Part shown: one piece after another, positions 1 to 64,000 of the stretch
Layout: each line of letters begins with the position of its first letter
Position numbering within the stretch: the stretch's first letter is position 1
NCBI RefSeq assembly: GCF_000382185.1
Contig: NZ_KB907784.1
Span: 1,637,633 to 1,701,632, forward strand
Length of the DNA: 64,000 bases
From: Bordetella sp. FB-8
GTDB taxonomy: Bacteria > Pseudomonadota > Gammaproteobacteria > Burkholderiales > Burkholderiaceae_B
Reading direction: 5' to 3'
Notes under the pieces: generated by a model
Databases searched by the model: none
Told to the model about the DNA's origin: nothing
What the model saw: only the letters and a program-made list of their open reading frames with translations
Made by a program: the position numbers and the translations under genes

Positions 1-219
1 GCCCGACAATCCCTTGCCGCCAAGCGAACCGGCCAGCGTGCGGCGCACCAAGTTGTCGATGCCCTTGCCCACGAAAGTGGTCAGCACTTCCAGGCCCAGG
101 GGCGGCATGCCCAGTTCGAGGCGCATGGCGTTGGCGGCGGAGGCCAGGTCGGGAATGGAATCGACCAGCGTGCCGTCCAGGTCCAGCAGCACGACGAGGA
201 TGGGGGTTCGGGAAGTCAT
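1..219 (-). CDS. gph: Phosphoglycolate phosphatase, N-terminal part (runs off the left edge)
   Basis: The first 73 codons are present. They begin MTSRTPILVVLLDLDGTLVD, which holds the HAD-superfamily motif I DLDGT at residues 13-17 with the nucleophile and acid/base aspartates. The cap-domain start (A-N-A-M-R-L-E-L-G) and the G-K-G-I-D-N-L-V-R-R stretch are typical of Gph, which dephosphorylates 2-phosphoglycolate formed during DNA repair or photorespiration-like metabolism. The ATG lies 2 nt after the stop codon of the upstream GST gene, so it is the third gene of an rpe-GST-gph transcript. The family assignment is firm, but the catalytic C-terminal motifs are outside the window. Confidence 0.88.
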   Translation of the reverse strand, partial: MTSRTPILVVLLDLDGTLVDSIPDLASAANAMRLELGMPPLGLEVLTTFVGKGIDNLVRRTLAGSLGGKGLSG

Positions 220-221
220 GG

Positions 222-881
222 TTACACCAGGGGCTGGACTAGCCCTTCGGTCCGAATCGCCCGCTGGACCGCCGGCCGTTCGAGCATGCGCTGAAGATAC
301 GCGCCCAGCAGCGGCCATTCACGCGCGGGCTTTGCAAAGCCGCGTGTCCAGCGGCAAAGCATTAGCGCATAGGGATCCAGAACCGTATATTGCTGGCCCA
401 GCAGCCACGGGCCCTTGCTCGAATTCAGCTGCGCTTCCAACTGGTCCAGAAGGGTCGCGACTTTCGAGGCGGCGTGGGTCTGCACTTGCTTGGCCCCCGA
501 CGCGTTATCCGCATCGACCCATCTTTCGGGATAGAAATAGACGATCAGCGATGTTTGCAGCGTATTGGTCAGCCACATCAGCCACTTGTAGAGCTGCGCG
601 CGCGCCGGGGTTCCCAATTCGGGAGCGAGCCGGCTTTCCGGATGCGTATCCGCCAGATGCAGGCAGATGGCGGCGGTTTCGTACAGTACCAGGTCGCCAT
701 CGACTAGCACGGGAATCAACCCGTTCGGATTGAGCCGCAGGTATTGCGCGGATTTGTGCGCTCCCTGTGTGCGGTCGACCAGATCGAGTTCGAAGGGGCG
801 ACCTATCTCCTCCAGCACGATGTGGGGCGCCATGCTTGCATTGCTGGGGTAATAAAAAAGTTTTTTCATTGTCGTCGCCAT
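222..881 (-). CDS. Glutathione S-transferase family protein
   Basis: This 219-residue soluble protein has the usual GST length and layout: a thioredoxin-like N-terminal domain (residues 5-80, with the Y-Y-P-S-N-A-S loop at the glutathione site and the N-P-N-G-L-I-P-V-L segment carrying the cis-proline) and an all-helical C-terminal domain (about 90-210). The substrate cannot be inferred. It starts 6 nt after the rpe stop and ends 2 nt before gph. An alternative ATG four codons in (869) would give MKKLFYYP, which is the more family-like N-terminus. It sits between two sugar-phosphate genes, which is not an obvious functional link. Confidence 0.88.
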   Translation of the reverse strand: MATTMKKLFYYPSNASMAPHIVLEEIGRPFELDLVDRTQGAHKSAQYLRLNPNGLIPVLVDGDLVLYETAAICLHLADTHPESRLAPELGTPARAQLYKWLMWLTNTLQTSLIVYFYPERWVDADNASGAKQVQTHAASKVATLLDQLEAQLNSSKGPWLLGQQYTVLDPYALMLCRWTRGFAKPAREWPLLGAYLQRMLERPAVQRAIRTEGLVQPLV

Positions 882-887
882 GCAGGG

Positions 888-1613
888 TCAAGACGCTTGG
901 CCGATGGCGATCTGCGCGCGCAGCGCCGTGATCACGGCCCGGTAATCGGGTTTGCCGAAGATCGCCGAGCCAGCCACGAAGGTATCGGCGCCGGCCGCGC
1001 GGATTTCGGCGATATTGTCCACCTTCACGCCGCCGTCGACTTCCAGCAGTATGGGTTGCCCGCCTTCCTGCGTCCAGCGTTCGATGCGCGCGCGCGCCTG
1101 GCGCAGCTTATCGAGCGTGGACGGGATGAACGATTGGCCGCCGAAACCGGGGTTGACCGACATCAGCAGCACCACGTCGAGCTTGTCCATCACGTAGTCC
1201 ATGTAGGACAGCGACGTGGCTGGATTGAACACCAGGCCGGCCTTGCAGCCGTTGTCGCGGATGAGCGACAAGGTGCGGTCAACGTGGCGCGAAGCCTCGG
1301 GGTGAAAGGTGATGATGTCCGCGCCGGCCTTGGCGAACTGCGGCACGAGGGCATCGACCGGCTCGACCATCAGATGTACGTCGATGGGCGCCTGCACGTG
1401 CGGGCGTATGGCCGCGCACACCATGGGGCCGATGGTGAGGTTGGGCACGTAATGGTTGTCCATCACGTCGAAGTGGATCCAGTCGGCGCCGGCGTCGACG
1501 ACGTTGCGCACCTCCTCGCCCAGGCGGGCGAAATCGGCGGACAGGATGCTGGGGGCGATGCGGGCCGTGGCGGCCTGGGGGGTGGACATGGTGTTCGGCG
1601 CTTCCGAAGGCAT
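888..1613 (-). CDS. rpe: Ribulose-phosphate 3-epimerase
   Basis: This protein interconverts D-ribulose 5-phosphate and D-xylulose 5-phosphate in the pentose phosphate pathway. It is a TIM-barrel with the family signatures [22 protein letters not shown] (metal and catalytic Asp), [11 protein letters not shown] and L-E-V-D-G-G-V (second catalytic Asp), then the phosphate-binding A-G-S-A-I-F. The 241-residue form starts at 1613. An internal ATG at 1589 (MSTPQAA) would give 233 residues, nearer the family norm of about 225. It is first in an operon with the GST and gph, and divergent from apaG. Confidence 0.95.
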
Positions 1614-1659
1614 AATGTGCGGTATTGTATTTTCCCCGAAAGCCTTCCGGGACCGCCAT

Positions 1660-2034
1660 TTGAAACCCTATAACCTGACCGTCTCTGTTACGCCGCGATT
1701 CGTCCCTGAGGAGTCCAAGCCCGGCCAGCAGCTATACCTGTTCGCCTACACGGTGCGCATCACCAATTCCGGCGAATTTCCGGCGCAGATCATCAGCCGG
1801 CACTGGACCATCACCGACGATAACCAGCAGGTGCGCGAAGTGAGCGGCCTGGGGGTGGTGGGTCAGCAGCCGCTGCTCGCTCCCGGGGAAACCTTCGAAT
1901 ACACCAGCGGCTGTCCGCTGCCCACGCCCATGGGCACCATGAAAGGCACCTATCATTGCGTGGGCGAGAACGGCATCCCGTTCGACGTACCCATCGCGGA
2001 ATTCCTGCTGTCCATGCCTCGGACTCTGCATTGA
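1660..2034 (+). CDS. apaG: ApaG protein (ApaG/FBXO3 beta-sandwich domain)
   Basis: The 124-residue form starting at the TTG codon at 1660 ([10 protein letters not shown]) fits the family length of about 125. An in-frame ATG at 1615 would add 15 residues that do not look conserved. The characteristic core is plain: [43 protein letters not shown] and P-I-A-E-F-L-L. ApaG is a small fibronectin-III-like protein whose biochemical role is poorly defined; in enterobacteria it is linked to ApaH and cobalt/magnesium sensitivity. Here it precedes mltA by 23 nt. TTG initiation is inferred from length only. Confidence 0.85.
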
Positions 2035-2057
2035 GTCCAGGCGAGATCCGATTCTTC

Positions 2058-3344
2058 ATGAAGCGTCTTACCCGCAGTCTTTGCCTGGTTCTGCTCGCCG
2101 CTGTCCTGGCAGCCTGCAGCACCACTCCCGAAAAACCTAGCGCCCCCTTGCCCGGTGCCGGCGCCCCGACGCTGGAAGGCCCTTTGGTCGTGCCGCCTCT
2201 GTCGGCTCTGCCCGAGACGGCGCCGCGGTCCCTGTCCGGCAGGTTTTCGCGTGTTGCCTGGGCGGACGTGCCGCGCTGGAACGATGACGACCTGTCCGGC
2301 TTCTGGCCGGTCTTCCTGCGCGATTGCCGCGGCCTGATGCGGCCGGCAAGCGGCAGTCTGGCCATGCCCGCGCGCGCCACGCCCCGCGCTTGGCAGCCGG
2401 TGTGCGCCGCGGCGGCGGCGCAGAATCCGGGCGACGCGGCAGCGGTGCGCCGCTTCCTGCAGTCCTGGCTGCAGCCCTGGCGCCTGAACGGGCCCGACAA
2501 CCGGCCGGCCAGCAATCTGGTCACCGGCTACTACGAGCCAATCGTCAGCGGATCGCTGCAGCGCGGCGGCCTCTATCAATGGCCCCTGTACGCGGTGCCC
2601 AGCGACCTGCTCACCATCGACCTGGGTTCGGTCTATCCCGACCTGGCCGGCAAGCGCGTGCGCGGCAAACTGGTGGGACATCGCGTTGTGCCCTACGACT
2701 CGCGCGCGCAGATCGAGGCATCGGATCACAAGCCGCCGGTGCTGGTCTGGATCGACGATCCTATCGATAATTTCTTTCTCCAGGTGCAGGGATCCGGCCT
2801 GGTGCGCCTGACGGCCGGCCCCGATGCCGGACAGGTCTTGCGCCTGGCCTATGCCGATCACAACGGCCGGCCCTATGTGTCGATCGGCCGCTGGCTGGCC
2901 GACCACGGGCAGATGCCGCTGTCGCAGACCTCCATGCAGAACATCCGCGCCTGGGCCAAGCGCAACCCCGCGCGCGTGCGGGAAATGCTCGATGCCAATC
3001 CGGCCGTGGTGTTCTTTCGCTCGGAAAAGCTGGCTGATCCCGCTTTGGGGCCGACCGGCGCCTATGGCCTGCCGCTTACGGCCCGCCGTTCGATCGCGGT
3101 GGATGCGCATTTCGTGCCGCTGGGCACGCCGGTGTTCCTGGACACGACCGAGCCGGACTCGAAGCTGCCCCTGTCGCGTCTGGTGCTGGCGCAGGACACG
3201 GGCGCGGCGATCCAGGGCGCGGCGCGGGCCGATTTCTACTGGGGATCGGGAGACCAGGCCGGGCAACAGGCCGGCCGCATGAAGCAGCGCGGCCAGATGT
3301 GGCTTTTGTGGCCCAGGCAGGCCGGGGAGCCGTCGGCGCGATGA
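2058..3344 (+). CDS. mltA: Membrane-bound lytic murein transglycosylase A
   Basis: This outer-membrane lipoprotein cleaves peptidoglycan glycan strands to give 1,6-anhydro-muropeptides. The 428-residue precursor starts with a lipoprotein signal: K-R followed by a hydrophobic stretch and the lipobox L-A-A-C with Cys at about residue 19. The MltA barrel follows (G-Y-Y-E-P-I-V-S-G, then Y-P-D-L-A-G-K-R-V-R-G). The C-terminal 3D domain holds A-V-D-A-H-F-V-P-L-G-T-P-V-F and L-A-Q-D-T-G-A-A-I-Q-G, the region of the catalytic aspartate, then R-A-D-F-Y-W-G. Its last base overlaps the next gene in an ATGA junction, so the two are translationally coupled. Confidence 0.94.
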   Translation: MKRLTRSLCLVLLAAVLAACSTTPEKPSAPLPGAGAPTLEGPLVVPPLSALPETAPRSLSGRFSRVAWADVPRWNDDDLSGFWPVFLRDCRGLMRPASGSLAMPARATPRAWQPVCAAAAAQNPGDAAAVRRFLQSWLQPWRLNGPDNRPASNLVTGYYEPIVSGSLQRGGLYQWPLYAVPSDLLTIDLGSVYPDLAGKRVRGKLVGHRVVPYDSRAQIEASDHKPPVLVWIDDPIDNFFLQVQGSGLVRLTAGPDAGQVLRLAYADHNGRPYVSIGRWLADHGQMPLSQTSMQNIRAWAKRNPARVREMLDANPAVVFFRSEKLADPALGPTGAYGLPLTARRSIAVDAHFVPLGTPVFLDTTEPDSKLPLSRLVLAQDTGAAIQGAARADFYWGSGDQAGQQAGRMKQRGQMWLLWPRQAGEPSAR

Positions 3345-4534
3345 AACTTCAGATACTTGTTTGTGGTGCGGGCATCGTAGGCCTTTCCTGTGCCCTGGCC
3401 CTGGCCCGAAAGGGGCAGCGCGTGGCCGTGCTGGCGCCGCGCAACGACGTGCCGGCGGCGCAGTCCGATGTTTACCATCCACGCGTCTACGCCATTTCCC
3501 CGGCCAGCCAGCGCCTTCTGGACGAACTGGGCGTATGGCAGATGCTGCCATCGGCCCGCATTGCGCCCGTGCAGGCCATGGAGATCTGCGGCGACGGCGA
3601 CGGTCGCGTCGATCTGCATGCCTGGCAGGCGGCGCGGGAAAACCTGGCGTGGATCGTCGAATCGGGCGAGATCGAGCGCGTATTGATCCAGGCCGTGCGC
3701 ATGTTCGGCATCGAATGGCTGGACGATCGCTGTGAAGGCTGGCTCGAGGGCGATGGCCCGCACAAGCAAGGCGGCGTCGTGGTGACGGCCGCCGGCCGCC
3801 GGATGCAGGCCGATCTTTTCGTCGGCGCCGACGGCGCTGCGTCCCGGCTGCGCGAGTCCGCCGGGATCAGGCATCAATCCCGCTCCTACCAGGACACAGG
3901 CCTGGTGACGCACCTGGACGCCGAACGGCCGCATCAGGGCACGGCCTTGCAATGGTTCCGCGAGGACGGCGTGCTGGCGCTGCTGCCACTGCCCGACACC
4001 GCTGTGGGCCCGCAGGTATCCATGGTCTGGTCCATGCGCGAGGCGCAGGCCGAGGCCCTGTTGGGCATGCCGCGCACGGAGCAGGCCGCCGAGCTGGAAA
4101 GGCGGCTGGCGCATGCCGCGCAGGGCCGACTGGGCATGCTGCGTGTGCGAAGTGCCCTGCACGGATTCCCGCTGTCGCTGGATCAGGCGCAGATGACCGG
4201 TCCCGGCATCGCGCTGGTGGGCGATGCCGCGCATCGCGTGCATCCTTTGGCCGGGCAGGGGCTGAACCTGGGCCTGGGCGACGTGCAGGCCCTGTCCGAG
4301 GCCGTTTCCCGGCGCGAGCGTTTCCGTGCGGCGGGCGATGCCCGCGTGCTGCGCCGCTATCAGCGCGCCCGAGCCGAGCCGGTGCTGGCCATGCGCCTGG
4401 CCACCGACGGACTGCATCGCCTGTTCGGCGCCCAGGCCGCGCCGCTGGCCTGGCTGCGCAATGCCGGCATGCGGTGGGTCGACGCGCTGCCTTTTGTGAA
4501 ACGACAATTGATCGAGGGTGCTTCGCGCAACTGA
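3341..4534 (+). CDS. FAD-dependent hydroxylase of the UbiH/UbiF/Coq6 family
   Basis: The ATG at 3341 overlaps the mltA stop, giving a 397-residue flavoprotein monooxygenase. It has the Rossmann dinucleotide motif G-A-G-I-V-G-L at residues 9-15, the D-G motif F-V-G-A-D-G-A-A-S, and the second FAD motif G-D-A-A-H-R-V-H-P-L-A-G-Q-G-L-N-L-G, which is diagnostic of the ubiquinone-biosynthesis hydroxylases. It therefore probably hydroxylates the ring of a ubiquinone precursor at the inner face of the membrane. Which ring position (UbiH, UbiF or UbiI type) cannot be told from sequence reading alone, so no symbol is given. dsbC follows 26 nt downstream. Confidence 0.88.
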   Translation: MKLQILVCGAGIVGLSCALALARKGQRVAVLAPRNDVPAAQSDVYHPRVYAISPASQRLLDELGVWQMLPSARIAPVQAMEICGDGDGRVDLHAWQAARENLAWIVESGEIERVLIQAVRMFGIEWLDDRCEGWLEGDGPHKQGGVVVTAAGRRMQADLFVGADGAASRLRESAGIRHQSRSYQDTGLVTHLDAERPHQGTALQWFREDGVLALLPLPDTAVGPQVSMVWSMREAQAEALLGMPRTEQAAELERRLAHAAQGRLGMLRVRSALHGFPLSLDQAQMTGPGIALVGDAAHRVHPLAGQGLNLGLGDVQALSEAVSRRERFRAAGDARVLRRYQRARAEPVLAMRLATDGLHRLFGAQAAPLAWLRNAGMRWVDALPFVKRQLIEGASRN

Positions 4535-4560
4535 GCGAGGCGCCGAACCGGAGTCCTGCA

Positions 4561-5325
4561 ATGATCCCCGCTTTTTTCCGCAAATTCGCTGCTGCCTTGT
4601 GCGCCGCGGCGTCGCTTGCCGCCTTTGCTGCAGCCGCCAGGGCCGCGGATGAGCCGGCCGCCCGTTCTTCCGATCCAGCCGTCGTAGCCGTGAAGGAACG
4701 CTTTCACCAGCGCTTTCCCGATCTGAATATAGGGCGCGTGAGCCGCACGCCTTATGGCCTCTATGAAGTGCAGGTCGGCATGAATATGGTCTACACCGAT
4801 GCGAAAGTGAGCTGGGTTCTGGAAGGCCACCTGATCGACGCTATGACGCGGCGCGACGTCACCAAGGCCAGCATCCAGTCGCTTTCCAACATCGCTTTCG
4901 ACAAGCTGCCGCTGAACCTGGCGATCAAGAAGGTCCAGGGCAACGGCAAGCGCCGCGTGGCCATCTTCGAAGACCCCAACTGCGGTTACTGCAGGCAACT
5001 GCGCCACACGCTGCAGAAGGTCGACAACGTCACTATCTATACCTTCCTCTATCCCATCCTGGCGCCCGATTCGGCCGAGAAGTCGAGCGCCATCTGGTGC
5101 GCGAAAGACCCGGCCACCGCTTGGGACGACTGGATGCTCAAGGGAAAGATGCCCGCTGCCGCCACGCCGTGCAAGGCGCCGATCGACAAGCTCCTGGCCT
5201 TGGGCCAGAAGTTGATGGTGACCGGCACTCCCACACTGTATTTCGCCGACGGCACGCATATCAGCGGCGCGCTGCCGCTGGATATGCTGCAGGCCAGGCT
5301 CGACGGGCAGGGCGATCAGGACTAG
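4561..5325 (+). CDS. dsbC: Thiol:disulfide interchange protein DsbC
   Basis: This periplasmic disulfide isomerase shuffles wrong disulfides in secreted proteins. The 254-residue precursor has a classic Sec signal peptide (F-R-K, hydrophobic Ala-rich core, likely cut after A-R-A near residue 28-29). An N-terminal dimerisation domain follows (V-K-E-R-F-H-Q-R-F-P-D to about residue 90), then a thioredoxin-fold domain with the active site C-G-Y-C at 141-144 (F-E-D-P-N-C-G-Y-C). The cis-proline loop T-G-T-P-T-L-Y-F is near residue 225. The start has a GGAG ribosome-binding site. The reductant DsbD is not in the window. Confidence 0.93.
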   Translation: MIPAFFRKFAAALCAAASLAAFAAAARAADEPAARSSDPAVVAVKERFHQRFPDLNIGRVSRTPYGLYEVQVGMNMVYTDAKVSWVLEGHLIDAMTRRDVTKASIQSLSNIAFDKLPLNLAIKKVQGNGKRRVAIFEDPNCGYCRQLRHTLQKVDNVTIYTFLYPILAPDSAEKSSAIWCAKDPATAWDDWMLKGKMPAAATPCKAPIDKLLALGQKLMVTGTPTLYFADGTHISGALPLDMLQARLDGQGDQD

Positions 5326-5353
5326 GCACTGTCAATGCTAAGTGGAGCAGGCC

Positions 5354-6310
5354 ATGCGCATCGCGATACTGGATGATTACCACGGCGCGGCCCAACGCTA
5401 TGCCGATTGGACGGTCTTGGGGGCGCAGGCGAAAGTGCAAGTGTTTCACCAATATTTGCCCGAAGGTCCTGGCCGCATCGAGGCGCTGGCGCCGTTCGAT
5501 GTGATCGTCGCCATGCGCGAGCGCACCCCGTTTCCGGCTGCCATGATCGAGGCCCTGCCCGAGCTCAAGCTGCTGGTCACCACCGGCATGCGCAACAACG
5601 CCATCGACATGCAGGCCTGCAAGGCGCGTGGCGTGCTGGTGTGCGGCGCGCCGGGCAGCAGCCAGGCCTCCAACGCCACGTCCGAACTGGCCTGGGCGAT
5701 GATTCTGGCGCTGTTCAAGCGCCTTCCCCAGGAGCAGGCGGCCATGCGCGCCGGCCTGTGGGAAACCGGCATGCCGCAGATTCTGGCCGGCAAGCGCTTG
5801 GGCGTGGTGGGCCTGGGCAAGCTGGGCGCGGCCACCGGCACGGTCGGCAAGGCTTTCGGCATGGACGTGGTGGCTTGGAGCCCCAACCTCACCGACGAGC
5901 GAGCCGCGCAGGCGGGGTTCAGGTGCGTGGACAAACAGGAGCTGTTCGCCACGTCCGACGTGGTCAGCCTGCATCTGGTGCTGAGCCCGCGCACGCAACA
6001 GGTGGTGGATGCGGCTTCGCTGGCTGCGATGAAGCCCACGGCTTTTCTGGTCAACACGTCGCGTGCCGGCCTGGTGGACCAGGCCGCCTTGTTCGCCGCT
6101 CTGCGCGAAGACCGCCTGGCTGGAGCCGGCCTGGATGTTTACGAGGTCGAGCCATTGCCGGCGGATGATCCGCTGCGCGCGATGGACAAGGTCGTTCTCA
6201 CGCCGCACTTGGGTTATGTGAACGAACCCAACTTCCGCGATTTCTATGGCAACGCGGTCCAAGCCGTAAGGGCTTGGGCGCAGGGCGCACCGATTCGTGT
6301 GTTGTCGTGA
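5354..6310 (+). CDS. D-2-hydroxyacid dehydrogenase family protein
   Basis: The protein has 318 residues from the ATG at 5354, which is preceded by GGAGC; a GTG at 5342 is in frame but less likely. It has the NAD-binding motif G-L-G-K-L-G at 153-158 and the catalytic trio of the family: Arg in N-T-S-R-A-G, Glu in Y-E-V-E-P-L-P, and His in L-T-P-H-L-G. It belongs to the SerA/glyoxylate-reductase-like group, oxidising or reducing a 2-hydroxy/2-keto acid. The true substrate is not clear. The lone C-terminal domain lacks an ACT domain, so it is not a full-length SerA. It is probably a separate transcript from dsbC or a weak read-through. Confidence 0.9.
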   Translation: MRIAILDDYHGAAQRYADWTVLGAQAKVQVFHQYLPEGPGRIEALAPFDVIVAMRERTPFPAAMIEALPELKLLVTTGMRNNAIDMQACKARGVLVCGAPGSSQASNATSELAWAMILALFKRLPQEQAAMRAGLWETGMPQILAGKRLGVVGLGKLGAATGTVGKAFGMDVVAWSPNLTDERAAQAGFRCVDKQELFATSDVVSLHLVLSPRTQQVVDAASLAAMKPTAFLVNTSRAGLVDQAALFAALREDRLAGAGLDVYEVEPLPADDPLRAMDKVVLTPHLGYVNEPNFRDFYGNAVQAVRAWAQGAPIRVLS

Positions 6311-6454
6311 GTTCTCGGGACGTCCGAGCGTGTCGAGCTGCGCTGTCCCAGCCCAATTCGCTCGGACTCGCAGCATCTCACCCTGATAGGGGCCGATACC
6401 CCGCAGACGGCTCAAGAACTCAAGCAGGCAGTCCCGTCACGGCAAACTTAAGGC

Positions 6455-7402
6455 TCAAGAACGCAGCCCGCTGAACCGAATCGCTTTCTCGATCATGCCA
6501 TCGTCGCCACTGTCGCAAGCCGGCGCAGCGGCGCCTACCTGCGGATCTTCGTGATCGAAGGCGATATCGCCATTGACATCTGCCAGCCCTGTAGGTTTGA
6601 GGCCCGCGAAATCGAACAGCTCGCGGTCCATCAGGTGCGAAGGCACCACGCGCGATAGCGCGTTGAAGGTGTTCCAGGCGCGTCCCGGGTGTTTGCGGTC
6701 CCATTCCTGCAGCATGCGCGAGACTTCCTTGCGCTTGAGGTTCTCCTGCGAACCGCACAAATTGCACGGAATGATGGGGAACTGCTTGAGCTGGGCGTAG
6801 GCGACCAGATCGCTTTCGGGCACATAGGCCAGCGGCCGTATCACCGTGTGCCGCCCGTCGTCCGATACCAGCTTGGGCGGCATGCCTTTCATCTTGCCGC
6901 CATAGAACAGGTTCAGAAAGAAAGTACCCAGGATGTCGTCGCGATGATGGCCCAGCGCGATCTTGGTCGCGCCCAGTTCGCCGGCCACGCGGTACAGGAT
7001 GCCGCGCCGCAGCCGCGAGCACAGCGAGCACATGGTCTTGCCTTCGGGTATGACGCGCGTGACGATGGAATACGTATCCTGCGTCTCGATGTGGAAAGGC
7101 ACGCCCAGATCGCTCAGGTACTGGGGCAGCACGTCGTCGGGAAAGCCCGGCTGCTTCTGGTCAAGGTTGACGGCGACGAGTTCGAACGGGAACGGCGCGC
7201 GCTTTTGCAGCGCCATCAGGATGTCCAGCATGCCGTACGAATCTTTGCCGCCCGACAGGCAGACCATCACGCGGTCGCCCGCCTCGATCATGTGGTAGTC
7301 GGAGATCGCGCGCGTGGTTTCGCGCGCCAGGCGCTTGGAAAGCTTGTTGCCTTCGTGCTGCGCCTTCAGTTCGGCCCGGTTGAGAAAAGCGGTGGAGTCC
7401 AT
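6455..7402 (-). CDS. ttcA: tRNA 2-thiocytidine(32) biosynthesis protein TtcA
   Basis: This enzyme thiolates cytidine 32 in the anticodon loop of a subset of tRNAs, using ATP and an iron-sulfur cluster. The 315-residue protein has the PP-loop S-G-G-K-D-S at 50-55, the cluster-binding pairs C-S-L-C (125, 128) and C-N-L-C (213, 216), and G-H-H-R-D-D, all expected for TtcA. The gene lies 3 nt after the folB stop codon, so the two are cotranscribed. It converges on the hydroxyacid dehydrogenase gene across a 144-bp gap in which I see no clear terminator. Confidence 0.95.
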
Positions 7403-7405
7403 CGT

Positions 7406-7765
7406 TTAGCGGCGCGTCTGTATTTCCACCCCGACCGCCGCGCAATCGGAAAACGCCATCGGCTTGCTGATGCGCAACTTGATGGCGCTGATGTCCGGAA
7501 AATCGGCCAGCAGCCGCTGCGCGATCTGCTCTGTCAGGGTCTCCAGCAGGTTCACGTGTGCGCGTGTGCACTGTTCGATGATCGCCTCGCGCAAGCTGCG
7601 GTAATCGAGCACGCTGTGGATGTCGTGATCGTCGGTCTTGTGCGTGATGTCCACGTCGAACTCGGCGTCGATGTGCAGGGGCTGCGTGGCGCGGCGTTCG
7701 TGTTCGAGTATGCCGACGCGGGCGTCGAGCGCCAGGCCGGAGAGAATGATGCGGCGGGTCAGCAT
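7406..7765 (-). CDS. folB: Dihydroneopterin aldolase
   Basis: This 119-residue protein matches the family length. FolB cleaves dihydroneopterin to 6-hydroxymethyl-dihydropterin and glycolaldehyde in folate synthesis. Visible signatures are the N-terminal L-S-G-L-A-L-D-A-R-V-G-I-L-E-H-E (catalytic Glu), V-L-D-Y-R-S-L-R and the C-terminal A-I-K-L-R-I-S-K-P segment with the conserved Lys. A longer open frame upstream to 8077 has no homology-like content and overlaps a gene on the other strand, so I use the ATG at 7765. It is first of the folB-ttcA pair and divergent from the flavoprotein at 7839. Confidence 0.92.
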   Translation of the reverse strand: MLTRRIILSGLALDARVGILEHERRATQPLHIDAEFDVDITHKTDDHDIHSVLDYRSLREAIIEQCTRAHVNLLETLTEQIAQRLLADFPDISAIKLRISKPMAFSDCAAVGVEIQTRR

Positions 7766-7838
7766 GATCTCGGGGGCGGATGAGAATGCGTCATTGTAAG
7801 GCGTGACTACAATCGGGCATCGAGTAAGGCTCAAGAAC

Positions 7839-8753
7839 ATGCAACAGCTATACGACGCAGTGATCGTTGGAGGCGGGCCGGCCGGCGTTTCGTGTGCAGT
7901 CTGGCTGGCGCGCCTGGGTTTGTCGCCCGTGCTGATGGAGGCTGGTGAACGCCTGGGCGGACTGGCAGCCGCCAACCCTTTCGCCAACGACTGGATCGCG
8001 GCGCTGCCCGGGGCAAGCGGACCGCAGATCGCCGACAATCTGGCGCAAAGCGCGCAGGCGGCGGGCGTGCCTGTCATGCTGGAATCGCCGGCCGCGCAGG
8101 TCCTGGCCCAGGAAAACTTCTATGTAGTCGAGTCGGTCGGGCCGCGTCAGGTCGGGCCGCGCAAGGCCGGGCCGCGCAAGGCCGTATGCGGCCGCGCCTT
8201 GGTCATCGCTTCCGGCGTGCAGGCGCGCAATCTGGCCGGCTATGCGCCGCAGGCGCGTTGGCCCGGCGTGCTGGTGGGGCCGGGTTCGGCCGTCGTGGCC
8301 CAGGACTACACCGGGCTGTCGGTGGCCGTGCTGGGCGGCGGCGACAATGCTTTCGAGAACTTCGTCTATGTGCGCGGACGCGGCGCGAAGACGGTGCATC
8401 TCTACTCGCGTACCGTGCGCGCGCAGTCGCAATGGATCGCCCGCGCCGGCGAAGCCGGCGTGCATCGTGGCGACTATGGGGTCGACCCAGCCGCGCGCAT
8501 GGTCAACGGCCGCCGTTACGATCTCATCCTGGTTTTCTACGGCTGGCAGCCGCAGGCGGCATTTGCCGACGGCCTGGATCTGGCGCGCGACGAGCGCGGC
8601 TACATCCGCACCGACGCCGCGACCGCGCAGGCAAGCTTGCCCGGCGTCTACGCCATAGGCGAAGTCGCCAATCGCATGCACCCTTGCGTCGTCACCTCCA
8701 TGGCCGACGGCGTCGTGGCCGCCAAGGCCATACAGCGGCGGCGCGAACAGTAA
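7839..8753 (+). CDS. NAD(P)/FAD-dependent oxidoreductase, thioredoxin-reductase-like, without a CxxC redox motif
   Basis: This 304-residue flavoprotein has the N-terminal FAD motif G-G-G-P-A-G at 11-16, a second dinucleotide motif L-G-G-G-D-N-A-F-E, and the C-terminal F-G-type FAD motif reading V-Y-A-I-G-E-V-A-N. This is the architecture of thioredoxin reductase or ferredoxin/flavodoxin-NADP reductase. The Cys-x-x-Cys pair of true thioredoxin reductases is absent, so a ferredoxin-NADP-reductase-like or other role is more likely. A run of three 5-residue repeats (G-P-R-Q/K-V/A) around residues 100-114 comes from a 15-bp tandem repeat. It converges on the M61 peptidase gene 19 nt away. Confidence 0.82.
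   Translation: MQQLYDAVIVGGGPAGVSCAVWLARLGLSPVLMEAGERLGGLAAANPFANDWIAALPGASGPQIADNLAQSAQAAGVPVMLESPAAQVLAQENFYVVESVGPRQVGPRKAGPRKAVCGRALVIASGVQARNLAGYAPQARWPGVLVGPGSAVVAQDYTGLSVAVLGGGDNAFENFVYVRGRGAKTVHLYSRTVRAQSQWIARAGEAGVHRGDYGVDPAARMVNGRRYDLILVFYGWQPQAAFADGLDLARDERGYIRTDAATAQASLPGVYAIGEVANRMHPCVVTSMADGVVAAKAIQRRREQ
8136..8180 (+). repeat. Three tandem copies of a 15-bp unit inside the flavoprotein gene
   Basis: Units lie at 8136-8150, 8151-8165 and 8166-8180. The second is GTCGGGCCGCGCAAG; the first and third differ at two positions and one position. Because the unit is a multiple of three, copy-number change would add or remove five residues without a frameshift. Confidence 0.9.
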
Positions 8754-8772
8754 GCGTGAATTTTCCGGCTGC

Positions 8773-10533
8773 TCAGGACAGCACGCAATCCAGCGCCGCC
8801 GGCGCGCTTAGTCGGACCGTGAAGACGCGCAGCTCGTCGCGCCGGAACACGTGCACTTGCACGCGCTCGCCCGCCCGGTATTGCGACAGCAGCACGTCCA
8901 GCCCGGCCGGCGCATCCACGCGCAATCCATCCACCGCCACGAGCACGTCGCCCGCCGACAAGCCGGCCTTGTGCGCGGCGCCGTCTTCCAGCACCGTAGC
9001 CAGCGCCAGCCCTTCGCCTTGCTTGCGCACGCGCGCGTCGATGCAAGGAATCGGCGAGGCCGGCTTCCATTGCAGCGTCACGCCGGCCGTCGCCAGCAGC
9101 TCGGCCAGCGGCAGATCGGCCGTGCCATAGGCATGGCGTGCTACGAAGCGGCGCACATCCACCCCGGTGGCTTCGCGCACTAGCGACGGGAAGGTTTCTT
9201 CATCCAGCCCCTGCTGGCGGCCCCGGTAGAAATCGCGGCCATAGCGCTGCCACAGCAGGCGCATCACGTCATCCAGCGAGTGCCGGCCATTGCTTTGCTG
9301 GCGTATCGTCAGATCCAGTCCCAACGCCACCAGCGAACCCTTGGTGTAGTAGCTGACGATTGCGTTGGGCGAGTTTTCGTCCTGCTTGTAGTAGCGCGTC
9401 CAGGCATCGAAGGAGCTGTCGGCCACCGACTGCTTCTTGCGCCCGGGCGCTCGCGCCACGCCGGTGATGGTCTTGGCCAGCAGGCGCAGATAGTCCGGGC
9501 GGGTGATGCAGCCCGAACGCAGCAGCAGCAGGTCGTCGTAGTACGAGGTGAAGCCCTCGAAAATCCATAGCAGCCGCGTTAGATCGGGCCGTGACAGGTC
9601 GTAGGGCACGAAGGCCGCCGGTTTGATGCGTTTGACGTTCCAGGTATGGAAATACTCGTGGCTCACCAGGCCCAGAAAGGTGCGATAGCCCTCGCCCTGG
9701 CCCTGTTGGCCCATTACGGGCAAGTCCTTGCGCGTGGCCATCAGCGCCGTGCTGGCGCGATGCTCCAGGCCGCCATAGCCGTCGCCCGTGACCATGGTCA
9801 TGAACACATAGCGGTCCGTGCCGTCGAGAAACGGCGCGCGTTTGGTGCGCGGTTCGAAGAGGGCGATCTCGGTTTCGCAAATGGCCTGCACGTCCTTGGC
9901 GATGCGGTTGAGGTCCAGCCTGGGAACCTCGCCGGTGAACACCAGTTCATGCAGGGCGCCGTGCGCGGTGAAGCTCACGACCTGTGGCGTGCCCATCTCT
10001 ACCGGGTAGTCGATCAGCGCGTCGTAGTCGGGCGCCCGGTACAGGCCGAAGCCGTGCCGCGGCGCGGAACCGCGCATGCCACGTGCCTCGGGCAGCGCGG
10101 TGTAGACCTTCCAGTGCTCCCGCCCGGGCGGGGCAACCAGATCGAGCAGGCAGGGCTCGTGCTCCTGCCCCTGGACGCGCAGAAACACGCTGGTGCCGTT
10201 GAAGAAGGCGTGTGTCTCGTCCAGATGCGCGCCGCGCACCGACAGATCCCAGGCGTAGACGGTGTACTCAACCTGCAGCGGGCCGTCGCAGGGTGCGGCC
10301 TGCCAGGTATGGTTGTCGATCTTTTCCACGGGCACCGCCCGGCCTGCGCTCCTGGCCGCAAGCGTCTCGATCTGACGCGAGAAATCACGGATCAGGTAGC
10401 TGCCGGGTATCCAGGCGGGCAGGGCGAGTCTCTGGCCCTGGGGGTCGGGCCTCGCCACAGTGAGCGCGACACGGTAACGGTGCCCGGCGGGGTCGTGGGG
10501 CTGCAGGCGGTAGAGAATGGCGGTATCGTTCAT
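8773..10533 (-). CDS. M61 family metallopeptidase with C-terminal PDZ domain (glycyl aminopeptidase type)
   Basis: The 586-residue protein carries the zinc motif H-E-Y-F-H at 292-296, followed by T-W-N, with the third ligand Glu in W-I-F-E-G-F-T-S-Y-Y near residue 326. An N-terminal beta domain has W-I-P-G-S-Y-L-I-R-D-F-S-R, typical of M61. A PDZ domain occupies about residues 495-575 (E-D-G-A-A-H-K-A-G-L-S-A-G-D-V-L-V-A-V-D-G). Family members are aminopeptidases that prefer small N-terminal residues. There is no signal peptide in this start, so the enzyme is predicted cytoplasmic. It is divergent from the enoyl-CoA hydratase gene with only 38 bp between starts. Confidence 0.92.
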   Translation of the reverse strand: MNDTAILYRLQPHDPAGHRYRVALTVARPDPQGQRLALPAWIPGSYLIRDFSRQIETLAARSAGRAVPVEKIDNHTWQAAPCDGPLQVEYTVYAWDLSVRGAHLDETHAFFNGTSVFLRVQGQEHEPCLLDLVAPPGREHWKVYTALPEARGMRGSAPRHGFGLYRAPDYDALIDYPVEMGTPQVVSFTAHGALHELVFTGEVPRLDLNRIAKDVQAICETEIALFEPRTKRAPFLDGTDRYVFMTMVTGDGYGGLEHRASTALMATRKDLPVMGQQGQGEGYRTFLGLVSHEYFHTWNVKRIKPAAFVPYDLSRPDLTRLLWIFEGFTSYYDDLLLLRSGCITRPDYLRLLAKTITGVARAPGRKKQSVADSSFDAWTRYYKQDENSPNAIVSYYTKGSLVALGLDLTIRQQSNGRHSLDDVMRLLWQRYGRDFYRGRQQGLDEETFPSLVREATGVDVRRFVARHAYGTADLPLAELLATAGVTLQWKPASPIPCIDARVRKQGEGLALATVLEDGAAHKAGLSAGDVLVAVDGLRVDAPAGLDVLLSQYRAGERVQVHVFRRDELRVFTVRLSAPAALDCVLS

Positions 10534-10571
10534 GCCTCATATCTTAATTCCGACCGCCAGGAGACATACCC

Positions 10572-11348
10572 GTGAGCGAATCCTTTGTTCTGGCCGAAAC
10601 CCGCGGCCGCGTGGGACTCTTGACCCTGAACCGTCCCAAGGCCCTGAATGCGCTCAATGACACCCTGATGGACCAGCTGGGCGCGGCCCTGCTGGCCTTC
10701 GACGCCGATGACGGCATCGGCGCCATCGTCATTACCGGCAGCGAGAAAGCCTTCGCGGCGGGCGCCGACATCGGCGCCATGAAAGACTGGTCGTACATGG
10801 ACGTCTACGGCAGCGAATACATCACCCGCAATTGGGAGACGCTCAAGCGCGTGCGCAAGCCGGTGATCGCCGCGGTGGCGGGCTATGCGCTGGGTGGCGG
10901 CTGCGAGCTGGCCATGATGTGCGACATCCTCATCGCCGCCGATACGGCCAAGTTCGGCCAGCCCGAGATCAAGCTGGGCGTCATTCCCGGCGCCGGCGGC
11001 ACGCAGCGCCTGCCGCGCGCAGTCGGCAAGGCCAAGGCCATGGACATGGTGCTGACCTCGCGCTTGATGGGCGCCGAGGAGGCCGAACGCGCCGGCCTGG
11101 TGTCGCGCGTGGTGCCCGCCGACAAGATGCTCGACGAGGCCATCGAGGCTGCCACGGTCATCGCCTCCATGTCGCTGCCCTCGGCCATGATGGCCAAGGA
11201 GTGCGTCAATCGCGCCTACGAAGGCACGCTGGCCGAAGGCATCCTGTTCGAGCGCCGCGTGTTTCATTCCCTGTTCGCCACCGAAGACCAGAAGGAGGGC
11301 ATGGCCGCCTTCGTGGCAAAGCGCGCGCCGTCGTTCAAGCATCGCTAG
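10572..11348 (+). CDS. Enoyl-CoA hydratase (crotonase family)
   Basis: This 258-residue protein hydrates 2-trans-enoyl-CoA to 3-hydroxyacyl-CoA in fatty-acid beta-oxidation. It starts at GTG behind an AGGAG site. The oxyanion-hole segment A-G-A-D-I is near residue 65. Both catalytic glutamates are present: Glu112 in G-G-G-C-E-L-A-M and Glu132 in [15 protein letters not shown]. Those two glutamates argue for a real hydratase, not an isomerase or decarboxylase paralogue. Chain-length preference is unknown. The gene stands alone just before the atp operon. Confidence 0.92.
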
Positions 11349-11431
11349 GCGCGGGCGCGCCGATCCGTTGTTTCGTCACTTTTTTCAGTCGTTTCGCCCG
11401 GCGCGTAATGGCTGACAGAGGGCTTGCTAAT

Positions 11432-11461
11432 TTGCGGTCGGCCAGAAAAGCAAGCTATACT
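11432..11461 (+). promoter_or_regulatory. Probable sigma-70 promoter of the atp operon
   Basis: A -35-like TTGCGG (11432-11437) and a near-consensus -10 TATACT (11456-11461) are 18 bp apart. They sit about 150 bp upstream of atpI, in the only sizeable gap before the operon. Prediction is by eye. Confidence 0.55.
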
Positions 11462-11613
11462 TGATAGGTTTGATGCTTAGCGAAACACGGCTAGCGGAAC
11501 GCGAATTCCGGGTGCGAGTTGCAAGCTGACAAATTAAGGTGGGGCCGAGCGATCTGGCGCCACCTTTTGTTGTCTGTAGAACTTAAGGGCAAAAGCACGC
11601 GCGAGTCGTAGCC

Positions 11614-12072
11614 ATGCGGGAAGAGAACACCGACATCGAAGCAGAAGTGGAGACGCCGCCGATCGTTTTGTCGATCGAGGAGCGCCTCGCCCTCGATGCC
11701 CAGGCCTGCCGGGACATGCTGCTCATTCTGGCGGCTCAGGCAGTGATGGGCCTTGGTGCGGCGGTGCTGGCGGGGGTGTGGGCAGGGTCGGCGGCGGGGC
11801 TGTCGGCATTGATCGGGGCGGGGGCCTATTGGTTTCCCAATGCGTTTTTCGCGCTGCGCCTTCTGGTCGGTGTCGTGCGGTCGATGCGGGCCAATCCCTT
11901 TGCCTTCCTCCTGGGCGAGCTTGCCAAGCTGCTGCTGACGGTGCTGATCCTGGGTCTTGCGGCCTGGTATGCGCGGGGGTGGCTGGTGTGGCCGGCGGTG
12001 CTGGTTGGCCTGTTGCTCACCTTGAAGGGCTATCTTCCGTTCATGTTGTTGCGCAAGCGGTCAAGGCAGTAG
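11614..12072 (+). CDS. atpI: ATP synthase subunit I
   Basis: This 152-residue membrane protein has four hydrophobic segments (about 38-58, 62-80, 100-120, 122-142) and the AtpI signature G-A-Y-W-F-P-N-A-F-F-A with a later positive tail. AtpI helps assemble the c-ring and is not part of the finished enzyme. It is the first gene of the operon, as is usual in proteobacteria. The ribosome-binding site is weak, which suits a low-abundance assembly factor. Confidence 0.85.
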   Translation: MREENTDIEAEVETPPIVLSIEERLALDAQACRDMLLILAAQAVMGLGAAVLAGVWAGSAAGLSALIGAGAYWFPNAFFALRLLVGVVRSMRANPFAFLLGELAKLLLTVLILGLAAWYARGWLVWPAVLVGLLLTLKGYLPFMLLRKRSRQ

Positions 12073-12175
12073 GCAGTACCAAGAACAGAAATGCGCGGTC
12101 GTTTGCGCCGGGTTCCACGCGGGGCAGCAGCAACGGCCCGCCTGGGTATAACAGCAGTAGAAGATAGGATTTTCC

Positions 12176-13057
12176 ATGGCTGCAGAAAGCGGTGTCTCGC
12201 CTCAGGCAGAGTACATTCAGCACCACTTGGTGCACCTGAACAATCTGGGTGAAAAGCAGACCACCATTGCCCAGTTCAACGTCGTCAACTACGACTCGTT
12301 GTTCTGGTCCATCTTCATGGGTCTGGTGGTTGTGCTGTGCCTGTGGTACGTTGCCCGCCGCGCCTCGTCCGGCGTGCCGGGCCGCTTCCAGGGCGCGGTG
12401 GAAATGGTCGTGGACATGGTCGACGATCAGGCCAAGGGCATCGTCAATAGCGCCAAGAGCCGCCTTTTCGTTACTCCGCTGGCGCTCACGGTCTTTCTGT
12501 GGATCGCCGTGATGAACGCGCTCGATCTGCTGCCGGTCGACCTGCCGGGCACGATCTTCCACGCCCTGGGCTGGGGTCGCCATCCTGGCGATTTCCTTTA
12601 CTACCACCGCATTCTTCCAACGGCCGACCTGAACGTGCCCATGGGCATGTCGCTGGGCGTACTGCTGCTGATGTTCTATTACGGCATCAAGATCAAGCGT
12701 CCGGGCGGCTTCGTCAAGGAGCTGTTCACCGCGCCCTTTCATGCGCACGGCATCGGCGGCGTGATCCTGGCCCCCATCAACCTGCTGATGAACATCATCG
12801 AATACGCCGCCAAATCCGTGTCGCTGGGCATGCGGTTGTTCGGCAACATGTTCGCCGGCGAACTGCTCTTTCTGCTGATCGCCCTGCTGGGCGGCGCCTG
12901 GACGGGCTTTAACGGCACCAGCATCGCCCTGGGCCTGGGCCAAATCGTGGCCGGCTCCATCTGGTCCGTCTTTCACATCCTGATCGTGCTGCTGCAGGCG
13001 TTCATCTTCATGATGCTGACCCTGGTGTACATCGGTCAGGCCCACGAAGGACACTGA
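12176..13057 (+). CDS. atpB: F1Fo ATP synthase subunit a
   Basis: This 293-residue polytopic protein forms the proton half-channels beside the c-ring. The essential arginine helix is visible in [14 protein letters not shown], and the last helix in [13 protein letters not shown]. An N-terminal soluble stretch with Q-H-H-L-V-H-L is normal for the family. An AGGA site precedes the ATG. Confidence 0.97.
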
Positions 13058-13068
13058 TTCCCGGTTTT

Positions 13069-13095
13069 CCGGCGCGGGCTTCGGGCACGCGCCGG
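13069..13095 (+). other. Perfect 8-bp hairpin between atpB and atpE
   Basis: CCGGCGCG (13069-13076) pairs with CGCGCCGG (13088-13095) around an 11-nt loop. No U-tract follows, so it is probably not a terminator. It may block decay or ribosomes upstream of the highly translated c-subunit gene. Confidence 0.5.
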
Positions 13096-13141
13096 GTCGC
13101 AAGAGTTTCTTGCATAGAGCAGTACCCGTTTTCAAGTTTGA

Positions 13142-13411
<270 letters not shown>

Positions 13412-13537
13412 GCACGGGCCTGGCCATGATCATGGCCGTGCCCGCTTCCGGGTTCTACACGGATGCGGGTTTCGATTGTCGAGAGCTTCGGAACGCCATG
13501 AGCGCGTCCGAAGCAGAAAGGTGTTAAAGGAACGACC

Positions 13538-14008
13538 GTGAATCTGAACGCGACGATCTTTTTCCAGATGATCGTGTTCTTCATTCTGGGTTGGTTCACG
13601 ATGAAATTCGTGTGGCCTCCCATGATGAAGGCGATCGACGAGCGCCGTCAGAAAATCGCTGACGGCCTGGCTGCGGCCGAGAAGGGCAAGGCCGATCTGG
13701 CCCAGGCCCAGGCTCGCGTCAGCCTGATGGAAGCGTCTGCCAAGTCTGAGAACCATGCCCGCATGGCCGAAGCCGAAAAGCAGGCTGCCTCCATGATCGA
13801 GCAAGCCCGACGCGAAGCCGAAGCCGAGCGCGCCCGCATCGTGGCCCAGGCTGCGCAGGACGCCGCGCAGCAAGTGCAGCGCGCCCGCGATGCGCTGCGC
13901 GACGACGTGGCGGCGCTGGCCGTCAAGGGCGCCGGGCAGATCCTCAAGCGCGAAGTTGACGCGCGCGCCCACGCCGAGCTGCTCGAACAGCTCAAGGCGC
14001 AGCTCTAA
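13538..14008 (+). CDS. atpF: F1Fo ATP synthase subunit b
   Basis: This 156-residue protein is the peripheral stalk. It starts at GTG after an AAAGGAA site. An N-terminal membrane anchor (residues 5-27, [13 protein letters not shown]) is followed by a long charged Ala/Glu/Arg-rich coiled coil to the C-terminus ([18 protein letters not shown]). It is third in the stalk/ring block, between atpE and atpH. Confidence 0.96.
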
Positions 14009-14026
14009 TGACAACGCGGAACTGAC

Positions 14027-14578
14027 ATGGCTGAACTCTCCACTGTCGCCCGTCCCTACGCCGAGGCCCTGTTTCAGGCGGCCAGCGACGACAAGGCCCT
14101 GGGCCTGTCGGGCTGGGCCGACCTGATCGGCCAGATGGCGCAGATCGCCGCGAATCCCGACGTGCGCGAAGCCATGAGCGATCCGCGCCTGGACGACGCC
14201 CAGCGCGTTCAGGTCTTCAGCGGCCTGCTCAAGGACCTCAAGGACAAACTGTCCGCGTCGGCCGGCAATTTCATCGAACTGCTGGTGCAGAACGACCGCC
14301 TGCTGCTGCTGCCTGAAATCGCCGAGCATTTCATCGCGCTGAAGAATCGCCATGAAGGTTCGGCGCAGGCGGAAATCACCAGCGCATTCGAGCTTTCCGA
14401 GGCCCAGGTCAAGGATCTGGTTGCCTCCTTGGAAGGCAAGTTCGGCCTCAAGCTCAAGCCCCACGTCACGGTCGATCCCTCGCTGATCGGCGGCGTGCGC
14501 GTAGCCGTGGGTGACCAGGTGCTCGACACTTCCGTTCAAGCCCAACTGACCCGCATGCGCGACATGCTGGCCGCGTAA
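14027..14578 (+). CDS. atpH: F1Fo ATP synthase subunit delta
   Basis: This protein is a little under 180-185 residues, the normal size for delta, which caps the F1 head and binds subunit b. The N-terminal helical domain opens with [11 protein letters not shown]. The C-terminal segment holds [11 protein letters not shown], the conserved delta/OSCP signature. It lies between atpF and atpA with 18- and 44-bp gaps. Confidence 0.95.
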
Positions 14579-14622
14579 TAAAAGTCGCGCAGCCAGCCAC
14601 ATACAGGATTCCAGGAGTCAAT

Positions 14623-16164
14623 ATGCAACTCAATCCCTCCGAGATCAGCGAACTGCTCAAAAGCCGCATCGAGGGCCTGGGCGCTTCGACCGATGTTCGT
14701 ACGCAAGGCACCATCGTGTCCGTGACCGACGGCATCACCCGCATCCACGGCCTGTCCGACGTGATGCAGGGCGAAATGCTCGAATTCCCCAACAATGTCT
14801 ACGGTCTGGCGCTGAATCTCGAGCGCGACTCGGTCGGCGCCGTGATCCTGGGCGATTACACCGGATTGTCCGAAGGCGACCCGGTCAAGACCACCGGCCG
14901 CATTCTCGAAGTGCCGGTCGGCCCGGAGCTGTGCGGCCGCGTGGTGAACACGCTGGGTCAGCCCATCGACGGCAAGGGTCCGATCAACACCAAGCAGACC
15001 GACATCATCGAAAAAGTGGCGCCGGGCGTCATCGCCCGCCGCTCGGTGTCGCAGCCGCTGCAGACCGGCATCAAGGCCATCGACGCCATGGTGCCGATCG
15101 GCCGCGGTCAGCGCGAACTGATCATCGGCGACCGCCAGACCGGCAAGACCGCCGTTGCCGTCGATGCCATCATCAGCCAGAAGGGCAAGGGCGTCACCTG
15201 CGTGTACGTCGCCATCGGCCAGAAGGCTTCGACCATCAACAACGTGGTGCGCAAGCTCGAAGAGCACGGCGCGATGGAGTACACCATCGTCGTAGCTGCC
15301 GCCGCGTCGGACTCGGCCGCCATGCAGTATCTGGCCCCCTATGCCGGCTGCACCATGGGTGAATATTTCCGCGACCGCGGCGAGGACGCCCTGATCGTGT
15401 ATGACGACCTGACCAAACAGGCCTGGGCCTACCGCCAGGTGTCGTTGCTGCTGCGCCGTCCGCCCGGCCGCGAAGCCTACCCCGGCGACGTGTTTTACCT
15501 GCACTCGCGCCTGCTCGAGCGTGCCGCCCGCGTCAACGAAGAGTACGTCGAGAAGTTCACCGGCGGCGCCGTCAAGGGCAAGACTGGTTCGCTGACCGCC
15601 CTGCCCATCATCGAAACGCAGGCCGGCGACGTGTCCGCCTTCGTGCCGACCAACGTGATCTCGATCACCGACGGTCAGATCTTCCTGGAAACCGACCTGT
15701 TCAACGCCGGTGTGCGTCCGGCCATCAACGCCGGCATCTCGGTGTCGCGCGTCGGTGGCGCCGCCCAGACCAAGGTCGTCAAGAAGCTGTCCGGCGGTAT
15801 CCGTACCGATCTGGCCCAGTACCGGGAACTGGCCGCTTTCGCGCAGTTCGCCTCCGATCTGGATGACGCCACCCGCCGCCAGCTCGAGCGCGGCAAGCGC
15901 GTGGTGGAGCTGCTCAAGCAGCCTCAGTACCAGCCGCTGCAGGTGTGGGAGCTGGCCATGTCGCTGTTCGTGGTCAACAATGGCTACCTGGACGATATCG
16001 ACGTTTCCCAGGTGCTGCCTTTCGAGAAGGCGCTCAAGGAACAGCTCAAGTCCAAGCACGCCGACCTGATCCAGCGCATCGAAGACACCAAGGAATTGTC
16101 CAAGGGCGACGAAGCCGAGCTCACCGCGGCCGTCGTGGAATTCAAGAAGCACGGTGCTTACTAA
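14623..16164 (+). CDS. atpA: F1Fo ATP synthase subunit alpha
   Basis: This 513-residue non-catalytic nucleotide-binding subunit carries the Walker A motif G-D-R-Q-T-G-K-T near residues 169-176. The family signature [13 protein letters not shown] is near residue 366. Length equals that of other bacterial alpha subunits and no frame disruption is seen. It alternates with beta in the catalytic hexamer. Confidence 0.98.
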
Positions 16165-16180
16165 GTAACGGGAAAGCGCA

Positions 16181-17089
16181 ATGCCCGGAATCAAGGAAAT
16201 CCGCACCAAGATCAAGAGCGTGCAAAACACGCGCAAGATCACCAAGGCGATGGAGATGGTCGCCGCATCCAAGATGCGCAAGGCGCAGGAGCGGATGCGC
16301 GCGGGCCGTCCCTATGCCCGCAAGGTGCGTGACATCGCCCTGCACCTGATGCAGGCTAACCCTGAGTACAACCACCCCTTCCTCAAGGAACGCGAGATGA
16401 AGGCGGTCGGTGTAGTCATGGTCAGCACCGACAAGGGCCTGTGTGGCGGTCTGAACACCAACATCAGCCGCGTGGTGCTGGCCAAGCTCAAGGAGTTCCA
16501 GCAGAAGGGCGTCGCGGTGCAGACCACCGCCCTGGGGAACAAGGGCCTGGGCCTGTTGACCCGTATCAGCAGCAAGCTGGTGTCGCAGGAAATCCATCTG
16601 GGCGATGCGCCCAATATGGAACGCCTGCTCGGTGCCATCACAGTCCAGATCAACGACTACCTGGCCGGTCGCATCGACGCGCTTTACCTGGCTACGACGC
16701 GCTTCATCAACACGATGCGCCAGGAGCCGACCTTCATCCGCCTGCTGCCCCTGGCCGGCAGCCTGGACGATCCCTTTCAGGCCGGCGTGTCGGCCGAGCA
16801 GACCGAAGGCGCCAAGCTGCCGACCACGCATGGCTGGGACTATCTGTACGAACCCGATGCCCAGGCCGTCATCGACGACCTGCTGCAGCGTTATATCGAG
16901 GGACTTCTGTTTCAGGCGGTCGCCGAGAACATGGCCTCCGAGCAGTCCGCTCGCATGGTGGCCATGAAAGCCGCGTCGGACAATGCCAAGAAGGTCATCG
17001 GCGAGCTGCAACTGGTCTACAACAAGACCCGCCAGGCCGCGATCACCAAAGAAATTTCGGAAATCGTGGGGGGCGCGGCGGCCGTTTAA
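16181..17089 (+). CDS. atpG: F1Fo ATP synthase subunit gamma
   Basis: This 302-residue protein is the central rotor shaft. The N-terminal [23 protein letters not shown] and the C-terminal [17 protein letters not shown] helices are the coiled-coil pair of the family. The Rossmann-like middle part holds [11 protein letters not shown]. The start lies 16 nt after atpA. Confidence 0.97.
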
Positions 17090-18535
<1,446 letters not shown>

Positions 18536-18549
18536 GCGTTTGCTGCCGC

Positions 18550-18622
18550 GTCGCGCCGCCAGGCAAACTGTCTCCTCGGGAGCGGCAAGCCGCAGGCGCT
18601 GCGTGGCGGCGTTATCAACAAG
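18550..18622 (+). repeat. Dispersed structured repeat, copy in the atpD-atpC gap (degenerate)
   Basis: The stretch from about 18550 aligns by eye with the copies in rep (25242-25314) and between gatA and gatB. Shared blocks include CCTCGGG, GCAAGCCGCAGGCGC and GCGTGG. It lies between two genes of one operon, so it is transcribed. Confidence 0.65.
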
Positions 18623-18630
18623 GAATACGC

Positions 18631-19056
18631 ATGGCTAACCTTCAAGTGGACGTCGTCAGCGCGCATGAAGCGATCTTCGCCGGCGAGGCGAAGTTCGTGG
18701 TGCTGCCTGGCGAATCGGGCGAGTTGGGCATCTTGCCCGGCCACACTCCGCTGATCTCGCGCATTCGTCCCGGCACGGTCAAGATCGTCCGGCCCGACAA
18801 TAGCGAAGAACATGTCTTCGTTGCGGGGGGCATCCTGGAAGTGCAACCGGGCAGCGTGACGGTCCTGGCCGACACCGCCATCCGCGGCGCCGACCTGGAT
18901 GAAGCCCGCGCCGTGGAAGCGCGCAAGAAGGCCGAAGAGGCCCTGCGCAACGCCAAGGACAAGGCCGACATCGCCGTGGTCGAGGCCGAACTGGCTATGC
19001 TGGCCGCCGAAGCCGCCGCGGCGCGCAAGATCCGTCAGGGTCGTTCGACGCACTAA
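18631..19056 (+). CDS. atpC: F1Fo ATP synthase subunit epsilon
   Basis: This 141-residue protein couples rotor and head and inhibits hydrolysis. An N-terminal beta-sandwich ([17 protein letters not shown]) precedes the C-terminal helical hairpin ([11 protein letters not shown]). The ATG at 18631 follows an AAGGAA site; the longer open frame reaches back into atpD and is not used. It is the last gene of the operon. Confidence 0.96.
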
Positions 19057-19104
19057 CCGCGCGCCTTCGGGCAACTTTCGCGCCGCGCACGTCGCGGCCA
19101 TGGC

Positions 19105-19130
19105 AAGGCGGGCTCAGGCCCGCCTTGTTC
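19105..19130 (+). terminator. Rho-independent terminator of the atp operon
   Basis: A perfect 9-bp GC-rich stem (AAGGCGGGC at 19105-19113, GCCCGCCTT at 19118-19126) has a 4-nt TCAG loop. It is followed by the pyrimidine run GTTCCTTTCC and lies 48 nt after the atpC stop. The U-tract is interrupted, so termination may be partial. Confidence 0.75.
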
Positions 19131-19142
19131 CTTTCCGAAAGC

Positions 19143-19340
19143 TTATTTTTGTTCCAGCAAGGACTGGGCATTGGCGAGGCGGATGCTGTCCAGCAGGGCG
19201 GGATCTACGTCCGCAAGCTGTTCGTGAGGCTTGGGCAGACCCATGGGAAACGGCCAGTCCGAGCCGAACAGTATCTGTGTCCCGCCGAAGACCGAAGCGC
19301 TCCGCGAGTGCCTGCGCATTGTGGGAAGTGCGCATAGCCC
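19143..19340 (-). pseudogene. Remnant of an amidohydrolase (amidohydrolase-2 type) gene, C-terminal end only
   Basis: On the minus strand one frame reads G-T-Q-I-L-F-G-S-D-W-P-F-P followed by a tail ending L-A-N-A-Q-S-L-L-E-Q-K and a stop. That is the metal-site and C-terminal pattern of TIM-barrel amidohydrolases. The preceding part (N-A-Q-A-L-A-E-R-F-G) is in another frame, so there is a frameshift, and the other several hundred codons are missing. It lies between the atp terminator and the next gene. The family call rests on motif recognition only. Confidence 0.6.
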
Positions 19341-19344
19341 ATTT

Positions 19345-19386
19345 CTGACTATTTCCTTAACATCGCTCCTGACTATTTCTTCAGGA
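19345..19386 (+). promoter_or_regulatory. Direct and inverted repeats just upstream of the Fis-type regulator
   Basis: CTGACTATTTC occurs at 19345-19355 and 19369-19379. The second copy is also part of an inverted repeat, TCCTGA (19367-19372) with TCAGGA (19381-19386). Spacing of 24 bp is close to two helical turns plus, which suits an operator or autoregulation site. Function is inferred only. Confidence 0.4.
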
Positions 19387-19393
19387 GCTATCC

Positions 19394-20173
19394 ATGCGCG
19401 AAATGTTCGAGTGTGCGGTACTGCAGGTGCCCGACCAGGCCGGGGCGGATCCGATCGACGGCGGCGGCCGGCTCAAGCTGCACCTCTATGACCTGGCATT
19501 GGCTGCCGGTGGGCCAAACGGCGCCATCTCCGATACCACGGGGCTGATCGCAGCGTCGGCGCTGGCTCTGCAGCGCTACGACGCCTGCCTGCTCTATGTC
19601 GAGCCGGCCAATCTGCCGTGGGTGCGCATTGCCTTGTCGCGCGCACGGTCCGTGCTGCGAACCCCGGTGTTGGCGCTGGTGCGCGAGGTCAAGGCCGCGG
19701 CGCTGGCCGATCTGCTGGCGCTGGGCGTGATGGACTTCCTTCGGGTACCGGTATGTTCCGAGGAACTGCGCGCCAGGCTCCTGCACCTGCCCGGTCGCGG
19801 ACAACTGCAGGAGCCAGCATCGGCTTACGGCGCGGCGTCTTCTTTTACGCCGATCGAGATTCGCCCGACTGCGTCGCATTTGCAGCGCTCCTGCGGCATC
19901 GACATCGCCTCCTATGAGCCCGACGAGTCGTTCCGCCAGGCCAAGGCGCGCATCGTTTCGGGATTCGAACGCGCTTATTTGCACCAGATCCTATCCCGGC
20001 ACGACGGCAATGTCGCGCGGGCAGCTCGGGCTGTCAACAAGCATAGGCGAGCCTTCTGGGCCCTCATGCACAAGCATGCCATCGACGCCAAGACCTATCG
20101 TGCCGCCGCGGCGGCCCAGAGCGAGTACGATGCGCCGCCGCTCGCCGGTCGCCCCCGGCGCAGCACGAGCTAG
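19394..20173 (+). CDS. Fis-type helix-turn-helix regulator with a degenerate receiver-like N-terminal domain
   Basis: This 259-residue protein ends in a Fis/NtrC-type DNA-binding helix-turn-helix at about 191-231 (F-E-R-A-Y-L-H-Q-I-L-S-R-H-D-G-N-V-A-R-A-A-R). Residues about 25-135 resemble a response-regulator receiver: a strand Y-D-A-C-L-L-Y-V-E-P where the phospho-accepting Asp is expected, a T-P-V-L-A-L-V strand, and A-L-G-V-M-D-F-L-R-V-P-V-C-S-E-E-L-R. The accepting position appears to be Tyr and the K-P pair is replaced, so phosphorylation is unlikely. No ATPase domain is present. Target genes are unknown. It starts behind an AGGAG site and precedes hemE by 47 bp. Confidence 0.7.
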   Translation: MREMFECAVLQVPDQAGADPIDGGGRLKLHLYDLALAAGGPNGAISDTTGLIAASALALQRYDACLLYVEPANLPWVRIALSRARSVLRTPVLALVREVKAAALADLLALGVMDFLRVPVCSEELRARLLHLPGRGQLQEPASAYGAASSFTPIEIRPTASHLQRSCGIDIASYEPDESFRQAKARIVSGFERAYLHQILSRHDGNVARAARAVNKHRRAFWALMHKHAIDAKTYRAAAAAQSEYDAPPLAGRPRRSTS

Positions 20174-20220
20174 CGGCGGCGGGACAGTAGAATCAGGGTT
20201 CGCAATCGACGAGTAAAGCC

Positions 20221-21294
20221 GTGCCTTCTGCCCTGAAAAACGATGTGCTCCTGCGTGCCCTGCTGCGACAACCCGTACCTTATACACCAATCTGGCTGAT
20301 GCGCCAGGCGGGACGCTACCTGCCCGAGTACAACGCCACCCGGGCGCGAGCGGGATCGTTCCTTGGCTTGGCGCAGAGTCCCGACTACGCGACCGAGGTG
20401 ACGCTGCAACCCCTGGCCCGCTATCCGCTGGACGCCGCCATCCTGTTTTCCGACATCCTTACCGTGCCCGACGCGATGGGCCTGGGCCTGGAGTTCGTGC
20501 AGGGCGAGGGGCCGCGCTTTGTCCGGCCCGTGCGCGACGAGGCGGATGTGGCCCGACTGGCCGTGCCCGACATGGACAAGCTGCGCTATGTATTCGACGC
20601 CGTCGCGCAGATCCGGCGCGAGCTCGACGGTCGCGTGCCGCTGCTGGGCTTCGCCGGCAGTCCCTGGACGGTCGCCTGCTATATGGTCGAGGGTCAGGGC
20701 AGCAACGACTATCGCCTCATCAAGAGCATGCTCTACGCGCGTCCCGACCTGCTGCATCGCATCCTTGAGGTCAACGCCCGGACCACTCGGCAATACCTCA
20801 ACGCGCAGATCGACGCCGGTGCGCAGGCGGTGATGCTGTTCGACAGCTGGGGCGGAGTTTTGGCCGACGGCTTGTTCCAGCAGTTCTCGCTGGCCTACAC
20901 GCGCCAGGTGATCCAGGGGCTGCGCCGCGAACGCGAAGGCCGCCCAGTGCCGGTCATCGTCTTTACCAAGGGCGGCGGGGCCTGGCTCGAAGACATCGCT
21001 GCTTGCGGCTGTGATGCCGTGGGCCTGGACTGGACGGTCAACCTGGGCGCGGCGCGCAAGCGTGTGGGCGACGCCGTTGCCCTGCAGGGCAACCTGGATC
21101 CCATGACGCTTTTCGGCGGCGAGCAGGCCGTGCGGGCTGAAGCCCGGCGGGTGTTGGATACCTTCGGACCGGCCGACGCGGGCGGGCATGTCTTCAATCT
21201 TGGGCATGGAATTTCCCAGTTCACACCGCCCGAAGCCGTAGGCGAACTGATCGATGAAGTACATCGTTACAGCCCTGTCTTTCACTCGCAGTGA
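20221..21294 (+). CDS. hemE: Uroporphyrinogen decarboxylase
   Basis: This cytosolic enzyme removes four carboxyl groups from uroporphyrinogen III to give coproporphyrinogen III in heme synthesis. The 357-residue product starts at GTG. It has the signature [15 protein letters not shown] near residue 22 and the second motif [10 protein letters not shown] near residue 141. The catalytic Asp lies in F-S-D-I-L-T. The length is usual. No frame disruption is seen. Confidence 0.96.
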
Positions 21295-21296
21295 GT

Positions 21297-21314
21297 GTCT
21301 GCTTCGGCGCAGAC
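21297..21314 (+). terminator. Weak stem-loop after hemE
   Basis: GTCTGC (21297-21302) pairs with GCAGAC (21309-21314) around a TTCGGC loop, 3 nt after the stop codon. No U-tract follows, so termination would depend on Rho or processing. Confidence 0.35.
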
Positions 21315-21329
21315 GCACGCGTAATCTAT

Positions 21330-21480
21330 GCCTACATATTCAGAGTTGTGCACAATATTGGGAATCTCCGAGATTACCCCGAAAACTTGCGAGTGATTCT
21401 TGAATTAATACATAACAATATGATTTTAAATAGAAAAATAGAAAAACCGCATACTTTCATTTTATCATTTTGAAACATTT
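21330..21480. other. AT-rich non-coding block between hemE and priA
   Basis: About 150 bp are strikingly AT-rich in a window that is otherwise GC-rich, with runs such as GATTTTAAATAGAAAAATAG. A short open frame through it (21291-21473) has no recognisable content or ribosome-binding site. The block is followed by a DnaA box and then priA. Confidence 0.7.
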
Positions 21481-21522
21481 CCATCGGTACTTCGGGGCTT
21501 ACTCAAGCTCTTTTCCCCAAAG

Positions 21523-21531
21523 TTATCCACA
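21523..21531 (+). promoter_or_regulatory. Consensus DnaA box
   Basis: TTATCCACA is an exact match to the strongest Escherichia coli DnaA-box sequence. It stands next to the AT-rich block and about 100 bp before priA. A related but weaker TTGTGCACA occurs near 21347. One box alone does not make an origin; it could regulate priA or titrate DnaA. Confidence 0.6.
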
Positions 21532-21632
21532 GGCGGAACAAAAATTTCAGGCAACCCTCTGATGCGTGCAGATTTAGCGCGTATTTCAAGAAAACACTTT
21601 AAGTCGATTCCGGTCATGGCTTTCAAACGAGC

Positions 21633-23795
21633 ATGACAAATCCGGTTTCCGTTCCCGTCCTGGCCAGGCAGCCTGCCGGCGAACCCCGCTGGTTGCGGGT
21701 GGCGCTTGACGTCCCGCTGCCCGGACTGTTCGATTACCGCTGCGACCAAGACGTCGAGCCGGGCCTGCGCGTCATCGTGTCTTTCGGACGGCGCAAACTG
21801 GTGGGTGTGGTGGTCGAACTGGCGCAGGCGCCGAGCATGGATCCAGCCCAGATCAAGACCGTGGAACGGGTGCTGTACGATCTGCCGCCTTTCGCGCCGG
21901 ATTGGATGCGCCTGGCGCGTTTCGCTGCCGAGTATTACCAGCGGCCGCTGGGCGAGGTCATGCTGCCCGTGCTCCCGCCGCCCTTGCGCAAGCCGTCCTC
22001 TTACCAGGGCAAGCGATCGGGGCTGGGGCCGGTAGCGCGGCGTGACGCGGCGCAAGCCAGGCAGGAGCGCAAGGCGCAGGTTGCCCCCGATCCGGCGCCC
22101 CAGGATGAGCCTCAAACCTTGGCACCGCAAGCATCGGCCTCCCCTATCGCTCAGCCGCCGGCCTTGCACCCTGAGCAGCAGGTCGCGGTGGATGCCATCG
22201 CCGCTTTAAACGGATTCAAGCCCGTGCTGCTGCATGGCGTGACGGGCAGTGGCAAGACCGAGGTCTACCTGCACGCGGCGCAAGCGGTGCTGGCGGCCGG
22301 GCGGCAGGTGCTGTTGATGGTGCCCGAGATCAATCTCACGCCGCAGCTGGAGGCGGCGCTGCGCGCGCGCTTTGAGCCGATCATCGGCGCCGGCGGCCTG
22401 GCCGTGCTGCACAGCGGCCTGGCCGACGGCGAACGCATCGAATCGTGGTCGCGCGTGCAGCGCGGCCAGGCGCGGTTGCTGCTGGGCACGCGCATGTCCA
22501 TTTTCGCGCCTATGCCCGAGCTCGGGATGATTGTGGTCGACGAAGAGCATGATCCTTCCTACAAGCAGCAGGAAGGTCTGCGCTATTCGGCGCGCGATCT
22601 GGCCGTGTGGCGCGCGCACGATCGGGACATTCCGGTGGTGCTGGGGTCGGCGACGCCTTCGCTCGAATCCTGGCAGCACGCCGAACGCGGCCATTATTTG
22701 CGGCTGGCTTTGCAGAACCGCGCGAGCGCCAGCCGGCTGCCCGATGTGCGCCTGGTGGATACGCGCCGCCTGCAGATGAAGCAGGGCCTGTCGCCGCAGT
22801 TGATCGAGGCGCTGGGAGACCGTCTGGCGCGCGGCGAGCAGTCGTTGGTTTTCCTGAACCGGCGCGGCTATGCGCCGGTGCTGCATTGCGGCTCGTGCGG
22901 CTGGGTCAGCCATTGCCCGCGCTGCTCCACGTTCACAGTGCTGCATCGCGTCGAAGGGCGTTCGGCATATCGTCTGCATTGCCATCACTGCGGCTATCAA
23001 GGCACGGTGCCGCGCGCCTGTCCCGAATGCGGCGACCAGGACCTGCTGCCCATGGGGCGCGGCACGCAACGCGTGGAAGAACACCTGGCTGAGCTGTTTC
23101 CGCAGGCGCGGATCGCGCGCATCGATGCGGACAGCACGCGCAAAAAAGGCAGTGCGCAGGCCTTGTTCGCTTCGGTACACGCCGGCGAGGTCGATATCCT
23201 CGTGGGTACGCAGATGGTGTCCAAGGGGCACGACTTCAGGCGGTTGGGGCTGGTCGGCGTGCTCAATGCAGATTCGATGCTGTTCGCCCATGACTTTCGC
23301 GCACCCGAACGTCTTTTCGCGCAGCTGATGCAGGTGGCGGGCCGAGCCGGGCGCCATACGGCGAACGGCGAGGTCATCATCCAGACCGGCTACCCCGAGC
23401 AGCCGGTGTACCAGGCGCTCAAGCGCCACGACTATGCCGGCTTTGCGCGCTACATGTTGCAGGAGCGCGAGGCCACCGGCCTGCCGCCCTATGCCTATCA
23501 AGCCTTGCTCACGGCCGAGGCGCGCGAATTGCAGCAGGCGCTGGCCTTTCTGCAGCGCGCCCGCGACGTGGCCGACCAGGCCGGGCTGCCGGCGCTGGAC
23601 GCGGTGACGCGCTACGATCCCGTACCCCTGCGTGTGGTGCGCGTGGCCCACGTGGAGCGCGCACAGCTGCTGGTCGAGAGTACGCATCGCCCGGCCCTGC
23701 AGGCCTTTCTCACGGCATGGTCGGCGTGGCTGCCTCAGATCGCGGGCGAGATGCGCGTGCGCTGGCAGCTCGAAGTCGATCCCCTGGAAATATGA
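21633..23795 (+). CDS. priA: Primosomal protein N' (replication-restart helicase PriA)
   Basis: This 720-residue superfamily-2 helicase reloads the replisome at stalled forks. The N-terminal DNA-binding part (residues 1-110) is followed by a Pro/Ala/Gln-rich linker near 125-180. The motor holds Walker A G-V-T-G-S-G-K-T-E, the D-E-E-H box, and G-S-A-T-P-S. The zinc-binding insertion shows C-x-x-C pairs (C-G-S-C-G, C-P-R-C, C-H-H-C-G-Y, C-P-E-C-G). The stop overlaps the rep start (ATGATG), so both are translated from one message. Confidence 0.96.
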   Translation: MTNPVSVPVLARQPAGEPRWLRVALDVPLPGLFDYRCDQDVEPGLRVIVSFGRRKLVGVVVELAQAPSMDPAQIKTVERVLYDLPPFAPDWMRLARFAAEYYQRPLGEVMLPVLPPPLRKPSSYQGKRSGLGPVARRDAAQARQERKAQVAPDPAPQDEPQTLAPQASASPIAQPPALHPEQQVAVDAIAALNGFKPVLLHGVTGSGKTEVYLHAAQAVLAAGRQVLLMVPEINLTPQLEAALRARFEPIIGAGGLAVLHSGLADGERIESWSRVQRGQARLLLGTRMSIFAPMPELGMIVVDEEHDPSYKQQEGLRYSARDLAVWRAHDRDIPVVLGSATPSLESWQHAERGHYLRLALQNRASASRLPDVRLVDTRRLQMKQGLSPQLIEALGDRLARGEQSLVFLNRRGYAPVLHCGSCGWVSHCPRCSTFTVLHRVEGRSAYRLHCHHCGYQGTVPRACPECGDQDLLPMGRGTQRVEEHLAELFPQARIARIDADSTRKKGSAQALFASVHAGEVDILVGTQMVSKGHDFRRLGLVGVLNADSMLFAHDFRAPERLFAQLMQVAGRAGRHTANGEVIIQTGYPEQPVYQALKRHDYAGFARYMLQEREATGLPPYAYQALLTAEARELQQALAFLQRARDVADQAGLPALDAVTRYDPVPLRVVRVAHVERAQLLVESTHRPALQAFLTAWSAWLPQIAGEMRVRWQLEVDPLEI

Positions 23796-25954
23796 TGTCC
23801 GCAAGCGATACGCCCATCGGTCACGGCCTGAACCCGTCCCAGAAAGAAGCGGTGCTCTACCTGAACGGCCCTTGCCTGGTGCTGGCCGGCGCGGGCAGCG
23901 GCAAGACGCGCGTGATCACGCAGAAGATCGCCTACCTGCTGCGCGACTGCGGATATATGGGCCGCAATGTGGCGGCGCTGACCTTCACCAACAAGGCCGC
24001 GCGCGAGATGGCCGAACGGGTCAAGACACTGGTCGACCCCAAGCTGGCCAAGGGGCTGACGATCAGCACCTTTCATGCGCTGGGTGTGCGCTTTCTGCGC
24101 GAAGAGGCCGCGCATGCGGGGCTCAAGCCGCAGTTCTCGATCCTGGATTCGGACGATGCCATGGGCATCATCCAGGAGTTGCTGGCCACCACCGATCGCG
24201 GCCGCCTGCGCGAGGTGCAGTCCATCATCTCGCTATGGAAGAACCAACTGGTCTCGCCCGACCAGGCCGCCAACATCGCGCGCACGCCCACCGAAGTCGA
24301 GGCCGTGCAGGTGTACCACAGCTATGCGGTCACGCTGGCGGCCTACCAGGCGGTAGACTTCGACGATCTGATCCGCCTACCCACCGAGGTGCTCGATCGC
24401 GACGAAGCGGTACGCACGCGCTGGCAGAACCGCCTTCGCTATCTGCTGGTGGACGAGTACCAGGACACCAACGCCTGCCAATACCGCCTGGTGCAGCTGC
24501 TGACGGGCATGCGCGCCATGTTCACCGCGGTGGGCGACGACGATCAGGCCATTTATGCCTGGCGCGGCGCCACGGTGGAAAACCTGGGCAAGCTCACCAC
24601 CGACTACCCGCAGCTCAAGCTCATCAAGCTGGAGCAGAACTATCGCTCGGCTCAGCGCATCCTGGCCGCGGCCAATAGCGTGATCGCGCACAACCCCAAG
24701 CTGTTCGACAAGAAATTATGGTCGGATCTGGGCGCGGGCGAGCCCATCACCGTTACGGCCATGGAGGGCGACGAACAGGAAGCCGAGAACGTGGCGATGA
24801 AGATATCGGCCTCGCGTTTCGAGCGTCGCGGACAGTGGAGGGACTACGCGATCCTGTATCGCAGCAACCACCAGTCGCGCGTGCTGGAACAGGCGCTGCG
24901 CAATCTGAAGATTCCCTACACACTCTCGGGCGGGCAGAGTTTTTTCGACAAGGCCGAGGTGCGCGACATCCTGGCCTATCTGCGCCTGGTCGCCAATGGC
25001 CAGGACGATCCGGCCTTCATCCGCGCGGCCACCACGCCGCGACGCGGCATAGGCCAGAGCACCTTGCAGACGCTGGGGCAGTATGCCGCCTCGCGAGATC
25101 TGTCGCTGCTGGCGGCGGTGGACGAGGCAGGCCTGGAAAGCCTGCTCGCCGCGCGCCAGTTGGAACCTTTGCGCACCTTCGCCGAATTCATACGCCGCAT
25201 CCAGTGGCGCGCGGGACGAGGCGCTCAGCAGGCGCCCGAGGGTTTCGCCGCCGGGCCGCCCCAAGGCGAAACAGCCCCCTCGGGGGGCAGCAAGCCGCAG
25301 GCGCAGCGTGGGGGCAACATTATTGCCGCCGAGCCCGCGGGGGCGATTCTCGACGACATGCTGGGTGCGATCCAGTACGAGCGCTATCTCTACGACACGC
25401 TGGAGGAGCGGCCGGCGCAGAACCGCTGGCAGAATGTGCTGGAGCTGACTTCATGGCTCAAGCGCAAGGCCGAGGAAGACGGCTACACGCTGTTCGAGTT
25501 GGTGCAGCACGTGGCGTTGATCACCATGCTCGAACGCGGCGAGGACGAAGAACCCGATGCGGTCAAGCTTTCCACGCTGCATGCCTCCAAGGGGTTGGAA
25601 TATCCGCACGTGTATCTTGCCGGCGTGGAAGACGGCCTACTGCCGCATCTGGGCAAGGACGACGAGGACACCGGCAATGCGGCCCAGGCCGCCGAGGCGT
25701 TGGCGGTACGCATACAGGAAGAGCGCCGGCTGATGTACGTGGGCATCACGCGCGCCCAGCGCAGCCTGCACCTGAGCTGGTGCAAGAAGCGTCGCCGCGC
25801 CCGCGAGGACATCGTGCGCGAGCCTTCGCGCTTCATCGAGGAGATGGGACTCGGGAGCGCGAAGGTGGTCGAAGATGAGACCACCATGGCCATGAGTCCC
25901 AAGCAACGGCTAGATATGTTGAAGGCGCTTTTGAACAAGGGTTCTTACTCATAG
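23792..25954 (+). CDS. rep: ATP-dependent DNA helicase Rep (UvrD family)
   Basis: This 720-residue superfamily-1A 3'-5' helicase removes obstacles ahead of forks. Visible motifs: N-P-S-Q-K-E-A-V (Q motif), Walker A A-G-A-G-S-G-K-T-R, T-F-T-N-K-A-A-R-E-M, D-E-Y-Q-D-T-N, G-D-D-D-Q-A-I-Y-A-W-R-G, Q-N-Y-R-S, and V-G-I-T-R-A-Q-R-S. Two things are odd. An insertion of roughly 40 residues (about 478-518) after R-R-I-Q-W-R-A-G is encoded by a dispersed DNA repeat. And the last two codons and the stop lie inside an IS630 element that entered the original stop codon. Catalytic motifs are intact, so it is probably functional. It overlaps priA by 4 nt. Confidence 0.94.
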   Translation: MMSASDTPIGHGLNPSQKEAVLYLNGPCLVLAGAGSGKTRVITQKIAYLLRDCGYMGRNVAALTFTNKAAREMAERVKTLVDPKLAKGLTISTFHALGVRFLREEAAHAGLKPQFSILDSDDAMGIIQELLATTDRGRLREVQSIISLWKNQLVSPDQAANIARTPTEVEAVQVYHSYAVTLAAYQAVDFDDLIRLPTEVLDRDEAVRTRWQNRLRYLLVDEYQDTNACQYRLVQLLTGMRAMFTAVGDDDQAIYAWRGATVENLGKLTTDYPQLKLIKLEQNYRSAQRILAAANSVIAHNPKLFDKKLWSDLGAGEPITVTAMEGDEQEAENVAMKISASRFERRGQWRDYAILYRSNHQSRVLEQALRNLKIPYTLSGGQSFFDKAEVRDILAYLRLVANGQDDPAFIRAATTPRRGIGQSTLQTLGQYAASRDLSLLAAVDEAGLESLLAARQLEPLRTFAEFIRRIQWRAGRGAQQAPEGFAAGPPQGETAPSGGSKPQAQRGGNIIAAEPAGAILDDMLGAIQYERYLYDTLEERPAQNRWQNVLELTSWLKRKAEEDGYTLFELVQHVALITMLERGEDEEPDAVKLSTLHASKGLEYPHVYLAGVEDGLLPHLGKDDEDTGNAAQAAEALAVRIQEERRLMYVGITRAQRSLHLSWCKKRRRAREDIVREPSRFIEEMGLGSAKVVEDETTMAMSPKQRLDMLKALLNKGSYS
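25242..25314 (+). repeat. Dispersed structured repeat, in-frame copy inside rep
   Basis: The element has an outer inverted repeat GTTTCGCC (25242-25249) / GGCGAAAC (25265-25272) and a GC hairpin GCCCCC (25274-25279) / GGGGGC (25283-25288). The tail GCAAGCCGCAGGCGCAGCGT matches the copies at 18550-18622 and 55705-55778. In the rep frame it reads G-E-T-A-P-S-G-G-S-K-P-Q-A-Q-R-G-G. Confidence 0.75.
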
Positions 25955-27037
25955 GTCAGAAATATAGGCGACACTTGGATGCCGGAAGAACGATCGAACC
26001 AAGTCGGGCCGCTTGGCGATGTCAGACAATTGCGCATGCACGAGGTCGGCCAGCTTTTCGCCTGCCCGCAGCGGGCGGCGCGCCACGCCAGTGCGCTTGG
26101 CGTAGCTCCAGACCAATTCGTCGGGATTCAAGTCCGGCGCGTAGCCGGGAAGGAAGTGCAGTGTCAGCTTGCCCTTGAGGCTGTCTACATACGCGCGCAC
26201 GCCCTTGGTCTTGTGCGCGGGCAAACCATCCACGACCAGATGGATGGGCCGCCGCCGCCCCTTCATCATCTGCCTCAGCAAGTTGATGAACCCTTCGCCA
26301 TTCAGGCCGCCGCGGTAGAGGGCAAACCAGAAGCCGCCCTTGCTGTTGACCGCCGAGGCCGCACTGATGCCCTGCCGCTGCCCAGGCACCGCGACCACCG
26401 GCGTGTGCCCCTTGGCCGCCCACGTCCGGCCCTGCACCGCATCCGCGCGGAAGCCCGATTCGTCCCAGAAATAGATCTCGGCCTTTTCCCGCTTGGCTTG
26501 GCGCACGATCGCCCGATAGGTGCTCTGCTGCCAGTGCGCTACCGCCACCGGGTCGCGCTGGTAGGCCTGCTGCAGCGGCTTCTGCGGCGTCAGTCCGATC
26601 CGGGCCAGCAAGGTGCCCACGCTGGCCAAACTCAATCGAGCACCGAACCTCGTTTCGATCAGTTCGCGCACGATCTGCCGTGTCCACAGCCCGAAGTCGA
26701 AGCCGTATTGCCGCGGGTTCTTGCCGTTGACCCAGCCGAAGACCTGCCTCTCCTGCGCCGCCGTCAGCGTCCGCGGGCGACCCGTGCCTTTGCTCGAAAG
26801 CAGTGCACGTTTGCCATGACCGCGACCACGAGCCTTGGCCAGCACCTTGTAAGCCCAACCACGATGCAGGCCGAACGAGGCGGCCACCGTCGCCGGCGAC
26901 TCGCCTTCCTTCATTCGTTCAAGCGCCACCAGGCGCATCTCTTCCAGCGCCGCCCGGGACACCGTGCGTCCGTCTCTAATCATGTCGGCTTGGACAGCGC
27001 AGAAGGACATTTGTTCCCTAAATTACTGACTTATGAG
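25948..27037 (-). mobile_element. IS630-family insertion sequence (about 1090 bp)
   Basis: Terminal inverted repeats at 25948-25973 and 27012-27037 match at 21 of 26 positions and begin CTCATA. The element is flanked by TA on both sides (25946-25947 and 27038-27039), the target duplication typical of IS630/Tc1 elements. It contains one transposase gene. Removing it and one TA restores the reading ...GGT TCT TAA, so it sits within the rep stop codon. Confidence 0.9.
25949..27010 (-). CDS. IS630-family transposase
   Basis: This 353-residue transposase has an N-terminal helix-turn-helix region (residues 15-60, with A-T-V-A-A-S-F-G-L-H-R-G-W-A-Y-K-V-L) and a winged-helix part near 75-140. The DDE catalytic domain shows Asp in Y-F-W-D-E-S-G-F, Asp in H-L-V-V-D-G-L-P-A-H, and Glu in D-L-N-P-D-E-L-V-W. 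All three acids are present and the frame is intact, so the element may be active. Its stop codon lies in the left inverted repeat, overlapping the end of rep on the opposite strand. Confidence 0.93.
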   Translation of the reverse strand: MSFCAVQADMIRDGRTVSRAALEEMRLVALERMKEGESPATVAASFGLHRGWAYKVLAKARGRGHGKRALLSSKGTGRPRTLTAAQERQVFGWVNGKNPRQYGFDFGLWTRQIVRELIETRFGARLSLASVGTLLARIGLTPQKPLQQAYQRDPVAVAHWQQSTYRAIVRQAKREKAEIYFWDESGFRADAVQGRTWAAKGHTPVVAVPGQRQGISAASAVNSKGGFWFALYRGGLNGEGFINLLRQMMKGRRRPIHLVVDGLPAHKTKGVRAYVDSLKGKLTLHFLPGYAPDLNPDELVWSYAKRTGVARRPLRAGEKLADLVHAQLSDIAKRPDLVRSFFRHPSVAYISDL

Positions 27038-27041
27038 TAAG

Positions 27042-27188
27042 GTCTTTTGCTGTATTCGGCCCTGAGGTCCGGCCGGCTCCGAAGAGTCGGGTTTGGGCGC
27101 CGCCCTAGGCGCCCAAAGTCCCATCGGGACTGCCGCCCCGACTCTTAAGTCGCTCGGCCTGTCCTCAGGGCCGAATACAGCAAAAGAC
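27042..27188. repeat. 147-bp nested palindrome between rep/IS630 and a LysR gene
   Basis: The outer arms are a perfect 26-bp inverted repeat (27042-27067 and 27163-27188). Inside are AAGAGTCGGG (27082-27091) with CCCGACTCTT (27137-27146), TTTGGGCGCC (27092-27101) with GGCGCCCAAA (27108-27117), and GTCCC (27118-27122) with GGGAC (27126-27130). It lies between two convergent genes, so a bidirectional terminator is one reading, but the size and nesting exceed a normal terminator. Confidence 0.9.
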
Positions 27189-27214
27189 TAAGGCTTTATG
27201 CCCGCCGAGAAAGA

Positions 27215-28111
27215 TTAGAACTTCACTTTTGCCGAGAAAGCTTCGAACTCCGCGGTGATCCAGGTCCGGAAGTCCCGCACCTTTTCCGGCATGTTCTCGC
27301 GCTGCGGCCAGACCAGCCAGTAGGGATAGGGATACGGTATGCGCACGTCGGTTATCTGCACCAGCCGACCCTGTTCCAGCAGGTCCGCGACGATGCTGTA
27401 GCGGGTGAGCAGCAGGCCGTGGCCCAGCTCGGCGCAGCCTACTGAGATATTGGAGTCGTTGGCGCGGAACTGGATTTGCTGGACGGGTTCCGGCACGCCG
27501 GCTGCGCGGCACCAGTCTATCCAGGCATTATCGGTTTCGTGCAGGAGTGGACAGCGGATCACCTCGCGCGGCGTGCGGGGCAGTTTGCCGCCCGCGAAAT
27601 TGGGTGCGGCGACCACGAGCGCGACATCCTTGTACAGCCGCTGCTGCGCCAGATTGGGCCAGGGGCCTTGCCCCATGCGTATGCCCACGTCGGCCATGCC
27701 TTGCTGCAGTTCGCTCAGTTCCAGCCCGGTCTGCAGACGGATGCGGTAGTGCGGATGGGCTTGCCGGAATTTGGGCAGGCGCGAAACCAGCCAGTGCAGC
27801 GCCAGGGAATGTAGCGTAGTGATGACCAGTTCGTCTTCTTGCGGGCGGGCTCTGGCCTTGCGGGTGGCGGTCTCGATGTCGCGCAACGCGTCGCGGATCT
27901 CGAGCGCGTAAAGGCGGCCCTCCTCGGTCAGCGTCAGGCCGCGTCCGGCGCGCACGAACAGCGGCACGCCCATGATGTCTTCGAGCAGCTTGATCTGCTG
28001 GCTGATGGCCGAGTGCGTGATGTGCAGTTCGCGCGCGGCGGAAGTGACGCTGCCGAGCCTGGCCACGGCCTCGAAATAGCGCAACGCCGGCAGGGGAGGG
28101 AGATGGCTCAT
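27215..28111 (-). CDS. LysR-family transcriptional regulator (GcvA-like)
   Basis: The 298-residue protein has the LysR helix-turn-helix in residues 1-65 (L-P-A-L-R-Y-F-E-A-V-A-R, S-A-A-R-E-L-H-I-T-H-S-A-I-S-Q-Q-I-K) and a periplasmic-binding-like effector domain from about residue 90. The start P-P-L-P-A-L-R-Y-F resembles the GcvA group. It is divergent from a GST gene across 177 bp and most likely regulates it. The inducer is unknown. Confidence 0.9.
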   Translation of the reverse strand: MSHLPPLPALRYFEAVARLGSVTSAARELHITHSAISQQIKLLEDIMGVPLFVRAGRGLTLTEEGRLYALEIRDALRDIETATRKARARPQEDELVITTLHSLALHWLVSRLPKFRQAHPHYRIRLQTGLELSELQQGMADVGIRMGQGPWPNLAQQRLYKDVALVVAAPNFAGGKLPRTPREVIRCPLLHETDNAWIDWCRAAGVPEPVQQIQFRANDSNISVGCAELGHGLLLTRYSIVADLLEQGRLVQITDVRIPYPYPYWLVWPQRENMPEKVRDFRTWITAEFEAFSAKVKF

Positions 28112-28124
28112 ATGTTGGTAAAAC

Positions 28125-28175
28125 TAACGATTGACGTTGATTTTTACCGCTTTTCCAGCCTGCGGACTATCGTTA
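28125..28175. promoter_or_regulatory. Likely LysR operator region between the regulator and GST genes
   Basis: TAACGAT (28125-28131) and its complement ATCGTTA (28169-28175) form a wide inverted pair about four helical turns apart. The shared gap is markedly AT-richer than its surroundings. Regulation of the GST by this LysR is inferred from the layout. Confidence 0.4.
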
Positions 28176-28288
28176 ATCTTATCCGTAACAACCCGAATAT
28201 TTGTTCCGTGCGCGGCATCCTCGAAACGTAGAGATGCTGCGGGCTGGAAATTTTATCGATCTTAAGAAATTCTAACGTCAGGTTCATC

Positions 28289-28903
28289 ATGCAACTCATC
28301 GGTATGCTCGATTCGCCCTATGTGCGCCGCACCGCGATCGGTCTGAAGCTGCTCGGGATCCCGTTCGAGCATCGTTCGGTCTCGGTTCTCAGTACCTTTG
28401 ACCAGTTCCATGCCTTGAATCCGGTCGTCAAGGCGCCGACGCTGATCCTGGACGACGGCCAAGTGCTAATGGACTCGACGCTCATCCTCGACTACGCCCA
28501 ACGCCTGGCCGGACCTTCGGCCGCGATCTTCCCGGCCGATCTTGCCAAGCTCGCCCGCGCGATACGCCTGACAGGCCTGGCGCTGGCCGCGTGCGAGAAG
28601 ACCGTGCAGATCGTATACGAGCGCAAGCTGCGGCCGGCCGACAAGCTGCACCAGCCTTGGCTCGATCGCGTGCGCAAGCAGTTGCTGGCAGCCTATGCCG
28701 AGCTGGAGAAGGATTTGCGGGCCCAACCCCTGCATGGGGCGGGCCAGGCGCTTGGCCATGACGGTGTTGCCGTCGCGGTGGCTTGGGGTTTCACCCAGAT
28801 GATGGTGTCCGACGTGGTGCCAACGGCCGATTACCCACGCGTGCAGGCGTTCTCGGCACATTGCGAGCAGCTTGCGGTGTTCAGGGAAACGCCCGCGACA
28901 TAG
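28289..28903 (+). CDS. Glutathione S-transferase family protein
   Basis: The 204-residue protein has a thioredoxin-like N-terminal domain starting M-Q-L-I-G-M-L-D-S-P-Y-V-R-R, a pattern seen in bacterial YfcF/YibF-like GSTs, with K-A-P-T-L (cis-proline) and the D-S-T-L-I-L-D-Y glutathione contact. The C-terminal helical domain covers about 90-200. The substrate is unknown. It is controlled presumably by the divergent LysR regulator. A 15-bp tandem repeat begins right after its stop codon. Confidence 0.88.
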   Translation: MQLIGMLDSPYVRRTAIGLKLLGIPFEHRSVSVLSTFDQFHALNPVVKAPTLILDDGQVLMDSTLILDYAQRLAGPSAAIFPADLAKLARAIRLTGLALAACEKTVQIVYERKLRPADKLHQPWLDRVRKQLLAAYAELEKDLRAQPLHGAGQALGHDGVAVAVAWGFTQMMVSDVVPTADYPRVQAFSAHCEQLAVFRETPAT

Positions 28904-28905
28904 GC

Positions 28906-28943
28906 TCGCCGGCCGTTGCCGCGCCGGCCGCTGCCGCGCCGGC
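28906..28943 (+). repeat. About 2.5 copies of a 15-bp GC-rich tandem unit after the GST gene
   Basis: Units are 28906-28920, 28921-28935 (GCGCCGGCCGCTGCC) and a partial 28936-28943. The units contain GGCC/GCCGGC palindromes and could fold. Confidence 0.75.
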
Positions 28944-28996
28944 TTTATTCGATTTTTTATCAGTATCTCGTTCGTTTCTCGGGCTGGGAGGGAATC

Positions 28997-29140
28997 ATGT
29001 TTGCGCAATTTTTCTATCGACTGACCCACTTATTTGGATTTCACAGCCTGTCCCGGGAAGAGGCCTATCTGGCTTGCGCAGTCGATCTGGGCCAGCTGGA
29101 ATGTCGCGTGCTCGCTCTGGACCACGGTATGGAAATGTGA
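28997..29140 (+). CDS. Small protein resembling the DUF3563 family (47 residues)
   Basis: The ATG at 28997 has a GGGAGGGAA ribosome-binding site. The product begins M-F-A-Q-F-F-Y-R-L and ends with E-E-A-Y-L-A-C-A-V-D-L-G-Q-L-E-C-R-V-L-A-L-D. The pattern of aromatic N-terminus plus Y-L-A-x-A-V-D-x-x-x-L-E-x-R resembles the short DUF3563 proteins of Burkholderiales, whose function is unknown. Two basic or aromatic clusters and no signal peptide are seen. It converges on the ArsR-type gene 2 nt away. Confidence 0.65.
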   Translation: MFAQFFYRLTHLFGFHSLSREEAYLACAVDLGQLECRVLALDHGMEM

Positions 29141-29142
29141 GG

Positions 29143-29865
29143 CTACAGACGCAATCCGAAGACGCGGGTGAAAGCCTGTTGTCCGGCGGGCGTGACGCTG
29201 ACACTGCGTGTGCCTTCGGGCCGCCTTATCCACCCTTGTTTCAGGTAGTGCTGGAACAGGGTGGCTCCGAGCGTGCCCGCGATATGGTGGCGGCGTTCGC
29301 TCCAATCCAGGCAGGGCCGACAGAAGACGCGGGTCGATTTGCGCTGCGCGGCATGCTGCGCACTGGCGCGGGGTTCGATGCCCAGGTCTTGCAGGAAACG
29401 GGTTCCCTGCGCCGTCAGGGCGCCAGCCTCCGATGTCAGTTCGATATGGCCCGCCTGGACCAGGCTGTCCGTGATGGCCACCGCGATCTCGCCAGCCAGG
29501 TGGTCGTAGCAGGTGCGTGCGTAGCGCAGCGCCTTGTCGCGCGGACCGGTCACGACATCCGGACCGCGCGGCCGCGCGCCGGCTTCGCGCTCGACCGAGA
29601 CCGACATGATGTGCTCCAACAGATGCGCCACGGACGGCGAGGCGAGCCGGTGGTAGCGGTGGCGGCCTTGCTTTTCCATGGACAGCAGGCCGGCTTGCGT
29701 CAGCCTGGCAAGATGCCCGCTGGCCGTCTGGGGCGAGATTCCCGCCAACAGCGCCAGTTCCGCGGCGGTCAGGGCGCGGCCATCCATCAGCGCGGCGAGC
29801 ATGCTCGCGCGCGCCAGATCTCCGATGAGCGCGGCCGTTTCAGCCAATGATGCCGTGCTGAGCAT
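29143..29865 (-). CDS. ArsR-type winged-helix transcriptional regulator
   Basis: The 240-residue form from the ATG at 29865 has a GGAGAC site. Residues 10-85 are a winged helix (A-L-T-A-A-E-L-A-L-L-A-G-I-S-P-Q-T-A-S-G-H-L-A-R-L, then Y-H-R-L-A). The C-terminal half has C-x-x-x-x-A-G-E-I and C-R-P-C-L-D-W-S-E-R-R-H-H, a pattern shared by a subgroup of long ArsR-like regulators; the Cys/His residues might bind a ligand or metal. It is divergent from the MFS gene (133 bp) and probably controls that transporter. Confidence 0.87.
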   Translation of the reverse strand: MLSTASLAETAALIGDLARASMLAALMDGRALTAAELALLAGISPQTASGHLARLTQAGLLSMEKQGRHRYHRLASPSVAHLLEHIMSVSVEREAGARPRGPDVVTGPRDKALRYARTCYDHLAGEIAVAITDSLVQAGHIELTSEAGALTAQGTRFLQDLGIEPRASAQHAAQRKSTRVFCRPCLDWSERRHHIAGTLGATLFQHYLKQGWIRRPEGTRSVSVTPAGQQAFTRVFGLRL

Positions 29866-29998
29866 GGCGGGTCTCCTACGCAGTCCGATTAGATTAGCAA
29901 TTATTTCGATGAACATACTACGGGCTGCATCGTAGCGTCGGGGTGCCACAAGGCGGCAAAGTGAGGGCCCGGGAATTTTCTTGGAATCCTGCTGCGCC

Positions 29999-31273
29999 AT
30001 GCCTTGTGCCTTTGTATTGCCTGAACCTGAATCTCGCTTTTTCGGCCGCAGGGTAGTGCGGTCCGCCTTTTTGCTTGCGGTCTTCGGCTGGGGCGTCGGT
30101 TTCTACGGGCCGCCTATTTATCTGACCCAAGTCATCACCCGGACAGGCTGGTCTTTGCGCCTGGTCTCGGTCGCGGTAACCGTGCACTTCCTGTTTGGCG
30201 CCCTCGTCGTGGCGAATCTGCCGCGCGCACACGCCAGACTGGGCCTGCCCGTCACGACGACGCTGGGCGCAGGGCTTGCGGCAGTCGGCGTCACGGGGTG
30301 GGCCGTCGCGGCGCAGCCCTGGCAGCTCTTCGTGGCCGCGCTGGCCAGCGGCGCCGGGTGGGTGGCAATGGGCGCGTTCGCGGTCAATGCCATCGTGTCG
30401 CGCTGGTACGTTGCGGGTCGGCCAAGCGCCTTGGGCAAGGCCTACAACGGCGCAAGCATCGGCGGGGCCGTTTTTGCGCCGCTATGGGTGGCCTTGATTC
30501 AATGGATGGGCTTTGTCGGCGCGGCGCAGGCGGTGGGGCTGGTCATGTTCGCCGTCGTTGCGTGCCTGAGCTTTGCGGTATTTGCGAAAACGCCGCAAAG
30601 CCTGGGGCAATTACCCGATGGCGTCGCCGCCTTGCCCTCGTTGGCCGCCGCGCAGCAAGAACACGGCGGTTCATCCGTGTTGCCGCGCGAGGCGCTGTGG
30701 CGCGACCGCACCTTTCTTACGCTGGCCGCAGGCATGGCGATCGGGCTGTTCGCGCAGGTCGGCTTGCTGGCGTATCTGTTCGATCTGCTGGCGCCCGCCA
30801 TGGGCGCGCAGACGGCGGGATTCCTGATGGGCGGCGGTACGGCCTGCGGTATTGCGGGCCGGATGATTGCGGCCCGGGCCTTGACGTACATGGCAGACCG
30901 CCGCATCGTCGCCGCGGCGAGCTATGGCATGCAGGCGGTGGGCTCGCTCGTGTTGCTTGCCTCGCAGCGCGGCCAGCCCTGGCTCATCGTGCCCGGCATC
31001 GTCCTGTTCGGCGCTGGGATAGGCAATGCCACATCCTTGCCGCCGCTGATTGCGCAGACCGATTTCGCGGCACGGGAGGTGCCCCGGGTCGTTGCGTCGA
31101 TCGTCGCTGTCGGACAGGGCGCCTATGCTTTCGCGCCAGCGGCATTCGGCCTAATGTTGGCCGCCGGCGCCGGCGTGAGCACGGCGCGGCCGCAGGCCGA
31201 TTGGCTGTTCATCGCCGCCGGCGCCATCCAGTTCGCCGCTGCGGCGATTTTCCTGGTGGGCCGCAGAAAATAA
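29999..31273 (+). CDS. MFS transporter
   Basis: This 424-residue inner-membrane protein has about 12 hydrophobic segments and no signal peptide. The first helix is A-F-L-L-A-V-F-G-W-G-V-G-F-Y-G-P-P-I-Y-L, a pattern common in the CynX/NimT or OFA-like branches of the major facilitator superfamily. The ATG at 29999 is used; a TTG six codons upstream is possible. The substrate is unknown. It is paired with a divergent ArsR-type regulator, which suggests inducible efflux or uptake. Confidence 0.88.
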   Translation: MPCAFVLPEPESRFFGRRVVRSAFLLAVFGWGVGFYGPPIYLTQVITRTGWSLRLVSVAVTVHFLFGALVVANLPRAHARLGLPVTTTLGAGLAAVGVTGWAVAAQPWQLFVAALASGAGWVAMGAFAVNAIVSRWYVAGRPSALGKAYNGASIGGAVFAPLWVALIQWMGFVGAAQAVGLVMFAVVACLSFAVFAKTPQSLGQLPDGVAALPSLAAAQQEHGGSSVLPREALWRDRTFLTLAAGMAIGLFAQVGLLAYLFDLLAPAMGAQTAGFLMGGGTACGIAGRMIAARALTYMADRRIVAAASYGMQAVGSLVLLASQRGQPWLIVPGIVLFGAGIGNATSLPPLIAQTDFAAREVPRVVASIVAVGQGAYAFAPAAFGLMLAAGAGVSTARPQADWLFIAAGAIQFAAAAIFLVGRRK

Positions 31274-31276
31274 GGC

Positions 31277-32407
31277 TCAGGCCAGTTCTTTGAGCAGCAG
31301 ATGCCAGAACTTCACGCGCTGCTCCAGTGTGGATACCAGGATGTATTCGTTGAGCGTGTGTGCGCCGTCGCCATCGGCACCCAGGCCGTCCAGCGTGGGC
31401 ACGCCCATGGCCGAGGTGAAGTTGGCGTCGCTGCCGCCACCGGTCATGGGGGCGTCGTTCAGCTCGAAACCGGCCACCCTGGCAAAGCCTTGGGCCTTCT
31501 CCAGCAGCGTGGTGCTGGCGGCCGTCTTGACCATGGGCGGACGATTGAGTTCGACGTCGATGTCCAGTTCGATGTCGGGGCCTACGGCGCAAAGTTCGCG
31601 CATGCGGCGCAGCACGTAATCGGCCGCGGCCATGTCGGGCACGCGGAAATCGGCCACGCAGCGGCAGCGCTCGGGCACGGTGTTGGTGGCGGTGCCCCCG
31701 GCGATCGTGCCCACGCTCACGGTGATGCCCCGGTCGTAGTCGGTGATCGCCTCCAGCGCCAGCACTTGGTGGGCCATTTCCTTGATAGCGCTGCGGCCCT
31801 TCTGGTGGGCCACACCAGCGTGCGCGGGCATGCCCTTGACGCCCAGGCGCAGCATGCCCGTGCCTTTGCGCGCGGTGACGCACATGCCGGTCTCGGCGCG
31901 TGCCGGCTCGCAGACGAGGCAGTACTTGGCGTTGGCGGCGAACTTCTCGATCTGCGGGCGCGAGGCATGGCTGCCGGTTTCTTCGTCGGGCACCATCAGG
32001 AAGTCGATGGGCAGGGCGGTGGCGCCGGGCTCGCCCAGACCAGCCATGGCCGACAGGGCGATATAGGTGCCGGCTTTCATGTCGTAGCCGCCAGGACCGT
32101 AGAGGCGGTCGCCTTCGATGCGGATGGGGTTGTCGTCAAGCGTGCCGATGGGATGCACGGTATCCATGTGCGCCAGGATCAGCAGCCCCGCGCGGGTGTC
32201 CCCCGCGGCGCGGTTGGTGGCATACAGCGCCGGGCCGACATGATCGCCCAGCGGGATCATGGTGGCCGTCAGGCCCTGCTGTCGGGCGTAGTCGGCGGTG
32301 AACTCGGCCATTGCAGTCACGCCGGCCGGCGCGCTGGTGGGAGATTCGCATTGCATCCAGGCGCGGATGCCTGCGACCAACTGTTCGGTATCGGGTAGCG
32401 TGCTCAT
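31277..32407 (-). CDS. M20 family metallopeptidase (carboxypeptidase G2-like)
   Basis: The 376-residue enzyme has the two-zinc peptidase motifs L-A-H-M-D-T-V-H-P (first His/Asp), G-P-G-G-Y-D-M-K-A-G (bridging Asp) and P-D-E-E-T-G-S (catalytic Glu pair), plus the dimerisation insert with G-M-P-A-H-A-G. The C-terminal H-T-L-N-E-Y supplies the last ligand. It likely removes C-terminal residues from small peptides or N-acyl amino acids. The ATG at 32407 gives a family-like start. It is the last gene of a minus-strand peptide-use cluster. Confidence 0.92.
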   Translation of the reverse strand: MSTLPDTEQLVAGIRAWMQCESPTSAPAGVTAMAEFTADYARQQGLTATMIPLGDHVGPALYATNRAAGDTRAGLLILAHMDTVHPIGTLDDNPIRIEGDRLYGPGGYDMKAGTYIALSAMAGLGEPGATALPIDFLMVPDEETGSHASRPQIEKFAANAKYCLVCEPARAETGMCVTARKGTGMLRLGVKGMPAHAGVAHQKGRSAIKEMAHQVLALEAITDYDRGITVSVGTIAGGTATNTVPERCRCVADFRVPDMAAADYVLRRMRELCAVGPDIELDIDVELNRPPMVKTAASTTLLEKAQGFARVAGFELNDAPMTGGGSDANFTSAMGVPTLDGLGADGDGAHTLNEYILVSTLEQRVKFWHLLLKELA

Positions 32408-32471
32408 GGCGGTGTCGGAAGGAGTGAGGAGTTGATTGGCGATGAAGTGTCGGGGAGGTAGCGGGGCGGAC

Positions 32472-33377
32472 TCAGGCAACAGGCCCGCCGGTGATGCGTG
32501 CGATCTCGTCGGCATCGGGCATTTTGCCGTCGAACCACAGGCTGGCGCAGACGGCCGACATGGCGCGGCCGTCGTGGCCGACGCCCGGCACACTGTGCAG
32601 GGTCCAGTTGCAGGCCAGGCCGAGCCGTCGGGCTTCGGTCCTGCCTGCTTCGAGATAGTTGTGCGCGCGTGCATGGCGATGCGGACCCTGGGCCAGGGCG
32701 GGCGGATCGCAGGGCAGGTGCTCTCCCTGGGTTTCGGTGTCCCGGTCTGCGGCCAGAATCGTCATGGGATAGGACAGCAGGCGTTCCAGGTGATCTTCGG
32801 TCAGGCCGACGCCGCCCAGGCCTTCGGGGAATTTGCGCTCCAGGGTGGGCAGCGTGTACCAGCCGGGGTTGCCGAGGGTCACCTCTTTCCAGGGCGTGTG
32901 CGATTGACTGCTCATCAGCCTGTGCACGAACTGGCCCCCGGCCGAGTGGCCGAACAGATAGGTGTTGCTGCCGTCCGCGAGTTCGGCCGCGATCAAGTCG
33001 GCCACCACGCGCGCGGGCAAGGCGTAGGCCCAGCCCTCGACATGGCGCGGATTTCCCATGGCGGTATAGGCCAGGCCGTTGTTATAGCTTTCCACGCCGG
33101 GCCAGATTTGGTTGGAGAAAGTCGGCGCCACGATCAGCAGCTTGTGCTTGTCCGCGGCGGGAACCCAGAAATCGCGGTAGTCGTCGCCGTTGCGCATCAC
33201 GCCGTGCTGCACGATCACCACCGGGCAGTCGGGCGTGTGGCCGTACGGGCGGTAGGTATGCAGCGTGATGGGGCGGTCGGCATTGCGGTCTTCGTCGATG
33301 TAGACGATGGCGTTGCGGCCGGCGTGACCCAGCTCCAGGGCGAGGCGTTCAGAGTTGCTCAGATCAGCGGGTTTCAT
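32472..33377 (-). CDS. Alpha/beta hydrolase
   Basis: The 301-residue protein starts at ATG 33377; the longer open frame upstream is other decayed sequence. It has an oxyanion segment V-I-V-Q-H-G-V-M-R-N-G and the nucleophile elbow F-G-H-S-A-G-G-Q near residue 150. The catalytic His is in V-P-G-V-G-H-D. The substrate is unknown, but its position between an M20 peptidase and an AstE-like gene suggests an ester or amide of peptide origin. Confidence 0.88.
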   Translation of the reverse strand: MKPADLSNSERLALELGHAGRNAIVYIDEDRNADRPITLHTYRPYGHTPDCPVVIVQHGVMRNGDDYRDFWVPAADKHKLLIVAPTFSNQIWPGVESYNNGLAYTAMGNPRHVEGWAYALPARVVADLIAAELADGSNTYLFGHSAGGQFVHRLMSSQSHTPWKEVTLGNPGWYTLPTLERKFPEGLGGVGLTEDHLERLLSYPMTILAADRDTETQGEHLPCDPPALAQGPHRHARAHNYLEAGRTEARRLGLACNWTLHSVPGVGHDGRAMSAVCASLWFDGKMPDADEIARITGGPVA

Positions 33378-33397
33378 GTCGTGGCAGGCAGATTCGG

Positions 33398-33511
33398 TCA
33401 GGCGGTTTCGTTCAGGTGGCAGGCCGACCAGTGGCCGATGCGAAGCTTGCGATAGCGCTTTGGATCGGCCGGGATCCAGGGGATAGGGCCGCCTTGGGGT
33501 TTTTGCAAGGC
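33398..33511 (-). pseudogene. C-terminal remnant of a peptide ABC transporter ATPase gene (DppF/OppF type)
   Basis: On the minus strand the gap between the AstE-like and hydrolase genes reads G-G-P-I-P-W-I-P-A-D-P-K-R-Y and then G-H-W-S-A-C-H-L-N-E-T-A before a stop at 33398. That tail is typical of the C-terminus of di/oligopeptide ABC transporter ATPases. Only about 35 codons remain; the nucleotide-binding domain is gone. This implies that a transporter block was deleted between the two flanking genes. Based on motif recognition, no search was possible. Confidence 0.6.
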
Positions 33512-34465
33512 TCAGGCCAGGGTTTGGGCCAGGCGCACCACCGTGACGCCCGGGCGCAAATTGGCCAGCGACGAAGGCATGATGAGCACGCAGTCGTCGT
33601 AGGGCGCGGTCACCGGCTCGCCGTCGCTCCAGCCTATGACCGCGCCGGCGGGCAGGGATTCCAGGCCTTTCCATGCCTGGGCGAAACGAAAATCGGTGCT
33701 GCGTGCGGCGACGGCCTGGGTGACGCGCAGGACTCGCTGGCGTGGGATGTCGGGCAGGAACCAGGCTGCGGGCAAATCGGCGCGATCGACCGCGCCGCAG
33801 GCCGCGAGAAAGCGCGCCGTCTGGTCGATGGCCACCGCGCGCGATTGGACCGCGCCATGCAGGCCGCATTCGATCAGCAGCGAGCGCGTGCCGTTGTCGC
33901 CGGACTCGCCGAAGCGGCCGTAGTCGCGCATGCGTACGCCGGCAGCGTGGCCGGCGTCGGCGATGATGTAGGCCGGCCGGCCCAGCGACAAGGCTAGGTC
34001 GATGTTGCGCCGTTCGATCCCGGTGAGCTGCAGGGGCTCGGCCGATGCGCTCATCGAGTGCAGATCGAGCAGCCAATCGGCCTGCTGGACCCAGGGCAGC
34101 AGCGCATTGGCGCGGCGGCGCTCCTGTGTGTCGTTCTTGGCCAGTTTGTCCGCGCTCCAGATGCGGTTCATGTCCTCGTCCACAAAGCGCGAGGATGGAT
34201 TGCTTTGCGGATTGAAGCGATCGAAGGCGGCCAGATTACAGAAGACCAGGGTGAGCTTGCCGCGCCGTGGGCGAACTCCCTCGGCCAGCAGCGCCTTCAG
34301 GGCCCAGGCGCCGCAGATTTCGTCGCCGTGCACGAGCGCGCAGACCATCACGTGGCGGCCGGCCGCACCGGAGTCGAAATGCCAGACACCTTCGGTACCA
34401 GTGTTGCCGACGCGTTCGGCGGTGATATCCGGCTTGGGTAAATCGAATGCGTGCATCGTGCTCAT
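33512..34465 (-). CDS. Succinylglutamate desuccinylase/aspartoacylase family protein
   Basis: The 317-residue zinc carboxypeptidase-like protein has V-H-G-D-E-I-C-G (zinc His and Glu), D-E-D-M-N-R (substrate Arg/Asn region) and L-L-D-L-H-S-M (zinc His). These are the M14/AstE family motifs. A C-terminal barrel-sandwich part (A-G-A-V-I-G-W-S-D-G) follows. The substrate is unresolved; in other genomes such genes accompany peptide ABC transporters and M20 peptidases, which fits the remnant beside it. Confidence 0.87.
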   Translation of the reverse strand: MSTMHAFDLPKPDITAERVGNTGTEGVWHFDSGAAGRHVMVCALVHGDEICGAWALKALLAEGVRPRRGKLTLVFCNLAAFDRFNPQSNPSSRFVDEDMNRIWSADKLAKNDTQERRRANALLPWVQQADWLLDLHSMSASAEPLQLTGIERRNIDLALSLGRPAYIIADAGHAAGVRMRDYGRFGESGDNGTRSLLIECGLHGAVQSRAVAIDQTARFLAACGAVDRADLPAAWFLPDIPRQRVLRVTQAVAARSTDFRFAQAWKGLESLPAGAVIGWSDGEPVTAPYDDCVLIMPSSLANLRPGVTVVRLAQTLA

Positions 34466-34560
34466 GACCTTACATCTTTACGGGTTTGACCGACATGGCC
34501 AACATGCACCGGTTGGGGCAACCTTCATCGGCCAAGCCCAGCGCGGCAAAGAAAACCGCC

Positions 34561-34583
34561 GTGATGCACGGCTGTGATGCACG
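34561..34583 (-). repeat. 10-bp direct repeat upstream of the AstE-like gene
   Basis: GTGATGCACG occurs at 34561-34570 and 34574-34583. It lies about 100 bp upstream of the AstE-like start and could be an operator. The rest of the 281-bp gap to 34746 holds two hairpins and no gene. Confidence 0.5.
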
Positions 34584-34650
34584 ACATCATGGATGCGACT
34601 CCGGATTGATGAGCAGGCGATTATCTCCCCGATGCGCGGGACTGAAAAGC

Positions 34651-34723
34651 ACCACGGCCTGGCCGGCGGATCAATCCGTCGGTCAGGCCGTGGTCAAGAA
34701 TCAGGCCGCGCGGGTACGCGCGG
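34651..34723. terminator. Two stem-loops between the AstE-like and small-protein genes
   Basis: An 11-bp stem (ACCACGGCCTG at 34651-34661, CAGGCCGTGGT at 34684-34694) encloses a smaller CGGAT/ATCCG hairpin. A second 7-bp stem is CCGCGCG (34706-34712) with CGCGCGG (34717-34723). Both are downstream of the minus-strand 74-residue gene. No U-tract is seen, so the terminator role is tentative. Confidence 0.45.
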
Positions 34724-34746
34724 TCCTTAATGTGTGTACGAGTTGC

Positions 34747-34971
34747 TTACCGCTGGGGGCTGGCGAACCGCGTGTTGCGGCTGTAGGCGCGCTCCATGGC
34801 GTCGTTCAGGTTGCCGACGAAGGCCAGCACCTTGTCGCAGGCGCGCAGCAGAGTCAGGGCGGACGACTTCAGCAGCAGGAGCAGCGAGGAGGGTTCGGGG
34901 GCGTTCATGGCCTCGAGCATCAGCTCGCGTTCCAGTTGGTCGGTCAGGCGGAATTCGGTGTTGGTGTTCAT
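34747..34971 (-). CDS. Hypothetical small protein (74 residues)
   Basis: I do not recognise it. The start has a CTGGAGCTGC ribosome-binding site 5 nt from the ATG, and a strong promoter lies upstream. The product begins acidic and polar (N-T-N-T-E-F-R-L-T-D-Q-L-E-R-E-L-M-L-E), then has a leucine-rich amphipathic or weakly hydrophobic helix (L-L-L-L-L-K-S-S-A-L-T-L-L) and a basic tail ending R-N-T-R-F-A-S-P-Q-R. It has no clear membrane span or signal peptide. Promoter strength and start signals make it likely real. Confidence 0.6.
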   Translation of the reverse strand: MNTNTEFRLTDQLERELMLEAMNAPEPSSLLLLLKSSALTLLRACDKVLAFVGNLNDAMERAYSRNTRFASPQR

Positions 34972-35015
34972 CGCAGCTCCAGGTAGGCGGAAGTGCCTTG
35001 GTATGCAATGAAGTC

Positions 35016-35044
35016 AGTATAGGGATAACCCTAAATCGTTGCAA
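35016..35044 (-). promoter_or_regulatory. Strong sigma-70 promoter of the 74-residue gene
   Basis: On the minus strand a -35 TTGCAA (35039-35044) and -10 TATACT (35016-35021) are separated by the ideal 17 bp. The transcript would start about 35 bp before the small gene. The spacer overlaps an inverted GGG/CCC motif (next entry). Confidence 0.7.
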
Positions 35045-35066
35045 TGAAATTTCTAGGGTAAACCCC
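35021..35066. promoter_or_regulatory. Pair of AGGG-N4-CCCY operator-like motifs
   Basis: AGGGATAACCCT (35021-35032) sits in the promoter spacer and AGGGTAAACCCC (35055-35066) lies just upstream of the -35 box. They match at 9 of 12 positions or better and start 34 bp apart. Such placement fits a dimeric repressor or a MerR-like activator, but the regulator is unknown. Confidence 0.45.
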
Positions 35067-35130
35067 AGGTATTTTGTAAAAATTTCTGCATCATGAGATA
35101 AGTTTTCATAATATGAAATTTTTATCCTCC

Positions 35131-35985
35131 CTAGATTTGGTTTCGCAGCGCACGGGCGGCATCCGCGAGTTCTCCCGCCGTCAACCCGATGGGGCCGGTG
35201 CCTGCGGCCGCCAGGGCGTCGGCCGCCGCGCCGTGCAGCCATACTGCGCCGGGCACGGCCTGTTCCAGCGGCACACCCTGGGCGATCAAGCTGCCCAGCA
35301 TGCCGGCCAGCACATCGCCCGTGCCGGCGCTGGCCAGGCCGGGATTGCCGGTGGAGTTGATCCAGCAGGCGTTCGCCGCCGGGGGGCAGACCAGGGTACC
35401 CGCACCTTTGAGGACGATCCAAGCTCGGTACTTGAGGGCCAGGGCCAGGGCTGCGGCGGGACGGTCGGCCTGTACGCGCGCAGCCGGGCAGCCCAGCAGC
35501 CTGCCGGCTTCGGCCGGATGCGGCGTGAGCACAACGGGTGCCGGCCCCCAGTCGGGTTGCAGGGCCCCTTGCGCCAACAGGTTAAGACCGTCTGCATCCA
35601 GGACCAGCGGTGTTTGCGCACGGGTCCGGAACAGGGTGTCCAGCAGCAGGATTGCATTGTCCAGCGTGCCCAGTCCGCAACCGGCCACCCAGGTTGTCAG
35701 CCCCAGTGGGCGGGCGTCGGCAAGCAGGTCGCGGCCGGCGCGCAGCATCAGCTCGAGCTGCAACGGGTCGCAGGCCAGAGGGGGCGCTTCCTGGGCGAAA
35801 CCCACCAGCACCTTACCGGCCCCCAGACGCAACGCGGCCCGAGCGGCCAGCAGGGCCGCGCCCGTCATGCCAGGGCCTCCGCCCAGCACGCCCAGCGTGC
35901 CGAAGCTGCCTTTGTGCGTATCGGTCGCGCGCGGAGCGAAAAGCGCGGGCAACTGGTCGCGTTGGATCGGAGCGGGTGTGGTCAT
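35131..35985 (-). CDS. nnrD: ADP-dependent (S)-NAD(P)H-hydrate dehydratase
   Basis: This enzyme repairs hydrated NADH/NADPH. The 284-residue protein corresponds to the YjeF C-terminal (ribokinase-like) domain alone. Signatures are [17 protein letters not shown] and the [16 protein letters not shown] catalytic segment. The usual N-terminal epimerase domain is not fused here, so the epimerase must be elsewhere or absent. The gene ends at the AT-rich promoter region of the small gene. Confidence 0.9.
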
Positions 35986-36015
35986 GGTCTGGAAGAATGC
36001 GAAAGAGAAAAAATG

Positions 36016-36068
36016 GGCCGGCGAGGTGCGGCCGGCGAGGTGCGGCCGGCTAGGTGCGGCCGGCGAGG
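36016..36068 (+). repeat. Tandem array A: 3.8 copies of a 14-bp unit
   Basis: Units GGCCGGCGAGGTGC at 36016-36029 and 36030-36043, a variant at 36044-36057, and a partial at 36058-36068. Each contains the palindrome GCCGGC. It lies 30 bp upstream of the nnrD start. Confidence 0.9.
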
Positions 36069-36085
36069 ACTCTCAGCCAGTCATT

Positions 36086-36127
36086 CCTAACCGGGCGTCC
36101 CTAACCGGGCGTCCCTAACCGGGCGTC
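36086..36127 (+). repeat. Tandem array B: three exact copies of a different 14-bp unit
   Basis: CCTAACCGGGCGTC is repeated at 36086-36099, 36100-36113 and 36114-36127 with no mismatch. It shares its period but not its sequence with array A, 17 bp away. It lies about 55 bp upstream of the CoA-transferase start. Confidence 0.95.
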
Positions 36128-36182
36128 CCCAACGAATTGGCTAAGATTACCGGCTTGTCGTGTCTTTTTAGGCTTGAAGCTT

Positions 36183-37427
36183 ATGTCCGCGCAATCCACG
36201 CCACCCCGTCCCGCACCGCTTACCGGCATTCGCGTTCTCGATCTGACCCGCGTACTCGCGGGGCCCTGGTGCACACAGAACCTGGCCGACCTGGGTGCCG
36301 AGGTCATCAAGATCGAGCGTCCGGGAGCGGGCGACGATACGCGCGCCTGGGGGCCGCCCTACCTGAAGGACCTGGACGGCAACCTCACCAGCGAAGCCGC
36401 CTATTACCTGTCTGCCAATCGCAACAAGCTGTCGGTGACGGTCGACATCGCCAGCGAGAGCGGCGCCGACGTCGTGCGCGAACTGGCCCGCCAGAGCGAC
36501 ATTCTCGTCGAGAACTTCAAGGTGGGGGGGCTGCGCAAATACGGGTTGGACTATGAAAGCCTGCGCGAGATCAATCCGCGGCTCATTTACTGTTCGGTGA
36601 CAGGCTTCGGCCAGACTGGTCCCTATGCCAACCGGCCCGGCTACGATTTCATGATCCAGGGCATGGGTGGGCTGATGAGCATCACCGGCGAGCGCGACGA
36701 TCTGCCGGGCGGCGGTCCGCAGAAGGCTGGCGTGGCCGTAGCCGACCTGATGACCGGCATGTATTCCGCAGTGGGCATTCTGGCCGCGCTGATCGAACGT
36801 GGCAACAGCGGCCTGGGCCAGCATATCGACATGGCCTTGCTCGATTGTCAGGTGGCCATGCTGGCCAACCAGAATCTCAATTACATGACCTCGGGCAAGG
36901 CGCCGCGTCGTGCGGGCAACGCGCACCAGAACCTGGTGCCCTACCAAGTGTTCGCGGCCGCCGACGGCCATCTTATCGTGGCCGTGGGCAACGACAGCCA
37001 GTTTCGCAACTATTGCCGCGTGATCGGCATGAACGAACTGGCCGAGGATCCGCGCTTTGCCACTAACCCACAGCGGGTGGTCAATCGCGAGGTTCTGGTG
37101 CCCATGCTGGCCGAGCGCATGAAGGCCGCCGCGCGCGACACGTGGCTGGCCGAGCTCGAAGCCGCAGGCGTGCCGGCAGGTCCCATCAATAGCCTGGACC
37201 AGGTCTATCAGGACCCGCAGGTGCAGGCGCGCAGCATGAGGCTGGAGCTGCCGCATCCGACGGCCGGCCTGGCGCCCATCGCGGCCAGTCCGCTCAGGTT
37301 GTCGGGCAGCCCGGTGCGCTACGAGCGACCCGCGCCCACGCTGGGTCAGCACACGCGGCAGGTGCTGGGCGAGCGGCTGGGCTTGTCCGATGCACAGATC
37401 GAAGCGCTGTCCGTACCTGCGAACTGA
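36183..37427 (+). CDS. CaiB/BaiF family (class III) CoA-transferase
   Basis: The 414-residue protein starts at ATG 36183; a TTG three codons upstream is possible. It has the family opening P-L-T-G-I-R-V-L-D-L-T-R-V-L-A-G-P-W-C and A-D-L-G-A-E-V-I-K-I-E-R-P-G, then G-Y-D-F-M-I-Q-G-M-G-G-L-M and the Asp-bearing V-A-V-A-D-L-M-T-G-M-Y. It transfers CoA between an acyl-CoA and a carboxylate. The downstream 3-hydroxyacyl-CoA dehydrogenase suggests a dicarboxylate or branched-acid catabolic route, but the substrate is not defined. Confidence 0.92.
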   Translation: MSAQSTPPRPAPLTGIRVLDLTRVLAGPWCTQNLADLGAEVIKIERPGAGDDTRAWGPPYLKDLDGNLTSEAAYYLSANRNKLSVTVDIASESGADVVRELARQSDILVENFKVGGLRKYGLDYESLREINPRLIYCSVTGFGQTGPYANRPGYDFMIQGMGGLMSITGERDDLPGGGPQKAGVAVADLMTGMYSAVGILAALIERGNSGLGQHIDMALLDCQVAMLANQNLNYMTSGKAPRRAGNAHQNLVPYQVFAAADGHLIVAVGNDSQFRNYCRVIGMNELAEDPRFATNPQRVVNREVLVPMLAERMKAAARDTWLAELEAAGVPAGPINSLDQVYQDPQVQARSMRLELPHPTAGLAPIAASPLRLSGSPVRYERPAPTLGQHTRQVLGERLGLSDAQIEALSVPAN

Positions 37428-37495
37428 ATCGTCGTCTACTGGCGGGCTGGCCCGATGGGCGTGCCCACTCCATTCATCAAGGTGAGAAAGCAATC

Positions 37496-39013
37496 ATGCA
37501 AGACATTCGAATTCTTGGCATTGTCGGCGCCGGCGCCATGGGACGCGGCATTGCACAGATCGCCGCGCAGGCCGGCGTGCGCGTCAGGCTGTTCGATGCC
37601 AATGGCGACGCCGTGGCCGGCGCGCGCGAAATGCTGCGTCAGACTTGGGACAAGCTGGTGCAAAAGGGCAAGTTAAGCGCGGCAGATGCTCAGGCTGCGT
37701 TGGCCCGCATCGAGCCGGCCGCTGCGCTGCAGGACCTGGCCGACTGCCAAGCTGTGGTCGAGGCCATTGTCGAGCGGTTGGACGTCAAGCGCGAGGTGTT
37801 CGCCAAGCTCGAATCCATCGTGGCGGCCGATTGCATCCTGGCGTCGAACACGTCCTCGCTGTCCATCACGGCCATCGCCACGGCCTGCAATCGTCCCGCG
37901 CGCGTCGTCGGCTACCACTTCTTTAACCCCGTGCCGCTGATGAAAGTGGTCGAGGTGATCGACGGCCTGCGCAGCGACCCGGCCGTGGGCGATGCGTTGA
38001 CAGCGCTTGCGCGCCGCATGGGCCACACCCCTGTGCGCGCCAAGGACATGCCCGGCTTCGTCGTCAACCACGCGGGCCGCGGCATGCTCATCGAAGGGTT
38101 GCGCGCGGCGCAGGAGGCCGTGGCCGGCTTCGACCAGATCGACGCGGTCATGCGCGAGCAGGCGGGTTTTCGCATGGGGCCTTTCGAGCTGCTGGACCTG
38201 ACCGGCCTGGATGTCTCGCATCCTGTGATGGAGTCGATCTATCAACAGTTCTACGACGAGCCGCGCTACCGGCCCTCGCCCATTACCGCCGTGCGGCATG
38301 TGGGCGGGATGCTGGGCCGCAAGACGGGCACGGGCTTCTATCACTACGTCGACGGCCAGAAGCAGGTGCCGGCCGAACCCGCCGCGCCCGCATTGCCGGC
38401 AGGCTTGAAGGTATGGGTGAGCCGCCACAGCGCGCAAGGCTGTGCAAGGGCCACGGCGCTGCTTTCGGGCCTGGGCGTCACGGTCTGCGAAAAGCCCGAG
38501 GCGGACGCGCTTTTCATCGTTACGCCTTACGGCCAGGACATCGCCACTTGCGTCACGCAGCAGGGCCTGGATGCTGCGCGCACAGTGGGCCTGGACACGC
38601 TGCATGAGTTCACTCCCGGCCGCCGGCGCACGCTGATGCTGTCGCCGGCCACGCAGCCGGCCTGGCGCGACGCGGCGCATGCGCTGCTGGCCTGCGACGG
38701 CACACCCGTGAGCGTGATCGCCGATTCGGCGGGCTTCATCGCCCAGCGCATCGTCGCGTATATCGTCAACATCGCGTGCGACATCGCGCAGCAGCGCATC
38801 GCCACGCCCGAGGATATCGATCGCGCCGTCACGTTGGGCCTGGGCTATCCCATGGGTCCGCTTGCGTTGGGCGACGCTCTGGGCGCGCACCGCATCATGG
38901 AGATCCTGGTGAATATGCAGCGCGGCACCGGCGACATGCGCTATCGCCCCAGCCTATGGCTGCAACGCCGCGTGCAGCTGCAGATGTCCTTGCTGGCGCA
39001 GGCGGCGGCATAG
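37496..39013 (+). CDS. 3-hydroxyacyl-CoA dehydrogenase with duplicated C-terminal domain (PaaH/PaaC-like)
   Basis: The 505-residue enzyme oxidises 3-hydroxyacyl-CoA with NAD. The NAD fold begins G-I-V-G-A-G-A-M-G-R-G-I-A. The catalytic His is in V-G-Y-H-F-F-N-P-V-P-L-M-K and the Glu in V-V-E-V. Two helical 3HCDH C-terminal domains are visible: F-V-V-N-H-A-G-R-G-M-L-I-E-G and later F-I-A-Q-R-I-V-A-Y-I-V-N. This length and doubling resemble the phenylacetate-pathway PaaH, though no other paa genes are present. It follows the CoA-transferase by 68 bp, likely in one operon. Confidence 0.92.
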   Translation: MQDIRILGIVGAGAMGRGIAQIAAQAGVRVRLFDANGDAVAGAREMLRQTWDKLVQKGKLSAADAQAALARIEPAAALQDLADCQAVVEAIVERLDVKREVFAKLESIVAADCILASNTSSLSITAIATACNRPARVVGYHFFNPVPLMKVVEVIDGLRSDPAVGDALTALARRMGHTPVRAKDMPGFVVNHAGRGMLIEGLRAAQEAVAGFDQIDAVMREQAGFRMGPFELLDLTGLDVSHPVMESIYQQFYDEPRYRPSPITAVRHVGGMLGRKTGTGFYHYVDGQKQVPAEPAAPALPAGLKVWVSRHSAQGCARATALLSGLGVTVCEKPEADALFIVTPYGQDIATCVTQQGLDAARTVGLDTLHEFTPGRRRTLMLSPATQPAWRDAAHALLACDGTPVSVIADSAGFIAQRIVAYIVNIACDIAQQRIATPEDIDRAVTLGLGYPMGPLALGDALGAHRIMEILVNMQRGTGDMRYRPSLWLQRRVQLQMSLLAQAAA

Positions 39014-39043
39014 TTCCGATTCTTCGGTACAATGCAGCCCGTT

Positions 39044-39118
39044 GCGGCCGTAGTTCAATGGATAGAATTAGGGTTTCCGAAGCCCTCGATACAGGTTCGA
39101 TTCCTGTCGGCCGCACCA
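39044..39118 (+). tRNA. tRNA-Arg (anticodon CCG)
   Basis: The 75-nt sequence folds into a full cloverleaf. The acceptor pair is GCGGCCG with CGGCCGC, and CCA is encoded. The anticodon stem AGGGT/GCCCT holds loop TTCCGAA (anticodon CCG, reading CGG). The T arm is ACAGG-TTCGATT-CCTGT. The D stem is GTTC/GAAT with a G-U pair. It starts 30 nt after the dehydrogenase stop. Confidence 0.96.
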
Positions 39119-39133
39119 AACGGATACGGAACT

Positions 39134-39164
39134 GGGCACTTCGACCGGAGTGCCCATTTTCATT
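39134..39164 (+). terminator. Rho-independent terminator after tRNA-Arg
   Basis: A 9-bp stem with one G-U pair (39134-39142 with 39147-39155) has a GACC loop and is followed by ATTTTCATTT. It lies 16 nt after the tRNA. Confidence 0.75.
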
Positions 39165-39438
39165 TCGGAAACCAGCGTTTCCAGTGCCGCTGGGCTTGCG
39201 TCCAGTTTGACGGGTCCGGGCTCTCGATTCACGGTCCAGCAGTATCTCCCGCTTCCGTTCGCGCGCAGTCCGGCCTGCCTGGCCGAGCGTTTTCGAGGTG
39301 ACGGCCGTCGCCTCAGGGCTAGGGGCAACAGGACTGCCGGCGGCATCGCGGCTCAGGATGCCACTTGCGGGTTCCGTCGTCAGGCCGTCTCCACCTGTTG
39401 AGCCGCGTGCCCCTAAGCTGTTGGGCCGGAACCGAAAT
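39165..39438. other. Intergenic stretch with no recognised gene
   Basis: Between the tRNA terminator and gabD I see short open frames on both strands but none with a ribosome-binding site or familiar content. I find no repeat of the tRNA 3' end that would mark an integrated element. Confidence 0.5.
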
Positions 39439-40902
39439 CTACGTTCCCAGATCGATGCACAAGTACTTGATCTCGACATAGTCTTCGATCCCGTACTTGG
39501 ATCCTTCGCGTCCCAAGCCGGACTGCTTTACTCCGCCGAAGGGTCCCACTTCGTTCGAGATGATGCCGGTGTTGATCCCGACGATGCCATATTCGAGCGC
39601 TTCCGAGACCCGCCAGACCCGCGCGTAGTCGCGCGTGTATAGATAGGCGGCCAGTCCGAAGATCGTGTCGTTGGCCATTCGCAGCGCGTCTTGCTCGGTC
39701 TCGAACTTGAACAGCGGCGCAACCGGGCCGAAAGTCTCCTCGGTCGCCACTTTCATGGCCTGCGTCACATCGCGCAAGATGGTCGGCTCGAAGAACGTCC
39801 CGCCCAGCGCATGGGGCCTGCCGCCCGTGACCACCTTGGCCCCCTTGGCCGTGGCATCGGCGATGTGTTCCTTGACCTTTGCGATGGCCGCCTCGTCGAT
39901 CAGCGGCCCCTGGTTGACGCCGGCCGTAAAGCCATTGCCCACCTTGAGCGTGTCCTGGACTTTCTCGGTCAGGCGCTTGACGATCTCTTCGTAGATGCCC
40001 GACTGGATGTAGATGCGATTGGCGCAGACGCAGGTCTGGCCGGCATTGCGATACTTCGACGCGAGTATGCCTTCGACGGCGGCATCGGGATCGGCATCGT
40101 CGAACACCAGAAAGGGCGCATTACCGCCCAGTTCCAGCGATAGTTTCTTGACGGTGGGGGCGCATTGCTTCATCAGCAGGCGGCCTATTTCGGTCGAGCC
40201 GGTAAAGCTGAGCTTGCGCACCGTGTCGCTGTCGCACAGCGCGCCGCCGATCTCGGGCGCGTCGCCCGTGATGACATGGAAAACGCCCTTGGGCACACCG
40301 GCCTCTTCGGCCAGCACGGCCAGGGCCAGGGCTGACAGCGGCGTCTGCTCGGCCGGCTTGAGTACCATGGCGCAGCCGGCGGCCAATGCCGGGCCGGCCT
40401 TGCGCGTGATCATTGCAGAGGGAAAATTCCAGGGCGTTATGGCAGCGGTGACGCCGATGGCTTGCTTGAGCGTCATCAAGCGTTGGCCGGATTTCGGGCT
40501 TTGCAGCACGTCGCCGTCGATGCGTTTGGCTTGTTCGCCGAACCACTCCAGGAACGAGGCGGCATAGGCGATTTCGCCGATGGCCTCGGGCAGGGGCTTG
40601 CCCTGTTCCGCGGTCATGATGACCGCCAGGTCCTGCTGGTTGGCCAGCATGAGCTGGGCCCACTTGAGCATGACGGCGGCGCGCTCCTTGGCCGTCCTGG
40701 CGGCCCACTGCGTCTGAGCGGCCTTGGCGCTGGCGATGGCCTGTTCGGTTTGCTTGCGGCCCAGCATGGGCACCGATACGATGGTTTGGCCGGTAGCCGG
40801 ATTGACCACGGGAAAGCTGGCGCTGCCCTTGACCCACTGCCCGTCGATATAGCAGGCGTCGCGCAGCAGGTCCGGGCGTTTGAGATCGAGCTTGGATGAC
40901 AT
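39439..40902 (-). CDS. gabD: NAD(P)-dependent succinate-semialdehyde dehydrogenase
   Basis: The 487-residue aldehyde dehydrogenase starts at ATG 40902 behind GGGGGGAC. It has T-P-W-N-F-P (cofactor), the Glu of L-E-L-G-G-N-A-P, the catalytic Cys in N-A-G-Q-T-C-V-C-A-N and E-E-T-F-G-P. The Q-T-C-V-C-A-N pattern and the adjacent gabT mark it as GabD, which oxidises succinate semialdehyde to succinate. It is 73 bp downstream of gabT in the same direction. Confidence 0.93.
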   Translation of the reverse strand: MSSKLDLKRPDLLRDACYIDGQWVKGSASFPVVNPATGQTIVSVPMLGRKQTEQAIASAKAAQTQWAARTAKERAAVMLKWAQLMLANQQDLAVIMTAEQGKPLPEAIGEIAYAASFLEWFGEQAKRIDGDVLQSPKSGQRLMTLKQAIGVTAAITPWNFPSAMITRKAGPALAAGCAMVLKPAEQTPLSALALAVLAEEAGVPKGVFHVITGDAPEIGGALCDSDTVRKLSFTGSTEIGRLLMKQCAPTVKKLSLELGGNAPFLVFDDADPDAAVEGILASKYRNAGQTCVCANRIYIQSGIYEEIVKRLTEKVQDTLKVGNGFTAGVNQGPLIDEAAIAKVKEHIADATAKGAKVVTGGRPHALGGTFFEPTILRDVTQAMKVATEETFGPVAPLFKFETEQDALRMANDTIFGLAAYLYTRDYARVWRVSEALEYGIVGINTGIISNEVGPFGGVKQSGLGREGSKYGIEDYVEIKYLCIDLGT

Positions 40903-40975
40903 GATGTTTCGTCCCCCCAAAATGCGGCGGCGAGTGTCTTTCGAAGCGAAGACACCGCTCGCCGGGGTTATGGAT

Positions 40976-42238
40976 TTACTTGGCCAGCAGTTGCGCCAGG
41001 ATGTCCAGGCCGCGGTCGAATTGCGCCTCGGGTATGGTCAGCGGATACAGGAAGCGCAAGACGTTGCCGTATACGCCGCAGGACAGCAGGAGCAGGCCCT
41101 TCGCGGCCGCCTGCTTGATCACGGCGGACACGGCGGCCGCGTCGGGCTTGCCTTCGCCGTCGACCAGTTCGCAAGCGACCATCGAGCCCAGGTTGCGCAC
41201 GTCGGCGATCTTCCTATTGCCGGCCTGCAGTTGCTTGAGGCGGGTGGCCAGCTTGTCGCCGAGCGCGACGGCGCGGGCGCACAGGTTCTCTTCCTTGATC
41301 ACGTCCTGCACGGCCAGCGCCGCGGCGATGGCCAGCGGATTGCCGGCGTATGTGCCGCCCAGGCCACCGGGGGCGGGGGCGTCCATGATCTCGGCCTTGC
41401 CGACCACGCCCGACAGCGGCAAGCCGCCGGCCAGGCTCTTGGCTATCGTGATGAGGTCGGCCTCGACGCCGTGGTGCTCCATGGCGAACATCTTGCCGGT
41501 GCGGGCGAAACCGGTCTGCACTTCGTCCGCGATGAGCACGATGCCGTGTTCGTCGCAGGTTTTGCGCAGGGCGACCATCAGTTCGGGCGCAGCGATATTG
41601 AAGCCGCCTTCGCCCTGCACGGGTTCGATGATGATGGCGGCCACGCGTTGGGGTTCGATGGACGACTTAAACAGCAGTTCCATGGCCTTGATCGAATCGG
41701 CCACGCAAATGTTCTGCGTCTTGTTGGGAAAGGGCACGTGAAAGACGTCGGGCATCATGGGACCCAGCGAAGTCTTATAGGGCGCGACCTTGCCGGTCAG
41801 CGTGACCGTCATATGGGTGCGGCCGTGGAAGGCGCCGGTGAAGGCGACCACGCCCGAGCGGCCGGTATGGGTGCGGGCGATCTTGAGCGCGTTCTCGACG
41901 GCCTCGGCGCCGGTCGTGAAGAAGGCGGCCTTCTTCAGGCCGGACAACGGCGCCGCGGCGGCCAGTTTTTCGGCCAGCGTGACATAGCTTTCGTAGGGAA
42001 CGATCTGGAAGGCGGTGTGGGTGAATTTGTCGAGTTGGTCCTTGACCGCGGCGATCACCTTGGGATGCCGGTGACCGGTGGCCAGCACGGCGATGCCGCC
42101 GGCGAAGTCGATGTATTCCTTGCCCTGGTTGTCCCACAGCGTGGCGTTTTCGGCGCGGCAGGCGTAGAAATCGAACTGGACGCCGACCCCGCGAGGGGTG
42201 GCCAGCTGGCGGCGGGTGTTGATGTCTAGGTTTTGCAT
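40976..42238 (-). CDS. gabT: 4-aminobutyrate aminotransferase
   Basis: This 420-residue class III aminotransferase moves the amino group from 4-aminobutyrate to 2-oxoglutarate, giving succinate semialdehyde. The PLP-binding Lys is in I-T-I-A-K-S-L-A-G-G; the co-factor site also shows T-G-A-E-A-V-E-N-A and D-E-V-Q-T-G-F-A-R-T-G. With gabD it forms the GABA shunt. A promoter and MocR-type operators lie upstream, next to a regulator remnant. Confidence 0.94.
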   Translation of the reverse strand: MQNLDINTRRQLATPRGVGVQFDFYACRAENATLWDNQGKEYIDFAGGIAVLATGHRHPKVIAAVKDQLDKFTHTAFQIVPYESYVTLAEKLAAAAPLSGLKKAAFFTTGAEAVENALKIARTHTGRSGVVAFTGAFHGRTHMTVTLTGKVAPYKTSLGPMMPDVFHVPFPNKTQNICVADSIKAMELLFKSSIEPQRVAAIIIEPVQGEGGFNIAAPELMVALRKTCDEHGIVLIADEVQTGFARTGKMFAMEHHGVEADLITIAKSLAGGLPLSGVVGKAEIMDAPAPGGLGGTYAGNPLAIAAALAVQDVIKEENLCARAVALGDKLATRLKQLQAGNRKIADVRNLGSMVACELVDGEGKPDAAAVSAVIKQAAAKGLLLLSCGVYGNVLRFLYPLTIPEAQFDRGLDILAQLLAK

Positions 42239-42331
42239 GACGGCCTCGTGTCAAGGTAGCGCGGCGGCGCTGCGGGGATGAAGGGGGGATTGCCTGGGTA
42301 GACTTTAATGCTAGGATGGATCCCAAGTACA

Positions 42332-42364
42332 GGGCCAATTTATCCATATTTATGGAACCAATTT
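42332..42364. promoter_or_regulatory. MocR-type operator candidates upstream of gabT
   Basis: GGGCCAATTT (42332-42341) and GGAACCAATTT (42354-42364) are direct repeats 23 bp apart in an AT-rich 60-bp stretch. Paired CCAAT-like direct repeats suit GabR/PdxR-family regulators, and a remnant of such a gene follows. Confidence 0.4.
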
Positions 42365-42370
42365 GCACAC

Positions 42371-42555
42371 TGCCGCGGCGTGCTGACCCGGCCGCTGCCG
42401 CGTTACGACCATGCGGCGCCGAGCCGGCGCGGCAAGGCTTGTTGCTCAGTTGTGCCCGCGTGCCGCAGAACGACATTGCCGGCAAGTTCGAGGTCTTGCT
42501 CGACAGCTTGCCGGAAGTCTCCAAGCAAGGCGGGAAGGTGCGCAGCATGCCTTGA
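42371..42555 (+). pseudogene. C-terminal remnant of a MocR (GabR/PdxR)-type regulator
   Basis: One plus-strand frame reads C-R-G-V-L-T-R-P-L-P-R-Y-D-H-A-A-P and, after a frameshift, another reads A-R-Q-G-L-L-L-S-C-A-R-V-P-Q-N-D-I-A then F-E-V-L-L-D-S-L-P-E, ending at 42555. Together these match the C-terminal end of the aminotransferase-like domain of MocR regulators (P-L-S-x-Y-Y, then Q-G-L-x-L). The DNA-binding domain and most of the fold are gone. Position divergent from gabT is where a GabR-type activator normally lies. No ORF here is likely to be functional. Confidence 0.5.
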
Positions 42556-42672
42556 TCCCGATCGGTCCAGGTCCGGCACCCCTTGTTTTTGATATATAGG
42601 GCACCTACGTCGTTGTGATCCGTTCCCAATAGGCGTACCTTTTAGGGCCACTGAGCCTTCGCGCGGGATGCC

Positions 42673-44754
42673 ATGAGTCAAAGCGGCCAGCCCTTGTTCC
42701 AATATCTGGTGAGCGACGCCGATAACCTGCTGCGCAGCCTGTGCAGCAACGCGCTGGTCGGTGTATTTGTGGTGCAGGACGGGCGCTTTGTCTATGTTAA
42801 CGACCGGCTGGCGGACATGTTCGGCTATGTCCCGGCAGAGTTGTGTGCGGGCATGAATTCGCAGGAGTTGACCGCGGTGCACGATCGCGCGCGCGTCACC
42901 GACGAGATCGCCCGGCGCATGAGCGGGGAAAAACAGGCCTGCGCCTATGAATTCCAAGGCCTGCGGCGCGACGGCTCGCTTTTTGACGCGGAAGTATTCA
43001 GCGTGACGGTGAGCTATCGCAATACACCGGCCACCATTGGTCTGCTGCAAGACATTTCCGAGCGCCGCCGCGCCGAGCGGGATGTGGCCGACCAGCTTCA
43101 GTTCGTCACCCGCCTGGTGGACACCATTCCCAACCCGGTGTTCTACAAGGACGAGAAAGGACGTTTCCTCGGCTGCAACCGCGCGTTCGAAGAGTTTGTC
43201 GGCCTGCCTCGCGACCAGATCGTGGGCCGCACGGCGTACGACCTGTCGCCGTCAGATCTTGCCGGAGAATACTCCGATGCCGACAAGGCGCTGTTCGCGG
43301 CGCGCGGCACGCAGGCCTACGAGGCGTCGGTGATGTACGCCAAGGATGCTGTCCGGCGTGACGTGATGTTCTACAAAGCCACCTTCGACAAGGCCGACGG
43401 CACCCTGGGAGGCCTGGTCGGGGTGATCCTGGACATCAGCGAGCGCAAGCAGATGGAGCAGGTCCGCCACGATGCCCACTACGATGCCTTGACCGGACTG
43501 CCCAATCTGAGGCTGCTGCGCGACAGGCTGACCGAGCAATTGCTGCGGGCCAAGCGGGAGGAGGAATCCCTGGCGCTGCTGTTCGTCGACCTGGATCGTT
43601 TCAAGGAAGTGAACGACACCCTGGGCCATCACGTCGGCGACGCGCTGCTCAAGCAGGCGGCTCGGCGCATCAGCTCGGCGCTGCGCGCCACCGACACGGT
43701 GGCGCGCCTGGGGGGCGACGAGTTTGCCGTTCTTCTGCCGAAAATTTCCGATGCCTCCGCGGCCGGAATGGTGGCGCAGAAGATTTTGCAGCTGCTGTCC
43801 GAACCGTACGACCTGGAAGGCAAGCGGGTCCACGTGACGGGCAGCATCGGCATCGCCATCTATCCGCAGGACGGCACGGACAGTACCTTGCTCAGCTACG
43901 CCGATCAGGCCATGTATGCCGTCAAGGCTCAGGGCAAGAACGCGTTCTGCTACTTCACGCCATCCATGCAGGTGCAGGCCAGGCTGCGGCTTGACCTGGG
44001 CAACGACCTGCGGCAGGCAGTGCAGGAGCAGCAGTTCGAGGTGCACTATCAGCCCATCGTCGATCTGGTCACCGGCCAGATCGCGCGGGCCGAAGCGCTG
44101 CTGCGCTGGCCGCATCCAGCGCGCGGGATGGTGCCACCGGTCGAATTCATCTCCACTGCCGAGGAAATCGGCCTCATCGATGCGATCGGCGACGAGGTGT
44201 TCCGTCAGGCCCTGGACGTAGCGGCCTGGTGGCGTGCACGGCAGGCCGGAGCGAGGATCTGCATCAACGTCTCGCCGCGCCAATTCATCAGCGGCAGCTG
44301 TCGCGCATGGCTCGATATCTTGCGGCAGTCGTCGCTGCCGCCCGATCTGCTGTCCGTGGAGATCGTCGAAAAGGTGCTCCTGGACGAGCGGCCGATGGTG
44401 ATGCAAACCCTGCAGGAACTTCGCGCTGCCGGCATGGCGGTGAGCATCGACGATTTCGGCACCGGTTATTCAGCCTTGTCCTGTCTGAAAAAATTCGATC
44501 TGGGGGCGCTGAAAATCGATCATTCTTTCATCAGCGCGCTGACATCGAGCGACAGCGATCAGACCATCGTAGAGGCCATCATCGCCATGGCGCACAAGTT
44601 GGGACTCAAAGTGGTGGCCGAGGGCGTGGAAACGCAAGCCCAGTGCGACCTCCTGTGTGCGGCAGGCTGCGACTACGCGCAGGGCTACCTGTTCGCGCGG
44701 CCCATGCCGCGCGAGGGTTTCGAGGCTTGGCTGGCGCAGGCCGCGCCGCGGTAG
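42673..44754 (+). CDS. PAS-PAS-GGDEF-EAL protein (cyclic-di-GMP turnover)
   Basis: The 693-residue protein has two PAS domains (about 20-135 and 145-265), a diguanylate cyclase domain (about 275-435) and an EAL phosphodiesterase domain (about 445-690). G-G-D-E-F at 347-351 is intact, and R-A-T-D at 338-341 fits the product-inhibition I-site. The EAL domain keeps E-A-L (474-476), I-N-V-S-P-R-Q-F, D-D-F-G-T-G-Y-S and E-G-V-E-T-Q. Both activities look possible, and the PAS domains would choose between them. No membrane span is seen, so it is cytoplasmic. The signal is unknown. Confidence 0.94.
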   Translation: MSQSGQPLFQYLVSDADNLLRSLCSNALVGVFVVQDGRFVYVNDRLADMFGYVPAELCAGMNSQELTAVHDRARVTDEIARRMSGEKQACAYEFQGLRRDGSLFDAEVFSVTVSYRNTPATIGLLQDISERRRAERDVADQLQFVTRLVDTIPNPVFYKDEKGRFLGCNRAFEEFVGLPRDQIVGRTAYDLSPSDLAGEYSDADKALFAARGTQAYEASVMYAKDAVRRDVMFYKATFDKADGTLGGLVGVILDISERKQMEQVRHDAHYDALTGLPNLRLLRDRLTEQLLRAKREEESLALLFVDLDRFKEVNDTLGHHVGDALLKQAARRISSALRATDTVARLGGDEFAVLLPKISDASAAGMVAQKILQLLSEPYDLEGKRVHVTGSIGIAIYPQDGTDSTLLSYADQAMYAVKAQGKNAFCYFTPSMQVQARLRLDLGNDLRQAVQEQQFEVHYQPIVDLVTGQIARAEALLRWPHPARGMVPPVEFISTAEEIGLIDAIGDEVFRQALDVAAWWRARQAGARICINVSPRQFISGSCRAWLDILRQSSLPPDLLSVEIVEKVLLDERPMVMQTLQELRAAGMAVSIDDFGTGYSALSCLKKFDLGALKIDHSFISALTSSDSDQTIVEAIIAMAHKLGLKVVAEGVETQAQCDLLCAAGCDYAQGYLFARPMPREGFEAWLAQAAPR

Positions 44755-44770
44755 CGGGACTGTTCACCGG

Positions 44771-44970
44771 CTACCGCCATTCGTCGGCGAAGCGCTCGAC
44801 CTTGCCGGCCTCGAGCAGCGGACGGATCAGCCAGAGCATCGCAAGGCCGATACCCATGCCGCAAAGCACCGCTTGATTGACCGCATCAGCGCGATTGGCC
44901 TGAATCCGCCCCTGGACTGCGACGGCGATCTTTTTCTGACCGGGCCGCTGGAATCGCCATAGGCGCGGAT
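44771..44970 (-). pseudogene. C-terminal remnant of a LysR-family regulator
   Basis: On the minus strand the frame reads W-R-F-Q-R-P-G-Q-K-K and Q-G-R-I-Q-A-N-R-A-D-A-V-N-Q-A, then M-G-I-G-L-A-M-L-W-L-I and a stop at 44771. This is the end of the LysR effector-binding domain. The helix-turn-helix and first two thirds are absent. It directly follows the GGDEF-EAL gene in the convergent direction. Confidence 0.6.
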
Positions 44971-44979
44971 GCATAGCGT

Positions 44980-45223
44980 TGGTGCGGGTCATGCACGTTA
45001 TCGCCCCCGACTATCCCGGCTTTGGCCACAGCAGCGCACCGGCGCCGCGGGAATTTCGTATACCTTCGACCCTCTCGCGCAGATCGCCGGGCGCTGGCTC
45101 GATGCGCTGGGACTCGAGCGCTACACCTTGTTCATGCAGGGCTACGGCGGGCCGGTCGGGTTCCGTCTGACCGAAGCGCGCGCCATGCGTGCGATCTGCG
45201 CGGATCGGGGCCGCATGAGTTAA
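44980..45223 (+). pseudogene. Frameshifted fragment of an alpha/beta hydrolase
   Basis: The fragment begins V-M-H-V-I-A-P-D-Y-P-G-F-G-H-S-S-A-P and, in another frame, continues Y-T-F-D-P-L-A-Q-I-A then L-G-L-E-R-Y-T-L-F-M-Q-G-Y-G-G-P-V-G-F-R-L. That is the region around the oxyanion hole and the nucleophile elbow of epoxide-hydrolase-like proteins. A frameshift separates the halves and the C-terminal half is missing. The catalytic nucleophile is not in a credible context. Confidence 0.6.
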
Positions 45224-45261
45224 AACAGCGCTTGTTCCAGCCAGGATGACGCGTACTTCCC

Positions 45262-45828
45262 ATGCAGTCCAGAACCTTGCGCGGACCGCTGCGGCGCGCT
45301 TTGCGCGGTGCGGTGGTCATCGCCGTGCTGACCACGGCCATGCTCTTCGGTTTTCCCGACCAGACCCGCCATTTCATGCAAATGCTGTCCGGCCAGGCCG
45401 ACCCGCCCGATCCCGTGACGGTTTATCCCTATAACTTCACATCACAGGGTATCGACTATCTGGTCAGCCCCGGGCTGATCGGCTATTTGCCGCCTGGCGC
45501 GGCCACGGGCAAGCGGGTGCTCAGGCAAGGCTATGTGCCGGCGCCCTCGGACAAAGGCCGCCTGCCGGTGCGCTGGCGCTATGTGATGAACGCCAACGCG
45601 CCACACGGCGGGGGCGCCTATGACTACGGCGCCACGCTTGATCTGCCTACCCCGCAGTCCAAGGCCGCGGTGTTGACTTTGCGCTTCTATCCCGACGGCA
45701 AGATCGCGGCCCGCTACACCACGCATCCCGAGGTCGCCGCGGACGGCAACGTCGATCCCGCCTTGACGGGACCGGATTGGAAGACGAACAAACCCGGCGT
45801 CGGCGCAGCCCCCGGTCAACTGCGATAG
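45262..45828 (+). CDS. Hypothetical protein with N-terminal membrane anchor (188 residues)
   Basis: I do not recognise it. It has one membrane span or signal anchor (about residues 14-31, A-L-R-G-A-V-V-I-A-V-L-T-T-A-M-L-F-G) and then a soluble domain facing the periplasm, ending in a Gly/Pro-rich tail (T-N-K-P-G-V-G-A-A-P-G). There are no Cys residues and no repeats. It sits between two decayed regions and has no strong ribosome-binding site, so it may be a survivor or itself decaying. The codon use resembles its neighbours. Confidence 0.55.
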   Translation: MQSRTLRGPLRRALRGAVVIAVLTTAMLFGFPDQTRHFMQMLSGQADPPDPVTVYPYNFTSQGIDYLVSPGLIGYLPPGAATGKRVLRQGYVPAPSDKGRLPVRWRYVMNANAPHGGGAYDYGATLDLPTPQSKAAVLTLRFYPDGKIAARYTTHPEVAADGNVDPALTGPDWKTNKPGVGAAPGQLR

Positions 45829-45960
45829 TCGGGCTTGTCGTTCTCGAGCAGGCGCAGGCCGGCCTGCCAGAACGCGTCTGAATAAAAAGAGTCCGCCTCG
45901 GCGGCGTACTGGTCGGCGGTGCGACGGCATACGGAATCGGGCCCGAGGTCGGCCACCAAG
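45816..45960 (-). pseudogene. Unassigned gene remnant on the minus strand
   Basis: One minus-strand frame from about 45960 down to a stop at 45816 reads D-L-G-P-D-S-V-C-R-R-T-A-D-Q-Y-A-A-E-A-D and later A-F-W-Q-A-G-L-R-L-L-E-N-D-K-P-D-Y-R-S. It looks like the natural C-terminus of a protein, but I cannot name the family. It overlaps the end of the 188-residue gene by 13 bp. The frame has no upstream start of its own. Confidence 0.35.
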
Positions 45961-46388
45961 GCTAGTCTGATCAATACATCAGCCGAACTCATCGGCCGCT
46001 TTAACGCGCAGTTTCCGGCGGTGCACCTGAACCTGCTGATTCGCAGCCCGCACGACTTGCTCATGGGCATCCAGGAAAATCGCCTGGATCTGGCGGTCGG
46101 GGCACGAAAGGCTTCAAGCACAGCACAGCCACTGTCGACAACATGCAAGCCCAGCTCGTGCTGATCCTTTCAGGCAAATACGTGGGCTACCTGCCCGAGC
46201 ACTACGCCCACCCTTGGTTGGAGGAAGGACGGCTGCGGGTGATCATGCCCAGCGAGTTCGGCTGCCAGGCGCCGTTTTCGGCCATCCTGCGCCGCGGGCG
46301 CGGCCAGGAGCCCTTGATTCGCGCCGTGCGCGACATGCTGAAAATGAAAATGCTCTCGCGCAGGCGCCAGCGCGAAGCGCAGAGATGA
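45955..46388 (+). pseudogene. Internally deleted LysR-family regulator
   Basis: The first part reads S-L-I-N-T-S-A-E-L-I-G-R-F-N-A-Q-F and R-L-D-L-A-V-G-A-R-K, the early effector domain. The second, in another frame, reads M-Q-A-Q-L-V-L-I-L-S-G-K-Y-V-G-Y-L-P-E-H-Y-A and ends near 46388. About 60 residues between and the DNA-binding domain in front are missing. It is a second LysR remnant within 1.6 kb and is not the same gene as the one at 44771. Confidence 0.6.
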
Positions 46389-46413
46389 GGCCGCCCTTGT
46401 CCGGCCGCGGCGC

Positions 46414-47976
46414 CTAGAAAGGGCGCTTGAGGGCCATGTGGTATTTGGCCACGTAGGTATCGAAGTCCACGTCATCGCAGGCCTCGATCGCGGCCTGGTC
46501 GGACACGGACTTGCGCGCCATCTCGGCGTAGAAAGCGGCGCGATCGGCGTGCAGGCCCTGCGCGCGCAGGGCCGCGGCGTGCTCGCCGCTTTGCCGCAGC
46601 GTGTAGTCGTGAAAGCTCAGGCCGCAATCACGCAGTTCGCGCAGCAGGCGCGCCGAAGGCGTGAGTTCGACATCGGCCAGCTTGGCGCGCTGCAAGGCCA
46701 GGGACTCGGCATACGCATGGCCGCCCTGGGTCTGGTCGTAGAGCGCCGCATACGGTTCGATGAGGTCCAGCAGTTGTTCGCCCCACTGCCGCAGGCCGAT
46801 GGGCGTGCCTTCGCGGTCCAGCGTCAGACCCGGCCGGCGTCCCTGCTTGACCACGGTGGCGAAGTTGTCGGCGCTGCGCTGGCAGCGCCCGTCCTCGGGG
46901 AAAGGCGGGCTGTCGGCTGTGGCGCAAAACAGCAGGAAGGCATCGATGAAGCGGGCCGCCTCGGGCGCGATGCCGGTGGACGTCCAGGGGTCGATGTCCA
47001 TACATCGCACTTCCACGTACTGCACGCCACGCTCGGCCAGCGCGGTGATCGGGCGCTCGCAGCGCCCGGTTGCGCGCTTGGGGCGGATGATCGAGTAGTA
47101 CTCGTTCTCGATCTGCAGCACGTTGGTGTTCAACTGTATCCACTGCCCGTCGCGATGCGTGCCGATGGCCTCGTAGGCCGGCCAGGGCTGCGTCACTGCG
47201 GTGTACTGGCGGGCCAGGAAAGTTTCCAGATCGTTGTAGCAAAGCTTGAGTTGCGCCTGCGCCTTGCTCTGGTAGCCCAGGTCGCTCATGCGCAGGCTCG
47301 TGGCGTGCGGCAGGTAGAGCGTATCCGCATCCAGCGTCTGCAGGCCGTGGTCGCGGCCGTGCAGGAAATCGCGCGACAGTGCGGGCGTGGCGCCGAACAG
47401 ATACATCAGCAGCCAGGCATAGCGCGTGAAGTTGCGGATCAGGCCGATGTAGCCGCGGTTGCGGTGCGCGCGCGCGTCGCCGTCGGCGGGATCGAGCGCC
47501 AGCCACAGCGCCTCGGGCAGCGAGAAGTTGTAGTGCACCCCGGCGATGCATTGCATGGTCTTGCCGTAGCGCTCGGCCAGGCCGCGGCGGTAGACGTGCT
47601 TGAGCATGCCGGTGTTGGACTTGCCGTACCAGGCGATGGGGATCCCGGCCTCGTCGGGCAGCGCGGCGGGCATGGACTGGTTCCAGATCAGTTCCGCGCC
47701 CAGCGCGCCCTGCACGAAGCGGTGTGTGTCGGCCAGCTCGCCGATCAGGTCGTCGACGCGCGTATGCGTGCCGGTGATCAGCTCGAGCAGCGATTCCGAA
47801 TAGTCGGTAGTGACGTGTTCGTTGGTCAGGGCCGAACCCAGCGCTGCGGGGTGCGGCGTCAGGGCGAGCGCGCCCCGGTTGTCGACGCGCAGGCCTTCTT
47901 TCTCGATGCCGCGCAGGGTTTGATCGAGCAAGGGGGCGTGGGCGGCCAGGCGGGCATAGCGTTGGGTGTCGGTCAC
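46414..47976 (-). CDS. gshA: Glutamate-cysteine ligase
   Basis: This enzyme joins glutamate and cysteine to gamma-glutamylcysteine, the first step of glutathione synthesis. The 520-residue length and the motifs [33 protein letters not shown] and [10 protein letters not shown] belong to the gammaproteobacterial-type (class 1) GshA. The frame is intact. It is divergent from metX with a 188-bp gap. Confidence 0.94.
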
Positions 47977-48085
47977 GGAGTCTGATGTATCGGTGCAAAA
48001 CGGCCCTCGATTTTACGGTGCTACGGGTGGTCATTTGTAAGTTATCGGGGTTGTGGGCAGGGACTTCGGCGCAGATCACTGGTGC

Positions 48086-48091
48086 TAGAAT
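48086..48091 (+). promoter_or_regulatory. Possible -10 box of the metX promoter
   Basis: TAGAAT (48086-48091) lies 15 bp upstream of the riboswitch. No convincing -35 box is at the right distance (candidates near 48063 are poor). Confidence 0.3.
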
Positions 48092-48103
48092 CCAAATCCT
48101 GAA

Positions 48104-48160
48104 CTGCGCCGATTTGCCTGATCCGCTTGCGGGCGCTTGTATAAATCCAGCTAAAGAGGT
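48104..48160 (+). ncRNA. SAM-II-like riboswitch in the metX leader
   Basis: GCGCC (48106-48110) pairs with GGCGC (48132-48136) as stem P1. Loop residues GATTT (48111-48115) pair with AAATC (48143-48147) as the pseudoknot. The 3' part ATAAATCCAGCTAAAGAGG matches the conserved SAM-II core (TAAAT-x-x-A-G-C-T-A-A-A) and contains the Shine-Dalgarno sequence, 4-5 nt before the metX ATG. Binding SAM would hide that site. Assigned by eye from memory of the SAM-II structure. Confidence 0.7.
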
Positions 48161-48164
48161 CCGT

Positions 48165-49393
<1,229 letters not shown>

Positions 49394-49397
<4 letters not shown>

Positions 49398-50020
49398 GTC
49401 TGGTGTCCGCACGTCCTGGGGAGCATTGCGGCGCCATCGCGCTGCGCCCCGACCTGGCGCGTATCGCGCAGTGGATCGAGCCGGGCAGCCGGGTCCTGGA
49501 TCTGGGCTGCGGCGACGGCGCGCTCCTGGCTTGGCTGCGCGACAATCGTCAAGTGCGTGGCGCCGGCGTGGAGATCGACGACCAATGCGTCATTGCCTGC
49601 GTGCAGCGCGGGGTCGAGGTCATCCAGCAGAATATGGAGGGTGGGCTGGCCCTGTTCGGCGACAAGCAGTTCGAAACCGTGGTGCTGTCGCAGACGCTGC
49701 AGTCCATGCATCACACCACGCACATCCTGCGCGAGATGATGCGGGTGGCGAGCCAGGGCATTGTGTCCTTTCCCAACTTTGGCTATTGGCCGCACGGCTG
49801 GTCGATTCTGCGCGGCCGTATGCCGGTGACGGGGCAGATGCCCTACCAGTGGTACAACACGCCCAACATCCATCTGTGCACGCTGCGCGATTTCGAGGAC
49901 CTGGCCGCGCAGGTGGGTTTGCGCATTATCGAGCGCGCCACGTTCAATCAGGCGCGCGAGGTACGGGTGCTGCCGCACTGGCGCAGCACGCTGGCCATGT
50001 ACCGGTTCGCCTCGGGTTGA
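49394..50020 (+). CDS. metW: Methionine biosynthesis protein MetW
   Basis: The 208-residue protein has the SAM-methyltransferase-like motif [13 protein letters not shown] and the MetW family stretch V-L-S-Q-T-L-Q-S-M. It is found next to metX in most betaproteobacteria and is required for methionine synthesis there, though its reaction is not settled; it may regulate or support MetX. The ATGA overlap indicates translational coupling. Confidence 0.92.
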
Positions 50021-50044
50021 ATTTTTTTGCAAAGGAATGCGCCC

Positions 50045-51307
50045 ATGACGGATGCGAGCACCGCGAGATCGGCGGGCAACGTCTATTTCAGCCGTCGCGT
50101 AGCACCGCAACTGGCCCTGGGTTTCGCCAGCGGGCTGCCTCTGGCCTTGACCGGCGGCACGCTGCAGGCCTGGGCCACGGTCTCGAACGTTTCGCTGCAG
50201 AACATAGGTTTTCTCACGCTGGTGGGTACGGCCTACACGCTCAAGTTCCTGTGGGCGCCGCTGATCGACCGCTACGCACCGCCCTGGCTGGGCAGGCGTC
50301 GCGGCTGGATGCTGCTGATGCAGATGCTGCTGGCCCTGGCCATCATGGGCATGGGCCTGCTCTCGCCCGGTTCGGCCTTGCCGGAACTGGCTATGCTGGC
50401 CGTGGTGGTGGCGGTGCTGTCGGCCACGCAGGACATCGCCTTCGACGCCTATAGTACCGACGTGCTGCACGGCGAGGAGCGTGGCGCGGGCGCGGCCGTC
50501 AAGGTGCTGGGCTACCGCATCGCCATGATCGTTTCGGGCGGACTGGCCCTGGTGCTGGCCGACAGCTGGCTGGGCTGGGGGCATATGTATGTGCTCATGG
50601 GCGTGCTGATGCTGGTTTGCACGGCCGCCACGCTATGGGCGCCGGAACCCGACGCGCCGGCCGCGGCGCCCGGCAATCTGGGGCAGGCCCTGGTCGAACC
50701 GTTCCGTGAATTCTTCAGCCGGCACGGCGCGGCCGGACTGCTTTTGCTCATTGTGCTCTACAAGCTGGGCGATGCGTTCGCCGGCGCGCTGTCCACGACT
50801 TTCCTGATCCGCGCGGCCGGCTATACCGCCACCCAGGTCGGCACGGTCAACAAGGTGCTGGGTCTGGCCGCGACCATCGTGGGGGCGCTTGCGGGCGGCG
50901 CCATCATGGCGCGCTGGGGCCTGTATCGTTCGCTCATGGCCTTCGGCCTGCTGCAGGCGGTGTCCAATCTGGGTTACTGGCTGATCTCGGTCAGTCCCAA
51001 CCATCTCTGGTTGATGGCCGCGGGCGTCGGTGTCGAAAACCTGTGCGGCGGGCTGGGCACGGCGGCTTTCGTCGGCCTTCTGATGGCCTTGTGTCGACAT
51101 GAATATTCGGCCACGCAGTTCGCGCTGCTGTCGGCGCTGTCGGCCGTGGGCCGCACTTACCTGGCGGGGCCGCTTACGCCCACGCTGGTCGAGCATCTGG
51201 GCTGGCCTGGTTTTTTCCTGTTTTCTGTCGTTATCGGCGTGCCCGGGTTGCTGCTGCTGTATGCCTATCGCGCGCGGATCGGCGCGCTTGAAGGTGAGGT
51301 GAAGTAG
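50045..51307 (+). CDS. AmpG-like muropeptide permease (MFS transporter)
   Basis: The 420-residue inner-membrane protein has about 12-14 hydrophobic segments. The AmpG pattern is visible in G-F-A-S-G-L-P-L-A-L-T-G-G-T-L-Q-A-W, F-L-W-A-P-L-I-D-R-Y and A-T-Q-D-I-A-F-D-A-Y. AmpG imports anhydro-muropeptides made by lytic transglycosylases such as MltA for wall recycling. ATG at 50045 follows AAAGGAA. The fit to AmpG is good but function as a muropeptide carrier is inferred. Confidence 0.87.
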   Translation: MTDASTARSAGNVYFSRRVAPQLALGFASGLPLALTGGTLQAWATVSNVSLQNIGFLTLVGTAYTLKFLWAPLIDRYAPPWLGRRRGWMLLMQMLLALAIMGMGLLSPGSALPELAMLAVVVAVLSATQDIAFDAYSTDVLHGEERGAGAAVKVLGYRIAMIVSGGLALVLADSWLGWGHMYVLMGVLMLVCTAATLWAPEPDAPAAAPGNLGQALVEPFREFFSRHGAAGLLLLIVLYKLGDAFAGALSTTFLIRAAGYTATQVGTVNKVLGLAATIVGALAGGAIMARWGLYRSLMAFGLLQAVSNLGYWLISVSPNHLWLMAAGVGVENLCGGLGTAAFVGLLMALCRHEYSATQFALLSALSAVGRTYLAGPLTPTLVEHLGWPGFFLFSVVIGVPGLLLLYAYRARIGALEGEVK

Positions 51308-51311
51308 CAAA

Positions 51312-51333
51312 ATTGACGTTTTTAAATGTCAAT
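51312..51333. promoter_or_regulatory. AT-rich inverted repeat after ampG-like gene
   Basis: ATTGAC (51312-51317) and GTCAAT (51328-51333) flank an AT-rich loop just after the permease stop codon. It may be a regulatory site for the next gene or a weak terminator. Confidence 0.35.
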
Positions 51334-51471
51334 ATTTACGGCGATTAGCCGGCGTGAACCTTGTTGTTGGCCGGAGATATGCAAGAAATCAGGGTCTTCC
51401 CCGATCTATTTGATACCGGAATCGCCTAGCATTGCTGCGCTCGAATCAAAACAATAGCGCGGAAGATTTCC

Positions 51472-52554
51472 ATGGTCAGGCCCCCCCGAGCGCACCAATT
51501 CAAAATACTCGCCGGGATAGTTGGCATGATCGTGCTGTGCGGCCTGGTTGGGACCAGCTATGCCCGCGTTCTTTTGCTGATCCTGGGCGTGGCGGTCATC
51601 GCCTGCCTGCTGGCTTACGACCGTAGGCAGATGCAGCGCAAGACGGATCATGCTTTCGGCATTTTCGACCGCATCTTCGAACATTCGCGCAATGGCGTGG
51701 CCGTGCTTGATGCGCAAGGCCGGGTGCAGCGGATCAACCCGGCGTACGTGCGTATGACGGGCTATACCGAGGCCGAGCTGCTGGGCACCCGATTGCGCAG
51801 CCTGAACTCGGGCCGCCAGACGCCGCAGTTCTACGAGGGCATCTGGAAGGCCGTGCGCGAGCAGGGTCATTGGGAAGGAAAGGTCTGGAACCGCAGGAAA
51901 GACGGTTCCATCTATCTGGAGTCGGTCGCGCTCAAAGGACTGGACCCGCACGCGTCGGGCGATAGCGAAAACTATATGGTGCTCGCTTCCGACGCCACGG
52001 AACGCCACATGGACCGTGAATACCTGGGCTACCTGGCCTTGCACGACGCGTTGACCGGCCTGCCCAATCGGCTGCAGTTCGCCGACCGCATCGAACAGGC
52101 GATGGCGCGTGCGCGCCGCACGTCGAGCATGCTGGCCGTGCTTTTCATCGATCTGGATGGCTTCAAGCAGGTCAACGATACCTACGGCCATGCCGGCGGG
52201 GACGCCGTGCTCAAGGTCGTGGCGGCCAGGTTCAAGCATGGCCTGCGCGATACCGATACGGTCGCCCGCCTGTCCGGCGACGAGTTCACGGTCATACTCG
52301 AAGGCCTGAACCACCCCGAGTCCAACGGCTATGTCGGGCAGATCGCGGACATGCTGCTTACCTCGCTGGCTCAGCCTATCGAGCTCGACGGCCAGCATGT
52401 CTGCGTCAGTGCCAGCATTGGCGTGAGCCTTTCGCCCGGCGTGACGGATCCCGACGAGCTGCTCGACCGCGCCGATCAGGCCATGTACCGGGCCAAGGCG
52501 CTGGGCAAGAATCAAGTGTGCTTCTATTCGGGGCGGACCGAAGCGGTTGCCTGA
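51472..52554 (+). CDS. Membrane-anchored PAS-GGDEF diguanylate cyclase
   Basis: The 360-residue protein has two N-terminal membrane helices (about 11-28 and 33-49), a PAS domain (about 60-175) and a GGDEF domain (about 185-350). The active-site loop is S-G-D-E-F at 268-272, an accepted active variant, and R-D-T-D at 259-262 forms the I-site. It therefore probably makes cyclic-di-GMP at the inner membrane. It has no EAL domain. It stands alone, converging on xth. Confidence 0.9.
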   Translation: MVRPPRAHQFKILAGIVGMIVLCGLVGTSYARVLLLILGVAVIACLLAYDRRQMQRKTDHAFGIFDRIFEHSRNGVAVLDAQGRVQRINPAYVRMTGYTEAELLGTRLRSLNSGRQTPQFYEGIWKAVREQGHWEGKVWNRRKDGSIYLESVALKGLDPHASGDSENYMVLASDATERHMDREYLGYLALHDALTGLPNRLQFADRIEQAMARARRTSSMLAVLFIDLDGFKQVNDTYGHAGGDAVLKVVAARFKHGLRDTDTVARLSGDEFTVILEGLNHPESNGYVGQIADMLLTSLAQPIELDGQHVCVSASIGVSLSPGVTDPDELLDRADQAMYRAKALGKNQVCFYSGRTEAVA

Positions 52555-52563
52555 GGCGACGGG

Positions 52564-53355
52564 CTACAAGTCGAAGTCGTAATCCACCGTCAGCGGCGCG
52601 TGGTCGCTGAATTTCTCGCCTTTATAGACGCCGCTGGCGCGGGCGCAGGCCGCGACGGGTCCGGTGGCCAGTTGGTAATCGATGCGCCACCCCACGTTCT
52701 TGGCATAGGCCTGGCCGCGATTGCTCCACCACGTGTAGCACGCGTCGGTGGTGTCGGGATGCAGCGCGCGGTAGACGTCGCTCAGCTCGCCTTCACCCAG
52801 CAGCCAGGTCATCCAGGCGCGTTCCTCGGGCAGGAAGCCGCTGTTCTTGAGGTTGCCTTTCCAGTTCTTCAGGTCGGCTTGCGTGTGCGCGATGTTGACG
52901 TCGCCCACCAGGATGAATTGGCGGTCGGCCTTCAGGCGCATGAGATGCGGATAAATGAAGTCCAGGAAGCGATACTTGGCCTGCTGGCGCTCATCGCTGC
53001 TGGAACCGCTGGGAAAGTAGCAGCTGACGACACTGAACTTGCGCGCAGGCGTGTCAAAGCGCAGCTCGACCCAGCGGCCTTCGGCGTCGAATTCCGGATT
53101 GCCGATGCCACGCACGACTTGGCTGGGTTCGTGTCGGCTGTACAGGCCCACGCCGGAATACCCCTTTTTCTCAGCGTAATGGAAGTAGCCGGCCATCTTC
53201 TCGTGGCGGTCGAAAACGCCCGTGACCTGGTCGTGCTGGGCCTTGACCTCCTGCACGCCGACGACGTCGGCGTCTTGCCGGCCCATCCAGTCGAAAAAAC
53301 CCTTGGAAGCGGCCGAACGGATGCCGTTCAGGTTGGCGGAGATGACACGGAACAT
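52564..53355 (-). CDS. xth: Exodeoxyribonuclease III
   Basis: This 263-residue AP endonuclease/3'-5' exonuclease acts in base-excision repair. Visible are the metal Glu in V-Q-E-V-K-A-Q, N-x-A-H-T-Q-A-D-L-K-N-W, and the catalytic His in S-D-H-A-P-L-T-V-D-Y. The ATG at 53355 (MFRVISANLNG) gives the family start; a GTG-free extension to 53376 is not needed. It lies 17 nt after the pyrE stop, so both may be one transcript. Confidence 0.92.
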   Translation of the reverse strand: MFRVISANLNGIRSAASKGFFDWMGRQDADVVGVQEVKAQHDQVTGVFDRHEKMAGYFHYAEKKGYSGVGLYSRHEPSQVVRGIGNPEFDAEGRWVELRFDTPARKFSVVSCYFPSGSSSDERQQAKYRFLDFIYPHLMRLKADRQFILVGDVNIAHTQADLKNWKGNLKNSGFLPEERAWMTWLLGEGELSDVYRALHPDTTDACYTWWSNRGQAYAKNVGWRIDYQLATGPVAACARASGVYKGEKFSDHAPLTVDYDFDL

Positions 53356-53372
53356 GGCTTTATCCGGGGATA

Positions 53373-54050
53373 TCAAACGCCGTATTTGGCGCGGTAGGCG
53401 GCCACGGCCGCCTTGTGTTCGGCAAAGCCCGACTCGTGCTCGAGCAGCGCCATGATGTCGTGCAGGCTGGCGATGCTGACCACCGGCATGCCGTAGGTAT
53501 TGGCCACTTCCTGAACGGCGGAATGAGGCGAGAGGGCGTTGTCCGGGCCCGCGCGCTCCATGCGGTCCAGGGCGATCAGGACGGCGGCGGGAGTGGCCTT
53601 GGACAGCTGGATCATGTGAACGGATTCGCGCACCGAGGTGCCGGCCGAGATGACGTCATCGATGATGATGACGCGGCCGGTAAGCGCAGCCCCCACCAGG
53701 GAGCCGCCTTCGCCGTGATCCTTGGCTTCCTTGCGGTTGAAGGCAAAGGGCACGTCGTGGCCGCGTGCGGCCAAGGCCAGCGCCAGGGCGGTGACAAGAG
53801 GGATGCCCTTGTACGCCGGGCCGTACAGCATGTCGAATTGCACGCCCGAGGCCAGCAGCGCCTGAGCGTAGAAGTCGGCCAGCTTGGCGACCGCCGCGCC
53901 GGTGTTGAACAGGCCCGCGTTGAAAAAGTAGGGGCTCAGGCGGCCGGCCTTGGTCGTGAAGGCGCCGAATTTCAGGACGCCCAGTTCGGCGGCGAAGCGC
54001 ACGAAGTCGGTGCGAAAGGTACTGCTGTCGGAGGCAGGAATTTGGGACAC
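53373..54050 (-). CDS. pyrE: Orotate phosphoribosyltransferase
   Basis: The 225-residue enzyme makes orotidine 5'-phosphate in pyrimidine synthesis. It starts at GTG. The PRPP motif is [13 protein letters not shown] near residue 130, and [13 protein letters not shown] is the catalytic loop. The length is usual. The pyrE-xth order is common in this group. Confidence 0.94.
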
Positions 54051-54202
54051 GGCGATTACATTACAGATGCGGCGGGCAGAACCCGGCGCCGCGTTCAGGG
54101 TACGGCGTCATTGTAAATAAAGCCTGCGCCGATCGCCGCGTGCGCCGTGCGCATCGCCATCGCGCGAACGGCTTTTGCGCGGTTCTTCAAGGCTGGCGGG
54201 TC

Positions 54203-55660
54203 CTAGCCGCCCAGCTTCTGCTTGAGCAGATCGTTGACTTGCTGCGGGTTGGCCTTGCCTTTGGCGGCCTTCATGATCTGGCCCACCAACGAATTGAAGG
54301 CCTTTTGCTTGCCGGCGCGGTACTCCTGGACGATGGCTTGATTGGCGGCCAGCACCTGGTCGATCATCGCGCCGATGGCGCCGGTGTCGCTGATCTGCTT
54401 GAGGCCGCGGGCCTCGATGATGGCGTCGGGTGCGCCGCCGTTCTCGCCAGCCCACATGGCGGCAAAGACTTCGCGGGCGATCTTGTTGGAGAGGGTGCCG
54501 TCCAGGATGCGGCTGATCAGCGCGGCGAGCGCGGCGGCCGGCACCGGGCACTGGTCGATGTCCCTCTCTTCGCGGTTCAACTGCGCGGCGACCTCGCCCA
54601 TGACCCAGTTGGCGGCCAGTTTGGCCTGGCCGGCGGGCAAGGCCTTCGCGGTTTCTTCGAAGTAGCGGGCCATGGCGCGGCTGGAAACCAGCTGCGCGGC
54701 GTCGTAGGCCGGCAGGCCGTAGTCGCAGGCAAAACGCTGGCGCTGCGCATCGGGCAGCTCGGGCATGGCGGTACGCACTTTCTCGATCCACTCCTGGCTG
54801 ATCACCAGGGGCGGCAGATCGGGATCGGGGAAATAGCGATAGTCGTGCGCGTCTTCCTTGCTGCGCATGCTGCGCGTCTGGTCGCGGTCGGCGTCGTACA
54901 GCCGGGTTTCCTGCACCACCGTGCCGCCGTCCTCGATGAGTTCGATCTGGCGCCTGGCTTCGAACAGGATGGCGCGTTCCAGAAAGCGGAACGAGTTGAC
55001 GTTCTTGACCTCGGCGCGCGTACCGAATTCCTTCTGGCCCCGGGGGCGCACGGATACGTTGGCGTCGCAGCGGAAGGAGCCTTCCTGCATATTGCCGTCG
55101 CAGATGCCCAGCCACACCACCAGGCCGTGCAGCGCGCGCGCATAGGCCACCGCTTCGGCGGCGGAGCGCATTTCAGGCTCGGAGACGATTTCCAGCAGCG
55201 GCGTGCCGGCGCGATTCAGGTCGATGCCGCTGGCCGGCCTGCCGTTGGCCAGCGTGAAATCGTCGTGCAGCGACTTGCCCGCGTCTTCTTCCAGGTGCGC
55301 GCGCGTCAGGTGCACCACCTTTTCTTCTTCGCCGACGAAAAAGCGGATCTCGCCGCCCGAGACCACCGGCAGTTCGTACTGGCTGATCTGGTAGCCCTTG
55401 GGCAGGTCGGGGTAGAAGTAGTTCTTGCGCGCGAAGACCGAGCGCGGCGCCACGCTGCCGCCCACCGCCAGGCCGAACTGGATGGCGCGCTCGGCCGCGC
55501 CGCGATTCATCACGGGCAGGCTGCCGGGCAGGGCCAGGTCGACGGCGTTGGCCTGCGTGTTGGGCGCCGCGCCGAAGCGGGTGCTGCTGCCCGAGAAGAT
55601 CTTGGAGTCGGTGGAAAGCTGCGTATGCGTTTCCAGGCCGATGACGATTTCCCATTCCAT
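54203..55660 (-). CDS. gatB: Aspartyl/glutamyl-tRNA(Asn/Gln) amidotransferase subunit B
   Basis: The 485-residue protein starts at ATG 55660 ([10 protein letters not shown]), where the family begins. Signatures are [20 protein letters not shown] type (here F-R-C-D-A-N-V-S), and F-P-D-P-D-L-P-P. Subunit B binds the mischarged tRNA and phosphorylates the acid. It ends the gatC-gatA-gatB set, separated from gatA by 114 bp that hold a dispersed repeat copy. Confidence 0.95.
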
Positions 55661-55704
55661 ACAGGGTTCCAATTGATTATTGCTGTGGGCAAAAATAGCC
55701 GCGG

Positions 55705-55778
55705 GAGGCGCCCGCCCCTCCCAAGGCGCCGGTAGCCTTCCCGGGGGGCAGCGAGGGAAGTGCGTGCGGGGACATCAT
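55705..55778 (-). repeat. Dispersed structured repeat, copy in the gatA-gatB gap
   Basis: The stretch shares CCCAAGGCG, CGGGGGGCAGC and TGCG-TG-CGGGGACAT with the copies in rep and before atpC. Similar length, and again within an operon. Ends are approximate and may reach the gatA stop. Confidence 0.6.
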
Positions 55779-57313
55779 TTTTCGACGGGCGTCTTCTTGT
55801 GCCAATCGGTGACTTGCTGGTAGCGGTCGGCGATGGCCAACAGGCGGCCTTCGTCGAAGTAGTTGCCGATAATCTGAAGGCCGACGGGGCGACTCCTGTC
55901 GCCGAAGCCCACGGGCACCGACATGCCCGGCAGGCCCACCAGATTCAGGCTCAGGGTGTAGATGTCCATGAGCCATTCGGAGGTGGGGTCGCCGCTCTTT
56001 TTGCCCAGGTCCCACGCCACGGTGGGCGACACCGGCCCCATGATCACGTCGCAACGGTCCGCGAAGGCGCGCTGGAAATCCTGCGCGATCATGCGGCGCA
56101 GGCGCTGGGCCTGCAGGTAGTAGGCGTCGTAGTAGCCGTGCGACAGCACGTAGGCCCCGGTGAGGATGCGGCGTTTCACTTCTTCGCCGAAACCCTGGGA
56201 GCGCGAGCGGCTGATCATTTCGGTGAGACCGTCGTAGTCGGCGGCGCGGTGGCCGTAACGCACGCCGTCGTAGCGCGACAGATTGCTCGACGCTTCGGCC
56301 GGCGCGATCACGTAGTAGGCCGGGATCGACAGCTCAGTACGCGGCAGGCAGATGTCCACGCGCTGTGCCCCCAGGACCTCGAACTGCTTGAGCGCGGCGT
56401 CGATGGGCGCGACGACATCGGCCGCCAGGCCCGCGCCGAAGAATTCCTTGGGCACGCCGATGCGCAGGCCTTTCAGGGGCTGACTGCCGGCAGCGTCGAA
56501 ATCGTCTTGTACGGCATCGAAAGCGGCGCGCACGCGGCCAGGCGCGTTGGCCGCGCCGTCGCAGAATTCGAGGCTGGTGGCGTCGCGCTCATCGAAGCCG
56601 CTCATCACGTCCAGCAGTTCGAGCAGGTCTCGGCTGCTGCGCGCGAACACGCCGGCCTGGTCCAGGCTGGAGCCATAGGCGATCATGCCGAAGCGCGATA
56701 CCGTGCCGTAGGTAGGCTTGATGCCGCTGACCCCGCAAAGCGAGGCGGGCTGGCGCACCGAGCCGCCCGTGTCGGTGCCGGTGGTGGCCACGGCCAGGCC
56801 CGCCGCCACTGCGGCGGCCGAGCCGCCCGAGGAACCGCCGGGCACGGCGTTTTCGTCCCAGGGGTTGCGCACGGGGCCGTAGGCCGAGTTCTCGTTGCTC
56901 GAACCCATGGCGAACTCGTCGCAGTTGAGCTTGCCCAGCGATACGGCGCCTGCCCGCTGCAGGCGTTCGACCACGGTGGCATCGAAGGGGCTGACGTAGC
57001 CTTCGAGCATTTTGCTGCCCGCGGTGGTGCGCCATCCGCGCGTGACGAACACGTCCTTGTGGGCAATGGGGATGCCGGCGAGCGGGCCGGCGCTGCCGGC
57101 GGCCAGGGCCGCGTCGGCGGCGCGCGCCTGAGCCAGCGTGAGATCAGCGTCGATGTGCAGAAAAGCGTTCAGGCGCGCCGCGGCGCGCGCCGCGTCCAGC
57201 GCGCTTTGCGCCAGTTCGACCGCGCCGACGCGGCGCTGCTTGAGGGCCTCGCGCAGGCCGGCGATGTTGCCGAATTCGTTGTGCAGAGCGGAGTTCGCCA
57301 TGTGGGATTGCAT
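55775..57313 (-). CDS. gatA: Aspartyl/glutamyl-tRNA(Asn/Gln) amidotransferase subunit A
   Basis: The 512-residue amidase subunit (508 from the ATG at 57301) releases ammonia from glutamine. The Ser-cisSer-Lys triad is visible: Lys in I-A-H-K-D-V-F, and the Ser pair in [12 protein letters not shown] and G-T-D-T-G-G-S-V-R. Ribosome-binding signals at both candidate starts are weak. It is between gatC and gatB. Confidence 0.95.
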
Positions 57314-57327
57314 CCAGCTTGATGGGG

Positions 57328-57346
57328 GCGGCGCGTCGGGCGCCGC
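57328..57346 (+). other. Hairpin between gatC and gatA
   Basis: GCGGCGC (57328-57334) and GCGCCGC (57340-57346) form a 7-bp stem; GCGTTTTTATT follows on the plus strand, opposite to gat transcription. It would act as a terminator only for antisense transcripts. Confidence 0.4.
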
Positions 57347-57352
57347 GCGTTT

Positions 57353-57661
57353 TTATTCGATGACCTTGGGAACCAGGAACAGGCCGTCGCCGGTATCCGG
57401 CGCGTTGGCCAGCATTTCGTCGCGCTGCGCCGCGCAGGAGCGTTCGGTGACGGTGTCTTCGCGCAGGCGCAGGATCACGTCTTCATGGGCCGACAGCGGG
57501 TGGGCCATGGGTTCGATGCCCTGCGTATCGACAGCCTGCAGGCGTTCGATCAGATGCAGGATGCCGTTGAGTTCTTCCTGGGCGCGCACGCGCTGCTCGG
57601 AAGTGAGCTCGATGCGGGCCAGCCGGGCGATGCGGGCCACGTCTTGTTCGTTCAGGGCCAT
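57353..57661 (-). CDS. gatC: Aspartyl/glutamyl-tRNA(Asn/Gln) amidotransferase subunit C
   Basis: This 102-residue helical linker wraps GatA and GatB. It has the family N-terminus L-N-E-Q-D-V-A-R-I-A-R-L-A-R-I-E-L and the C-terminal L-F-L-V-P-K-V-I-E. No purine-rich ribosome-binding site is evident before its ATG. It is the first gene of gatCAB and is divergent from mreB. Confidence 0.93.
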   Translation of the reverse strand: MALNEQDVARIARLARIELTSEQRVRAQEELNGILHLIERLQAVDTQGIEPMAHPLSAHEDVILRLREDTVTERSCAAQRDEMLANAPDTGDGLFLVPKVIE

Positions 57662-57765
57662 GGGAGTGAAGGAAATGTGAAAGCTGAGCGGGGCATCGCG
57701 TAACGCTGCGGAACTGAGCCGTTACAAACGATGAATTGCCGGGATTTAGCGTTATTTCCCGCAAA

Positions 57766-57771
57766 ATTATA
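57766..57771 (-). promoter_or_regulatory. -10 box of the gatCAB promoter
   Basis: The minus strand reads TATAAT here, in an AT-rich block 105 bp before gatC. No good -35 is found at 16-18 bp, so the promoter is tentative. Confidence 0.4.
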
Positions 57772-57925
57772 AGTTATCATTGAGGGCTTAATCGCTGAAG
57801 TCATTGTACGTGCAGCAACGCGGCGACCGGAGGGCGGCACGCCCAGGTGGGACCAGCGGGTGGCTAGTCCGCCGGCGACCTATTTAAAACTTGCGCCCTG
57901 ACCCTAATTTATTGAATTTCGCTGA

Positions 57926-58975
<1,050 letters not shown>

Positions 58976-59145
58976 GGCCGTGTTGCCGTCGCCCGCCGTG
59001 CGATACTGTGCGAGCGGTCGGCGCGCTTGCCGGCCCCCTTTCCTGACGGGCCGGCCCAAGATGAAACGACCCCTGCGCTGTACCTTCGGCTTGCTGTTTC
59101 TCAAGGGGGCGCGTCAGCTCCGTAAGGTAGCCCGGCGGAACTGAT

Positions 59146-60024
59146 ATGCAAGGACAAACCCCTCCGTTGTTTCGGCGCGGCCCGCCCGCGGAAGTCCGGC
59201 TGGCGGTGCTGGTCGTGTTGGCGCTGACGCTGATGCTGGTCGATGCGCGCATGCGTGTTCTCGAACCGGTGCGCCGCGCGGTCGCCATCGCGCTTTATCC
59301 CTTCCAGCGCGTCGTCCTTGCGCCGCGAGACTTGGTCGAGCAGGTCGACGAGTGGGTCAACGCCGCCAATCTCATACGCCAGGAAAACGAGGCCCTGCAG
59401 CGCCAGCGTATCGAGCTGGCCCAGGTGTCCACCCACGCCCAGCAGGTGGCCACGGAAAACGCCCAGCTGCGCCGGCTGCTCGGTATCACCGAGCACACTT
59501 CCGAGCCGACCGTGGTGGTCGAGGTGTTCTACGAGCCGCCCGACGGCGGCGGTCAGCAGCGCCTGGTGTTCAACAAGGGCAGCAGGGCAGGCCTGGCGCC
59601 CGGCATGCCCGTGATCGACGAAGGCGGCGTGGTGGGCCAGTTGGTGCGCGTCACGCCCATGACGTCCGAGGCGGCCTTGCTCACGGACGATCGCGTTTCC
59701 ATACCGGTCCAGGTGCTGCGCAACGGCCTGCGGCTCATCGCGTTCGGCACCAATACGCCGGGCCAGATCGAGGTGCGCTATCTGTCGGCTAACGCCGATG
59801 TGCGCGTGGGCGACGTGCTCATCACCAGCGGCGTGGGCGGATTTTTCCCGGCCGGCCTGCAGGTGGCCAAGATCACCTCCATCGATCGCAACTCGGCCTC
59901 GGGTTTCGCGCAGGCCATGGGCGAGCCTCTGTCGCATCCCGAGCGGTATCGCCACTTCCTGGTGCTGCAGGTCGACGTGGGCAAGGCCACGAAAATGCAG
60001 CAGGAAGAGGGCGATGACAACTAA
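59146..60024 (+). CDS. mreC: Rod-shape-determining protein MreC
   Basis: The 292-residue bitopic protein has a cytoplasmic N-terminus, one membrane span (about 22-40, L-A-V-L-V-V-L-A-L-T-L-M), a coiled coil (about 75-105, E-N-E-A-L-Q-R-Q-R-I-E-L) and beta-barrel periplasmic domains. It links MreB to PBP2 and regulates its activity. It lies 170 bp after mreB and overlaps mreD by 11 nt. Confidence 0.93.
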   Translation: MQGQTPPLFRRGPPAEVRLAVLVVLALTLMLVDARMRVLEPVRRAVAIALYPFQRVVLAPRDLVEQVDEWVNAANLIRQENEALQRQRIELAQVSTHAQQVATENAQLRRLLGITEHTSEPTVVVEVFYEPPDGGGQQRLVFNKGSRAGLAPGMPVIDEGGVVGQLVRVTPMTSEAALLTDDRVSIPVQVLRNGLRLIAFGTNTPGQIEVRYLSANADVRVGDVLITSGVGGFFPAGLQVAKITSIDRNSASGFAQAMGEPLSHPERYRHFLVLQVDVGKATKMQQEEGDDN

Positions 60025-60589
60025 TCCTTCCTCCCAGGAACAGCAGGACGCCTCCGGCCGTCTGGTGGGACTGGTCGGCAATGCGCACTCTGACCGCCTG
60101 ATGCGTCCGGCGCGCGGCGTGTTTGTCTGGACCACACTCATCGTGGTGTGGCTCGCCTCGATGCTGCCCTGGCGCCTGTGGCCGGCGGCGCCCGACATGA
60201 TGGCGCTGGTGCTGGCCTACTGGAGCGCCTACGAGAGCCGCCGCGTGGGCCTGGTGACGGCTTTCGTCTTTGGCATCTTGCTGGACGTGCACGACACGGC
60301 CTTGCTGGGAGGCCATGCGCTCACCTACGCCCTGGTGGTCTACGGCGCGCAGTTGCTGCAGCGACGCCTGCAGCGTTTCGACCTGCTGAGCCAGGCCGTG
60401 CACATGTTGCCGGTATTCCTGCTCGCGCCTTTGAGCACACATCTGATGGTTGCTTGGCTGGCGGGGCACTGGCCGGGCTGGTGGTGGGCGGTAGGCGCCC
60501 TGATCACCGCCGCGCTGTGGCCCATCGTGGGCTGGGTGCTGCAACTGCCGCAGCGCAGGCTGGACGACGTGGAATCTTCCGCGGTCTGA
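60014..60589 (+). CDS. mreD: Rod-shape-determining protein MreD
   Basis: The 191-residue inner-membrane protein has five or six hydrophobic segments (from F-V-W-T-T-L-I-V-V-W-L-A-S to L-I-T-A-A-L-W-P-I-V-G-W). G-I-L-L-D-V-H-D-T is the family's conserved acid region. The ATG at 60014 (behind GAAGAGGGCG) gives a normal length. It connects MreC with the elongasome. Confidence 0.9.
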   Translation: MTTNPSSQEQQDASGRLVGLVGNAHSDRLMRPARGVFVWTTLIVVWLASMLPWRLWPAAPDMMALVLAYWSAYESRRVGLVTAFVFGILLDVHDTALLGGHALTYALVVYGAQLLQRRLQRFDLLSQAVHMLPVFLLAPLSTHLMVAWLAGHWPGWWWAVGALITAALWPIVGWVLQLPQRRLDDVESSAV

Positions 60590-60609
60590 GGCCCGAGAGC
60601 GCAGCCGCG

Positions 60610-62715
60610 ATGTTCGAATTCAAAAACACCAGTCTTCAGAAAAAGCGGCGTTTTCGCTTGCGCGCCCTGGTGGGGGCGGCTGTGGTGCTGGTGTGCTTTG
60701 GCATGCTGGCGTCGCGCTTCTGGGTGCTGCAGGTGGTGCGTTATCAGGGGTTTTCCGAACGCGCGGACCGCAACCGGATCGCGCTGGTGCCCATCCCGCC
60801 GCGTCGCGGCGAGATCTACGACCGCAACGGTGTGGTGCTGGCGCGCAACTACCGTACTTATACGCTCGAAGTCACGCCGGCCGATTTCGGCATTCACTAC
60901 AACTACGACAAGCTCTTTGACCGCTTGTCGCACGTGGTCTACCTGAGTCCGAGCGACAAGCGCAAGTTCAAGCGCCAGCTCGGCGAAACCAGCCGCGTGG
61001 ACACCGTGACGCTGCGCGACAATCTCAACGATACCGAAGCATCGTGGTTCGCCGCGCACGCCTTCATGTTTCCTGGTGTCGAACTCAAGGCGCGCTGGGT
61101 GCGGCAATATCCCCAGGGAGCCGCCGCCGCGCAGGTGGTGGGCTACATCAGCCGCATTTCCGACAGCGATCTGGAAGAACTCGACAAGAAAGGCGAGACC
61201 GGCAACTATCGCGGCACCGAATACATCGGCAAGAAGGGCATAGAGCAAAGCTACGAAAAGGTGCTGCACGGCACGACCGGCGTGCAGGAAGTGGAAATCA
61301 CGGCGGGCGGACGTCCGGTGCGCACCCTGAGCCGCACCGATCCGGTGGCCGGGTCGGACCTGAAGCTGTCCCTGGACATGGGCCTGCAGCGTGTGGCCGA
61401 GCAGGCCTTCGGCAAAGAGGACGGCGCGCTGGTGGCCATCGATCCGAACACGGGCGAGGTGCTGGCCTTTGTCTCGATGCCTTCGTACGATCCGAACCTG
61501 TTCGTCAACGGCATCGACGTGGACAACTGGAAGCAGCTCAACGAGTCGCCCGACCACCCGCTGATCGACCGGCCTTTGACCAGTGCTTTTCCCATCGGAT
61601 CGACCTATAAGCCCTTCGTGGCGCTGGCCATGCTGACGCTGGGCAAGCGCGACCCCAACGCCCAGATTCCGGATCCGGGCTATTTCGAGTTCGGTGGACA
61701 GAAATTCCACAACTCGGGAGGCGAGGCCTTCGGGTCGGTCGATCTGCACAAGGCCATCGTGGTGTCGGACGACACTTATTTTTTCTCGCTCGGGCCGATC
61801 ATCGGCGTGGATCCGCTGCACGATTTCACCAAGCAGTTTGGCTTCGGACAGATCACGGGAATAGACCTGGACGGCGAAAAGCGGGGCGTGCTGCCTTCCA
61901 AGGCGTGGAAGCGCCGCACTTTCAAGACCAAGGCACAGCAGCAGTGGTATCCGGGCGAATCGGTTTCGCTCACCGTGGGGCAGGGCTATAACGCCTTCAC
62001 GATGATGCAGCTGGCGCAGGCGGTGTCGACGCTGGCCGACAACGGCATCTATCGCCGTCCTCATCTGGTTCATTCGATACGCGATCCGATCACTGACAAG
62101 GTCACGCGGGTGCCGTCGGTGATTGACCACGTCATTCCCGTCAAGCAGAAGTACTTCGACATCGTGAAATCGGCGATGGCCGACGTGCCGCGTATCGGTA
62201 CCTCGCGCATGGCTTTCCTGGGCGCGCAATACCCGTCGGCCGGCAAGACCGGCACGGCGCAGGTGTACAGCCTGCACGGCGCGAAGGCGCGCGAAGTGCC
62301 CAAGAACCTGCGCGACCACGCCCTGTATATCGGCTTCGCGCCCGTGGACCACCCACAGATCGCGGTCGCGGTCATCGTCGAGCACGGCACTTGGGGCGCC
62401 AGCGTCGCCGCGCCCATCGTGCGCAAGATGTTCGATTACTGGCTGATCGAAAGGCCTAAGGAAAAGGCCGCCGGAGAACTGAAGAACCTGCCGCTGCTGA
62501 CCAAGTCCGCGGCGGCCTTCCACGATCCGGTCTTCGGGGGCAGCGACAATGCTGCCTTGTTCGGCACGGCCCTGCATCGCGAGCCCGCGGCGGCCCCGGC
62601 CGATCCCGCCGCGCCCGCCCCCGCGCCGTTCAACCCCGCGCCGCCGGGCAGCGCGATCGGCCCGGTTCCGACGGCGCCTGCGCGGACGCAATCCGCGCGC
62701 GGAGGTATTCAATGA
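60610..62715 (+). CDS. mrdA: Penicillin-binding protein 2
   Basis: The 701-residue class B penicillin-binding protein is the transpeptidase of elongation. It has a short cytoplasmic tail, one membrane span (about 20-40), a non-penicillin-binding domain with R-G-E-I-Y-D-R-N-G, and the transpeptidase domain with active-site Ser331 (P-I-G-S-T-Y-K-P), S-D-D-T and K-T-G-T-A-Q. The last 60 residues are Pro/Ala-rich and unlike the family, perhaps a flexible tail. It overlaps rodA by 4 nt. Confidence 0.95.
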   Translation: MFEFKNTSLQKKRRFRLRALVGAAVVLVCFGMLASRFWVLQVVRYQGFSERADRNRIALVPIPPRRGEIYDRNGVVLARNYRTYTLEVTPADFGIHYNYDKLFDRLSHVVYLSPSDKRKFKRQLGETSRVDTVTLRDNLNDTEASWFAAHAFMFPGVELKARWVRQYPQGAAAAQVVGYISRISDSDLEELDKKGETGNYRGTEYIGKKGIEQSYEKVLHGTTGVQEVEITAGGRPVRTLSRTDPVAGSDLKLSLDMGLQRVAEQAFGKEDGALVAIDPNTGEVLAFVSMPSYDPNLFVNGIDVDNWKQLNESPDHPLIDRPLTSAFPIGSTYKPFVALAMLTLGKRDPNAQIPDPGYFEFGGQKFHNSGGEAFGSVDLHKAIVVSDDTYFFSLGPIIGVDPLHDFTKQFGFGQITGIDLDGEKRGVLPSKAWKRRTFKTKAQQQWYPGESVSLTVGQGYNAFTMMQLAQAVSTLADNGIYRRPHLVHSIRDPITDKVTRVPSVIDHVIPVKQKYFDIVKSAMADVPRIGTSRMAFLGAQYPSAGKTGTAQVYSLHGAKAREVPKNLRDHALYIGFAPVDHPQIAVAVIVEHGTWGASVAAPIVRKMFDYWLIERPKEKAAGELKNLPLLTKSAAAFHDPVFGGSDNAALFGTALHREPAAAPADPAAPAPAPFNPAPPGSAIGPVPTAPARTQSARGGIQ

Positions 62716-63851
62716 AACGCTTGGCGCAGCTGTTGCGGCACGTCATCACGGCGCTGGACTGGCCCTTGATGTTCATCTTGCTGTTGTGCGCTGCGCTGGG
62801 CCTGACGGTGATGTATTCCGCCGCGAGTGGAACCGCGGATGGACACTTCATGGGCCAGGCGCGCAATTTCCTGGTGGCGCTGGCGGCCATGTGGATCGTG
62901 GCCCTGATCCCGCCCAATCGGCTCATGCGCCTGGCGGTGCCGGCTTACGCGCTGGGCATCGCGCTGCTCGTGGCCGTGCATTTCGCGGGGGTGACCAGCA
63001 AGGGCGCCACGCGTTGGCTGAGCGTCGGTTTCACGCGCATCCAGCCCTCGGAAATGATGAAGATCGCCGTGCCGATGACGCTGGCATGGTATTTTCATCG
63101 CCACGAGGGCGCAGTGCGCATACGCGATTTTTTCGTGGCGGGCCTATTGCTGGCGCTGCCGTGCGGCCTGATCATGATGCAGCCCGATCTGGGCACGGCT
63201 CTGCTGGTGTTCGGCGCGGGCTTTTTCGTGATCTATTTCGCCGGCCTGTCTTTCAAGTTGCTGATCCCGATTGTGCTGGCCTGCGTGATCGGCATCGGCG
63301 CGGTGGTCTACAACGAGAGCGCGCTATGCAGCCCGAATGTGGCCTGGCCGGGGCTGCATGATTACCAGAAGCACCGGATATGCACGCTGCTGGACCCCAA
63401 CACCGATCCGCTGGGCAAGGGGTTTCATACGATTCAGTCGATGATCGCGGTGGGTTCCGGAGGCTTGTACGGCAAGGGTTATATGAAGGGCACGCAAAGC
63501 CACCTGGACTTCATCCCCGAGCACACGACCGACTTCATCTATGCGGTGTATTCGGAAGAATTCGGTTTGTACGGCGGCGTGGCGATCCTGGTGCTCTACA
63601 GCCTGCTGATCGCGCGCGGACTGACGATCGCAGTCGGCGCGGCGACGCAGTTCGGCCGCCTGCTGTCCGGGTCGGTGACGATGATGGTATTCCTGTACGT
63701 GTTCGTGAACATCGGCATGGTGACCGGCATATTGCCCGTGGTCGGGGTGCCGCTTCCCTTCATGAGCTACGGAGGCACGGCCTTGTTCACCATGGGCGTG
63801 GCCTGCGGCATTCTGATGAGCGTGCGTCGCTACAAGATCGTCAACGACTGA
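62712..63851 (+). CDS. rodA: Peptidoglycan glycosyltransferase RodA
   Basis: The 379-residue SEDS-family polymerase works with PBP2. It has ten membrane segments, and the SEDS residues are visible in F-T-R-I-Q-P-S-E, Q-P-D-L-G-T, and P-E-H-T-T-D-F-I-Y-A-V (the catalytic Asp loop). The C-terminus F-M-S-Y-G-G-T-A-L-F is typical. It is the last gene of the mre operon. Confidence 0.95.
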   Translation: MKRLAQLLRHVITALDWPLMFILLLCAALGLTVMYSAASGTADGHFMGQARNFLVALAAMWIVALIPPNRLMRLAVPAYALGIALLVAVHFAGVTSKGATRWLSVGFTRIQPSEMMKIAVPMTLAWYFHRHEGAVRIRDFFVAGLLLALPCGLIMMQPDLGTALLVFGAGFFVIYFAGLSFKLLIPIVLACVIGIGAVVYNESALCSPNVAWPGLHDYQKHRICTLLDPNTDPLGKGFHTIQSMIAVGSGGLYGKGYMKGTQSHLDFIPEHTTDFIYAVYSEEFGLYGGVAILVLYSLLIARGLTIAVGAATQFGRLLSGSVTMMVFLYVFVNIGMVTGILPVVGVPLPFMSYGGTALFTMGVACGILMSVRRYKIVND

Positions 63852-63924
63852 TCGTCGTCTTTTCCGCGCCGCGCCAGGTCGGAATTCGCGGCCGTATCCC
63901 GCTGCCTTTGGGTGTTGGCAGGTC

Positions 63925-64000
63925 CTAGGCGTTGGCGGCGTAGAACTGGTCTGCCAGCACATCGCGCCAGTTGGACCAGACCATGCGCGGGCGGTCGGCG
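63925..64000 (-). CDS. C-terminal end of an unidentified protein (runs off the right edge)
   Basis: The last 25 codons on the minus strand read A-D-R-P-R-M-V-W-S-N-W-R-D-V-L-A-D-Q-F-Y and end A-A-N-A with a stop at 63925. The composition and clean stop suggest a genuine C-terminus converging on rodA, with about 70 bp between. I cannot assign a family. Confidence 0.4.
   Translation of the reverse strand, partial: ADRPRMVWSNWRDVLADQFYAANA

Follow-up and report, generated by a model that had tools for sequence, protein, structure and literature searches.

An IS630-family element at TTAA in the stop codon of rep in Bordetella sp. FB-8

In Bordetella sp. FB-8 the reading frame of rep runs into the end of an insertion sequence, which raises the question of how a host gene can come to take its stop codon from a mobile element with its protein almost unchanged, and whether such an event is a freak or the usual behavior of the element. 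The locus was analysed within a window of 64,000 nucleotides (contig NZ_KB907784.1, positions 1,637,633 to 1,701,632), whose numbering is used throughout. With a probability of about 0.92 we read it as an ordinary TTAA insertion, in which an IS630-family element entered the TTAA at the rep stop and its terminal repeat supplied Tyr-Ser-TAG. The target, the duplication, the empty site and a parallel case can all be recognized by sequence comparison.

The element and its junction with rep

The element is 1090 bp long (25948–27037, minus strand) and has TA on either side, and these coordinates and flanks, as given in the first-pass annotation, proved correct when the sequence was read again. The left terminal inverted repeat, CTCATAGGTCAG (25948–25959, plus strand), and the right one, CTCATAAGTCAG in the minus-strand reading (27026–27037), are identical at 11 of the 12 terminal bases. 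A single open reading frame on the minus strand (25949–27010) encodes a transposase of 353 amino acids, which scored 222.5 bits with the curated IS630 model NF033545 (cut-off 100), and which also matched the Pfam domains DDE_3 (PF13358; 7.4e-36, 123.6 bits versus a cut-off of 28.6) and HTH_33 (2.5e-18). The scores above the curated cut-offs of NF033545 and PF13358, together with the presence of inverted repeats, bear out the earlier assignment to the IS630 family. In this family about 34 residues separate the second D and the E of the catalytic D, D, E triad; in the transposase the candidate residues D183, D261 and E298, placed by motifs only, have 36 residues from the second D to the E. Piggybac-like elements, which are defined by a 4-bp TTAA duplication and a piggyBac-type transposase, were also considered, and this assignment was rejected because only TA is duplicated and the transposase is of the IS630 type.

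The rep gene (23795–25954, plus strand) encodes a UvrD/Rep-family DNA helicase of 719 amino acids with Pfam matches to UvrD-helicase (6.6e-84) and UvrD_C (3.2e-67), and its best NCBIfam model was TIGR01074 rep, with 837 bits, which is under the cut-off of 951 for this model. The gene ends ...AAG GGT TCT TAC TCA TAG, and its final two codons (Tyr-Ser) and the TAG lie inside the element, so that the insertion turns the rep stop from TAA to TAG. The left inverted repeat contains both this TAG (25952–25954) and, on the opposite strand, the transposase stop TGA (25951–25949), and the two frames overlap tail to tail by 6 nt (25949–25954). Both the addition of Tyr-Ser to Rep with a TAG supplied by the IS end and the 6-nt overlap had been claimed before, and they are directly legible in the sequence, with both stops placed in the same repeat. 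The left copy of the duplicated TA (25946–25947) is preceded by a T, and the right copy (27038–27039) is followed by an A; on the basis of the empty sites in two congeners, G009 and G013, these outer bases belong to the original TTAA target.

According to the proposed mechanism, an IS630 element with TTAA as its target, of which TA is duplicated, inserted where the last base of the Ser codon and the TAA of rep form this site. As the inverted repeat starts with CTCATAR, the split stop continues in frame as TAC TCA TAG, and Rep gains Tyr-Ser and ends there; a host gene ending in the repeat of the element in this way overlaps the transposase gene tail to tail. The chemistry is presumed to be cut-and-paste transposition by analogy with ISY100, a member of the IS630-Tc1-mariner superfamily, which shares the IS630/DDE_3 transposase, the short terminal repeats and the duplicated TA, and for which one paper describes cut-and-paste transposition by the transposase alone (PMC2170065). 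A host stop supplied by an IS inverted repeat is also described for IS1272 in a helicase gene of Staphylococcus aureus, in a paper that names an inverted repeat-replacing mechanism in its title (PMC5678879). That case differs from the one in rep, because there the protein is truncated, while here the native stop was split and the protein is almost unchanged.

The genome search found one other full copy of the element (L002, 1504–2593), which differs at 5 of the 1090 positions, and one partial match of 38 bp. A second near-identical copy would be compatible with an assembly error that joined a repeat copy to rep. However, the two copies differ at these five positions, the TTAA context of the rep copy agrees with that in relatives, its flanks are collinear with those in IS-free relatives, and the contig is 4.08 Mb long, which makes such an error extremely improbable. 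The L002 copy lies within a LysR-type regulator gene, which it interrupts at AAGT-TA-AATC; before the element, this gene encodes the LysR helix-turn-helix (1.1e-19) and the first part of the substrate domain. The transposases of the two copies have two residue differences (163 and 166). Two further matches, with 71% DNA identity to the element over 883 and 190 of 1096 bases, were noted in a genome of the same order (L005 in G034:C60 and L009 in G034:C13).

The rep stop in congeners

A search of 14 other genomes from the genus matched rep in every one, and the 3′ end of the gene was read in 14 of 14. In the two closest congeners, G009 and G013, which are IS-free, rep ends ...GGT TCT TAA and ...AGT TCT TAA, respectively, and after the stop both continue with GGTCTTTTGC, which equals the window sequence after the right-hand TAA. 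Because the ...TCT TAA end is followed by the same downstream DNA, a natural empty site is seen in these relatives, and the comparison of the filled site with it upholds the suggestion that a TA duplication split the rep stop TAA. The congeners with these empty sites are other species of the genus, and a Ser-TAA end is shared only by these two closest ones. The expectation in the first-pass annotation that IS-free relatives end at the same Ser-TAA was thus borne out by G009 and G013, but not by the other 12 of the 14 congeners, in which rep ends in Lys-TAA (eight genomes), Pro-Ser-TGA (three genomes: G012, G004 and G011) or Asp-TAG (one genome, G008).

The C-terminus of Rep is naturally variable, with 0–2 residues beyond the last shared Lys in the IS-free proteins of the genus. 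This variation, and the 12 of 14 congeners without a Ser-TAA end, could also fit an alternative explanation, in which rep formerly had its end at another position, its stop within the IS is secondary, and the resemblance to a split TAA arose by coincidence. We find this explanation hardly credible, because rep of G009 and G013, the nearest relatives without the element, stops precisely at the Ser-TAA that the insertion would have split, with identical downstream sequence. As Rep already varies by 0–2 residues among the IS-free members of the genus, the two extra residues are probably tolerated, and the addition of Tyr-Ser to the variable tail was probably neutral. The previous description of the insertion as benign is plausible in this light.

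The rep gene also contains, further upstream, an in-frame stretch (25243–25335) in which 23 to 27 residues are without counterpart in the aligned congeners. This stretch matches a GC-rich palindromic dispersed repeat present in 24 other places of the genome, including four tandem copies at G000:C1:2523710-2524025. The Rep protein of G009 retains just a tail-like piece of it (PQAQRGG), which suggests that the repeat was inserted in the common ancestor with G009, and that it was later partly lost there.

TTAA as the target of related elements

The relatives of the transposase were taken from the best 80 of 347 places, several of them from the same genomes, together with the L002 copy. From these 81 rows, nine without a usable end or flank (L012, L022, L041, L043, L046, L053, L057, L086 and L089) and the duplicate L066 (identical to L061) were removed, and with the rep copy added there were 72 unique sites. 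The data showed that the element was preceded by TTA and followed by TAA at 66 of the 72 unique insertions from this set, which includes both copies of the genome; in the flanks of the same 72 insertions, TTAA accounts for 276 of the 9760 TA dinucleotides. The pattern used to find the ends required TA beside each end, so that TA on both sides is present at 72 of 72 sites by construction, while the outer T and A were left unconstrained. The six sites that are not TTAA (L026, L056, L065, L073, L085 and L088) vary exactly in the outer T or A next to the TA, which shows that these outer bases belong to the target. As regards the dropped rows, the element lies between TTA and TAA at L012 and L043, and TA is missing from the left side of L046.

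The TA/TA flanks of the relatives were not counted as a test of the duplication, and the conclusion that TA is the duplicated part is based on the empty rep sites in G009 and G013. A search for ends without the TA requirement was used as a check only; in this search the arms extended through TTA...TAA and further outward, which gave a flanking-TA count of 0, and they included TTA in most rows, with one row (L019) plainly spurious. This overrun is explained by the fact that TTAA is itself palindromic. Judged by these flanks, TTAA is the usual target of the relatives of the element, and the event in rep is no freak.

Relatives on plasmids were represented by 10 examined among 40 listed, with 1096 matching records. 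Those at 60–66% identity had TTA and TAA beside the element in four of four cases examined. At about 40–42% identity (Pandoraea, Aromatoleum, Azotobacter and Cupriavidus) the same was observed in three of five, with ends that are less certain, and the tenth relative, from Rhodococcus, had no clear ends. The IS885/ISAzo33 plasmid group, with about 40–42% transposase identity, is similar to the element in its length of about 1100 bp and in the TTA/TAA context at three of the five sites examined, while it differs in its inverted repeat, which begins with CTAA; the ends in this group were chosen by repeat score, and a register a few bases inward had a score at least as high at L153 and L158. The TTAA preference seems to be characteristic of a broad branch within the IS630 family, and TTAA can be read as the target of this branch. 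On the other hand, IS630 itself, from Shigella sonnei, prefers CTAG according to the title of a reference in PMC2170065, and it is said to target NTAN in PMC5678879, which is different from the TTAA preference of the element described here and its relatives. ISHsp2 of Halomonas sp. ZM3 is another IS630-family element at TTAA, for which the authors report a 4-bp TTAA duplication and a transposase encoded by two frameshifted ORFs, in contrast to the TA duplication and the single ORF observed here (PMC3606827). In the portions available of open-licence papers, we found no mention of a TTAA preference in this IS630 branch, nor of stop codons restored by it.

Stop codons, gene ends and the downstream hairpin

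Because the target is TTAA, stop codons in the context NNT-TAA are predictable landing sites, a link that was absent from the first-pass annotation, and occasional insertions in stop codons are expected from an element that seeks TTAA. A strict 4-bp target in this way turns particular stop codons into regular places of insertion. In the GC-rich window, a rough prediction of genes gave 56, of which 3 end in T-TAA, and 3 of the 31 TTAA sites serve as stop codons of predicted genes.

A parallel case was found in a beta-proteobacterial MAG (L071), where the gene of an M3 oligopeptidase (Pfam 4.4e-137) reads TCT TAC TCA TAA into a related element. Its protein, P0121, ends in TPSSYS, while the nearest homologue among the matches listed, P0122 (92% identity), ends in TPSS. 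P0122 likewise has 686 amino acids, but with two extra residues at the N-terminus, and 93 of the 120 homologues listed have 684 amino acids. A site in Cupriavidus necator A5-1 (L036, 5039–5539) was rejected as a stop-codon case, because its DUF1294 protein, which ends in FYS, has 169 amino acids versus 191 in the nearest full homologues; there a related element removes 24 residues of a cold-shock/DUF1294 protein and supplies a stop after Tyr-Ser.

The two exact stop-codon insertions, in rep and in the M3 oligopeptidase gene, and the strong hairpin just 3′ of rep could suggest a host-sparing strategy, with specific targeting of stop codons, the 3′ ends of genes, or hairpins and terminators. Sites at which a frame of 100 codons or more ends were nominally more common among insertions (7 of 63) than among other TTAA sites (14 of 198), which were those with flanks of at least 400 bases in the same flanks; the insertions were likewise limited in this comparison, and the unlimited count was 7 of 71, with L033 left out for its short left flank. 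The proportion was higher at insertions at all three cut-offs, but the excess was within chance at 100 codons (Fisher p 0.30), at 150 codons (6 of 63 versus 9 of 198, p 0.21) and at 60 codons (8 of 63 versus 20 of 198, p 0.64). The frame calls were mechanical, with the candidates inspected among insertions and not among control sites, and only two of the seven stop-codon candidates were verified, one of which, rep, was the seed, while the other was L071. The candidate L056 was rejected, because its junction, CTA/TAT, contains no stop, and the frames at L010, L028 and L075 (at least 100 codons) and at L042 (63 codons) had no Pfam match. The flanks of insertions folded more stably by 1.7 kcal/mol, with a mean of −21.3 at 71 sites versus −19.7 at 242 other TTAA sites, a difference of about 2.1 standard errors between widely overlapping distributions. 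The interrupted LysR gene and the truncated DUF1294 protein at L036 also argue against a host-sparing strategy, and we consider specific targeting of this kind highly unlikely. A small excess at stop codons may exist, but these counts point to no clear excess over other TTAA sites. The stop-codon insertions that are still visible may have been favored because they do little harm.

The layout of the element itself explains the overlap at the rep junction. In the set derived from the best 80 of 347 places, the transposase stop TGA falls within the terminal four bases in 71 of 72 elements, and the tail-to-tail overlap is a by-product of this layout. Annotators should hence expect gene pairs that end within a shared IS repeat, which falsely resemble an evolved overlap. 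In the same set, bases 5–7 of the element form TAA, TAG or TGA, in frame after TAC TCA, at 62 of 144 ends, and both ends carry such an in-frame stop in 27 of 72 elements, so that this property is common, not universal. Together with the two exact cases in different hosts, these numbers hint that selection could keep the CTCATAR repeat, because hits in NNT-TAA would then give a harmless Tyr-Ser-stop, in either orientation if the motif is at both ends. If true, this would describe an IS630 branch with a built-in use of stop codons as low-cost landing sites; we regard such selection as very unlikely.

The hairpin downstream of rep is 149 nt long (27041–27189) and very stable (−113.5 kcal/mol, z −13.5), and it is located between rep and a convergent LysR gene (27215–28111). 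In the IS-free G009, whose contig carries the first part of the hairpin, it starts directly after rep, and the insertion sets about 1.1 kb between them. The hairpin contains no T-run and was not listed by the terminator scan, in which the rep strand was free of terminator-like sites between 25700 and 27250. It may nevertheless end the transcripts of both rep and the convergent LysR gene, and transcription from rep may now continue in antisense through the transposase gene. In G013 only a short form of the hairpin is present, and in Bordetella sp. FB-8 the inner part of the hairpin is found again at three further positions of the genome.
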